The notes under the pieces: generated by a model | What the model saw: only the letters and a program-made list of their open reading frames with translations | Told to the model about the DNA's origin: nothing | Database searches by the model: none | In this document: positions 1 to 64,000 of the stretch, one piece after another | Numbering within the stretch: the first letter of the stretch is position 1 | Layout of the letters: the number at the start of each line of letters is the position of its first letter | NCBI GenBank assembly: GCA_030268105.1 | Contig: BSDZ01000005.1 | Coordinates: 558,001 to 622,000 of the forward strand | Source of the DNA: Volvox africanus | Taxonomy: Eukaryota; Chlorophyta; Chlorophyceae; Chlamydomonadales; Volvocaceae | Length of the DNA: 64,000 bases | Direction: 5' to 3' | Program-made: the position numbers and the translations under genes

Positions 1-519
1 CAGGTCCCGCCATGTACTACTGCTAGACATCCCAGGTAAATGTAGGATGGTACGGTGATATAATTAATCTATTGTAATTATCGTGACGTCGGTTGGTTGG
101 TTGGTCAGTCGGTTGCCCCGTTCTCGCACGCACGCATGCATGCATGCACGTCCGTACATGTGTGCGCAGTCCGTTTCAATCCACTTTTGTACATCTGCTC
201 TGATACTGTCGTATGACCCGCTTCCATCCCATTCTATGTTTCACGACACAGGATTAGGGTATGGCACCGTACGACAATGTGTACGGCCGCGGTTGTCGCT
301 GCCTCGTTGGCCCGTTTCCCTGCCGGGCGACTGCGGCGCTTCGTGGTTGTCTGTGAGTCCAGGTTACCTGGGTGGGGCCCAGAGCGGCGAGCAACCTGGC
401 GGGCAGGTCCAGCATTAAGCATATGTTTCCTCTTTTCGGAAGTTGTCCATAACACGTTTCCTACAGATTTGCGGTTCGGTAATCGCATCACAGGAGGACG
501 ATGTGCGCTTTTGATTGTG

Positions 520-600
520 TACGTGTGTGTGTGTGTGATTGTGTGTGTGTGTGTCTGTGTGTGTGTGTGTCTGTGTGTCTGTGTGTGTGTCTGTCTGTGC
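520..600. repeat. (GT)n microsatellite
   Basis: An interrupted GT/TG tract with occasional TGTC interruptions. Open frames reading VCVCV across it in several frames are by-products. Confidence 0.9.
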
Positions 601-1408
601 TTATGCACAGGGTCGGGTGCGGGCATGAGAGAAAGACAAGGTCAAAGAACCCCGCCTACCTCGCACAGCCCCACACCTTAACTTGCGCTTAAAACACCCA
701 CTCATGCCGTACGTATGGCGTTTGTCAGGTAACTGGACCGCCTGGACGCAATGATGTCCACATCAAGTACATTACCTCGCTTACTGACGGTGCCGCCACT
801 GCATCACCCGGCCCCGGCCCCGGCTGATTGTGTGGCAGTGACGCTGGTGGTGCTCACATGCATCCCAGGGCTTCGCGGCAGCCGGCCCCGCCAGTGGATC
901 CTGTTGTCGTACATCCAGCTGAGCTGCCGGTGGCGTCCCTCCTATCCTGTGTACCGTAGGAACCGTCTCCTACCGCCACCGAAATGGCCCCTGGTGGCGG
1001 TGCCGCCTGCACCACTGCCGGAGACAGCGGTGGCGGTGGCGGTTTAGCGGGCTCACTGCATGACTCCTCGCGGCCAGTTCTGGTGCGAGGGCTGCCGCTA
1101 CGGCGTCGAAGCCCCCCGCCAGAGAGCTTTCAGCGGCGGCAGCAGCAGCAGTAACTGTCTTACGGGGAGCTACAGCCGCTGTCCCACGGGCCGTGGGCGG
1201 TGAGTAGGAAGGCGCGCGCAGAGGCGGTGCTATGAAGTATAAATATGGATGTGCCCTTGAGGTTATACCACGTGCCCGTAGATTGCGGTATTTTGTTTCC
1301 GTGTCGTATTGTGCTTCCATTAAGGTTGGAAAGGTTGCGTGTAACCGAAATCCTGTTCCCCCCTAAAGGAACCACAGAATTCCAAGAAACTTACACTATA
1401 TAGAAACA

Positions 1409-1448
1409 CACACACACACATATACATATACATATGTGTGTGTGTGTC
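1409..1448. repeat. Palindromic (CA)n-(TA)-(TG)n microsatellite
   Basis: A run of CA repeats passes through ACATATACATAT into a run of TG repeats, so the two halves are roughly reverse complements and could fold as a hairpin or cruciform. Confidence 0.85.
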
Positions 1449-1806
1449 CGTGATTTTGTGTGTGTATTTATGATGGGGCGAGAGGGGCTTTACACGCGTT
1501 TGTCTCCAGGGAGCGGGCGAAAATGTTTCGTACGGGACAATCAAAGCTTGGTGGGCACCGCAGGCCCGGTTTGTGGACACTGTGTCTCATAGTCCGGCTT
1601 GCCAGGTGTCGGGGTCGGGGTAAGGGTCGGGGAGGAAATGGGGTGTGATGTTTGGGAACCGCTCCGCTCCATCACCGCCGCATAAGCCTTAATGAAAGTC
1701 CGGGCCAACTGATCGTATCCACACACTCACTCAGGCTTCAGACGGCGGCGGCACTGGCTCCGGCTTTCAGTTCAATGTGGCTGCCAGGCCGGGGTGAACA
1801 GACAGG

Positions 1807-2273
1807 ATCCTCACAGACCCATGGTCCTGTAGTGGGAAGCACTGGCGTGGACAACACCAGCTGCTGCGGTTGTGGTGGCGTGGCGGTGGTGGCAACAGAT
1901 ATATTGTATAAAGGGCAAAAGGTTGAGGGGGAGGACTCTTCAGGAGGACCAGCGACTGGCTGAGTGACAGCTGCGGCCGCAGCAATTCGACCAAGTAAGG
2001 GGCTTGTGGCAGCGATGGCAGCAGCAGTGGCAGTAGCCAAGCTAGAACTGTGGTGGCTGGTTGCATTGACGGCTGCGCCAATCTGCCTTCCGTTATGAGC
2101 TACAACAAGTGAGGGGCGTGCGGGATCGGGGGTCTGCCTGGCATGACGATCTCGGTGAGGTTGCATCCCGCATGGTGGTGATCATGGGGGCTTAGCGGCC
2201 TATGTTGACAGAGTGAACAGCCATCAGGCAGTAAGGAGGAAAATACACATGCTGGTCTGTCATAACCGTTGTC
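1807..2273 (-). repeat. Outer inverted repeat, left copy (mate 11404-11870)
   Basis: Reverse complement of 11404-11870 with moderate divergence; for example 2201-2212 pairs with 11461-11472. On the minus strand it holds a long open frame (2166-1738) rich in Ala, Thr and Pro, with segments such as ARPSLVVAHNGR and PVAGPPEESSPSTF that recur in the mate. Indels between the copies in this frame appear to be whole codons. It may be a remnant of a coding linker duplicated with the kinases. No domain is recognised. Confidence 0.8.
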
Positions 2274-2289
2274 ATGGCTATTCATGTGA

Positions 2290-3875
2290 TGTGGTATGAT
2301 GGGAGGTGTAAATGCAACGACTCAAGGTCTACTTTTACATGCGCAATAATCCTGTCAAACATCCTCGATGGGATGTATTCCCTGAACTAAAAGGCATGAC
2401 AATAATAGAACCACGAAATGAACTTTTGCTTAATGAACAGAACAGTGTATCCACTCGTAAACTACGAACACCACAGACGTCTGCTCTAGCATATGGGTGT
2501 ACGAGCCCTGAGACATTGCACGCCATCGCATATGGAGGCAGAAGCATTGCCTACAATTCAACTGAATAAACGCCCATCGGCTCATCGACACATTTGTGAA
2601 CCCCAACTATGAGCTATACCTATACCATACAAGCTACAGTTCACATCGACAGTTCACACCAACCGCGACATAGCAAACAAGGAAGAATGACAAAAGTCCC
2701 AACGGAAGAGAATGGCAAGACACGCATTCCTCGGACAATAATGCCGAGTTGCAGTTGTAGTTGTCGCATAATGTACGGCATACATAATCACCCTTTGCAG
2801 ATAGCACCTCACGACACACACTCGGCACGCATAAAAACCTAAAACCAAAAAACCAAACCCTACGATGCACTAAGACACCTGATGTGTAACTAGTGATGAT
2901 TCGCTCCGGCGGCTATTATCCTCCTGCTGGACGACTACCTGACATGGTGATCTGCCCATACAGAAAGACTAGTGCTCGAGAAGCCGTGAAAGAGATGATG
3001 ATGCGCATGACGTGGGATAAGAAAAACATGATCAGGGGCAAGCTGACAGGGCGCAATAAGAGTGTTGCCAAGGACGTGCCCACCACAGGAAGACTGTAGC
3101 AGTTATATAATCTAAAGTACACATGCAACCAGAGTAGGGATCAGATAGGAAGACAACTCGCATCTGAAGACGACTTTCCAGTGCTCACGGGTGCGGAGTC
3201 GTAAATTCCATATAAACCTACGGTAGCCGTCCGATGCACATACCAGTGCAATATATGCGCCATGAATATCGACCTCGACATGTGTGTCACAAAATATTGA
3301 GCATCGCCTGCGAGAGGTTGCATGCCTCATCCCCACGTCACCGTGAAGACATAGGCCAGCATGCCGATACGTTAATATGCATGCCTGGTCCCAACACGTC
3401 GCGCTTTCTTCAGTTCTTCTTTCCGCTCCTCTCTCTTGATGAATCAGAAATCTTCCGCACGCTCAACCGCCTGCCGCTAAACGCATATGTAATGCTTTAC
3501 TACGCAGTGTTACTTTGTCGGATAGCCCTCCACATGCAGCATCACAATCCTGACATCACCCGTAACGCCGAGCCCCAACCCAGTTCATGAACACTCGAAT
3601 ACATCGGATGATCCATCCGGGTAGAGAAAACCACTAACAAGCAACGACACCATTGGACGAACAAGAAGGTAAACAAAACAAGATTACCACCGCACCCACC
3701 ACCACCATCCGCCCACCTTCCCGACACCAACAAATAAGCCAAGCCTCCTGGATGAAGTGCTCAGCCTCACACGTGGGACGGAGGGCGCAGCCAGCTGGCT
3801 CTCTGTTTCGCACCTTTCCTCGCCGCCCACACTTGCACGTTGACTCCTACCTCTCTGCTATAAGACGGGGGACCC
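2290..3875. other. Intergenic, no gene seen
   Basis: Only short open frames without domain features on either strand. I saw no clear repeat here and no counterpart to this stretch on the right side of the kinase pair (10263-11403), which is also without genes. Confidence 0.5.
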
Positions 3876-5815
3876 CAGCAACCAAGGCGCATTGCCCAGC
3901 GATTCAACTGCCTTAACCCGCCAAGTCGCAGAAGGCCCATTCGCACATACAGCATCGCCGCAGCGGCATCTCACAGACACGATGGCACCATGGCCTGACC
4001 CCCGGGCTTTGCGTCTTGCGCCAGCGTTACATATCAAGCTTCAGGATGTATCAATATCGATGTATATGGAACAATGGCTTTCATGTGAAGTAACAAATAT
4101 TAAGTGGTACGGCTCGGGCCAGAGCCTCGCATCGATACACACACCTCTTCAAACAACGGAATGACGTGCACGTCATGAGGCGGCCCCCGCTGTGTGGGCG
4201 CTATCCTGCTGCCTGCCAATCCTAGCTGGCTGCGCGCTTATATCTTTGCAGGGTTGATCCACAGAGGCTCCTGTACCTTTTTCCCAGGCTCTCCGCACCT
4301 GGAGACGTGCCTTCTGGCCAAACCAGCTGTGCGCACTTAGCGCCCTAGCGAAGGTTGCCGATTCACCGTCCAACACGGGCTTCCTGCAGAAGCTTCTTAA
4401 TCTGGTCGGGCTGCTGGTACTCGGGAGGCACAGGCAGGTTAAGGTAGTACATGTTCATCTCGCGGGCCTGGGGAACGGCGAAGGCATTCGACATTTGGAG
4501 CAGTCGCGAGAAAAAGTCATTGGGCAGGGAGCGAGTAGGCGAGGGTTGCACGGGCGGAGTCCGTGAGGGCGCAAAACGAAAGCAGCAGACTGAATCCAAA
4601 CGTTGGGAAGCGTTGGAGCACGCGTTAAGTTGTATGACCGGTCAAATAAATGTGATCGGTTACACACGCACCTGTGGTGGCAGTTTCTTGTTGAACCATG
4701 GGTGCTCCATGATCTTTTCGATGGTCAAGCGCTGCTCCGGTGCTGGCTTTAGCATGCCACGCAGCATATCAATGCACCCATCCGTCACCTGTGACATGAA
4801 ACCAACCAACCAATCCGCACCCCACACGTAATTGAAACGAGGGAGATAAGTCGTGAATGTGTGCATTTATCACAACAGGTAAGCCTCGCACAACTGAAGA
4901 TCACAAGCCACATAACAAGGTAGCGCCACTCAGTAAGATTCAACACGTTGCACACGTCCTTACTGACGAATGCGTGTGACGACACAAAAGCACCTAGTGC
5001 ACAAAACGAGAGCGGTTCCATCAGCGTGCCGAGCATTCATATGCTCATCCATATGTTCCGCCGCCACCAACAGCATTTACATTACACTCACCGACAAGTT
5101 GGGGTTGAGGACGTACGCCTCCGTCTCCATGCGTTCCAGCATGCGCCGCACCTTCTGTGCCTCGCTGATGCCCTGGTCCTCACCCTGGTTATCAAAAGGG
5201 TATACACTAAAGGACAAAGCGGTAAAACCGGGGTACGGGGGTGCAGGGTAAGGGACAGGGTTGGAGGACGCGTTGGTCGCATATTGGCTTTGCTCAGGGA
5301 GGTGTGAGGCAACACGAGGCTTGAATGTGAGATCATGACCACAGGGATGCGGCTAGAGGGTAGGGAAGGGGCAGTTCACGAGCAAGGAGAGCCTGGGGGC
5401 CCTCGCGGGCTGATGTGAAGGTGGCGGCTAAGTGGTTACAGCGGGAGCACTTTATGACCTGACCTGGAGGGTGTTTGAAGGCGGAAGAGTGGCCTTTCCG
5501 ACTAAGGATGGGGACCAACCTGGCGAGCAGGAGGTTTTCGGAGTGCAGCATGTTCCAAGGGTGGTGGCCAGGCACAGCACCGAACAGCAGAGGGGAAGTG
5601 CGCAATGTCCCACATGTGAGCGTGTGGGATGCATTGAAGCAGGAGGCGCCAATCACTATCGCTACTCTTGACATGAGTGGTCCCTCTGGGGTCCCAAACT
5701 GACACCACGCACCCGTACAGCATGACGTACAGCACGACACCGCAGCTCCACACGTCGGCCACCTTGGCATCGTAGTATTTGCCACAACTCTTCATGACCT
5801 CCGGAGCCATGTAGC
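3876..5815. repeat. Left arm of recent inverted repeat (mate 8325-10262)
   Basis: This arm is the reverse complement of 8325-10262. Paired coordinates sum to 14138 over most of the length and to 14140 past a 2-nt indel in the large kinase intron. I saw only about a dozen differences over 1.94 kb, most of them in introns. The arm runs from the middle of kinase exon 2, through all downstream exons and introns, past the stop codon and past the TGTAA poly(A) signal. It ends abruptly about 150 bp beyond that signal. Introns and UTR are as similar as exons, so the identity reflects recent duplication or gene conversion rather than selection on protein. Confidence 0.93.
4027..4031 (-). promoter_or_regulatory. 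Candidate poly(A) signal TGTAA, left SnRK2 gene
   Basis: Minus-strand TGTAA, the mirror image of 10107-10111, inside the duplicated arm and 332 nt after the stop codon of the left kinase. Confidence 0.5.
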
Positions 5816-6314
5816 CCACGGTGCCGACCTTGCTCTTTGATGCCGTCGACTTGGAGACGTCCTTACTGTAACCGAAGTCGCAAAGCTTCAAAATCGGGTG
5901 TTCGGAGCCTTCCATAATGTGCAGCGTCATATTCGCAAGCTTGATGTCGCGATGTGCAAAGCCACGCTGGCGGCAGTAATCGACGGCCAAGATGAGTTGT
6001 TGGGAAAACCACCTTGCCATGCTTTCCTTAAGACGACCCTGTTTTCCCACCCACTCGCATAAGTTGCCTCCGTTCGCGTACTCCATCACGATACACTGAC
6101 TGTTGCCAAAAGGGATGACCTCACGAAACTGCACGATGTGTGGGTGCCGAAGGAGGCGATGAATCGAAGTTTCGCGTTCCACGAGCATCTCGTCACTCTT
6201 CGGGCCCGGAATCTTCATCGCAAGGTGTTCATTCGTCTCGGTGTTCAAAACCTTTCGTACAGTCCCAGAGGTGCCCCTACCCAGCGTTCCTACAATCTGT
6301 AAGAAGATGGACAT
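4363..6314 (-). CDS. SnRK2-like Ser/Thr protein kinase (left member of inverted pair)
   Basis: Plant/algal SnRK2-family kinase, which phosphorylates Ser/Thr and in the family acts in stress and nutrient signalling. Exons read on the minus strand: 6314-5713, 5206-5092, 4788-4668 and 4589-4363; together they give an open frame of about 354 aa, normal for SnRK2. Visible motifs: Gly loop GRGTSGTV, catalytic Lys in LAMKI, Glu in VERE, catalytic loop AHRDIKLAN, DFG in LCDFGYSK, MAPEV, KVADVWSCGVVLYVML, and a C-terminal lobe ending HPWFNKKLPPQ. The short tail contains PDQIKKLLQEA, like the SnRK2 tail helix. The start is uncertain: ATG 6314 lies in a stretch (TCCATCTTCTTACAG) that also looks like a 3' splice site, and in the sister gene the matching site is an acceptor after a 12-codon first exon. 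I could not find that first exon here. The last intron needs a shifted donor (after 4668) to stay in frame. From about 5815 to beyond the stop the gene is nearly identical to its sister. Confidence 0.85.
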
Positions 6315-7740
6315 AGCAGAAGGGGTGCCTTATTATGGATACTTGAGGATAATTATTTACCGAAATATAAGAACGATTGACGTAGTAAGCCAAAAGGTAG
6401 TAACGCTCGCACCTAGAAGTTGCCCATCATTAGAGGTGTGGTAGCCATTGCATTTAATCTATTATCCATAGTAGTCAGGTAAATCTCACACATATAAGTA
6501 TATATTGAGCTAACCGCAGATAGGTCGGAGCCCTAGCTCATGAAGGCAATGAAGGTTAACCAGAGGCACAGCACTCGAAGTGTCTCTTAGACGTTACTAC
6601 AGTTTCAACATTGAGTAGATTGTGAAGGAAGAGATTGTATGCTGTTCTCTCACAACGCTATTACCTGTCGCTGTCCACACGTACTGCAGCTACTCGATTA
6701 GATTTAATTCAAGTTAATATATGTTAGGATTCAGTTGATTAGTGCGTTCAGACTCGCATCCTGGATCCGAGACCAAGTGACCTTAGTGTACGGAATTTAG
6801 GAGCCAATGGCGGTCTACCAAATTTGCTGTCTTTAGCCTTGTAATGAATACGTGGTGTAGATCCACTTATTTCTTTATAGTTATATTTCCATAATTATAT
6901 TGGTCTTCGGCCTCGGTCGCGCAAACGACAGGCAATGTCGGTCGATACGCCTAACGAGAAGCTTAAGTCTGCGCACATTTTACCTATGCACGGGATGTAA
7001 AACTGTCTCTAAATATGTTACAGGCCACACGCCCCACGGCCCCAGCATCTCCTGCTGCTGCTTTAGCGGCGTTCTTCTGGCGTCCGCCGCGCTGGGCGCA
7101 GCACTCACAGCCAATCCAAACCCCCATGCGGCCGTGTAAGAGCGGAGAAATCGGCTGAGAAACAAGCTAATAATCATATACCTTCCAGTTTCATTGTCGC
7201 ATTCTATAGCCTATCACTAAATGCCTACAGACTTTCACAGACTATGTACTGATGGCTCATAGAAAAATGATCCTAGCAATAAATCGTCACTATCAATAAC
7301 AACGAGAGATTCAGTAAATGATTCGGCATTGGCAAAAAAATTGTCCATATTGTATGATCGACGACACCATCCATCCAGCAGCAAAGTTAAACTTTGGTAA
7401 CTCTTTCTTTGTGTTAAGGTTCAATGCTTTGCTGTATCCGCACATCCAGAGGGTCAGTCTTCAATGGGCGTGAGGGACTAACGGCCACTCCAGGGTGGGG
7501 CATAGCGCGGTCGAGAACCACCAGGATGGCTTACAGTTGACTTCCGCAAGTAGCATAGGTCATATGGGCAACTTCCTTACAATATAGATGTGCTGACCTT
7601 GTAAGGAGTAGTCTGCGCGCTGTGCATCTGGCTGACCCTCAAACGCTACTCTGGCGTTTGGAAGGTGACCGTCTGACCCGCCCGCGAATAAGTTCGATCT
7701 AATAAGGATTGCCGCGAATTTGCTAAAACATTGATCCACA
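6315..7740. other. Divergent intergenic spacer between the two kinases
   Basis: AT-richer sequence between the two kinase starts, with no open frame worth calling and no obvious symmetry between its halves. Both genes are transcribed outward from it, so their promoters should lie here, possibly shared. I could not identify specific elements. Confidence 0.5.
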
Positions 7741-9775
7741 ATGGATGGCGGACCTACGATGCTGCGCAATTTCCAGGTAAGCGTTTGGTATTCCCGAGAA
7801 CCTATTTAAGCCACCTAAGCCTTCTGCAATGTCCATCTACTTACAGATAGTGAATTCGCTGGGTAGCGGCAGCTTCGGGACCGTGCGCCTGGTGAAAGAT
7901 ATCAACTCGGATAAACACCTTGCGATGAAGATTCTGAACCGACGGGATGCCAGCAAATATGTTGAAGACGAAATTGTGAACCATAGCCTCCTTCGGCACC
8001 CACACATCGTGCATTTTCGTGAGGTATTCATTCACGACGACTTTCTATGTATCGTCATGGAGTTCGCGAACGGAGGCAGTTTATTCAACTTGGTACGGGT
8101 GCAGCGTCGCTTGAAGGAGAGCATGGCAAGGTGGTTTTTCCAACAACTCATCTTGGCCGTCGATTACTGCCACAAGCGCGGGGTTGCAAATCGCGACATC
8201 AAGCTTGAGAACCTGTTATTGCACACTGAGGACGGCTTGCCGCATCCGCTCCTGAAGATGTGCGACTTCGGTTACAGTAAGGCCGACTTCCGGTCGGCTG
8301 CCAAGAGCCAGGTCGGCACTGTAAGCTACATGGCTCCGGAGGTCATGAAGAGTTGTGGCAAATACTACGATGCCAAGGTGGCCGACGTGTGGAGCTGCGG
8401 TGTCGTGCTGTACGTCATGCTGTACGGGTGCGTGGTGTCAGTTTGGGACCCCAGAGGGACCACTCATGTCAAGAGTAGCGATAGTGATTGGCGCCTCCTG
8501 CTTTAATGCATCCCACACGCTCACATGTGGGACATTGCGCACTTCCTCTGTGCTTTCGGTGCTGTACCTGGCCACACCCTTGGAACATGCTGCACTCCTA
8601 AAACCTCCTGCTCGCCAGGTTGGTCCCCATCCTTAGTCGGAAAGGCCACTCTTCCGCCCTCAAACACCCTCCAGGTCAGGTCATAAAGTGCTCCCGCTGT
8701 AACCACTTAGCCGCCACCTTCACATCAGCCCGCGAGGGCCCCCAGGCTCTCCTTGCTCGTGAACTGCCCCTTCCCTACCCTCTAGCCGCATCCCTGTGGT
8801 CATGATCTCACATTCAAGCCTCGTGTTGCCTCACACCTCCCTGAGCAAAGCCAATATGCGACCAACGCGTCTTCCAACCCTGTCCCTTACCCTGCACCCC
8901 CGTACCCCGGTTTTACGGCTTTGTCCTTTAGTGTATACCCTTTTGATAACCAGGGTGAGGACCAGGGCATCAGCGAGGCACAGAAGGTGCGGCGCATGCT
9001 GGAACGCATGGAGACGGAGGCGTACGTCCTCAACCCCAACTTGTCGGTGAGTGTAATGTAAATGCTGTTGGTGGCGGCGGAACATATGGATGAGCATATG
9101 AATGCTCGGCACGCTGATGGAACCGCTCTCGTTTTGTGCACTAGGTGCTTTTGTGTCGTCACACGCATTCGTCAGTAAGGACGTGTGCAACGTGTTGAAT
9201 CTTACTGAGTGGCGCTACCTTGTTATGTGGCTTGTGATCTTCAGTTGTGCGAGGCTTACCTGTTGTGATAAATGCACACATTCACGACTTATCTCCCTCG
9301 TTTCAATTACGTGTGGGGTGCGGATTGGTTGGTTGGTTTCATGTCACAGGTGACGGATGGGTGCATTGATATGCTGCGTGGCATGCTAAAGCCAGCACCG
9401 GAGCAGCGCTTGACCATCGAAAAGATCATGGAGCACCCATGGTTCAACAAGAAACTGCCACCACAGGTGCGTGTGTAACCGATCACATTTATTTGACCGG
9501 TCATACAACTTAACGCGTGCTCCAACGCTTCCCAACGTTTGGATTCAGTCTGCTGCTTTCGTTTTGCGCCCTCACGGACTCCGCCCGTGCAACCCTCGCC
9601 TACTCGCTCCCTGCCCAATGACTTTTTCTCGCGACTGCTCCAAATGTCGAATGCCTTCGCCGTTCCCCAGGCCCGCGAGATGAACATGTACTACCTTAAC
9701 CTGCCTGTGCCTCCCGAGTACCAGCAGCCCGACCAGATTAAGAAGCTTCTGCAGGAAGCCCGTGTTGGACGGTGA
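7741..9775 (+). CDS. SnRK2-like Ser/Thr protein kinase (right member of inverted pair)
   Basis: Sister of the minus-strand kinase, head to head with it across about 1.4 kb. Exons: 7741-7776 (MDGGPTMLRNFQ), 7847-8427, 8932-9046, 9350-9470 and 9549-9775; they sum to 1080 nt, giving 359 aa. Joining exons 1 and 2 gives FQIVNSLGSGSFGTV, the expected start of an SnRK2 domain, which is why I prefer ATG 7741 to the internal ATG 7829. Motifs: Gly loop GSGSFGTV, Lys in LAMKI, Glu in VEDE, CDFGYSK, MAPEV, VADVWSCGV, VYPFDNQGEDQG and HPWFNKKLPPQ. The catalytic loop reads ANRDIKLEN, so the His of HRD is Asn while the catalytic Asp, Lys and Asn remain. It is probably active, but the His change is unusual. 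From 8325 onward, introns and 3' UTR match the left gene at about 99%; before that the two proteins differ widely. The donor at 9470 is chosen by phase and is less certain. Confidence 0.87.
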
Positions 9776-10262
9776 ATCGGCAACCTTCGATAGGGCGCTA
9801 AGTGCGCACAGCTGGTTTGGCCAGAAGGCACGTCTCCAGGTGCGGAGAGCCTGGGAAAAAGGTACAGGAGCCTCTGTGGATCAACCCTGCAAAGATATAA
9901 GCGCGCAGCCAGCTAGGATTGGCAGGCAGCAGGATAGCGCCCACACAGCGGGGGCCGCCTCATGACGTGCACGTCATTCCGTTGTTTGAAGAGGTGTGTG
10001 TATCGATGCGAGGCTCTGGCCCGAGCCGTACCACTTAATATTTGTTACTTCACATGAAAGCCATTGTTCCATATACATCGATATTGATACATCCTGAAGC
10101 TTGATATGTAACGCTGGCGCAAGACGCAAAGCCCGGGGATCAGGCCATGGTGCCATCGTGTCTGTGAGATGCCGCTGCGGCGATGCTGTATGTGCGAATG
10201 GGCCTTCTGCGACTTGGCGGGTTAAGGCAGTTGAATCGCTGGGCAATGCGCCTTTGTTGCTG
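8325..10262. repeat. Right arm of recent inverted repeat (mate 3876-5815)
   Basis: Mirror copy of 3876-5815, separated from it by about 2.5 kb. Similarity starts inside exon 2 of the right kinase, at the codons before YMAPEV. It stops near 10262, where the two flanks become unrelated. Confidence 0.93.
10107..10111 (+). promoter_or_regulatory. Candidate poly(A) signal TGTAA, right SnRK2 gene
   Basis: TGTAA lies 332 nt after the stop codon, a usual distance for green-algal 3' UTRs. The exact mirror, TTACA at 4027-4031, serves the left gene. The motif is short, so its position relative to the stop is the only support. Confidence 0.5.
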
Positions 10263-11403
10263 TATGGGACAGGTGTCGGTTTTAGCCGTTCTGTGATGAC
10301 ATTCGATAAGGTTGGTGGTAGGGGTTGTATTATTTAGGTTGAATGGCGTCATCTGGACCGATTTTCCTGCAACGCGTGTGGACCGTCCCGTATGCGAGTG
10401 CTTATGGGTTCGATTGGCACTTCAGAATGTGAGAGGTTAGGCTATGGTAAAGCGCAGCACGTGGAGCGTGTCCGACATGGAAGACACACAGCATGGCGAA
10501 GAGATAGCATATGCATCGAGCCGCAGACGGTCGAGCTGCGAGCATGAGGGCTGATTCTTTAGAGAGGAACCAAATTGAATGAAATGAATCTTGATGTCTT
10601 AACACTTGGTCTTCCTTCTAGTGTCCTATCCATGTGTTGTTGGCCTGTGTCATGGTGATGTGGTGGTGAGCGATGTCTGTTAATCATCCCACACACAACC
10701 TCTCGCAGGGGATATAGGGAATCCCCAAATAGGCTGTGATGAAAATATTACGAGGCACATATCTGTGGAGCCTGGTATGCTGTACGTTTACAGTGGGTGA
10801 TCGTCGTGGATTATTGAGCGACTGCAATCGGAAAGACGCGTTTCGCCCTCCCATTTAATCGGCCCTTGTGATTCTGCCATATTGATAACTTGCCGTTGCG
10901 GCGAATCGGCAGATGTAAACCTTAACTCATATGATGCTGTCTTCCTTGATGACGGCCAATGAAGCAATGGACACATGGAGTCAGTTGAGTTGGGAGGCAA
11001 TGCCTATGCCTGCACATCAGCTCAAAGGGGTTGGATCGGGGCGCACCCACCCATGCGCAAGAGCTCACCATTGCCGTATTCGTAGTTCACGCTTTTCTGT
11101 AAAAGGAGTTTCCTTATGTGGTCTACTTACCATCCTGATGCATATCCTGGTAAAGTATGGTGCCTGTTGAGTAACTTGCTTCAATTTCGACAATTCTAGA
11201 TGGCCGCATCCAGTCGAGGGTTACTGCACATGTAAACGAGATCCATAGTCAACGAAGCAATCGGCAGCGACCCTTCCTCTTACACATCCCATCGCACCAC
11301 ACCACACCACATGCACGGCGGAAATTTTTGCAAGTCGAAACGAGGTTGGAAGTATTCCAAAAAGCTGTCTTTAATATCTTTCAACTGCACCGAAGTTAAG
11401 CTA

Positions 11404-11870
11404 CAACGGTTAGGACAAATCATGTGTATTTTCCTGCTTACTGCCTGATGGCTGTTCACTCTGTCAACATAGGCCGCTAAGCCCCCATCATCACCACCAT
11501 GCGGGATGCAACCTCACCGAGATCGTCATGCCAGGCAGAGCCCCCGATCCCGCACGCCCCTCGCTTGTTGTAGCTCATAACGGAAGGTGGATTGGAGCAG
11601 CCGTCAATGCAACCATCCACCACAGTTCTAGCTTGGCTACTGCCACTGCTGCTGCCATCGCCACTGCCACAAGCCCCTTACTTGGTCGAATTGCTGCAGC
11701 CGCAGCTGTCACTCAGCCAGTCGCTGGTCCTCCTGAAGAGTCCTCCCCCTCAACCTTTCACTCTTTATACACGATAACACCTGTCGCCATTACCGCCACG
11801 CCACCACAACCGCAGCACCCGGTATTGTCCACGCCAGTGCTTCCCACTGTATGACCATGGGTCTGTAGTG
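11404..11870 (+). repeat. Outer inverted repeat, right copy (mate 1807-2273)
   Basis: Mirror copy of 1807-2273. It carries the matching open frame on the plus strand (from 11528), which here ends earlier (LSTPVLPTV then stop). The copies are clearly less alike than the inner arms, so they are either older or escaped later homogenisation. Confidence 0.8.
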
Positions 11871-11959
11871 GGAAGATCTTGCCTATATGTGCTCAGCCCA
11901 CGTAAATGTACAACCCATCTCCATTGATCTGAATATATGTAATAAATAAAATACATTAC

Positions 11960-14900
11960 CCTACATGCAGTAAAAGCTGTTGACTGGCGCCACGTTGTAT
12001 AATGGTTTCAAGTTTCAACTGGCACGACAAGGGAAGGCTGGTATGAGGCTTGCCCCACTACCGCCACCCGGCTCCGCTGCCGCTGCCGCTGCGATTGCCG
12101 CTGCAGCCACACCTCCCGGTGCCTCAAAAGCGCTTCCTCTTGACGGTTCCACAGACGCATACGGCACCTCTACTGGCCGCAGCGGCGCAGACAATGTTGC
12201 CTGTAGCCTACCTGTTGTGGTTGTTGTTGGTGGTGGTAGTTGTGGTGGTGGTGGTAATGGCGCTGCTGTAAGCGGGGATGGCATTACTGCTGGCACGACG
12301 GACAGGCTTAAGACCCTGGAGGAATCTAGCGCCCCTGAATCTACCCCCCACCTGCCATGTTGTCAGACGGTATCATGATAGCTTTCACCGCCGGAGCATC
12401 CTCCAGGGACGAGCTGCTGGACGGGGTTGTGAAAGCCAAAGCAGAAAGGTGCGGTGAATGCGTCGACGTCACCAGGGCATATTGGGCGATATTACCATAT
12501 TGCCATATTCAAGGGCGTTTTACTATTTTACCATTTACCAGGGCATATTACCATAGTACATGTACCAGGGCGTTTTGGGCGATATTGCGCCGTATGGTGT
12601 TGGGACCTGGCCGGAAGGCCCTGTGCTGCCACCATTACCACCACCATCTACAGCCCTTTTACTGGCGGCTTGAGGGGCGTGAGCGCTGTCATCTGAAGCG
12701 GCAGCTGGTAGCCCAGCATTGCCCCCGTCGCATCTGCACAGGAACCAACCCTGGACGGCGTCGTCATCACTGTCGCCGTCATCGCCACGGCCACCACCGC
12801 CATCTATCCTCGGCGCCGCCGCCTTTACAATGATACGAAACTTGCCGTGAAGTTACGGACGTTAGGAGTATGCCGTTGGCTAGTTCTATAACGCTGAAGC
12901 AGTTAACGAGTCGGTCGGTTCGCTTGGGGCTGACCATTTCCTCCCCGAGCAGGTAAGGCTCATGGGGCACATGCTCCATGGGCCTCAGGAGAAGGGCATT
13001 AGAGCTTAATGGTCGATAATTCTTGGTACTGGTGCCGTACAGTGACCACACCCTTCACTTTCGGGCCTTAGTTTCCGTTCAATGCCTAGCAGCTTGAGCA
13101 TGAGTCCGTCAGTACTTGTCCGCTATGGCTGATCGGCTATGCATAGAGTAGTAGTGGGAGTGCAACTCTACTAGAGGAGTAGGAGTGCAACTATCACTGC
13201 AAAGACGCAGCATATGGTGCAATCAGATCCAGAAATCCAGATTGCTGACCAGATGGACGCAGCCCTGGTAAATTTGGACGTCCCCAAGGGCAGGAGTGCC
13301 CATGGCTCGGGCCTCATACCTCGCAGGCGCGACTGCAGACGCGACCACACATGCATTTGAACACACCGATATACTGGAAGTTGAACCCGTCTTATAGTAT
13401 GCTGTCATGTTTTAGGAGGTATCTTATAATCATTATGATATGTTATGTTCACCGCATCAAATGACGGGCCGGTGTGCAATTACCTTGCAAACGAACAAAT
13501 ATTGTTTACGAGCTGGCCACCCGGGATCCTCTATGATCCAGGATTCCCGCAATCCACTTAGTCTTAAGCTGATAGGATAAGGTAATAACCTGGAAAGGTT
13601 GCGGAAAGCTTACCGAGGGGACATCGAGCCCGCGAGTCTTTGGAACCAACGTTACCTAACGGGCTTAAGATATTTTGCATTCTAGATTCTGACCAAGTCC
13701 GCTGTGATACTTTTTGGGCCCGAGCAAGAAGCGGTCCGGAGGGGATCTTGCTGTCGAGGTTGGACCTGTCCAGAGTCGATTGTCCAGAATCGGTTCTAGG
13801 CCTGTCTGTCTGTCTGTTTGTCTGTCCATAACGACTAATAAAAAATTTCGTATTAACCCATTATTAGGTGTCGTATATAAAAATTGACATTCTTTACTGG
13901 AATATAAGCTCTGGCCTGCAAAAGAAAACATGTGCGCTGAGGGCATATGTAAGGAACCAAAAGGTTTCGCACAACTGAGAAAAGGTACCGAGATAGTTTG
14001 TCTTGTGGTAGAGAAAATTCCATTAGGCAAATAATAGTCACATGCCCCTAAGCAAGTTTCGTGTATGAAACCCTAGTGTTCAATCTCGCTGGAGTTTACC
14101 ACCACAACACTGTCTCTCACAACCAAATTGCGCCAAACATATACTAAACACCTGAAGCTTGAATTAGCGAGGCCGGTGTCCGTTAGCACATCCATGACAG
14201 GATGCCGCTTGCACATGCATAGCGAATTTTGCGGCACCGACGACCTTGCACTTCCTGGTTTGAGCCCCGTTGGTATGGGACTTTGCAAGTTCTGCATGTA
14301 GTAAGGAAATATATGTTGAAGAACATACCGTTTGCAGATGGGTCAATGGGTCGAAATGATGCGCACTATGACAAGGAGCTAGTTTGAGCTGTCAACGGGG
14401 TGACGCAGTGGTGACGATTATGATATTGAGGGCAACGTTGCACCCGTGCATGGCCCGTAGAATATGTTAGGTTACCTTAGGTTACCATCCAGGTTACCTA
14501 TACTACCAGTCCTAGTGGCTAATGCCATGATGCAACATACCCATCCAAGCGGGTTGACTTCATATCTCGACGCCAGGTTTGCTACCATCAGACACAAACT
14601 CACGTGATGAGACATACAAGCAATAAATTCATACATAGTTGTTCTTGTAGCTGGGGCCTTCTCACGCACACCGGTGGTCTTTGGCCACTCGAGGGCGTAG
14701 GGGCTGTCGATGGATATCTTCCTCGGGGATGTTACTATGGAAACAGTAGGCCGCCACAGGAAGCCCCAGGGAGGTGATTGTGCTGCTTGCGTCTGGATGG
14801 CGCCAAGTACGGGGTGCAGGATAGAGGAAAGGACATGCGACATAAACACGAAAACAACCGACATAGCAGTTAGCTGGGCAGCTACAAGCAGCAACGGCGA

Positions 14901-15535
14901 CGCTTATGATGCTTCATCAAGTAGGCAGGAGTGGCGTGTGGGACCAGGACGTTACCAGGGGGTGCATAGATGGAAATCAATCAATGCACACCGCATACTA
15001 TACGCACATTAGGAGCAAGTCAGTTTTCCGTACATTTCGCAAAATATATTTTTTCATTTAAAATAATATTCAAACAAAGCGGTAAAAGTGGTTTCACATT
15101 TAAAAATGTTGAAGCTCCAGGATTGAAAGCCTGTGGTAAACGGTTAGTTTTTTGCACTCTTGCGTTTATGTAAGACCGTACATGTCGTACTAGCATGCTT
15201 TCCGCATGCTCCTCATGCAATCGTCCACCAAGCGGCAGTTAATCCACTTGCGGCCCCGTTGCATGATAATAATGGCTACGGGAGTCAACTAAAATATTCC
15301 TGAACGCGCACTTGTCGCTGTCCTTTTCCAGCTCTTTTTGTATTTTTGTTCTGAGCTCTTAACGGTAAATTACCCTGTGCCCTGCTTGCATTCATTTTTA
15401 TTAAGGAACATTAAGTAGTACGCCCGACTAGTAATCATTTGCACTGTGCACTGTGTTTTCACAGACAGTCAAGTTATTCCGGCCGTGCTTGGTTATGTGT
15501 TGTTTAAAATAGTCAAGCAAAATCAATTTCAATCA
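11960..15535. other. Gene-poor region with low-complexity open frame
   Basis: A GC-rich stretch (11980-12480) has plus-strand open frames rich in Ala, Gly and Val (for example GGGSCGGGGNGAAVSG) and could be coding remnant, but no domain is visible. A short degenerate repeat of the ACCAGGGC(A)TATT type follows at 12471-12600. From 12.9 to 15.5 kb I see only short unsupported frames, a CTGT microsatellite near 13803-13828 and a GGTTACC-rich patch near 14467-14502. Confidence 0.4.
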
Positions 15536-18500
15536 ATGTCTAAACATGTAATAGACCTTACACTAAGTAGTGGCTCGGACGACGAGCCGGCACGAAAAAG
15601 GCGGAGACGTCATCAATCCAGAGGACGCTGGTTTGCACTCCCCGACACCGGCGCTGATGATGATGTTGTCATTGTTGAGCCGGTCAGCGAACTGCCCTGT
15701 CCTGGCTTTTCACGTGAAGAGGTCGACCTGGGCGAGGAGGACTTTGTTATTACGGCAACGACTGGTCAGGTACGTAGGTTTTACGCTTGAGCTGTGCTTC
15801 TTGCAATTAGATATTTCATTCACCGACTTATCGTCCTGCGTAACCGCCAGGTTGCGACCCGAGACCTTCCGCACCCTCGGCCGGACTGCGCGGTAGAGCG
15901 ATTCACGGCCACCACGTCCACTTCTAACGCGGCCAGGTGCCCTCAGGTATGGAATTATGGAGTACTTAGAAAACACGATTTTTATTTTAGGGACATCCCG
16001 GCGCCAGTCCCGATCAAAACCCATTCCTACTGACACGCACACGCTTGATGCCCATGCACCCATACTGCAATGTGCAGTGCTTCTGCTTTGTCTGTGACGT
16101 AAACGCGTCGGCGTGTCAGTATTGGGGCACAGGTAAGCGAGATTCATGGGCTAAACAAGCACGCACATCTGTACGCATGCGCGTGTGTCTTTTCTCACAC
16201 AGGCTGTTGTGGGTTGGAATCTCTTGCATGTGTGACTGATTTGTAGTTGGTGGGTGGGCATGGGATAACCCTTCCCAGCGCTTTTTGGGGAACTGACATG
16301 TGGGCATCCTCGTTCTGCGGACTTGCTGCGTGCTCCAATGAATGTGTCAAATGCATAATTCATCATTTCAGCTGGCTTCCAGATGTTGGAGAAAATCCTT
16401 AGTGCAGCGCCTGGAAATTGTGCTTTCATCACCTAGGTGCGCGTGAACGCGATCACGCCAATGCTCGACCATTTGGCTACTGGAGGCGGTTACGTGAAGC
16501 TGCGCGTGGCGGCAACAGCAGCTTGGTGCATTCTGAATACCATGGGTCCGGGCCCGTTGGGCTGATTTCGAAGCCACGGCAGCAACAACTCTTGCTCAAC
16601 TTTCCCGTTGCTGAGGGGACACTACTGTTTGCGCCCGCGTGGGCGTCCGGCGCGGCTGGCATTAATCAGACCATAGCTCCCGAAGGTAAGGACTGGGAAA
16701 CGTGCCAAGGACTTAAGTGGACTTACATTTGCTACCACGCGTAGAAACGTAACGTGGAGTGCGTTATACCTGTATAGCAATATTTGATGTGCATAATGGC
16801 AACATTGAGCGTCTGGCACAATGCCGTGCCTCGTTGTTCTCTTTCCGTCTCCGTATGAAGCAGATGCAGCCGCAGAATTGGCTGCCGCGGCGGCGGCGGC
16901 GCCAAGACTTCCAAGTGCAGCCGCAGCAGCACTGCTGTTGCCTGGCCCCGCACCTGCAGAACGTGCAGGAGATGCTGCTGGGGCCGTTATAGGAGAAGCG
17001 GCAGCAGCACCGGCAGGGCGCTGCAAGCTTAAGCCAATGCCAGACCCGTGCAGTGAAGTCGGTCCATCTGGATGCCATGCCATTGAGCTGGGCGTCCTTC
17101 GGTTTGCGGTCAAGGTGCGTGGTACGAACACGCAATCATCCCTTCGCAAAGTCCAGATTACTTGATAGCAATCAAGTTCCTTTATCGCGGCCTGTGAGGA
17201 GAGTTCGAGTGCGGTGGACTCCAACCCATAGGGAGCTTTCCTCCGCTCATCGCCCCCACGTGCAAATATCCCTCAGGCAGCCAAGGGACTGACGATTGAC
17301 GTGCTAGCCGGACGCTTACAGCGTTTTGGTTTCTACGGTGATACACCGCGGCCCGAGGATTACGGCGACAAGCTTGCGTTACGTAACCTGTTCGATTCGC
17401 GCTCTGGAAATTACAACGGTGTGCCGAGTGGCTTGTTACATTCTTAATTGATGATGACCCCGTCCGGAAGCGACTTTGGCTTCCTTGAGTTCGCCAGTGC
17501 TTTACTCCTCTCTCCCCCCTCCTTCCCCCCCCCTCTCTCTCTCTCTCCTCTCTCCCCCCTCCTTCCCCCCCCTTCTCTCTCTCTTTATCCGACTCCCCCC
17601 CGTATCTCTTTCCTAGCAGAGTTCATATGCGCTAATCCTGCTCCACGTCAGCGCCTCCTTATTAGCCCCTCCTCCAACTCAGCCCGTCGCGGTCCTTTCC
17701 CTGGCCCTGGCTCCATCCCCCTGAAGTGGGCCATCCTATAGCGTAGACGTGATGTCCAGGTTTTGACGGCTGTGACTTCATACACGCATAGGATTTCCGT
17801 AGTGATTCCGGGTTTTATAGTGATTTCTATTGCGATTGCAACAGCACGATTGCATCGCAATCTCTGCAGGAAAGTATAAGCGAAAACAACTGTACCTCAA
17901 GATGAAGCCATTGCCAACTCCGCCAGACGAGTTCGTCCCGATATCGACGGAACGCGTTCGCAAGGTGATGTTCAGTGGATGTCACCACGATTGCATCTAA
18001 AGCCGTGGTAGCATGTAGGAGCAGCGCCGTGCTGCTTAAGGCACTTGGAAGGGATACAATTGCGTGCATATCTCCAAAATAACCACCCTAACACACCACT
18101 TTCACAAAGTTAGCGCGAAAGAGTTTCCCTTACCAAGTTGCCACTCTTTTGTTCGGCGCGTCCAGAAACTCTTGCGAATCTGCAGCTCTATAGCTGAAGA
18201 CACACCCTTCAGCTGTTTTGCAACCGCATGCGGCAACTACATGATAGCTTGCGAATGAAGAAACAGTTACGTTTAAACAGTCAACACTATCCGTCAGCAC
18301 AGAGCACACATCTCCGTATGTTATGTACAGTTCAGCACGAGCCTCAGTTTGCACACCTGCACCACCTGAAGCTCCCCCCGGTCCCACCACTGTCGCATCT
18401 GTGCAATTACCCATCTCCCGACATCTGCAGATCATCGTGATCGACTGCTTGGGCCGTACACCCGCCATCATCATGGGTGTGCGCGTGCAGGAAAAATGCA

Positions 18501-21500
18501 AGAAAACGTGCATCTTCGCGGCTCTGACGCCGATGTTGCGGCCACCCCTCTCTGCTGCAACTGAGCTCCTGCACCTCGTAGTTTTGTATGATCTTACTCG
18601 CGACAACAGCACTATTCAGGTCCCGAAGGATAAGGTACAGTGGCGCACCAACCTTCTCGTGCTTTGTTTGGGCGGGTATGAGTGTGTGAGCCTGAGTCCT
18701 GTGGACCATGCATGCTTGCAGGGCCGTGCGTGTGTCAAAGTAATGAACTTACATTCTCAGTGTCTCGTGATCCAACAAACGATGCTGCTGTTGCTACGCC
18801 CTACTTGGCAATATGTTGCTCATGGTAGCTATTTGATGCAGTTGCCATGGCTTCTTGGGGATTGGATCACATGATGTCGTCTCGATACATACTATCGGCT
18901 TGTGCGGCGCTGCTGTGGTGCCTTGCATTTCTGTTAGAGCAGATGCCTTAACTCATACCAGGATCCGACGCAGCAATCTTCACAACAGTCACGTTCTTGG
19001 AGCGTTGCCATCAGAATATTTTATGTTACCATTTGCTTTTTGCCCCGTAGATCGTATTTGACGACGCCTTCTTTGCGAATTCCAGCACAAGTGGTATACT
19101 ATCAACCGGAAAGCATCTGGTCGTATACCGGACAGCCCACCACCCAGCGTAAGCGTGGCGGCTTGTGCCTCTTGTCGTAGAGAGCTAGCGGATCCAGATG
19201 CTGCGGTCCTTCGGTCCAATCGATCATTGCCATGACCTGCCGTGTCCCGCATCTCTTTGTTCGTTAGTCCATCTTCCGATGAAGTCGGTAAAGCTTGCGC
19301 TCTTTCTGTCCTGCGGGAATGTGCATTCATGTCTTGGCGGGCTTGCTCCATGCAGCTGCGCTTGGTGTCAATATGGTGTCAATATGGAGATGATGCGCGT
19401 CGTTTTGACACATTGATATCGCCCTTGAATAGCCCCTAAGACGCTTGAGTACTAGAAGTGCGTTTTCCGCCTTCTCATGTGTTTTCCGGAAATTTCTTGC
19501 CTCAAAAGCTTTCCAGGGTCGGCCATGGGGCAGTAATTATATTTGTATTTAAGCTTGCCCTGCACCTTGCTGTGTATGTGTGCTCGACAACCCACAGGCC
19601 AACGTGGCTAGGAGCTCAGGCCTTCCCGCGCCAGGTCCCAGGGCCCGTGCCGGATACTGAGGCACCTTCAGCGATTAAGGAGCCCATTCATTACTGGCAC
19701 CGAAGGGAACCTGGTGGTTCAGAGCAAGGTGCCTTGCTTCCTTCCTGGGTGATTGTGCAAGTGCTGCAATACACGCCACTGGCGGGCCCGAATGCACCGT
19801 CCACAGGAATGTCCGGCTCCGTCATGAAATGGCTTACCATGCCCCTGTTGGTTCCGATGCGCAAGGAGCACGTGACGGGCGGTCCTGAGGCGGAGGCTGT
19901 GATTGGCGCGGCGGTTATGCTGGCGCTGCAGGTGGAGTTATCTCGCCCAAATCAATGTGTCCCGTAATTGCATGGCTTTTCAGAGCCAGCACTGCATTAC
20001 TTTTACACCTCGTTAACATCAGGTGTTCTTTATGTGCCAATATTCCAGGACAGATATTGCCTGAAAGCATGGGGTTAGTTGTGTGTGGGATAGGGGGTAC
20101 ATCACCCGTGGCCACTAACCTGGCAGTCCCTACCTTCCCCGGTATTTCGGGGCACCCTGATCCGGTCTCCCATGCCGACTTCTCCGAAATCAGTGCTTTT
20201 CCCGGGTTCAGCACCCACCACCGGCATCCAGCGGAATCTGCCGAATCAACTAAGGCGTCAACTCCGCTCCTGGTCAGCTCGCAGGTCACTATAATCGGGT
20301 CCGTCATCGTCCATCGACATGGGGGCACCCTGCCCTCAACTTTGGGTCTTTGGCCCACTCTCGGCTGGGGTAGAACCTGGAACTCCAGGGGCATGTAAAT
20401 CGTGCCATAACAGTCGTGCCTGAACACGAATGAGTTAATTGTATGACTTTGGGTTATAGGCATATGGGGGTCTCAGTCTCTCCTATATCCAGCTGACAAG
20501 AGTACTTTCCGCCGCGTGCCCACCCGCAGCCCTACCGCACGCAAGCGACTCTGCCGATCTCCTGCTTGGCGCCCATCATGGTGTTGCGCCACAATAGGTT
20601 GCACTTGCAAGAAGCCCCATCTCGCACGAGCAATATGTGCCTGGGTGTCAAGGCTGGCGACATCCACGCATTTCCGGGACCCGGCTACCTCCAACAGGTG
20701 TCGGCGATCATGGCGCATGTAGGTCAAAGCCCTGAGCGTGAATGGTCCAAGTAGGCCTGGGCGGTGCTGATGGAAGTCGGCAGCCTTTGACATTTGGGAA
20801 CGCAACGTCCCCCATAGAGCTCCTTTTGGGGGGAAAAGGGATGCACGTGGGAGGCCCAGTTGCCCGCTCGCTGCTTGCGGGAACGGTTTGGGGTTTTTAA
20901 GCAAATGTAGGGCAGCAACTTGAATCGTTTTCGCCTCGAAAACTCCATATATAAAACAACCTATATGGAGTACATCGAGATGCTGTACTCCATATAGGTT
21001 GCCAACCTCCCAACCTCGTTTAAACCGCGAAAAACACTCGTCGAAACGCAGCAGGAGTGACGGACGAACACAGCAGCGCGTGTGTGCGGCGGCTGCGGGT
21101 TAGAAATTCGACAACAAAACTAAGGCAATGTCTATGCATGTTGCGCTGTCGTAACGCATAACATGATGACAATTTCCCAGTCATAACCGTTCCAGTCTGC
21201 CAGGAACACGCCGCAGTGTGCGACGTGTGGTGGTGGGGACCCAGCCATGTGTGCAACCCCTATGCGGCACTCTGTTGGCAATGTTTGAATGAGTCACAAA
21301 GCCCCATGGTATTACTCGGTATTGCCCACACAGGTCTGTGCGCTCGTTGGACGTCAATACGTTTTAGATCCCTATCTGTGTGCCTCATGTGTGCACAGGA
21401 TATGCCCCACGACGCCTACAAGCTGCGTGAGATGTTCTCGCCATCGGTCGACGTCAGTGCCTCGCCGGAAGCCATGCACGGTGAGTACATACTCCAGGCA

Positions 21501-24500
21501 CTGAGTGTTTCCTCCGTAAGAGACTGCATCGTGGCCCAGGCCCTGCGTACTGGCGTACTGCGACTGCGGCAGCAGGGGCATCCATATCGGTATAGAGGCT
21601 AATTGAGGCGGGTTAGCTCCTCTGGGTGCTGGTGATGATGAGCACGGAACCCCCGCGCGTACATCATGGATGGCGACTAGGTGCTGTTTAGTATCTTGGG
21701 GTGTCTACGTCTACGGATAGTGTCCAGGATGGACCGTGTATGGCCATCTTCCGATCGGGCCTTTGCTTTGGCGGATATAACAGAGATACAACATGCGGCA
21801 CCAATATTCGGATGGATGGGGAGTGTTTTAGTGGTCGTTCCCATAGGCAAGCGGAACTGCCCCGGCAAGTGTCAGGCCAGGAAGTGTATATGCAACAGAC
21901 GCAGCTAGGTGGACTGAAGATTGTAATGTTCAGCGTTGCGTTGTTATTGTTGGTGTTGGTGTTGGTGTTGGTGATGATGGTGATGCGATATCTAATGGTG
22001 CCCTGCCCATGTCCGTCTGCCCCGCTCGTACATGTTTTTTTACATCGGTGCAGAATCCGACTCATTGATCGCCGAGGCTGCTCGCCGGGCCAAGGGGGCA
22101 AAAGTACGACAGGTCTGGGTGGAACGCAGTGCAATGTCGCAATTGCACCGACCCGAAGCTTAGACCCCCAGGTTACAGAGTCACCGACCCTTATGCCGAC
22201 CTGGGAGCAGGGGAGATGTTGGGGAGTCAGGGGGAGAAACTCGCTATCTGGAGACGCATTGCAACACGGTCGTCAGGGAGCCGGAGGGACCCCATGTCTC
22301 TTTGGAAAAAAAGTGGCTTTTTTCCGTATTACCTTAACTCCTGAGGTCGACTAACTTAAGTTCTGTCGGCACATCTTTCTGCTGTATTTCAGCTCCACGT
22401 TTGGCTTGCCTTGGGGATGCGTACCCCCCCCCATCACGTTGCTGCAACTTTCATTTCTCTAATCATCCAATAGAATACGGCGCTTCATGTGAACCTCTTG
22501 GGTTGCAGGCTATGGCGGATACCTGCATTACCGAGCTGTTATGGGCGTCCCGCCGGGCAAACCCCGACGGCGAGTTTCCAGCACCCCACATGAACAACAA
22601 CGGCGCCAGCTCGATCGCCCTTGACACGGTCCTGCTTCAAAGCTCACAGCCAAACGCCACGCCACGCGACGGGATATTGGCGATCAAGGTATGCTGGACA
22701 AGCGGATAAGATTGAAATATGATGTGCCTGTGCCATATGATGTCTTCACACGAATGGATATCCGCCATGTTTGCAGCTAGTAAACCCGCTGGAAACAACC
22801 AACGTAAGAACTCACTTTAGAATTGAATTTGCACATTTGGAGAATGGTCGGGAGAATCACTTCCACTAGTCCGAGGAGCGACTGGAGGACTTCAAAGTTA
22901 AGCTTGGAACCACATTCATCGTGTGCTCCTGGCTGGGCTGGGTTTCCTCATCAACAACGATCCATCCTCAATTTTCGGACACTATCTTTCTGTCGGGATT
23001 TCAATAAATGCGGGTTTCCTGATATTGCCTGTTTCTACACGACATTGTGCTTGTCGTCGCCACGCCCTTCCTCTTTCAGCGTGTTCAGTGGTCCATGATA
23101 GAGCTTTTGCTGCCGCCGCTGCCATGGGCTGCCAGGAGTGCCTGCCTGACAACTATCCGCAGCTTTCCGCGCTCCGCCTAGTACTCCCTTGTACTGTCCC
23201 GATCGTCAGGTTTATGCGTGGATGAAGCCTGCCCCAGGCCGCATCTCTCTGTTCAAGAATTGGGTGAGCCAATTATGAGTGTGAAGGGGAGTTGAGGGAA
23301 AGCACTGAGGCGCCTTCGAGGCACCGTAGGGGCACTTCTGCCCTTTCAACTGCTTGCAGCGATACAGTGAGTTCCACTGGTCGTATAGTTCGGCCGTCGT
23401 TTAAAATATGGAGCGGTCGCTTCCATTGTCATGCCGTGTTACCATATTTTGGGTGCCCAACGACCCATCCGTGGCCTTCCCCGCTGTTTATCAACAACGA
23501 TGGCACGATGGCACCTGAAGGATGATTGGCCGTCTGGAAACCAGCGAGAAGCCGAGCCGTTCCCGCTCAGCGCGACGATGCAGCTGCTGTCCACTGGCAT
23601 CACTGACCTTATGGACGAGGGCGTGCCGGATGCGGAGGCCGCCGATGCAATTTATGGCAGTGGCAGTACCTCCTTACCTCCCGCGCCACCAACACTTGTT
23701 GTCAGCTCCGGCGGTGGCGAGGGCCCGCAGGCGGAGGCGCTAAAGGCTCGAATTCATGCGGAGCGGCAGCGCAGCCTACGCATGATAGCCAGCGTTCGTG
23801 AAATATCAGAGAAGGGCTTCCAATATAAGACTATTAACAAGCTGTTGAGTTTCATGCAAAGCGGTGAGCTGATAATTGGGGTGAGCGAGTTTTCGCATGC
23901 AAAATCCGTGGTGCTATGTTCCGTACATATAGTGCCGAAAAGTCATGAATTGATGGAGGCGCCTTTGTTCTCCATGCCTTGCGATCAGCGTACTGCATCA
24001 GTAAGCAATTTCAACGGTGACTTGTTGCCACCGTTTCACCAAGTTTGCTGCACGTAGTTGCGTCAACTAGACCTCAACCTGCTGGTTGTGCCTTCACGCT
24101 ACTCATCGCCAAGTCTTGATGCATCACGTCTGCGCGTGTTCGGGTGCAGGAGAGCGCCCTGCAATTGAGCAGCCTCCGGGGCTGACCGTCACCATGCGGG
24201 CGTACCAGCTCCAGTCCTTGGCATTCATGGTGGAGCTTGAGCGCCTCGTGGATTGCCCGGATCCATGGGCGGGCGCCGGTGCTGGGCGGTCCACGCATTC
24301 TTGGCCAACGACAGGAATAGCGTCTCCACCTGACGCCGCTGATGCGCCAGATGGCGGCTGTCCAGGTGGCTTCCGGCGCATGTTTTGGCTGCCGATTACG
24401 AACAGCCAGAGACAGCGGTACTGGTACTCCCCGGTATTGAAGCGCCTGGCCATGAACGTGCCACCCCAGACAACCGGTGGCTTCCTCGGTGGGTCGTCGC

Positions 24501-27500
24501 TTCGGACATATCTTCGATGGCGGCAAATGAAGAAGAGTTTGGGACAACAATGGACCCAGTAACAGGAACTCACGGGCGCTGCAGTTACAAGACAATAGTA
24601 GTTCCATAACAGCAGTAAATTACCTAGGCGCCTGAGCTCCGGCCGCTGAGTGGAATATTCATAACACTTGACTGAGATGTAAAGACTCTTAACACTCAAA
24701 CACTCAGACACTGCATGAGTGTACGCGCATGGTCGGTTCGTGAACCGTGATAGCCACTTGTGATGCCGTGCTACCTTCGCTTGAGGTGCCGCGCTGAAAT
24801 TAATCGAACAACTATCGTCGATGCCGCCTTTTCCTGATAGCTGAGGAGATGGGTTTGGGCAAGACAGTGGAGGTGATGGCCCTGACGCTGGCGAACCCGG
24901 CCGCGCCTTCTGTGGTGCCGGGGAAGAAGTTGCCATGCGGCCGCATCGCGTCGCGTGCTACACTCGTAGTATGCGGAGTGTCGCTCGTGGGCCAATGGCA
25001 GGCAGAGGCGCACAAGATCAACGAGTCCTGCCGAATCCACCCCTATCACGGGTGCGTGGGGCCGGGGGCCAGCCACGCGCGGATCATGTTGGAATCGCCC
25101 GTGTTGTGTGTAGTGAAGCAATTAATTCAATACAGTTTATTCCATGGCGAGAAGCATTAAGTCGGGGGCTGGAGGGAATGGGGAGATGGATACAGACGCG
25201 GGCAGAGCTATTCCTTTGCTACGGGGAAAGAAAGCCACCCTGCAACCCGGGAACCCCATTCAGCATGGCATCGCAGACTAAATTTTGCACGTAATTTGTG
25301 TTGGGCTTCATACGGGCAGCCGGGCGTAGCGCTCTGGAACCCGCCGGACGCTTCATCACATGCCCCTAGTTTCTTGCATGTTGCACCGATCAACCGAAAG
25401 CGTTTCTCCTCTCGGCTTTTGCTGAATCCCCCAGGCAAACCCGTATACGCGATCCCATGCGCCTGGCCACTGAGTTCGATGTCGTCGTTACAACCTACCA
25501 GACCCTGATGGTAAGGAGTGTAATAATCATCATGCTTGTGGAATGCAACCGCACCGCATTTCCCACATATGGGTTCCTCGCCGGATCCGGGTGCAAGTTG
25601 CATATACCTTGCAGGCCCGAAGTATATGGGCATGGGTCCTGGGCACTCGTCCTAGGCACTCGTTCATCTCGATATTTCGCCGTGATACGTGGCAGTGACA
25701 CTGTCGTCCAATTACGTAATCGGTCATGCACCAACCAAATCCGCTCCACGTCCAATCGGCTCTATGATTAAATGTTCAGACCCATCAACATTTCTTTTGC
25801 CAACGCCTCGGGTGGTTTCAGAGCGACCACTTCGGAACGACCTGGACGGACACGTGCCACCTAGTTAAATGGCACCGTGTTGTGTTTGACGAAGGACACA
25901 CACTGCGGAGTCCCGGCACCAAGCTTTTTAGAGCCGCGGCGGACCTGGCTGCTGACCGCAAGTGGATCTGCACGGGCACGCCTATCAACAGCTCCCTGGA
26001 CGACCTGCTGGGTCAGTTTGGAGCGATCCACTTGATGCCGTTTGGGAAGAAGACCTATTTCGACCAACACATTAAGGTACGATGGCCACGCGGTGGTTTG
26101 AGAATCGGCCATCGGGTCGGCGACAGGACACTAGGTCGGTTGAAGGATGCTTGTATGTGCCTTAATATCCGGGTTGTGCACGAGCACACGTGCGGGGGAC
26201 AGGCTGATGAGGAACGCCGCTGACAGTCGTGTTTTTGCATGCATCTGACCAATAAGGATGAAGCACGGGGGCCATCAGGCCCGTCTGGCCTTCCCATGAG
26301 ATCTGGTCGCACCTAGCGGTATCCTTGCTTGGATAGCTAGTAGCTTCAGGTCGCTCGTCTTGATGGCTTCAATTTCATTGTGCACTGAGAAGTGCTGCGT
26401 TGACCGCCAGTCCTTCGAAGGTACCATTAAACCGTCCTTATTGCTGACCGGCTATTCCTTTGCGATGCAATGCAGCATTCCCTGAGTAACGTTGTCAGGA
26501 ATGACTCGCTGTTGTACACCTTACGTCACATGATGATTCGCCACACCAAGGCGCTGGATTTGGCGGGCGACGGTGCGCTGCAGCTGCCCCCGAAAACGAT
26601 TATGGATGTGCCCGGTAGGTTAGGCAGTGTTGTGCGTGTCCATACCAAGTTTGTCCAAGAGGGAGCATGCAGGTACATGCTTGAACTTTGGAATGCTGAT
26701 GTACATTCACATGCGTAAGCCTTTTGCTTTCTTCCTCTCATAGGCGCGCACATACCGGTACGCCTTAAGACACATGCGCCCAGGGACCTTACGAACACAG
26801 ATACGCGCCGAGGTGGCTTGTTTATGCGCTTACTTATTCTCTCTTCGCTGCAGTGCTCTTGACGGCCCGGGAACAGGAGGCGTATCGTCAGGTACACAAG
26901 GAGGCGCAGCGGGGCTGGGAGAAGCTCAAGGTGAAGCTTGTATTAGGGTTCAGGATTGTCTTGGTTGAGCAGAGCATGCCAGGCTACGCGTGCCCGTATC
27001 CTAGCAAGCATATGCGCTTTCACCAGCTCCAAGTGTACGAGGTTCACTTGGAGCGCCACTCCGCAGAAGAGCCACTTTTTCGGGAAGAGCCCTTGTGGTG
27101 GGAAGTGGTTTCAGAGCCATAGAATCGCCAGTCATATGCCAGTTAGCCTCCTCATGTTCAACCCTGCAATCTGGCTCTCCTGTGTCCACGGCCTGCTGCC
27201 GCAGGTTTTTATGTTTATCACATTCACCCGGCTGAGTGTCGACTCAATCGTGTCTTGAAAGGCTTGAAAGACTTGAAAGCCCTACGCCCTGAGAGGGCCT
27301 AAGTCCGAGGCGTAGGAAGACGCAGCAACTTTCCCATCGCATTTCATATTGACACGACGACACAGTGCTTACCGTTAGCGATGGCGTCCTCGGCTTACCG
27401 TGCAGGCCGCCGGTCCCAAGTTTGTGAACTCTCACCTCTTTACCGCCATGTCAATGCTAATGCCGATGCGTCGCATCTGCAGCGGTGGTTCGCTGGAGCC

Positions 27501-30376
27501 AAACGACTTAACATTGGTGAATCCGGATCACCTGGCGAAGCTGCCAGGTGCGGCGGCGCGAATCATTATTCTCCTTTTGCTAAGCTTGTCCGGGACAGCC
27601 CCATGAGCCCGGAAGCCCAGCCTAATTGATAGCGGCATGTAAATTTGTAGTACGGATTCAAGACCTGAATTGGCGCGGATGTGTATCAAGCTTAAATGGT
27701 GGTTGTGCCTGTGCTTACCAGGCTTTCGTTCCGTTGCATCATTTGCCACATGTAGTGCATGTGAGTTGTAAAGTGTCGGTTGGGCCGCGCATGGGATCTG
27801 ATTTCTTAATCTGTTTCAAATTGTCCCTGGGGCCAGCTCCGAAAGGCACAGGATCGAAGAACGGGAGTTAAATTTCACACGGGCGCCCGTTTCACGGTTA
27901 CTCTTGCCCACGTATGAAAAGAGATTGGCGATTTGGGCTGCAAGTTGCTACGTGGCCTACCATTCATTATATTTGAGGTGAAACCCCGTGTAATCTTTTG
28001 CGGATTGGGCTGTGGCTTGAAGATTCAAGCAGTGGATCTGGAGCTGGATCCGGAACTGGATTTGGACCGGGGAGAAGCGGCGCTTGTGCTGCTGCTGTCT
28101 CAGACAACACCACGGTGCAGATTCCGGAGGGCGTCAACGATTGTCCCATCTGTGTGGATGGGCTGGACCAGCCGTCGGTGACACCGTGCAACCACTGGTT
28201 TTGTCGCGAGTGCATCATCGGATGGTAAGCCGGCCGGGTAATGCCATGCGGGGCCGGGCAACCTCTGCAAACAAACGGAGACTGGGGTGCAGCTTCATTT
28301 TGTAGTGGCGTGGCATTGACAGTTATTTTGGATTTTTTGAATTTATAATTCATTTTACTTTGGCCTTTCGCAGGATTGCGGCGTCGGCGCACCACAACTG
28401 CCCGACCTGCCGCCAGCCCATCGAAGTGGAGAGCTTGCGGCAGGGCGTTGTGTCTCAGCCGGAGCCAGGAAACGCCAAGAGAGATGAGCGGCAGGATAAG
28501 GAGGGCGAGCCGGCCGCCGGCATCGCCTGCGAGAGCAAGCTGCTCGTGCTGTTGGAGGAGCTGCGGTCCATGCGCGCCGGGGATCCTACTGCCAAGGCAC
28601 TTGTATTCACCCAGTGAGTGTGTTCCTTCTTGCGGCCCTTGCAGAAGACCTGACTTGGTTGGCATCCTAAGGCCTAAGACAGCTTTCTCTGAATATCATG
28701 GTGGTCTCTGTGAAGTTCCAGTTGCCCGATGGAGATTTGCCGCTTTTGTCCCTGTAGGGCCTGCGAGGTGCGGGCGCCGGCCATAACATGACATGACATG
28801 ACATGACTACTAAATAGTCACTACCGTGCCCACAACCCAGAGAACCATTTCAGCTCTGGTCGCATTGCTTCTAAACTTGTTGTGTCCCGGCTTTGACAGG
28901 TTTAGCCGGTCGTTGGAATGGCTGGAGCAGAAGCTGTCCTCGGAAGGCGTTGGGCATCGCACCATTACCGGTAAGGTTGGAGGATTGTGTCCGTCCTTTG
29001 GTGGTGTGCCTGGGCTGCGTACTCCTCCGGGTTGTTCACCGAGGCCTGCATCCGTGCACCTGCTTGGTCCCGGGTCCCTATGCGCCCACCTTCCACACGC
29101 GGTTACCTAGCTTTTTTTCCATGCACAAGATTGTTGGTACTATGTTTAGCTGCCACACGGGGTCATAATGTCGTTTCTCATTGTAAGCTGCGCGTCCGTG
29201 ACCTTGTCGCGCCGTCCCGGGTCCTCCCAGCAGGCGACATGTCGCTGAGGAAGCGCACCGAGGCCATTAACTCCTTCCAGAAGGACCCCAACACCTGCGT
29301 GTTTCTGTTATCGGTGCGCTCAGGGGCGGTCGGCATCAACCTGACTGCGGCCAACTACGTCTTCCTGCTTGAGCCCTGCATGAACCCGGCGCTGGAGGAA
29401 CAGTGAGTTTTCCCGTTCGCTAATTCAAAGCAAATGCAAACCCGCCGGACTGCCAGTCGGAAACCAACTTGGCATAATAGACATCCTGTATTGATGACAG
29501 AAAGACGGAGAAGTACGTACAACAATAAAGGAATATGGAGAAGATCACGGTTTGGGTGTCTGGCGAGCTGGCAACGTACAAATGCTTCACAAGTGCCATT
29601 GGCACTGTGCTGTCACGTGTGCGGGGCTTCTGTTACTGGGGGATGGGGTGGGGACACCCGAGTAAACTGGTGCGTAGTAGCGTGAAGTTTGACCGCCAGT
29701 GATAATGTAATTTGCCCTAGTTATGTCTCACGACAGGCTCTACACCCATTTTTTGCCATATATCGTCATAGGGCTATTGGACGCGCGTGGCGCATGAACC
29801 AACAGCGGCCTGTCATCGTGAAGCGCTTCTTCGTCAAGGTGCGGTGTCCCACAACTGGCCGCATCCTACTCGCTGCTTGTGCTCATGTCGCAATGGCCGT
29901 GATCTGACCTACGATACAATTATAGTTCAATATTGCATTCCACGTTTCTCGTTGTATGTAGTACATTGTTTTCCTCGACGGTTAAGGGTGAATGCTGAGG
30001 GTATGTCGCGGCTATATCAAGGGAAGGTAGTCGCCAAAGATGCATAGAGGCGTCACTTTCAGCAGCTTCTGACCTTTTACAATGCTGCTCTACGTCTTTT
30101 TCGATTTGGCGGCTGATATTGTCCATGTAGGGATCGGTGGAGGAGCGCATTATGGAGGTGGTCAAGCTGCGCAGGTTGGCCTGCGGCGGCAGCACCGATG
30201 CCAGCGCCGGTGCCAGCTCTATCTCACTTATGCCGAATCACTGCTCTTCCAGTGGGGCCTCTGCAGCAGCGCCAGGCTTAATGCAACGGGACCTGCGCAT
30301 CAGTGAGTTAGATCTGATGTTCCGTGAGCCCGAGTTCCCGGCGGCAGGCGCTGACGGAGCAGGAACTTCGAACTAG
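15536..30376 (+). CDS. SNF2-family translocase with inserted RING finger and N-terminal SIM-like motifs (RAD5/HLTF/ULS1 type)
   Basis: About 28 exons, near 1,500 aa. Phase-consistent exons: 15536-15769, 15851-15946, 16078-16132, 16437-16685, 16861-17114, 17277-17418, 17870-17964, 18431-18619, 19051-19148, 19598-19931, 21399-21480, 22054-22103, 22509-22688, 22777-22803 (tentative), 23584-23863, 24150-24488, 24841-25051, 25435-25510, 25822-26076, 26476-26614, 26854-26930, 27406-27547, a RING exon (start about 28023-28040) to 28224, 28374-28613, 28900-28970, 29234-29402, 29772-29838 and 30131-30376. Helicase motifs: LAEEMGLGKT (I), DEGH (II), ICTGTPINSS (III), VGINLTAANYVFLLEP (V), QAIGRAWRMNQ (VI). 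A C3HC4 RING (CPIC, CNHWFC, REC, CPTC) sits between the two ATPase lobes, as in RAD5, HLTF, SHPRH and ULS1. DEGH is typical of that group. The first exon has VIDLTLSSGSDDE and DDDVVIVE, which look like SUMO-interacting motifs. A Cys-rich cassette follows. I see no HIRAN domain. Likely role: nuclear DNA translocase and ubiquitin ligase in damage tolerance or SUMO-directed turnover. Confidence 0.9.
15851..16500 (+). other. Cys-rich, probable zinc-binding cassette of the SNF2-RING protein
   Basis: Joining exons 2, 3 and 4 gives RDLPHPRPDC, then RCPQ|CFCFVCD, then ASACQYWGTG, then RDHANARPFGYW. Conserved-looking Cys and His are spaced as in a zinc-binding fold, and the intron phases (0 then 1) make the joins exact. 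From memory, similar DLPH-x-R-x-DC...CYCYVCD...W patterns occur in plant and algal nuclear proteins. I do not know an accepted function, so this is a structural observation. Confidence 0.65.
17508..17600. repeat. CT/C-rich microsatellite with internal duplication
   Basis: Polypyrimidine tract in which a block of about 55 bp (CTCTCTCCCCCCTCCTTCCC and following) is repeated once in tandem. It lies inside an intron of the SNF2-RING gene. Confidence 0.85.
20081..20325 (+). repeat. Dispersed ~245-bp repeat, copy 1 (in intron 10 of the SNF2-RING gene)
   Basis: Highly similar to 34649-34895 in the same orientation. Both copies begin GTGTGTGGGATAGGGG and end near CATCGACATGGGG. Both keep an uninterrupted open frame (segments NLAVPTFPGISGHP and STHHRHPAESAESTKAS). 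It is likely a short non-autonomous mobile element or a fragment of one. Confidence 0.85.
20400..20956. other. Foreign-looking segment inside intron 10 of the SNF2-RING gene
   Basis: A GC-rich stretch with a minus-strand open frame of 143 aa (20904-20473) and overlapping plus-strand frames. It sits between the dispersed repeat and the hairpin in an otherwise noncoding intron that is unusually long for this gene. It resembles decayed mobile-element coding sequence, but I recognise no domain. Confidence 0.35.
20957..21001. repeat. Perfect 18-bp inverted repeat (hairpin) with 9-nt loop
   Basis: The arms 20957-20974 and 20984-21001 are exact reverse complements (the left arm begins CAACCTATATGG). 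The loop is 20975-20983. It lies in intron 10 of the SNF2-RING gene. A related ACTCCATATA word occurs just before it. Confidence 0.9.
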
Positions 30377-32269
30377 CCCTTCTAAGCTGATGTGGCTTCA
30401 CCCTTGGCACGTGCTACGTTACTTGGTCTACATTAGCTGGAGGCCGCGGGCAGTCTCCGTGGCTATACCTGCCTATCTTTTGCATGACCAAAAGATATGC
30501 ATGGCTCATCGTCTCTTCGGCTTTCCTACCTTCTTCTTTGTCTAGTACATTAAACCTACAAGTGAGGTCTTTGCTTCATTTTTCCGGTTCTCCATTTGAC
30601 AACATATAGGATGTTTAGCTCTCCCTTGCGCCAACCAGAAGCAAAGGATACGCCTTCCCCTCAGCATGGGCGGCTCGGCCCCATGGATGGCCCTATGATT
30701 TAGCAGGTTGACAAAGGCGCGGGCAACGTTTAGGATCCTTCTTGCGTTCTTGACTTGTACACCACGACACGGGTTTCCCAGCTCTGATGTTCAGTATCGG
30801 TGATGCAAGATTACCGTGTCCAGATGTGCTAATTGGGTTGTCGCGGCAAGCGCCGTCAAGTTCATTATAAATTCAAATCCTGGAACTCCGTTAGGGCGGC
30901 GCTATAAGCCTAGGCTCATAGATGCTGACTGCGGGCTATTATCTTTCTGGCTGCCGAATCGCCGAGATGGTGACGGCCCTGTAGCGAGAAGACCATATGA
31001 GGTGTTTTGCATCACAGCAAGCTGTCCGGTTGAGCGCCGGAAGCCAATATATTGTGGCGGGTAACTGCCTACAACACAGTTTGTGACGATGCAAGTCTTG
31101 TTCAGGATAGCTATTAGCTGTCAACCGGTTACAACTCTGGAACCGGTTATAACGGAGGTGTTCGGTTAATTCCCCGGAGTGATACTGGCTCGTAATATGA
31201 ACTTCCTTTCCACCTAAACACCCTCTGATAACCTTGTTCCGAGTTTGGCTTCTCTTAATGCCAAGTTGTCGGGTGGCCTTTCGCTCAACTGCAATGAATG
31301 CAGCTACTACTAGGTTCCAGGTTCAGTCCATGTTGTACTAGTTGTAAGGGAAGCGTTTGGCAGGAAAAGAATCAGGTAGGTACTCCCAATTTTCCTACGC
31401 ACTCATACATCTGAGACGAATTGAGATATCATTCCATGGGTATCAAAATTTGTACAACGGTGTTTGAATGCGCATCGAAATGCCAGCATCTACATATGGT
31501 GTTTGGCACGGGTGGATGGCAGAGGACAGGATAGTCGGTTGTGGGATAGTTAGAAATGGATGCGGTCCTCTTTTGCTGGTGACCAAATGGGCACTGGGGC
31601 GGGAATGTACAGCAAAGTGATCAGGTGGTTGTCTGGACGACGGCAGAAGGATCCCATATTACTCAAGAAATTCCGCAAATCGTTCGACAGGGTTCGCTCG
31701 ACACTGGTCCGCCCTCACTTCTCAATCGCTCGTCCAGCCGCAGAGAGCTGTACTCTTGGCAATATGTTTTTCCTATACTGCCTGACCCGTGGGATAACAA
31801 CTGCATGAGATCCCTGCTAGCACCTTTGTCTGCCTCCACCAATCTTTGACCATGACGTACCGACCGCACTGCCCGCGCCCCTAGGTGCCCATGCGGCCCA
31901 AGCTCAGTCCCAGACATGGTGATGATGCTGAAAAAAGGCAACCTGCTGCTCGGGGATTATATGTGTACGAAATATGGCCACAAGTGCTCTAGAGAGAATT
32001 CCTTTTTGCACAACATAGTTGATGATGTATGCTTGCGTTTGTCCCATCCGGCCTCGTGCATCCATTACGCTGACCTTATGTACTGATATTAAGGGGACTT
32101 GCAATACATTGCATTAATGATTTAATTTCGTTGTTTTCATGTTCACCACTCGCTTTTCCTCTTAGATGTGCCGTGCACGGTGCAATGGTTAAAATGTTGT
32201 TTTATTTGATTTTTACTCCTGGAACTGTGCAGCAGCCTGGACTTGGATGGCTCCTGTGGACCCTTTGAA

Positions 32270-32360
32270 CTTCAATAAGAAAGCAAACCCGCCCGGACTC
32301 CTAGACCCGGTGAAATTCCTCTCCTGGAGTCCCAAATAAATTTTCCTAAAATCGCGCTTC
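32270..32360. repeat. Imperfect inverted repeat, left part (mate 32660-32765)
   Basis: The sequence around CCCGGACTCCTAGACCCGGTG is, in reverse complement, closely matched at 32700-32735 (CACCGGGTCTACGAGTCCGGG). Similarity extends into flanking A/T-rich parts. It is probably one terminal-repeat-like pair or two copies of a small element. Confidence 0.65.
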
Positions 32361-32659
32361 TGTGAAATGATTTTATCACATTAAAAATATAATGTTTTAA
32401 ATCTCGCAGTTCGCGGTGTCGTAGGGGACGAGGTCGCATCCGCAGTTCCGTGCTTTTGCTCCGTTTCCCGCTATCTTGTACATCGCTAAACCCAGAATTC
32501 ATTATTCAGATTTTGTTTCAATTATATATTTGTTATGTCTAGTGACAGGTGATGAATACTTGGGCATCCCATGACAGAGGTCTAATCGGACACCAGTTTC
32601 TTCTCCTGTGCTCACATCTCAATAATCAAAGGATAAATATTATCATTAAACGAGGCCTG

Positions 32660-32765
32660 CAGTGCCGGGATTTTGAAAAATTTCGGTATGGACTCCAAGG
32701 GGGCACTCCACCGGGTCTACGAGTCCGGGAGGCGTTGCAAGGAAATATAGCGTGGTGTTGCTTCC
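32660..32765. repeat. Imperfect inverted repeat, right part (mate 32270-32360)
   Basis: Mate of the preceding segment in opposite orientation, with about 300 bp between them. Confidence 0.65.
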
Positions 32766-34648
32766 TGGTATCAAAATAAACCTGCAACTGAACATCCTCA
32801 AATAGCAGAAACTCAAGCCTCAATTATAGCTGCAAAGTACTTGCTGCACGGAAAGTACAACATCAAAAGTGCGAACTTTACACCATGCGAGAAACAAGGT
32901 TGTGTGGCTCGGCAGATGGAAATTATTAAAATAGTCTGAAAGGTGTTGAACTGCAGGCCAATTCCTAATTTGCCGTAATGTACAGCAACGCCGAAATTCA
33001 CGAACATCGATTCTCGACGGATTGGGTTTGAAAGCAAGCGGCATATTATTAGATCCATTTATTTTTTATATAGCGATAGACTTGAGTGAGAACCAAATGC
33101 GTTTATTACGGACAGCAAGCAGCCAGGAGTCAAGGTGTGTCGGCTTAAGCAGTGGATACCCAATGGGATCACCTTCATCACATGGTTAAAAAGTTTCCCT
33201 TTGCGTGTCATGTCACCCTTATACATTCTACGCTATGTGTAGCGGACTTGGCTATCCCAGGGGAGCAACTACGCGAAGACTAGTCAGCAACCTTGATTTA
33301 CCTGTTGCGGCATATGACCGCTATGTGGAAGACGAAGAACATACGCCTAGTTAGTGAATACGTTAGTGAATTCCTGTGCTGGCTTAAATGTGCCAAAGGC
33401 CTTGATTAATTTTATTGTCGTGGTTACGCTGCCCTAAGGCAGGGTGGCACACAGATATTTATCCTGATTCCGCAACTAATTATTCATTGGTTTCGGCCTC
33501 ATGGTATTGCAGAAACAAGCGACTTAGGATTCCTAGTGGAACTTTTTGGGGAAGGTAAATGAGACCGGATTTAATACAGAATCTTTCAAAATTGATGTGC
33601 GGGATAGATTCTGCCCGAAACCATAGCCTGCAGAGACAGGCCTAATGGCTGTGTGCGTGTGGCTCTTTGTGTAACAGCCCATCTTTGTGTATGTGTGTGC
33701 ACAGGTCATAATTTGATGAGTATTATGATGACATTTGTAATAATATGCACTTGGTTCGTTGTATGTGTTGATATGATGTCTGTTTCATATCTGACATTTT
33801 CAAGAATGGTTACGCTGGCCGCAGCCTGGCGTGTATTATAGGGAACCCAGGGGCTACCTTTAGGGCTACCTTTTACACCATTGGACATGCATGCGTACAC
33901 CATTGTTGGGGCCGCTAGGGTTCACTGGGTTGTTTGATTTCGAAGATTCCCGCTGCGGCCCCTATCCATGTGCCAGCCCCGATTGGATCACTTACTCGCC
34001 TTTAGGTGAGCTTCTAAGCCACCCCGCACCTCATAGCACCCCTTAGGCATGGGTTTGCACTTAACCGCTGATGAGACCTGCCAGTGAGGGCGGACAGGGA
34101 CACGACTGAAGAGCCGTGCTATCCCTGCTGCTCACACACTCACTGGGGCGCCCGCAGATGTTTTATCACACGGTTCTCGTCAAGAAAGAAGCCGTTGGCA
34201 TTCCGGAAAGAACTTGCAACCACTGAAAGGAATCATGGCGCCCTAACTCTCAAGGCCATCTTAGGATGTAAGACTTTTATGATAGGAGCTCCATAGAATG
34301 GGTGCACATTGGACACGATGCAGATCAAAGAGGCTTAGAGAGAATTTCTTAAGACAAAGTTCACAGGGACACGTTATAAGCACGCACGGGTGCCTCGGCG
34401 AATCGGCGGTTACTGAACAAGGCTTACATTGAAGGCATTATACTTGATTTGTACCTGTTGGCTTACCTGATGGTCACTTCACGAACCCATAGCGCTGCTC
34501 TTGCTTGGGGCGATGTAAATAAGGCAGACTTTCAATGTCACCACCTGTAGTTGGTATAGTTCCCTACCAAGTCTTCAACCCCGCGTGTGATAGGCAATGG
34601 GCACTGAGCGCCCTGACGACATTTAAGTGTGGTCGTCAATTCATTACT

Positions 34649-34895
34649 GTGTGTGGGATAGGGGGGTACAGCTTCACCCGTGGCCACTAACCTGGCAGTC
34701 CCTACCTTCCCCGGTATTTCGGGGCACCCTCATTCGGTCTTCCATGCCGAGTTCTCCGAATTCAGTGCTCTTCCCGGGTTGAGCACCCACCACCGGCATC
34801 CAGCAGAATCTGCCGAATCAACTAAGGCGTCAACTCCGCTCCTGGTCAGCTCGCAGGTCACTATAATCGGGTCCTTCACCGTCCATCGACATGGG
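34649..34895 (+). repeat. Dispersed ~245-bp repeat, copy 2
   Basis: Second copy of the element at 20081-20325, here intergenic and upstream of the TKL kinase gene. Similarity stops sharply on both sides. I saw no terminal repeats or target-site duplication that I trust. Confidence 0.85.
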
Positions 34896-35019
34896 GCCCC
34901 CATGCCCCCATGTCAATTCAGGTATGACCAGCCAGTTGAAGGCAGCTTTGGTACTGAAGCTGTCATATTCTGGGACGTTGCTGTGGAGCTCTCGGCATGC
35001 CTTGTTTCATTCGTGTGTG

Positions 35020-35102
35020 TGTCTCTCTCTCCCTCTCTCCCCCCTTTTCTCTCTCCCTCCTCTTTTCCCCCTTCTCTCTCTCCCTCCTCTTTTCCCCCTC
35101 CT
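35020..35102. repeat. CT-rich microsatellite
   Basis: Two tandem copies of a CTCTCTCCCTCCTCTTTTCC-like unit follow a CTCT run. The region is purely pyrimidine on the plus strand. Confidence 0.85.
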
Positions 35103-35893
35103 AATGTGAGTCTAAATGAAAGAAAAAGCCTGACCATCAAAAAGAGAATCCCCGTGCGACAACGCGGGCAAGCGCGGGCGACGAAGACCGACGTAGACCG
35201 ACGTAGCCAAAGAGGAGAGTGGAATAGACGCAGACGAAATAATAATGAATTTTAATACAAATTATCTCTCGGACTGTATGCGGGCCGGATGCGGGCCGGA
35301 TAAGGATGTTGCTCCTTCCAAATCACCTGAGAGAAGCTACCATAGATATCATTTCATGATGCATAGTGTTCTGAGAGCAAACGGGGGAATGCTGCGGTTC
35401 CATATATGCCCAGGCAGTGCCGCACAGCGCCTCCGCAGCCCTGAGAAAATCCCCCCAAACATGGTGGTGAGGGTGATGTGTGTCAAGAAACCGGTAGACC
35501 TAAGAATAACAACGCAATATCACTTTTTCGTAACATCAACAAGTAAGGACGTGATAAGAGTGACCGGGAGTGACGATTCACGGTCTGATCTTTATCGTAT
35601 CATCTTAACAGCTAAATGACCTGTTGAATGCTTCAAGTTATAGTTATAGGATGTAAGGGCAATAAGGTATTCAATAAAACGTTGTGAGTTCATGCATGGT
35701 TACGCCAGGGATTTCCCTTACTGCATAAGAACTACTGACTACGGCTAGCTCGTCAACCGTCGGCATGCTATAGGATGGAAAAGACATAATATAGAAAATA
35801 TTTGTAGACTTATTTAATAAATAAGTTATCCAATGTAGGAAATAAAATTCTTAATGTCTTTAGAATATTTGCTTGTTGTTGCTGCCTGCGTCA

Positions 35894-38800
35894 ATGGGAT
35901 TCAGGCTTTTTAGTTGCTGTACTAGTGGTAATAGTCAAGCGTACTCTTCCGAACATGAAAAACGGGATGTACACCTTGCAAACGTTGCGAATGTGACCAC
36001 CTTCAACCGTCCGGCAGAGGCAAATCCAGTTTCCAAGGAACCTTTCCAAAACAATCTCACAACTATTGTGCAGGTATATGTTGCTGATGTGTTGAATTAT
36101 AGTCAGAAATTTGTTTCTCAGCCCAAAATGGTCGTGTATTGCAGGAGTTGCTCGTTCGGCTTCCTCAAGTTGCAGGGAGAACTTGGATTGATCGTTTGGA
36201 GACCGGCATCTCATTGCTATCTTCCGTAACCGACGTTGACGCCGTGAGGTAGATTTTGAAGTCGTGAAACTGTCACTATGCACTTGATTAGCAATGCGTA
36301 TCTATTACTCAATCTGGATTGGCTATTCTGTACGATGGCTTAAGCAATTTTGGGACCATTGAACTGTGTCGTTACGGATAATTCCCAAAATTCAGAAAAC
36401 CTCAAAAATAGTGTTATTGAATTTCTTCGTACGGCCCCCAAATTCACACGGCTACACACGGCTGCACGTTGTGTCGTAAAGCCATCCTTAACCTTGTTGG
36501 CTGCACTATCACGACCCTATCACGACTCCCTGTCACGACTTCTGGGCGCCACCCATCACCGTGTCCCTCCTACACTTTCCCTGTTTCAGCATAGCCTTGG
36601 TTGTTCCTGGGGAGAAAGACGGTACAGCGGTGCCATATGCCATCTTGTGCGGTGGAGGGACGAGCGGGCCCCAGTTGCAGCATTTCCAGCAGGAGGGATA
36701 CAAGGCAGCACTGTCGGCGGCAGCACGGAGCGGGGATGAGCCCTCAACAAGCATGCATATGATTGCGAATGAATTGGTGAGCAAGCAGGACTAAGTGACA
36801 CGTCGCGGACCCCTCCGGTACTATCTATCGGATTCTTGTGGTCACCAGAGAGTACCACAAACTTGCCGCATCTCGCATCTGGAGGGGGGGGGCACCTGGC
36901 TGCCATTTAGCTTGCAGCGGCATCTAGATGCTTTCCTAGCCGCATCTAGATGCGTTTGCTTGACCTCTCCATTAGCCGTATCTAGATACGTTGGACAACC
37001 CCTTTACCCACATCTAGATACTTTCCTAGCAGCATCTAGATACTTTAGACTCCTTTTTTCGCCGCGTCTAGATTCTTTCCTAGCCGAATATTAAGACCTC
37101 GATATCGCCCGCCTTAATAGTGTGTCTCTGATGATATGAAGGCGTATATCTCATTCCATATGGTATTTGATGAGTGTTTATGTAGGTAAAATATGTGCCC
37201 CCAAACCCAAGACTAGCGCGACTAGCACTGAACACCTTAATTGTAGAAAATATGCATATATCTGTATAGATGAAAACTAAAAATAAAAGACCATGATTAA
37301 AGTGGACGCTCCGTGTGAGTGGACCCTCGCGCATCACTGGTGCGCGTGCACCAAACCCTTAATGATACAACGGGCCGTGCATCTTAATGATAACAGTACA
37401 ACTCTATTTGCTTCTCCTCATAGGCAAGCAGAGACACCAGGCGCCATGGCCGCAGAGACATGACCACTGCGTGCACCAAACCTCCCAAATGAGGGAGTCC
37501 AATATCAGTTCCCCTAAGTTTCTCCAGTTTTTGATTCGCTTAAATGTAAACAGAGAAGCGAGATGGCTATCTACGCAGAGGAATGGCTACGCGCACCAAT
37601 GGTGCGCTAGGCCTACTTACATAGAGCGTTCGCCTTAATGAAAAGTTTTACATCTTTACTATACTATACTATCTTAACTATGCTTTTAGCTATACCTATG
37701 TACACATATTTTCTACAACAGCGGTGTTCAGTGCTAGTCGTGCTAAGTCATGGTTTTCGGGGCACACGAAATCCTCGGTTATGCCTGGCTACTACTGTGA
37801 AGGTCGAGGCTGGCTTTACATCTTTACATATCTAGATACCTAACCCGCATCTATATATCTTATGACTCGCATCTAGATACAAAGAAGACCCCCCTCTGCC
37901 GCATCTTTTCGTCACATCGATAGATCCAGACCGGCCCCCTTCGCCGCATCTAGATATCTTGTGACTCGCATCTTCATATCCAGACCCCCCCCTTAGATGT
38001 ATCTAGATGTCCAGCGCCTCCCCTAGCCGCATCTAGATATTCATTTCTTTGCATCTACATATCCAGACCACCCCCTTAACCGCATCTAGATACGGTATCA
38101 TGCTAATTATTAGATACCGATATGGCCCTCCCTTTGGAGTATTTAGATGTAAGTAAAACGAGATCGATAACCAGCAGGTGCTAAAACGGAACAGAGGCCC
38201 GTTGATACCCTCCTCGCTCGGTCATTATAGCGGAGGGGCGCCCTCATCCCTCCTGCTAAGGGAACTTTCTCTTCAGGAATACGATCGTTCGGCTGCCACA
38301 GTGTGTGAACGTTTAAGAGGTTCAATCCATCACGATATTTTTTGGATCCCCTACAACGATACGACCATCACCATCACTAACCACAAGTAATAATCGTAAT
38401 CGTCACCATCACAGCCGTAATAATATTCATCGATCATAATGGTAACGTAAATAGTAATACTGATAACAAGCCGTCATCGCAACCATTATGAAACATCTGT
38501 AAATTATTGCCCATTACGAACCCAAGTAATGCCATAAACACATTATAATGTACAATGATTTGTAATAGACATAATAATTCAATGAACGTGGAATAAGGAT
38601 TGATATTAATATAGCTGATATTGCTGTAGAATTCCTACTTTGGTGCCGGTGCTGGTGTTGCTGCTGGTACTGCTGTTGGTGATAATGGTGATGAGAAACG
38701 TTACTATCCTCAATACTATCTTACTTCCAGTAACCGTTATTGTTAACTTTCTTATTATTATCTACTACATTTACTTCTACTGTTAACAGTTATAACATTA

Positions 38801-41800
38801 ACCAGTAACAAGAGTTTCTTTCCTGGACCCCTACCTTGCCACGTCATTCACCATCACCATCGTCATGCCCTGGACAGCAAGGTGACATTCTGCTTCTTAG
38901 CTCCGAAACCGTCAGTCGGGGTGACGGAGACAGCACCTACAATCGCATGTGCTCCACTGGTGCCCTGGTTGCCGGCGAAAACCACATACGCACCTGCGGC
39001 GTCGACGTCGACCTCCCGCTCGATTGGGCCGCAGTAGCCGCCGCCTCAAATTTGCGGCACTTTTGTGGCCTTGCTTTAAGAATTGGTTCACGGCTGTTGG
39101 CGGTCATTACTCTGGCATGGGAGACCAGCTACCCGGTGCCTCCAGGGTTGCGGACTCGACGTGGTGGAACCGGAAGGATTGGGCCGTCAGGCACTCCACA
39201 ACTAACGTCGCCACTGCGTGAGTCTGCCGCCAATCCCACCGCGGCCACTGCGGTGGCGGGGTGTCCAGCAGGGGCGCCAGCAGCGGCGGCGTCGGAGGTG
39301 GAGGTGGCGTGTCTCTTGCAGCTATCGCAGGTCTTCAGCCTAGGGCTATTCAGTGACCCTTCAAATGTGTTGTACGGCCAAAAAGTTGCCAGGATGATCC
39401 ACGTGATGGATCAGGCGGCGAATTTGCAGGTCGGGGCTGGGGCTGGGGCTTCTGGGTCCCAATACCCTTATAACCCAACCCTTCATGTAATATATCACCA
39501 CCATAAAACACGCACACACGCACACACACAAACACACCATATCACCCCCACAAGCACTCACTGCGGCAAACGAAAGGCTCCGTTTGTTCCATTTGCTCCT
39601 TTGCCTACTCTCCATTCCGCCCTCCAGGAGACTTTCGATGGCCTCTTGGTCGGCGTCCGGGACATATTGCTGCACCGCTTTCAGCAAGAGCTGGTGCCCA
39701 CCCTGGCGCTCAAACACACCACCTCACCCACTGCGGCCTTTATTTTAGAGACTCGACCGGGGGGGGCAGGTCCCCTCCTCTCGCCGCTGCCATCACTACA
39801 GCCCCGAGGAAGTACCGTCTCGGGACACGTGACTGCGCCGCCAGCGTCGGCGCCGCAACGAAGCTTGCACCCCGCCATCGCCGGTGCCGCCGTCTCTACT
39901 AGCTTGCCGCCGAACTGCGCAGCCCAAGGGCAGGTCCGCGCACTTCAGTCCATAGTGGCAGGGTTGAACCATCCGTCGCAGATCAGTCCGTCGAAGGCGC
40001 AGATCACCGCCGGCGGCAGCGTTGCAGCCAGCCACAGTAATGCCGTAGCCCTCCCTGGACGAAGTGTCAGCAACAATAATGGGATGGCGATGGCTACCCA
40101 GAATCCTGTGAGTATACCGCCCGGGGTGAACACGACCGCCTCCAACCTGCCCTCAGGCGGCGGTAGCATTGCCGGGGCTGCCGGCTCTGGCCGCGTCAGC
40201 GTCAGCTCGCATTTCCATCGCCTGCGTCCGGTTGATAGCCGCGCTGGCGCTGGCGCCAGCGGCGGCGGGGCTGGTGGCAGCAGCCTTCCCGTAAGCGGTA
40301 TGCTCCGCCACGCCATGAGCGTCGACCTCGGAGGATTCTTAGAAACCGATTGCACTATGCCGTACACCGTACACGCGCACATTACATCCATGGCTGACAC
40401 ACTTTTCATGGCGTCGCTGAGCATGGGGACGGAAGCTGCCGACGATACGGTGGCAGGGCGGATTGCAAGTAGAACCGCCGGGGCCGCTGCGGCCGCCGCC
40501 GGCGGCGCCGAGGCAGCTACTGCCACGTTGAAGCGGGAACTCGGAGGGTGTATAGCACTGCCAGGAAGGGCCGTTGGGGTCAGCGGCCGCACCATAGTCC
40601 CGACGATCAGCAGCTCCGCCATGGCCAATGCTGGCGGTAGCGGCTCCGGCCTGCCGGGCATGGTCCCAGGAACGGTTACATATCAGGGCAGTGTCATACC
40701 GAACTGCCATCTGCTCGTACAGGTAGGAGAGAACTTTGGATAAGCTCCCGGTGGGTAGGACAGGAGATCGGAGGGGTAAGGAAAAGAAGCAGAGGGGTGG
40801 GAGAGAGCGTGCCTGGCGCATGTCGAGATGGCTTTGACGAGGGTACAACACCGTCTCCTCCGTACACAGGCTTTAGGGTTCCCAGGTTTTGATCCGACTG
40901 CCTCGCCTTGGAATCAGAACGTTCCTGAGATTGTACCTGCCCCTGCTGGAACTTAGGCTTTATGAAATCAGTGCTCCAGTTGCCATAACCATCTACGGCG
41001 TCATGTACGATTGTGCGGCTGTTTTAAAAAAACGGGGGATTTCAGGGTCTTCGTTTTCGGCGGAGGTCATAGAGGTTTAGCGCTTTGGAAACCTTTATCT
41101 TGGCTTCTAAGCCTTCCTGCCCTTTCTGCCCTTCCTGCCCTTCCTGCCCTTCCTGCCCTTCCTGCCCTTCCTGCCCTTGCTGCCCTTGCTGCCCTTGCTG
41201 CCCTTCTATTGTTGGCCTTTCCCTCCTGTTGGCCTCCTTCCGCTGCAGGACGAATCGCTTCCCTGCCGCGACCTGGTGCTCGTCCAAAAGCTTGTTCGAA
41301 TGCCCGTACAATCGCTCGTACTGGTGGTCATTCGGCCCAATGATGTGTTGCCACTGATGCAGTGCTTGCCGTACACAAAGTCAAGCACACCACCCCAAAC
41401 GCACCACGCCACGCCCCCAAACAACATGGCGGCATCCGCTGGCACGGATTCCATATTCCAGAGCGCCGCCCCCTCCTTCAGCGCCTCCATGCCTTCATTT
41501 GGACTGTACCTGAGCAGTCCTGATCCCCTTTCGCGGTCAGCGCTCCAGGGGGTGATGATGGAAGCTCGTGAGGCCATGCGGGTAAGGATCTAAGGATGCA
41601 TGCTGCTGGCGGGGAGAGGGAAGCCAGGCAATGCGGGGAGAGGAAATGTCGTACCATACGCGGTGGGATCCGAAGTGGCCGATGGGAACACTTGATGGTG
41701 CATCAGTGCTGAAGTGTTCTAAAGCCGGGCAGCAGCCCGCGTGTATCGTATCCCACTCGCCCCATGACCCCCCTTCCAGTCTGTGACCCAGGGTTTTTTG

Positions 41801-44800
41801 ACTCTTCCCACTCGCCGGGGCCCATCGGCCCACTCCGCCATCATTACCATTGACCCATGGGGCAAGCAACCTATTGATGCACATTGACCCACCGGTCGGT
41901 GGGTGACTATTCAGTTCGCCGCAGACGCACTCTACCGGCGACTGACCCACGGGTCGCTACAGGACGAATGGAATGGCCTTATGGAAGCGATGTCCACCAC
42001 CCCCAGCGCTGGCAGGATGAGTTACGCGAGCAGCAGGATGGTCTCGCTGCACCGGCCGCGGAGCTCCAACATGCTACAAGAGCAGGTCGGCAAGCGGGTC
42101 GCAGCCAACTGGTTACTTCGGCGGTGGCTGGGCGGGGTGCTTAGGGCGTTGAGTCCAGGAGCTGCAACATTTGGCGGGATCTCTTGGGTAGCTTGGCGGT
42201 GGGTTGGTGAATGGTTTGTTTGGTGGTTTGTTTGGTGGTTGATTGGTTGGTTAGGGCGACAGTGGCCTGAATGAGTTTCCGGACGCATTAGGCCGAGAGG
42301 GGAACGAGCTAATGATGAACGTTTTGCTCACCACAAAGACGTGCAGAACGTAAGTTCCCCGAAATGCCTTCGATTAAAGCACAATACCGGCTCCGAAACC
42401 CTTCCTCACATATCCGCCGTACATCGGTACAGGCGTCCGGGAATATCCTACAGTACAGCATCGTAAACAACCCGTCACGGGTTCAGCTGGGTACCTCGCC
42501 AGGTATGCCAAACAGTTTGTCGTATTTTGCACAATTCAGGGTAGTTGAACCCCTGGATTCTTGACGGTGGCGGTTGCCACACGCATAACATAGTGTATCT
42601 GTGGATGCGTGACTTTACTGCGTTCTCGCGCGGCAGTGTATGCCTATCTACCTTTATGATGATATTAGGGTTTTAGGGTTTTAGGGTTTTAGGGTTTTAG
42701 CGTTTTAAAAACCATATGTATACCTATTCGTTACTGTGTACCTCCATTTGATGTATTACATATTGCAACATTATATTCATACCTTGCATTATCATATAAC
42801 CATATGAATATACATTATCAAATCAGGTATTCCTTCATTTGATCGCCCGTTTCCATTCTGCAACGGACCTTAATTATGGACCTTAATACATCTATATCGT
42901 CACATCTACATTGGCAGTGACTCCATCGTTGCGAGTGAAAGTCACCAAGAAATGATGAAAGTGGGAGCAGTCTCCAAATAAGCACTCTCCCTGGTCCTGC
43001 CTATTATCTTAGCCGAATATTTTCAACTGTCAATCAACCGTTGGCTTAGGTACCCAAGACCGGGTTTATCGCCGAATAAGACCACTTATCTTGATCTTTA
43101 TTCTATAATTAGATCTTTATTATTAGTTATTAATTCATAATAATCGATATCACTCAGGAGTGCTTTCCTCCGAGCTCTCCAAGCCGCTGGTCAGACGGCT
43201 AGTAGTGGATTCCTTGGTGGAGCAACCGCTACAGCAGCTGGACGCAATGGTCTCGTCCATACAATCCACTCTTTCTGCCGTACAGCTACAGCTGGACGTG
43301 CCAGGTGGCGGAGGAGACATGTGGGTATGGGCTGGGCCGGCGAGGGGTTTTATGGCTTCATAATGGGGTTGATTGTTGAATGGGTGATTGTGAGGGGTTG
43401 GGTGCTTTGGGGGTTCGTGGCATTGTTTTGACGACGTTTTTAGTCCAGATGATGGATGCTTACAGGATGTCTTTTACAATGTTGTGGAGGTCTGAACAGA
43501 ATGGAGGTGGAATTTGGGCGGGGGGGAGGAAGGGACGGGGGAGAAGGGGAGAGGGGAAAGTCAGGGGGATCGAGGGCGTGCGGGGCCGGCGATTCTTTTC
43601 AACTGCGTCCAGATGGAGGTCCATCCTGATCTCTGCTTCCCTTTTCTCGGCTGATAACACCAACCGCTGGACCTGTGCGCTATGACCGTTTTAGGCTTGT
43701 CTTCTCTCGTTCTTCCACTGTGGCAACTTAGCACTCACTCCTTCCTCATGGCCTCCCTCCTGCCCCCACTCCCCGGCTCAATCGGTTATCACCGATTGCC
43801 CATACGGTGGCGAAACACGTTGATATTGCTGGGTGTTTTCCATTTTCGGAGCGCAGGCATGAGGTGCGACTCAACGACATCGCGGCGGTGGAGCTTATGG
43901 AGATCATTGGGCGTGGGGGCCAGGTGACCCATGGGTCGGAAAAAACTTACAGATACCAGCTGGGCGCCGCTTTGGGGGTTTAATTTTTGAAAATTTCGAT
44001 AGGATTATTGGATGGTGGGTTTTTCCTTCGCGATAAAGACGCATATTAACGCAAGCGCGGGAGCGGCAGGGAGGGGGGAGAGTGGAGTGTTGCGGGTTGC
44101 GTACCAGGTTTGTGGTAATAATTGGAATTTAGACAACTGACTATTGAACATACGGCATACTTCTTGTTGCTTTTTGTTTTGTTTTTGCGTTACGAGCTTC
44201 CGCTAATGTAATGGAAAAAGAGCACCCAGCTACGGCGATATTGGATCTGTTTTACTAGGGCATCTAGAGTTGAGGGAAGAGGAGGATATGAAGTTACGCC
44301 TTAAGTTTTAGTTCGTGCGCCAACAGCTAACTGAACTCAACGGATTTCTCAGCGGGCAATGGCCCCCATCTATCTTCTTCCTGGATTCTGTAGGGAGTTG
44401 TGTTTCGTGGATTGGTTCACGGCATCGAAGCGGCGGCCAAGGTGATAAGCCATCGAGACGAGGCTGACGACGTTGCTAGCAAGTCGATGCCGGCGGTAGC
44501 AACAACTACCGACCGGCGTGCTACTGGCGGCGGTGGCGGCGGTGGCCCCGCTGCTCTGGAATCTCCGTTGATAGTTGACGAGGCGCGGATGCGTGAGCGG
44601 AAGCGCAATTTGCTGCGGGATGCGTTGGAACTTGCCGTGACCATCACCATCAGTCACCCGAATATCGTACAGGTACGGCGTCGTACTCATTTAAGGGTTG
44701 TAAGTAGATACAATTAGTTACTTCATTATGCAAAACTTAACCCCATTCCTCTCCCTTGTGTGGTTGCCGAATTGTGGAGCTGCAATAGGTGCACCAGCTT

Positions 44801-47800
44801 CGTGAGATTTAGAATAAATTGTTTTAGTTTAACAACGCTAATACGATAATAAATCCTGTAGAGTCCTCATTAGCCATCATTATCATCCTAAATATGATTG
44901 TGTCAACAGATCCCTCACAAGACAGAACAAAGGATCCTTAAGAACGTTTTTTAAACGTTAATAAAACCCCCTCATCCACCCCGACTGACGCACCGCCTCA
45001 ACCGCCAGATGTACGGCTACTTCACGGACTGTGTCGTAGTGCAGTACGCCAACATACCGAACCGCCTTAAGCTGCTACCGGTGGACAACGAGGCGCTGCA
45101 GCAATACGGCGGTCAACGGGGCCCGGTGAATACGGTCATGTGCATGGAGTTTTGTGATGGTGGGTGGGCATAGGCAGGTATGGCGGGAGAGGCGGGGGAC
45201 GGATGTGCGCTGACGACTGCGGGGTGAGGTGCCAGTTGGGTGGGCACCGTAAGGCGGAGAGCCGACGGGCCTTCTGACAAGGGGTTCTAGAAAGCAGGAA
45301 GGGGGTTGCTGGTGTCTTGGATTAGATATGGAGGAACTCTGTAACCGCCATGCCTTGGTTTTGGGGGTTCGTGTCGCATCGCTTGTCGTATCGCTTGTCG
45401 GATTGTTACAGACTGAAGGTGGGGACCGGGTTTTAAGACGTCCATGTCCAAACTTGTGGTCAGGTCACGCGGATCCTACTTTGTTCCTGGTTTTCCCGAT
45501 TTTGCAAAAATTGCCATCTTCGGTTGATGTTTTCTCAGCGGGGACGCTCAAGTCGGTGGCTGAGGGCGGGGCCTTCCGGCTTCCGGGCGTCAGCGCCAAG
45601 AGCGGCCCCGCCTGCCCTGCACTGGCGCCCCTGTACACCAGCCTGCTGGAGGTGGCACTGGCACTGAGACACCTGCATGGGAGAAGACTCGTGCACTGCG
45701 GTGAGGGAAAAAAACGAGGAATAATCCTTATTATTAATTGTTCTTATGTTATTCTTATCTTGTTTATATTCTTATTTTGTTCGTATCTTATTTATGAGAG
45801 TTATTATTGATTATTTTTCATAAGGTTCATGAAGCGTTTTCAATGGTTTTTATTCATCGATTACGTGCCGTGGGTTCGGAATTGCGAATTTCGTTTCGGG
45901 GCGTATGATCTTCAGTGCCATCTTTACCACTTCCCCATGTCTTCTTCTGTCTTTGAGCACAACCTTATTTGTTGCCTTAACGTCTTAGCTGCTATCATTT
46001 TTAGCTTTAGCGTTCATTCATTAGCTTGCACTCTTGACTCCTAGGGCCGGGTCTGACCATGTCCGTTGTTCTCCCCTCTCCCCTCTCCCCTCTCCCCTCT
46101 CCCCTCTCCCCTCTCCCCTCTCCCCTCTCCCCTCTCCCCTCTCCCCTCTCCCCTCTCCCCTCTCCCCTCTCCCCTCTCCCCTCTCCCCTCTCCCCTCTCC
46201 CCTCTCCCCTCTCCCCTCTCCCCTCTCCCCTCTCCCCTCTCCCCTCTCCCCTCTCCCCTCTCCCCTCTCCCCTCTCCCCTCTCCCCTCTCCCCTCTCCCC
46301 TCTCCCCTCTCCCCTCTCCCCTCTCCCCTCTCCCCTCTCCCCTCTCCCCTCTCCCCTCTCCCCTCTCCCCTCTCCCCTCTCCCCTCTCCCCTCTCCCCTC
46401 TCCCCTCTCCCCTCTCCCCTCTCCCCTCTCCCCTCTCCCCTCTCCCCTCTCCCCTCTCCCCTCTCCCCTCTCCCCTCTCCCCTCTCCCCTCTCCCCTCTC
46501 CCCTCTCCCCTCTCCCCTCTCCCCTCTCCCCTCTCCCCTCTCCCCTCTCCCCTCTCCCCTCTCCCCTCTCCCCTCTCCCCTCTCCCCTCTCCCCTCTCCC
46601 CTCTCCCCTCTCCCCTCTCCCCTCTCCCCTCTCCCCTCTCCCCTCTCCCCTCTCCCCTCTCCCCTCTCCCCTCTCCCCTCTCCCCTCTCCCCTCTCCCCT
46701 CTCCCCTACTCCCCTCTCCCCTACTCCCCTCTCCCCTACTCCCCTCTCCCCTCTCTCCCCTACTCCCCTCTCCCCTACTCCCCTTTCCCCTACTCCCTCT
46801 CCCCCCCCCAGACCTCAAGCCCTCCAACATCCTCCTGAAGAGCTCGCTTAGGGATCCTCGTGGCTGGATCTGCAAGGTGGGTGATGATGAGCCCCTGCGC
46901 CACCAGCGCCAACGGCATTTCCTCTTTTTTTCTGGGTTTTACGCTAATCCCGAAAACCCTTACGTCTCCAAAATGTCCCCTGCCCTCGGGTGGAGGCTCC
47001 CCCGATTCCATAATCCAATAAGTCCCACGCGAAAAATAACACCCCACGTTTCGGGCAGGGAGTTAAGTCATGTTGCAGGGGGCCGAAAATGGGGGCCAAA
47101 TAGGGGGACCAAAAAAAGGGGCCAAAAGGGGGGTTCCAGAGCGCTTTGGTTGTTCTATGATTCGTCATCCATGTAGACGTCATGTCCGTTACCTGCCTGT
47201 CTTGTTTGTATGTCATGTACAGCTGAGCGACTTTGGCTGCGTGCGGGTGATGAACGAGGAGGGCGAGGACGGCCGGTTGGGATTCCGGCAGCCACAGCCG
47301 CTAGGGTAAGCAGTGCGGCTACATGGGGTCGGGTCGTCAGGCAGGCAGGCGTACTGCGGGTGGTAGTCGGGCAATAGTACTTCTAGGCTTTCACAGCCCT
47401 GAAGGTCATAAGACTTCTGTAGGCCGCTGCCCCTGTAATGCCAAGAGGCACACCCCTTCCGCCGCCGCACGGATTTCCCGCTTTCTGATACTGTGGCTGA
47501 AGTCTGAACCGATATACCGCCGCCTCTCTCCCGCGAGGATCCCACCCTCCGACCAGCTCCCTCCACGGACAGCTGCCTGCGTTAACTCGCCTTTCTCGCT
47601 GCTCATCGCTGGCTGCTTCCGATTTAGCCGTGCAAAGTTACCTCAGTCTGTCTCCCATACATCCACCCAAATTTTTGTTTTCTATTTTATTATATTGATG
47701 TGTTCCGGATGAATCTACCCTGCCCTACCCTGCCCTACCCTGCCCTTCCCTGATCTACCCTGCCCTACCCTGCCCTACCCTGATCTACCCTGCCCTACCC

Positions 47801-50800
47801 TGCCCTACCCTGATCTACCCTGCCCTACCCTGCCCTACCCTGCCCTACCCTGCCCGACCCTGCCCGACCCTGCCCGACCCTGCCCGACCCTGCCCTACCC
47901 TGCCTGCCCTGCCCTACCCTACCCCCGACTCAATCCTGCGCACTCGCTGCTGCGCCAATCGCTACGGACCCAACCCACCCGACTCATAACCGGCTTGACC
48001 CGACTGGACCCCTACGATCCCTACGGACTGGACCCCTACGATCCCTACGGACTGGACCCCTACGATCCCTACGGACTGGACCCCTACGATCCCTACGGAC
48101 TGGACCCCTACGATCCCTACGGACTGGACCCCTACGACCCCTACGGACTGGACCCCTACGATCCCTACGGACTGGACCCCTACGATCCCTACGGACTGGA
48201 CCCCTACGATCCCTACGGACTGGACCCCTACGACCCCTACGGACTGGACCCCTACGATCCCTACGGACTGGACCCCTACGATCCCTACGGACTGGACCCC
48301 TACGATCCCTACGGACTGGACCCTTACGACCACAGGACTCTCACCCACATGGCACCGGTGAGTTCCTGACTCGCTCTTTCCAGCGGCCAGAAGGAATTCT
48401 ATTGTCGGTTGTAATCTTGGACGGTTAGATTTTGCCTGCTAACTTGCCTTTTTATTGCCTCCTATTGTATACTTTTACCTCTCGTTATCATCCATTAACC
48501 AACTGATGGCTTAATCGTAAGAAATATTGCTGTTTGGCCCCACGTGGGGTTTTGACTTAAGGACGGGAGTCCCTCCTACTTTCCCCCGGCTTCCTGGAGC
48601 CTGTCTAAGAGCTGTTCGGAAATAGTTTTTGGCTCACCGCAGTGAGTTAAAGAAATCGGTACATTTGTGACAAAAGAAGAGGTAATGTTTATGCAGCTTT
48701 GGGTTTTAACAGAATTCTACGTCATGTTGCTTTCTAACGAAGGGGTTCGATAAGCTGAGCTTTCGGCGGTCGTCAGAAGACATTGAGTTTACATGCCTCA
48801 CCACCGACTGCAACAGGACCCTGACGGGAGGGGATGAACCCTGGGGCTCCCAGGCTGGCACGGGTTCGATAAGCTAGCACGGGTTCGATAAGAAGAGGTA
48901 ATGTTTATGCAGCTTTGGGTTTTAACAGAATTCTACGTCATGTTGCTTTCTAACGAAGGGGTTCGATAAGCTGAGCTTTCGGCGGTCGTCAGAAGACATT
49001 GAGTTTACATGCCTCACCACCGACTGCAACAGGACCCTGACGGGAGGGGATGAACCCTGGGGCTCCCAGGCTGGCACGGGTCCGTTCGATGGCTTCAAGC
49101 CGCACACATGCGACACGACGTGATGCTGATGCTGATGCTGTGCTGTGCTGTGCTGTGCTGTCCTGCAGGAGATGTTCGTGCGCGGCGGGCTGCTGGACGC
49201 GGGGATAGAGTAAGTGGGTCGGGCAGTGGCTGGGTGGGTAGGTGAAGCAACAACCCACGCATTGCGTAATACGTATCGGCCGGGAATATAGCATTCGTTT
49301 GTCTGTACGTATAACGCGCACATTGGCACAACACCATGTCAAATGTCTCCTCGTCATCCTGTTTGTCTATTATGGGAAGTGGAATCTGTAAGCACCCGTT
49401 TCTGTTTGCAACTGCTAACTCCCAGCTATCGATCGGCCCAACCAAACCATTAAGACTCACAAGGTCACAATCGCAACTGCCCTATACGGCATACAGTATC
49501 TACGCGTTTGGCATCATCATGTGGGAGCTCATTATGGTCGCACCCGTGTACGACGGTACGGTGCCCAAGGAGAAGCTACCGGTGCGTTCCCCATCCTGTT
49601 CGTTGATTTAAAATGCGATATCCCGTAACTTTGTCTCTTGGACACCTTGATTTCAGATCTCGTCATCTGCTTTTGTCTGCTTTTGAGCAGATGTGTGTTG
49701 ACATAGGCGTTCATGTCTCTTAGCGACGACTAAATGCGCTACCAGCCAGTATAATACAGTGTGGTGCTACATATCCCCTGTGTCTGACACTGACTGGTCG
49801 TTACGCGTCTGCTGCTCCCGCCGCAGCCTCCAGCACAGATACATCTCAAACAAAGCCCTTCGATTTACGTCATTCGGTCTCTCACACACAACCCCTGGAT
49901 CCCCTTCCCCGGTGTTGTGTATGTGTCCCCCCTTGCCCCTCGCAGTCAATGGTTCGGCGCGGGTTGCGCCCCATTTTCCATCCACTCGTACCACCAGAAT
50001 ACAGGTATATACACGTATATGTATATATACATATTTACTTAAATTGCGGCGCTCCAATACTCTATTATTCGATGCAAGTACCAAATGGTGTGTTATATCT
50101 CTGTGTTAATATCCGCCAAATTGCATAGGCCCGGTTTTAAGATGTCCAGTTTCCTGATCATCCTGGATAGTAGCCTTAGAAACCCCAGGATACTACAGGG
50201 TGTGAGACGTGTAATGAGTGAGAGTGAGATGCTATTGTAGCTTCTAAGAAGAAATAAACAGAAATTAATCAAAGTGTTGAGATGTTACATAAAGATGATC
50301 GAGTTAGAAACTGTAAGATGAAGTGACCTGTTGTATCTCTGTTGTGTCGGCCAACAAAGGCCCGATCGGAAGGATGACCATCTGAGGTCCAGGATCCTTT
50401 GAGACTGTCCGTAGATACCCCAGGATACTACAAGTATTCCCCTCAGATAGGGTGCATTCTCGCATCAGGGGCCTGAAACCTCCCTAAGCTGTAATCAGAC
50501 GAATTCGATCGTTGGGTTCCAGTCCATGACCCAGTCTGACACGCCCTCACCATCCCATAGGGTGGGAGTTTTGAACCTGGACACACATGCTAGGTCTGAA
50601 TGTTATAGTTCTGTTGTGGTAGCCTACATAGGCTCAATCGGAAGTATAATCATCTGTGGTACAGCTCTTAAGACTAGATACCCCAGGTTAGTACATGACC
50701 AGGCATTGTGGTGAGAACCCCCTGGATATTAGAAAGACTCCGAGCTTTTGAGGGTAACCCCCGAAGTGAGGAGACATTGAACATGTACAGAAGTCGTTTC

Positions 50801-53043
50801 GGCCTCCTAAGCAACAAGGGCAGTTAATGCCCTTGGACGGAAGATAGAGAGGACTTTAGATTGAAACCTTTGCTTGACGGGTCGTAACCATCCTGGGACT
50901 TTGTAACATATAAGTCAACTTTTTCCTACGGGTTCAAGAGCTAGACGCACTAACAATGCACTTAAAAATATCTGCACTGTGCAGTAATACCCACTGGTAC
51001 TTTGGCACCTGCCATTGGAATAAACCGGCCATCTCACGGTTTAGCCACCTATTCGAAATATCCTGCAAAATGTTCGACAGGACACAGTCCTCTGTTGCTG
51101 AACTCACTTTGTTAGATTCAGCAAAGCGCCCGGCTCCTCCATGGGCCGTATTGACCGATATGACTATCTTCCGTATATGAGTGTTGCTCATTCTCAACAA
51201 AATTGCTCGTCTTCCGTTCGGGCCTTCAGCCCTCACCTACTCCTTGCTTGCGTGCCCAGCAGCAGCAGAGAGCTGTACCCTGTCTCACTCTATCTCGGCA
51301 GTATCTATCTCATATACTGCCTGACCCGTGAGATAACTACTCGATGAGACACATACACGTTTTCTGCTAGTAATATGTATAGCAGGATCCGGCATGGCGT
51401 GACCACTTATGTCCCAAGGTTTTAGGGATGAGGGTGAGATCTGAGGGTGGAAGCAGTGAGAGACCACGAGGTGGACTGCTATGGCAGCTTAGCTAGCCGC
51501 AGCGTGATTAAGGTCTGGTGTTCCCTGATCTGAGGCTCCGAAATCCTCCGTCAGGGGGGCTTGAGGGGCTTGAGGCTTCGTTCTCACCCGTCCGTCCTCA
51601 CTGGGGCAGGAAAGAGCTTTCAATGAAGACCGCCGTCTTTCTGATGATGGGCGGGAACGCGGGATGGACAGGATGGAGCTGCCTCTTCACCAGCTAGGCT
51701 TGGCATATATACTAATCCATTTCAAATATAAATGACAGATAAATAAGCACATGCATGTAAATACAAACAATGTAACACCCTCAACGTTTATTATTGGTAT
51801 GGTGCTGCCGTACGATCGTATATTTAGATTCCACTTTCCTACCGTTGTTTCTGACATTCTGTTCCCCCCTGGGCCCCCCGCTGGGCACAGAACGCTCGCC
51901 ATCGCCTGCTGGCAGGAGGACCCCCGGCGCCGGCCCAGTGCTGCTGTACTGGTCAGCACTCTGCAGCGTCTGCTTGTCAAAGCGCAAGCCGCAGCCAGCT
52001 CTACTGGCGCCATTTCCACCAACATCAAATCGTCTTCCTTCTCCGGCATTGGCGTTGCCCATGCCGGGGACGTGGATGTTTCCATGGCCAACGGCGGCGG
52101 CGGCGGCGGCGGCAGCGGTGGCGGAAACCTACGACAGCGCCAGGTATATGACAGCGTGCAACGCCGTAACACAGTGACCTCAAACCTTGGCGTGCCAGTG
52201 GGGAGTCCGGGAGGGCTTCCTGCCGGCAATGGCCCGGTCGCGTCCGCCGCCTCGCCTAACAATGCCGGCAGCTCGCAACGACAGGCCTTCCCGCTGCCAG
52301 TGCCGAGTCCGCTCTCCAGGGAAACCAGTTCTTCCGTAAGGGCTGCCGTACGACAAGGCGACGGTGGCGGCACCAAATCGGCGGCTCGTAACTTGGAATC
52401 AACCGTTTTGTCCCCGGGGCAGGGCGTGGGGAATGATACACCGCTAAGTCCATTAAGTACGGGCCTGGGCGCATCGCCACCGCCAGCGGCAGTGCAGAGC
52501 ACCTCATTGCCGGCTGCCGCTACGGCTGCGGCGACGTCCGCTGCCGTTGCCGCCGCGATCACAAGCGTACCGGAGCGAGGCCTATTGTCGTCTGCCGCCG
52601 GACCCCTTGACGACGCAATGGCGGGCTCCGGCGCCGCGTCCGTGGCATCCGCAGCTGTGGACGCTGCTGCCGTTGCTAGCGGCGGCGTTGCCGGATCCAC
52701 CATGTCCGCGATGGCGGCGGCACGCTTTATGGATGCGAGGGCCAGCAGCTTGCTTGGTATTGGCAACGCATCGGTGGGCGAAAAGAACGCCCAGTCGTCT
52801 TCCGCTAGTGGCGTTGCCGCCACTGCCGTCACCGCCACTGCCGTCACCGCCACGGCTGGTAGGGGATCTGCGCCTGGAGCTGTTCTCAATCACGTGCCAG
52901 TCGCCAACACAGATTCTGAAACCATCGGCGCGTCAGAGGTGACGTTGCCCGTTCGAGCCAGCGTGTTTCCCACCGGCAGCGTGGCGCTTTTGACCGGCTC
53001 GACCGCCGAAGCGGCCCATTCGGGAGAGCTGGTCGGGCTGTAG
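35894..53043 (+). CDS. TKL-type protein kinase with acylation-like N-terminus and long sensor/linker region
   Basis: Exons by phase: 35894-36073, 36145-36248, 36590-36776, 38878-39429, 39628-40722, 41249-41581, 41915-42085, about 43158-43320 (phase unresolved), about 43864-43923, 44394-44672, 45009-45159, 45539-45700, 46812-46876, 47223-47305, 48336-48357, 49169-49209, 49497-49581 and about 51828-53043. One small exon between the last two is probably missing. Total is roughly 1,600 aa. The start MGFRLFSCC suits N-myristoylation plus palmitoylation, hence membrane attachment. The middle holds segments resembling the GAF-like repeats of Chlamydomonas kinases, with Ala/Gly/Ser linkers. Kinase motifs in order: GRGGQ|GVVFRG, Lys in [60 protein letters not shown] and [12 protein letters not shown]. 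The HRD Arg is Cys, so activation-loop control may differ. A low-complexity tail of about 350 aa ends at TAG 53041-53043. Partners are unknown. Confidence 0.85.
36925..37085. repeat. Irregular CGCATCTAGATA repeat cluster, part 1 (in a TKL kinase intron)
   Basis: At least seven copies of a word close to GCATCTAGATAC, many followed by TTTCCTAGC, are spaced about 20-30 bp apart. The core TCTAGA is palindromic. Confidence 0.85.
37825..38150. repeat. Irregular CGCATCTAGATA repeat cluster, part 2
   Basis: About ten more copies of the same word, often with CCAGACC and CCCCC spacers. The cluster is interrupted between 37086 and 37824 by unrelated sequence, which suggests an insertion. Confidence 0.8.
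41101..41213. repeat. CCTGCCCTT 9-bp tandem repeat
   Basis: About a dozen copies of CCTGCCCTT, shading into TTGCTGCCC. It ends about 35 nt before the acceptor of the exon starting at 41249, so it is intronic. Frames reading SCPSCP across it are not protein. Confidence 0.85.
42664..42700. repeat. Interstitial telomere-type repeat (TTTTAGGG)n
   Basis: About four perfect head-to-tail TTTTAGGG units plus a variant (TTTTAGCG) lie in an intron of the TKL kinase gene. TTTTAGGG is the telomere repeat of Chlamydomonas reinhardtii and relatives. Confidence 0.9.
46069..46809. repeat. 7-bp satellite (CCCCTCT)n, about 90 perfect copies plus variants
   Basis: Perfect CCCCTCT units run from about 46070 to 46707. 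A degenerate end with CCCCTACT variants runs up to the AG at 46810-46811. It fills the 3' half of the intron before the HCD|LKPSN exon and so also forms that intron's polypyrimidine tract. Because the unit is 7 nt, all three frames stay open and encode PLSPLPS. These are not genes. The minus strand is GGGG-rich. Confidence 0.97.
47712..47930. repeat. CCCTGCCCTA ~10-bp tandem repeat
   Basis: About 20 copies of a CCCTGCCCTA unit with CCTGATCTAC and CCTGCCCGAC variants. It lies in the intron between the DFG exon and the 22-nt APE microexon of the TKL kinase gene. Confidence 0.9.
48002..48328. repeat. 24-bp minisatellite, ~13.5 copies
   Basis: Unit GACCCCTACGATCCCTACGG plus ACTG. Two units carrying GACCCC instead of GATCCC lie about 96 bp apart, which suggests spread by four-unit blocks. 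Its plus-strand frame is open (LDPYDPYG repeated) and runs in frame into the microexon at 48336. The last repeat copy supplies the CACAG acceptor. Confidence 0.96.
48675..49085 (+). repeat. Recent tandem duplication, 216-bp period
   Basis: The block beginning AGAAGAGGTAATG at 48675 is repeated from 48891. About 195 bp appear identical between the copies, with a short GGTTCGATAAGC-rich bridge. It lies in the intron after the 22-nt microexon of the TKL kinase gene. Confidence 0.93.
50120..50720. repeat. Degenerate direct repeats in a TKL kinase intron
   Basis: Phrases such as AACCCCAGGATACTACAGG (50178), ACCCCAGGATACTACAAG (50414) and ATACCCCAGGTTAGTACATG (50677) recur, along with CGATCGGAAG / CAATCGGAAG. 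This points to two or three eroded copies of one element. Confidence 0.5.
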
Positions 53044-53523
53044 CAGCTTCACCGAAAGTTCTGCAGCAAATGTGGCAGTGGTAGGCGAAACCTGTGGTCG
53101 GACGAGTGAGGTGGCGCGATATTGGCACAATAGTGTTGATTGGGACGAGAGGAGCATTCCTCTGAAGCCGACCGATCGCGCTTTCGACGCTCGACCAAGA
53201 TCGCAGCTTTGGACTTCCAGCGTACGACGTTTATGCGCAGCTGCTACAGCTCTCTTCCATTTCCAGCTTCGTAAGAGAGCGGCCCACCGTTTAGAGCAGG
53301 CAGGCAGTTTAGAGTTCTGGAGAATATGCTGTACGACATGTGATCGTATGAAGAAGGCATGTCCTAGGGATTTCGGCGCGAAGAAAACATATCATAATGC
53401 GTGAAAAAGTCATAAATTAAAGCAATAGGAATGGTAGTGGCAAAAAATATCATACGACAAAGGAAGGGCGGTACGGCTGCTTCCGAAACCATGTTTTGCG
53501 TTTGTGTGATGCATGTGCACACC

Positions 53524-53528
53524 TGTAA
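53524..53528 (+). promoter_or_regulatory. Candidate poly(A) signal TGTAA, TKL kinase gene
   Basis: TGTAA lies 481 nt after the stop codon. It is a short motif supported only by its position. Confidence 0.4.
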
Positions 53529-55049
53529 TCTTAGAAAGGTATCTCATCTTTTTCAAGTGCATTTCTGTGCCGTTTGGGAGGTACTTCACCCCCGAAACGA
53601 AATGCCAAATGCTGCCTGAATTACTGCAGTATGCCTATACGGGAACCCGTATGCTAACGAATGCTACGTAAATTGGTGCCGTACGCGTACTAGGAGGCCC
53701 TTATGCCCGCCACCCGAAGGGAGGGAAGCGGTAGCAATAAGCCTCATCTTTTGTATCTTTCGGACATCTGCCTTATCAGGTTGTGACGTGATTCTCATTC
53801 AGCGGCCAACCGACTTTACCGACTGACGGACGAAATAACGGTTTAAATACCTATCAGTCCGTCGATCAGAATCCGACCAACGGACTGACGGATGGATAGA
53901 CCGGCGGATATATGTGGTGGTGGTGGGGATGGTGGGGGCGGTGGTGGTGGTGGTGATGGTGGCGGTGGCAGTGGCGACGGCTACATCTGGCATCGGTCTC
54001 TGGACGAGAGGTGTGACATGTGAAATCTACGAATGTCACTTTTGCAGACTTCAGGAGGGCTCTTTCCGCCGGGCATGTTTGAAATTTGCTGATGGGGGAC
54101 TGTCGTCAGCTGTCGTCAGCTGTGGCGCTATCTTATTGACGTTGTCAGCGTCGCCCTGAATGCCACTTCCCCCCTGCCGCTATGGTGCGTAGCCAAAGCA
54201 CTTTATGGCGTGCAGAAAAGGACGTTATATAGGGACGTCAAATCTGGAATGGGTATCAGTCCTGCGTGTACTGGATGCGAATGCGAATGTGAAGGCGATT
54301 GCGCATATGCCGAACATTGTTGTACAGAAAAGGACACTGCTGCGGCAGATTACGGGTTTCAGTCTCTTCCCGTATGGCTCAAGGCCTGCTTGTTTATAGC
54401 CTCAATTTGTTTATAGATGCGTTTCCGCCACCAAGGAGAAGGTCCATGGGCAAGGAATCAGCCGACCCGAAACCTTGAAGATCGAAGTGAAACACGGATT
54501 CTCAGAACGGGGAGGGGCAGTGAAACAGTATGTGCCATGACGTGAACGATGGTGGGGATGGTGAACATCGTTTCCTGAATGGTTGTGAAAGGGGAAATTT
54601 GCTGCACCAGCAACACTTCACCAGGCGGCATGCGGTGCGTGAGGCTTCATGACCCCTCTCTCCGATCAGTAATATTCGGCTGAGCACGGCTTCGGAGCCC
54701 GAGTCCGTTGTTTTTATTTAACGAACTAGCCATAACCTCTACCAATTGGCCGAGGTGAGGTTTCGGAGCCGGGGTCGATGAGCGCTTGATTTCCCATTGA
54801 CGGCGCTTACCTTAGGAGCTTACCTTACGTAAAGCATTTGGGTTTTAGTAAAAAGGGCGGTCACATCATCCTCACCACCCCCACCCCCAACACCATGCAT
54901 GATGCAAGCCGGAACCTCCTAATGGATCCTTAGTCTTCCTATACATTACTCTATCTTCAACGTATTTTGTTTTGACGTGCTTGGAGGTCGCGATGGATGG
55001 ACGGATGGACGGAATGCTGACCGGTTTGGGGTTAACCCAGCGAGTGTGT

Positions 55050-55092
55050 TTGGCACGGGCACGGGCACGGGCACGGGCACGGGCACGGGCAT
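55050..55092. repeat. (GGGCAC)n hexanucleotide repeat
   Basis: Six or seven tandem GGGCAC units, followed by a GGGCATGGATAC variant. Confidence 0.9.
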
Positions 55093-58000
55093 GGATACGG
55101 GCGTGAACAGTGGTGGATGTATACGCGACTATAAGGCCAAGTCACGATTGTAATATCCAATGATATGTGTCGACTATGCAAAGGATGATATGTGTCCAAA
55201 ACTGCGCTATCTTGGGCGCGGGCAGGCTTGCAAGCCAAGACGCGACATGTCCTGCAATTTTTATTTTCGTATTTGGGACTCTGACTTTGGGTACAGGTCA
55301 ATTAATGAAAACATTTTCCGTTACGGTGGTTACGAATTTACAATGGCGAAAAAGGCCAGGGGTTCACTTTGTTTAGCGCATGGTGCCGGGGTGCAAGTTC
55401 CCCCATTACAATCCCCTTCGCGCTGCAGTGAACGTCTTCGGCTGCCTCTGGCACCCCGTAGGGCAGCTTGCGCCTTGCACCCGACGGATGGGGTTCTTCT
55501 GTTTTCCCGGCACTACCATCCACTTTTCTTCATATAGGGCGGCAAGTCATAACCCTGAAGCAGCGCCAGCCCGGATATCCACCATAGGGCACTGATGTCC
55601 TAAATTCCTCAACTTCGTTCACCTAGTCGTCATGTGCGTGTTCCGCCTCCAGTTTTTTGAGGCTCTGTTCGTAAATCGTCTACTTGTCCTTGTTTGCTTT
55701 TTTTTGCGGCGTGGTGCATACTAGGATCTGTGTTGCATCCCGCTGTGTTATTGGGCATGGTAGCTATGTGATGCTGCCCTGTGGAACGATGAATGTGGAA
55801 TATGTCACTTGCAACAATACGGGCCCAGTGTACTAATTATGCTGGAGAATTTGAGCCGCCGAGCTGCGTGGGGATATGACGCAAACGATGTCGGGGCTGG
55901 AAAAATGAAGCAAGATTAATTCGAGCGCATTACACCTGTTTATAATCATATTTGTTTCTTAGAAGCGTGAGTACATGCTGTACTGCACCCTGTGTCCATA
56001 CACGTGCTGCAAATACACCGCAGGCCCTGAACTGCCTGGACTGTTCGGGATGCTCCCCTGCTGGGCATCCCCGCCATATGTCTTGTTGGTGGCATGAGGT
56101 TCGAGGTGGTTTACGTCGCTAGCTTCTCGCTTTGTGCTCCTCGGGAGGGTGCTAGAGATACGAATCCAAATTTGACTGCAGCCTTGGCCGTTGCATCAGC
56201 ATCAGGTCTGTGATGGCGTTTGCGTGTCTATTTAAGGAGAATGTTTTCTCGGCACTTCCACATGACGTAACCCCTCTGAATCCGACTGTGCTTGTTCTTA
56301 CTTCGGGCGACTCTGAAGCGTGCTTTTGGCTGTGTTGACTCCAGTTCTGGCTTCTCTGATAACGTCCAATTCGATGATATCAAATTGCTATGGCGTGCCC
56401 TCATGTTTCGTGATTTCGTTGATAAGGGTGGTGGATATCATGATACAAGTAGTTGCCTGGATGCAGATTCACTTCATATATGTTTATTATTTGCAATGCA
56501 TGCGTGGGATCACTTGATCTGTTGTGTTCACTGATATCAGCTCCGGAGCACCTGGGTTCAGGCCAAGTGGGGTAGTGCTGGGGGTCTTGCTTCAGGGGCT
56601 GATCACCTGGATTGGTACCATGTGGGGCGGCTAGTAGTGCACTTGATTTGGCAGCTTCTTGGACCTGCTTCAATATGCAGAGCAGAGCCCACCAGACGCC
56701 GTCGGGCACAAGTCCCACGCACAGCGTGATTTGTTCCTCTGCTGATGAGGTATTTTTTGCCTAGTGCATATCGGAATGTTTATGTGGCTGATGTAAATCA
56801 ACGGAGGGGAAGGGCGCAAGCCCGAGGAGGCTTGTTGAGATACAGGCGGTTGAAGCCTGATTGCGCGGCCTGGGGTGTAGTAGTCATACACGTACGGCAT
56901 ACATCAACAGGATATTAAGGTGCAGAAGCATCTTGTCAGCATCTGGAGAGGCGTTTGCGGCTCTCAACTATTACAATGGGCATCCACCTGCTGCGGCAAA
57001 TCGGTGGTCAGCAGAGCACGGCGGAGCCAACTTTTGATACAGGCAGGGATGAGTCCGTATCCTCTATTCGGCCCGCCTTCCCACACCTGGTGATTTACCA
57101 AATAAGGGATCCTGCTGCCGTATGCCATGCCATGGCATACCACCAGGGACTTATGCTTCTGTACCCCTGCGCTCCCTGGGCTCCGAAACTCAATAGTGAC
57201 GCTGAGAACCAGTATTCTTCCGCAAACACCGCCGTGTCAGCCACTGGTTGTACACCATATTAAGCTGCGTAAAGTCCCTGTGTACAGCAGTAGAGCCAAC
57301 AGGAGCAAGCACAGCGAGAACTTACATGCATGGCAACGGAAACACACTCGTCCAGAATGAAGTCAGCACAGCATGGAAAATCATGCAATTTCCGTGCCGT
57401 TCCGTTTTGCAAATTCCAAGATCTTGGGTTAAGTTCTGCCGGACTGCATGATCTGAAATTTGGTCATCATCAATGCCGCCCACACTTGATTTAGGTTTCC
57501 TGTTTATCCTGTTTAACCTTACCGTTCCAAGTGCCAAATAATATCTTTCTCATCACACACACAAACGCAGGGGACAGACAGGCAGACAGACAAGTTTGTG
57601 GACTATATTGGGAGCGAGTCATGCTCAACCCCTTGTCCAGTGCGGAATAACCCTAACCACAACGAAGCATTGCACCTGACAGAAGCATGTGTTGCAGAGG
57701 ACCTTGGGGGCAGCTGTAAGTACACCCCCATACCTGCTGTTGCATCAATCCAGAACTTGTCGATTTTTGTTTGGGTGGGGCCCAAAGTGTAGGAATGCCC
57801 ATGTTCATGTGTGTGCGCGCATGCATGTGTGTGGCGGTGTGTGTGACGACCAAACAAATTGTATCGCCAAACTGGAAAAATATTTATAGCATGTATATAA
57901 AATATATATTTTATGGCATCCTGTTTATAGCTAACACAAAGCTTATGAGCATAAATTGCCACGTTAACATGTGTCATAATGCCACGTTTCAATCTGAGAT

Positions 58001-59059
58001 AGCGGCATCTGACAAATGAATCATTCCCTTTGACGATCATCTTCCCGCCGTTTGACAAGGACGTGTGATACGGCAAATCGTTTAAGCTTTAATTAATAGG
58101 TTTGAACCTCCTTTATTGAAAAATTTCGTCCCAGCCCGCAGTCAAACCTTTCGCTCTAGCACTTAGGTGAAATGATATGTATATTTATAGCTTATGAGGT
58201 ATGACTTGAACTGCGCTGCTTAACTGCTTAACCTCATCAAATTGCGCGCATGGCGCGTGGCGATGCGAGGCGGTGTGAACGCAAACGCGGGACAGGGGAC
58301 GCGGGACGCGGACGTGGGACATGGGACGTGGGCTGGAGAGGGACGCGGGACGCGGACTGTGTGTCCGCACTTCATACTGTATGTGTACGCGTGTGCGTGT
58401 GTGTGTGTTCGCGCGCTATGAACCCTTCCATGTCTAACTGTATCTAAGCTATCATACGGTATGACATTTGGGGCCCCGCCATTTTTTCGGCTTCAAGGAA
58501 GCGGACACCAACTCTTGTCTCGGGAAGCGTGTGTTGTTTGATGGACGATTCGTTGAGGTATTGTTACGGAGATGGTGATCCTCACCTTCCTGTTATTTCG
58601 CAGACTTAGCTGTATTGCTGCTTTGGAAGTACGTGCCTGAAAACTTGCGGAATGCCATGGTGAGGTGTTGAGGTCGCTGGGGGATCGTGTTGATCGGAAA
58701 TCGTCAAACCGATGCAACTGAGCTCCTCCGTTTAGTGTTTTGCATTTCGGCTAGCCTGCTGGAAATTAATATGAATTATACGTTTAACTGAACTACTTAG
58801 GGTATCCGCAGGCATGCTAGCTTGCACTGGCGAAGCTTAATTGCCAAGATATACCCTGATGTACTTCAACTGATTAATGTACGCCAGTAACCACTCTTTT
58901 GTAACCATCCGTCACATCAGCTGAACGTTATAGAGAAGCACCGATGTACATAAAAATGTATCAATACTTTAGGTGCATGGATATGGTTGCTCAGGTATGA
59001 ACCCTATAAGCCATCTCATACTAGAGCACACATTTTCTGCAATCTAGTGGCAGGGAAAT

Positions 59060-61622
59060 ATGACGGTCTCTGATCTTACCGATCACGAGCAACATCTTGT
59101 CAAGCAGCTCAAAGCTGAAGTGGCGCCCATCGTCGCGCAACATGCTTGCTTGAAACAGTTCTGCAATGAGCATACATATGTTCGTTACCTTCGGGCGAGG
59201 TAGGAGACAAGCGAATTATTGGATTTCAACATACTGCGAGTCGGCGGGAGTGTACGCATGGAGGATGTCAAATTTTCCGCTCTACTTTCATTATGAAGCC
59301 ATGGCTGTAGGGGATGGAATTTCCATAAGGCCTCAAGGATGCTCAAAGCAACACTTGAATGGTGAGGTCACTGCTGTATTCGTGTTACTATGTTTGGCCA
59401 CTATATTCAACCGCCAGCGCTTACGCAGGCGGTTAGAGTACAAGCCACATCTAATCAAATGGGAGGAGGTTAAGTCAGAGTCCTTATCCGGCAAGCTATG
59501 GGTCTATCACGTCCAGGATAAGGCTGGTAGGCCAATCGTCTTCATGCGCCCGCGGTGAGGCGGTCAAGGTCACGCGAAGCATAAAATTTTTGGATTGCGA
59601 ATGCATAAGGTGTCGACCTCAAATAAATCTAACGTTTCACTGGTGTTGTTTTGTGGCCATAACCGTGGTGCGTTCTGCTCGGAGGTAATAATGCTAATAT
59701 CCGGAAGGCTTTCGACGGAACTGGCCCTCACCCATTACTTACGCTTCGGAACGAAAGTGTCTCCCTGCAAACTGTTTCTGCTTTGCATGTCTGGCCCCCT
59801 GTTCATCAAATAGCAACCAGAACACGAAGGAAACGGATAAGCAGATACGCCACCTGATATACACGCTTGAGGTGGCATCGCGCCTTGCGGATAAGAGCGG
59901 TAGGTGACTGACCGGCTGACTTGCGCTCTCCGTTATACGACTTCGATGGGGGGTGGAAAGTTGATGGAGACAAAGTTCTTGCCTGCGCGAAGTCCCGGTT
60001 TGCCCAGACCACATATCCCCCGAGCCGGCTAATTATCTACTTGGTCAGCAAGCGGGTGATCCAGTGGGATTTGCGAATCAGACAGCCCAGCATCCAAGGC
60101 GCCGCCCCCTGGCTCCAGCAGAAGGCCAACTTCGGTATATATGCGGTCAGACAGCTGATAGCCCCGCATGTTGCGTTCTGCTTCCATTCTTCTGGCTTCT
60201 TGCTGTCCGCTTCTTGCCGTTGTTCAAACGCGGCATTTCCAATTCCTCGTCGCTGTTAATCCTAGAGTCCATGCAACCTGTACTTTCTCCTGTAGGAGCC
60301 CATATACCTCCAGGAGGGATACGCGTCGTAATTAGGTTGATTTCTTACGTATGCTCAAAGTGACCAAAGAACATTACATATGGATGTATACGTGTTTTTG
60401 TCTGCCCTCCCTCTGGATTCAGTTGCCCCTCAAAACAACAACAGCCAACTTGCTTGCACAGCCCCGCCCAATTACAGGGGCAGGCAAGTTCACATGGCTG
60501 CTGGACTTCAACGGATACTCTATGGCCAACGCGCCGCCGCTTAAGGTCAGCCTACATTGCAACTCCATTCTGGCCAATCACTACCCGGAGCGGCTTGGTT
60601 TGGCTTGCTGCTACCATGCGCCAATGCTGTTTTCTATGACATGGAAGGTGCGAGATGACGATTCTCAGACCAGGAGAGCCCAAATGCAAATATGTATTGG
60701 CAACTGTGGACGTAACCGATGAATATGACTCGCCATCTTCTTGACCGGGTTCGGGAAACAGCAGATCCGGGCAGAGGTGCGCTTCCACGGTGTTCAAGGG
60801 CCAGGGTCGTGTCATTCCTAAAGCGACTAACGACGAAGTTTGGAAGCGTCCGTCCGGTGCCCATTTTCTCTACCATGTACTGATGCGTGTGCTTCATTCA
60901 ATCCTTGCAGGCTGTCCAGCCATTCATCGACCCGGTTACTAAAGAGAAGATCGTCTTCGTGGACAAAGGTGGACTCGAGAACGCGCAGATGGCGGCGAGG
61001 TTGGTAGGGAGAAAGTGCGGCGTGAGGACAAGGGCGGAATCTTGCGAAGCAGATAGCGTTATAGAAGGGTAACAATCAAGGCCTCCTTGTAGGCATCAAG
61101 TGCCCCGAACAATCATGCACAACACTGCCTATGCTAGGCAGTGGTGTCTTTTCATGGATGCGTTCTTGTGTGCTCTGCCTCTGCCTGATCCCGACGAACC
61201 TTAAAACCCGATCGTCTTCCTGGTTCCCATATCTTATTTTATGTACGAAGGACGGGGCTTAGTTTGCCTCCAGACGCCCATTCCGCCACCTGTGGGGTTC
61301 CTATGGCCGGGCCAGTTATCTCCCTGAATTACAACACCTCAAATTCCTCCCCGGGCCGCTGCTTTCTTCCTGAAATTTGAAAAGGTTCGATCTCGATCAG
61401 TTGGAGCAGTGCATGGGCGGCAATATGCCTGGATGTGCGTACGACCAGGATAAGTTCACGGATAAGATGCACGTGCACGACAAGGCTGTGGCCGAAGAGC
61501 TGGAGCAGTTGCGGCTGCAGATGGCGGCGGAAGCTGCAGTAGGTGACCACCATGTGGCAGCAGAGAACGCCATTCAAGGCACAATGGAGGGCGCGGAGCA
61601 GCTCAAAGTGACAGCAAACTGA
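59060..61622 (+). CDS. CRAL-TRIO / Sec14-like lipid-transfer protein
   Basis: Six phase-consistent exons: 59060-59199, 59429-59554, 59814-59899, 60478-60647, 60911-60999 and 61385-61622, giving about 280 aa. The first exon ([20 protein letters not shown] ... [11 protein letters not shown]) is a CRAL-TRIO N-terminal helical segment. It is followed by [80 protein letters not shown] and LEQCMGGN, the normal order of a Sec14 lipid-binding domain. The tail is a short Glu/Ala/Gln-rich probable coiled helix, with stop TGA at 61620. Family members bind and exchange phospholipids or other lipids in the cytosol and on membranes. The exact ligand cannot be read from sequence. The third-exon acceptor (TAG before CAACCAG) is chosen because it alone keeps the frame and gives the family-typical RPRNxNTK. 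Confidence 0.9.
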
Positions 61623-62896
61623 GCGAGGGACTTTTTAAGGGTTATGAACGGTGAGGCTGTTGGAAAGGAGGGGGTCAAACCTTGCTTGGAAATGATCACT
61701 TGCTCTACGTTTCACCGAGTGACATATAAGTTTTAAGAGGGTCATTATGGATAGCGCCGGCGTGTTGGTGGAGGGAGGGATATGTGAAGGCAATTGTTGG
61801 AGCGCGCTGAAGCGCTGTTTAACAGAGGAAAGGTGAGGGTTGGGGAGTAGGGTTGTTTCACTGATCTTGCTGCGAGCGAAGTGCAAGCCGATAGACCGTA
61901 TTGCCCACGGCCGGCGTACCTTGCTGTGACTCGTATTTTAGCATTTCTCGAATATCCGAAGTCCACTTGTTTCATGGCTGCCCTGAGTATAGCAATGTTT
62001 GAGAGGCTGCAAAGGTAGGACTGTAGACAGGAAGGGTTTGGGTTTTAGTTAGGGCGAATTGGAAGTAACATGGTAGTCAACAGGGCATACAGCTATATGG
62101 ATGCCACAGACATATGAGATATGAGTTTATGAGTTGTGTAACGATCATAAGTAACCAAGTTGCTCAGCGCCTGGCGCTGTCAGCTCTGCAGTTCAGCACC
62201 TCGATTCCACTCCCATCCCTCGTCGCCAAGCAACTGCTGCACGACCGCAGCTCTGCCGGCGCCATGCATCGTTCATAACAAGCGCCACAAGCCTTACGCG
62301 GCAGTTCAAAATCTCCCTAACGTAGTACTGCGAGATGTGCCTCTTCATTAAAGCGCACAACTCGCCAAAGCTTTGCAACCGCTTCAGCGACCGCAGCAAC
62401 TGGTTGACTATGCCATCCTGCAGAAAAACGTCGTGTTCATCGGGTAGTGCCATACATAGTAAACGAATTTGCACTAGTGAGCCAAGGATGGCTCGGCTAC
62501 AATGCGTGCCAGCGCAACCCGCCTGTCCTTTTTCGCTTCCAGCATACTAGCACAAAAACGCAAAAACAACTAACGCGACGCGCACACGCGCACAAGCGTC
62601 TTCTTCTCATAAGGACACCGGCACACGGACTATCAACGCATCATAGCAGCAACTGTGCGCAGCTGCAAGACCCACCCGCAGGTAACTTATGCGCGTAGAA
62701 TCCCGCAGCCGCCCACACAAACCCAGTAAGCGCAGGTAAATGCAGAGAGCTACGGGTGCTCAATTCCTAACTAGCTATGGCATGTCTTCTCGTGGGCGCG
62801 AGAGAACACGGAGGCATAACTTGTAATCAGAAGCGGGAGCCGTCACCCCAATCCCAAGACGCATCGCACTAAGTCTTCAGCCCGGGGTGCTGATCA
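61623..62896. other. Convergent intergenic/3' UTR region
   Basis: Between the ends of the CRAL-TRIO gene (+) and the PP2C gene (-). No further gene is supported. Much of it is expected to be 3' UTR of the two convergent genes. Confidence 0.45.
62137..62141 (+). promoter_or_regulatory. Candidate poly(A) signal TGTAA, CRAL-TRIO gene
   Basis: TGTAA lies 515 nt after the stop codon. Position is the only support. Confidence 0.35.
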
Positions 62897-64000
62897 TTAA
62901 CTTTTTGTATCACACCTCTGCTCCTCAGCCAAACCCTTGCACCCGCATTCGATTGCTGGTTGCTGTAGCAAAGGAAGCGCAGTGCTGGCACTGCTGGCGT
63001 TCTTGTCCGCTGCGTCCGCACACGTGGCGCCCGGTGCTGGCGCGGCGCCTGGTCGCTCGCTTCGCAGGTCAACTATCACCACCGTGACGTTGTCCTTGCT
63101 ACCCCGGTCGATAGCGGCCTTCGTCAGCACGGATGCCGCGATCCGAAGTGCCGCATTGCGGGAAGCACCCTTCTCCCGTGCACGCTTGATGCAGCGGATG
63201 CACAGGTTTGTGGCTTCCTGCACGGGATCCCGATGAGCACAGCGGCCCAAAGCAAAGACAACCACGGTCAAAAATAATGTAGCATCCGCGGTTGCGCATG
63301 CGCTGTGCTGGGTGGACAGAGCAGGGTACGTTGATGGTCATGTGCTTGCCATGGCAAGAGGCCGACAAAGCCGTGAGGCTGACTGGCTTCTAAAAGCTAA
63401 AAGACGGGCCGCGAGAGGGGAATTGAACCACTCAGCTACCTGCTGCAGCGCAAGCCTCGCATGTGCTCAAAACACACAAAGCAATAATGTAATTTACGGC
63501 CGCCAAACGGTTACCCTTGGCTTGGAAAGGTTGCTTCTATTTCAGGACAAAAGACATTTACACACGCAGCAAAGAAACGACAAAAGGCCCAACGGAACTT
63601 CAGTTCATGGATGCTTTCCTGGAAAAGCAGCAAAGCCAGTACCGACGGTTTAAGCCGCCAAATGTGTTACACATGTGCACTAACCTGGCAGCCTTCCGCT
63701 GAGGAAATCCCACCCCAGACGGGCGCAAAATCGATCAGCAAGGCTTAGCCCTGCTTAGTTACCAGGCTGCCTTTCCCCGAGCCTTGGTGACTCGATAGCG
63801 TATCGCCACGAGGCATGCGAGCGCGCAGGAAACAGGGTCTCACGCACCTGGTTTGCCATGACGTCCCAGAGACCGTCGCTGGCTAGCAGGAGGAAGTCGT
63901 CATCCTCCGTGCGACACCACACCGACACCTTGAGACACACAGACGGACAAACGGACAGAAACGCAACAGGACCAGGTATAGAGTTGAGGGAAATACACCG
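62897..64000 (-). CDS. PP2C-type (PPM family) protein phosphatase, 3' part, cut by the window edge
   Basis: Minus-strand gene whose 5' exons lie beyond the right edge. Visible exons: 63928-63848, encoding VSVWCRTEDDDFLLLASDGL and then WDVMANQ, and 63217-62897, encoding EATNLCIRCIKRA ... AAIDRGSKDNVTVVIVDL and a tail. Both joins are phase 0, giving DVMANQ|EATNLC. ASDGLWDV and GSKDNVTVVIVDL are hallmark PP2C motifs 8 and 11; the Asp residues in DG and DN are metal-binding in the family. The enzyme removes phosphate from Ser/Thr with Mg/Mn. After the catalytic core comes an Ala/Ser/Pro-rich tail of about 60 aa ending in a Cys-rich stretch (ECGCKGLAEEQRC). Stop is at 62897. The stretch 63929-64000 is intron. 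Subclass cannot be assigned without the N-terminal half. Confidence 0.88.

Follow-up and report, generated by a model that had tools for sequence, protein, structure and literature searches.

The back half of a SnRK2-like kinase gene in the volvocine alga Volvox africanus has very probably been overwritten with sequence from its inverted neighbor. The explanation that we favor is an old inverted duplication, followed by recombinational copying of about 1.93 kb of one gene, R, over the other, L. Alignments and trees show a sharp step in L/R divergence, a discordant ancestry of the two parts of L, and a direction of copying from R to L. The genes lie in a window of 64,000 bp, bases 558,001-622,000 of contig C5 (BSDZ01000005.1), to which all positions below are relative. 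According to the available parts of the genome report (PMC10291315), strain 1101-NZ-11 originates from Thailand, and 197x PacBio data (20- and 30-kb libraries) were assembled with Canu and polished with Pilon using 166x Illumina data, giving a genome of 141.0 Mb in 129 contigs; gene models were predicted with the help of a transcriptome, and the sex-determining-like region sits on contig0022. C5 is presumably a different contig, which would place L and R outside the sex-determining-like one. As a sequence-only reading of this DNA had proposed, the two SnRK2-like genes face away from each other, with L on the minus strand and R on the plus strand; exons 2-5 of L match exons 2-5 of R on the opposite strand, and transcription is divergent. 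The principal features are as follows.

4363..6296, minus strand: body of gene L, VaNZ11_002131 (exons 6296-5713, 5206-5092, 4788-4672, 4467-4363), modeled by homology to R
7741..9775, plus strand: gene R, the putative donor (exons 7741-7776, 7847-8427, 8932-9046, 9350-9466, 9671-9775)
3876..5815, minus strand: L arm, the putative converted tract, differing from R by 11 mismatches and two one-base gaps over 1,933 columns
8325..10262, plus strand: R arm, the putative source tract, from base-by-base alignment
5816..6296, minus strand: unconverted first part of L exon 2, diverged from R and of the L-type clade (alignment and tree)
7847..8324, plus strand: first part of R exon 2, counterpart of the unconverted part of L (alignment and tree)

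Self-comparison of the window returned an inverted match between 3876-6323 and 10262-7820. When the two arms were aligned base by base, the divergence between them proved to be stepwise, not gradual. The best single breakpoint lies in the middle of exon 2, at 5815/8325, as the sequence-only reading had placed it, with 131/481 differing columns before and 13/1,933 after (2 x delta lnL 372). Exon 2 is 73% identical between L and R up to 5816/8324, the position of the final mismatch before the step, and the longest identical run reaches 872 columns, whereas the maximum across 2,000 permutations was 231. The identity of about 99% that had been claimed for the tract, introns included, holds across coding sequence (0 differences in 440 bp), intron 3 (0/303), intron 4 (0/204), the 3' part (3/480) and intron 2 (8 mismatches and 2 gaps in 506). 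The outer edge falls at about 3883-3876 / 10255-10262, and TGTAA, which we take to be the volvocine poly(A) signal, is found at 10107 (plus) and 4031 (minus), so that the tract ends roughly 150 bp past the signal, as had been described. Synonymous sites follow the same step, with about 39 differences in 104 sites before it and none in 93 after it (92.7 sites; Fisher p 3e-13). By a scripted NG86 method applied pairwise to L and R, the first part of exon 2 (159 codons) has a dS of 0.525 and a dN of 0.282, and mismatches in the N-terminal part are spread evenly over codon positions (42/41/45). At nine informative tract differences L has G/C where R has A/T in eight (p 0.039), but these differences are unpolarised and biased repair is therefore not claimed.

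The diverged part of exon 2 includes segments that are presumably the glycine loop (GSGSFG in R, GRGTSG in L), the hinge (MEFANGG and MEYANGG) and the catalytic loop (NRDIKLEN and HRDIKLAN), all of which differ, as the sequence-only reading had noted. Because the tract edge falls just 5' of the codons for the APE motif, the glycine loop, hinge, catalytic loop, DFG and activation loop all lie in the diverged part. The earlier description of distinct N-lobes joined to one shared C-lobe therefore went too far: what is shared begins only at the APE motif, and everything from the hinge through the activation loop has diverged. Short identical runs of 28 and 32 bp also occur within the N part, the longest with a permutation P of 0.002; they could be additional minor tracts or a sign of constraint. 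A spacer of about 2.5 kb separates the near-identical arms; by geometry the inverted arms could form a hairpin, and as both genes read outward, L and R mRNAs would carry the shared tract in the same sense.

A search of the genome against itself, covering 126 contigs, found the tract at L and R only, plus one 119-bp match (73%) on contig C43. Separately, similar kinase matches occur 10 times on C76 and 7 times on C7, mostly about 11.7 kb apart. C76 at about 1,003-1,125 kb together with C7 (116,225 bp) is a probable tandem array with an 11,745-bp unit. Two adjacent C76 copies show 100% identity across the 8,156 bp that were aligned, and C7 contains a 9,991-bp stretch with 99.7-99.9% identity to the array. 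Within the window itself there are also a cluster of short tandem repeats (46070-46804, 47713-48331 and 48674-49081) with an exact 192-bp direct repeat, and a direct repeat of 260 bp at 93% identity (20080-20335 / 34648-34907).

Gene R encodes a product of 317 aa in five exons, and its exon-2 frame matches the Pfam Pkinase domain (E 6.7e-52). Its best match among solved structures is the plant kinase SAPK10 (E 1.6e-68, residues 10-315), with SRK2E second, and we therefore call it SnRK2-like. Plant SnRK2 kinases have a long C-terminal tail, and the canonical HRD catalytic loop is a defining kinase feature. R departs from the plant SnRK2 proteins in both respects, as it carries NRD in place of HRD and stops at 317 residues without the long tail; given the NRD, the name goes no further than SnRK2-like. 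In a 16-row alignment, NRD is found in 10 rows, HRD in 4 (L, P0006, P0031 and P0019) and NHD in 2. Compared with the SnRK2 / CKIN2 kinases of green algae, as far as the available parts of PMC6344539 describe them, L retains HRD yet has DIKLAN. Among the matches listed (the best 120 of 939 and the best 120 of 3,397 in the protein searches), R matches Vretimale_10959 (V. reticuliferus) at 96% identity over 99% and XP_001699403.1 (Chlamydomonas reinhardtii) at 85% over 97%. Agreement is even along the protein: 166/172 residues in the N part and 138/145 in the C part are identical to V. reticuliferus, and 141/165 and 122/145 to Chlamydomonas. By these comparisons R is orthologous over its full length to the V. 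reticuliferus and Chlamydomonas proteins, and it appears to be an ordinary kinase gene.

The two parts of L have different relatives. Trees were built from 23 rows, comprising L, R and 21 sequences picked by hand from 176 proteins; V. reticuliferus and a second V. africanus assembly, whose Vafri_ proteins are taken to come from a Japanese strain, were compared via their proteins. In the N-part tree, L groups with Vafri_11744 and Vafri_6574 (support 100/99) and a grouping of L with R is rejected (AU p 0.0008), placing the N part of L in a fast-evolving Volvox clade. In the C part, the L protein is identical to R; the C-part tree still allows L with Vafri_11744 and Vafri_6574 (AU p 0.295), and L + R + V. 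reticuliferus is not its best topology (p 0.101). L and R differ at 65 N-part sites. V. reticuliferus shares the R state at 61 of them and the L state at 2, and matches neither at the remaining 2; the corresponding counts are 49, 2 and 14 for Chlamydomonas and 39, 5 and 21 for P0005. R is congruent in both parts, and thus R is uniform and L is the mosaic. Since the relatives side with R at the differing N-part sites and L is mosaic, copying from R to L is indicated. The step, the loss of synonymous divergence and the discordant ancestry of the two parts of L thus sustain the proposal, already made from the sequence, of a recent intrachromosomal gene conversion between older paralogs.

Whether L still encodes a full kinase is less clear than for R. 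Its exon-2 frame matches Pfam Pkinase (E 8.3e-49), and P0004, the protein deposited for L, shows 100% identity over 90% of the query. The deposited protein starts MKIPGPK, at the first methionine past the exon-1/2 junction and after the glycine loop, as expected if the transcript is spliced at a junction that bears a stop. Such a stop is seen upstream.

6413..6448, minus strand: L exon-1 homologue, reading MATTPLMMGNF followed at the splice donor by a stop codon (a sense codon in R)

This homologue shares 24/36 bases with R exon 1, a similarity visible only when the alignment is anchored at the donor, and has further in-frame ATGs at 6469 and 6493. The L product is thus probably N-terminally truncated, without a glycine loop, in strain 1101-NZ-11. 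However, an ATG in frame with L exon 2 lies at 6314, inside the predicted intron 1, and a start there could yield a complete L kinase domain. The last 27 bases of intron 1 (6297-6323 / 7820-7846), which include this ATG, are identical between L and R at 25/27 positions, a closer match than in the first part of exon 2 (p 0.012). This similarity could mean that the splice site is constrained, that the start codon is genuine or that a very small patch was converted, and it counts against a truncated L. L exon 2 contains no stop and only one in-frame 3-base indel relative to R. Simulated neutral decay with 60, 90 or 110 substitutions gives 1.49, 2.11 or 2.47 expected stops, but 21%, 12% or 8% of runs remain stop-free, and the open frame is therefore weak evidence of selection, hinting at past constraint. 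Of the two kinases that had been predicted from the sequence, L may therefore not be a full one.

Inverted symmetry continues beyond the 3876-10262 span, where two further pairs of homologous segments were found.

3409..3540, minus strand: decayed remnant, L side, with 97/141 columns identical to the R side
10454..10588, plus strand: decayed remnant, R side, in local alignment with 3409-3540
1813..2272, minus strand: L-side outer island, matching 11403-11866 at about 93% identity
11403..11866, plus strand: outer island, R side, with no coding signal

The remnants align with a local score of 47; 500 shuffles reached no more than 36, 128 real-sequence controls no more than 29 and a same-strand control 25. 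Remnants and outer islands keep matching order on both sides, so homology is present on either side of the tract, in exon 2 inside and in the remnants and islands outside. The first ~190-340 bp outside 3876/10262 contain no alignable L/R sequence. Farther out than 1812/11867 no homology was detected (local score 30, with 60 shuffles reaching 35), nor was there any between the halves of the central spacer at 6320-7800 (6320-7060 against 7061-7800; score 26, with 60 shuffles reaching 28). The outer island, of which the own-genome search found just two copies, was considered as coding sequence and rejected: its mismatches fall 8/9/9 by codon phase, it contains a 1-bp gap, and 0/371 candidate proteins scored in one database search. 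Lacking coding signs, it may therefore be read as an older conversion tract. As judged from these alignments, the duplication is larger (~10 kb) and older than the 3876-10262 span implies.

These observations can be accommodated in the following sequence of events. An old inverted duplication, head to head and spanning about 10 kb, would have given rise to the conserved R and a fast-evolving paralog, L. A break in L would later have been repaired from the nearby inverted R template, with copying running outward from exon 2, just before the APE codons, and ending about 150 bp beyond the poly(A) signal. Repair of this kind would explain the step, the direction and the mixed divergence. The main rival is a one-ended template switch, by break-induced replication or a microhomology-mediated route, in which a fresh inverted copy of the R 3' half replaced that of L. 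Its product and direction would equal those of gene conversion, with only the repair route differing, and it would account for an outer edge where the arms cease to align and an inner edge within the homologous exon 2. Yet homology resumes at 3409-3540/10454-10588 and again at 1813-2272/11403-11866 with order kept, which indicates that homology existed on both sides of the tract, and the uneven divergence inside the tract fits repeated ordinary conversion. We therefore regard the template switch as unlikely, though as the alternative most deserving of attention.

Two other explanations are far less probable. The near-identity of the arms could in principle be an artefact, with one arm copied onto the other during assembly or both averaged by short-read correction, as short reads are ambiguous there and Pilon was used, according to the available text of PMC10291315. 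But the arms differ in their flanks and cores, 11 mismatches persist, reads from 20-30 kb libraries at the 197x coverage given there should span the ~6.4 kb structure, and polishing would not be expected to make divergence drop from 27% to 0% between one base and the next; we consider an artefact very improbable. Least credible of all is a history with no conversion, in which a single recent duplication was followed by fast evolution of the L 5' half alone, under selection or in a local mutation hotspot. The first part of L does evolve fast, with mismatches even over codon positions, but such a history would have to accommodate synonymous divergence that falls from 0.525 to 0 at one base within an exon, and a first part of L that shares its ancestry with other Volvox proteins.

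Gene conversion at this locus need not have been a single event. Of the 11 mismatches in the tract, 8 fall within the 506 bp of intron 2, as do both gaps; the remaining 1,425 bp contain 3 (p 0.0016), and intron 2 also stands out from the other noncoding parts of the tract (p 0.0096). This clustering means that the L/R transfer is not necessarily single, and from the two tiers of divergence within the tract (1.6% in intron 2 and 0.2% elsewhere), an age argument that rests on n=11 mismatches, together with the older outer island and the Vafri_11744 pattern described next, we infer that conversion happened more than once.

Vafri_11744 shows a weaker version of the L pattern. Compared at the protein level only, it shares 87/172 residues with R in the N part and 120/145 in the C part, and its exon 3 is like R at 33/38 positions and like Vafri_6574 at 8/38. 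This suggests an independent or earlier conversion, and thus that the process may recur, but the evidence is mixed. The C-part placement of Vafri_11744 has support of only 64/75. R and V. reticuliferus can be told apart at 9 C-part columns, among which Vafri_11744 matches R in 3 (two of them an adjacent N-L), V. reticuliferus in 3 and neither protein in 3. Moreover, Vafri_6574 is also nearer to R in the C part (94/145, against 87/168 in the N part), so constraint may explain part of the Vafri_11744 pattern. Vretifemale_12596 of V. reticuliferus matches R about equally well in the N part (86/134) and the C part (96/145), which is what one would expect of an unconverted paralog. The locus tags of Vafri_11744 and Vafri_11818 are 74 apart, as are those of Vretimale_10959 and Vretimale_10885, each pair presumably on a common contig, and this spacing hints at synteny. 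An exon-by-exon search gave, among the matches listed, no near-identical counterpart in this genome for Vafri_11744, Vafri_6574, Vafri_11818 or Vretifemale_12596; the best match of all four by E-value is L or R, at 57-68% identity among the matches listed, and some short pieces elsewhere in the genome reach similar or higher identity. This lack of near-identical listed matches, noted for the R relatives P0006, P0031, P0047 and P0019 of another V. africanus assembly and of V. reticuliferus, suggests rapid turnover of these kinase paralogs.

Interlocus gene conversion occurs between duplicates, inverted ones included. At L and R it is indicated by an abrupt change in divergence that includes synonymous and intronic sites, by a receiver whose parts have different closest relatives, and by flanking homology. 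As far as the available parts of the published accounts go, the pair resembles the Caenorhabditis and Drosophila paralogs and the sex-chromosome palindromes (PMC3966223, PMC3924832, PMC7023750) in joining close paralogs through a sharp-edged homogenised tract, with introns included, diverged flanks and old remnant homology outside. It differs from them in that just one pair of kinase genes is involved, in a volvocine alga and presumably not on the sex-determining-like contig, and in that transfer ran one way, from a conserved gene to a fast-evolving gene that may have lost its start. The L/R pair is thus a clean new case of a well-known process, with unusually clear edges; it is named in no title or abstract opening among those listed for gene conversion in Volvox or V. 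africanus. A speculative extension, to which we attach little weight, is that recurrent one-way conversion from R keeps the APE-to-tail region of fast-evolving L-type proteins, with a putative docking surface, R-like while their fronts diversify or decay, so that the products would be truncated or altered decoys competing with R for partners.

The pair provides a clear, polarised gene conversion in a volvocine genome. Two islands of unequal divergence lie on a single old inverted duplication, which allows the length and direction of the tract to be read off directly. The front and back halves of L have different histories, and whole-protein comparison consequently misplaces it. Should the Vafri_11744 pattern prove to be a second event, the frequency with which conversion recurs within this species could be measured here.
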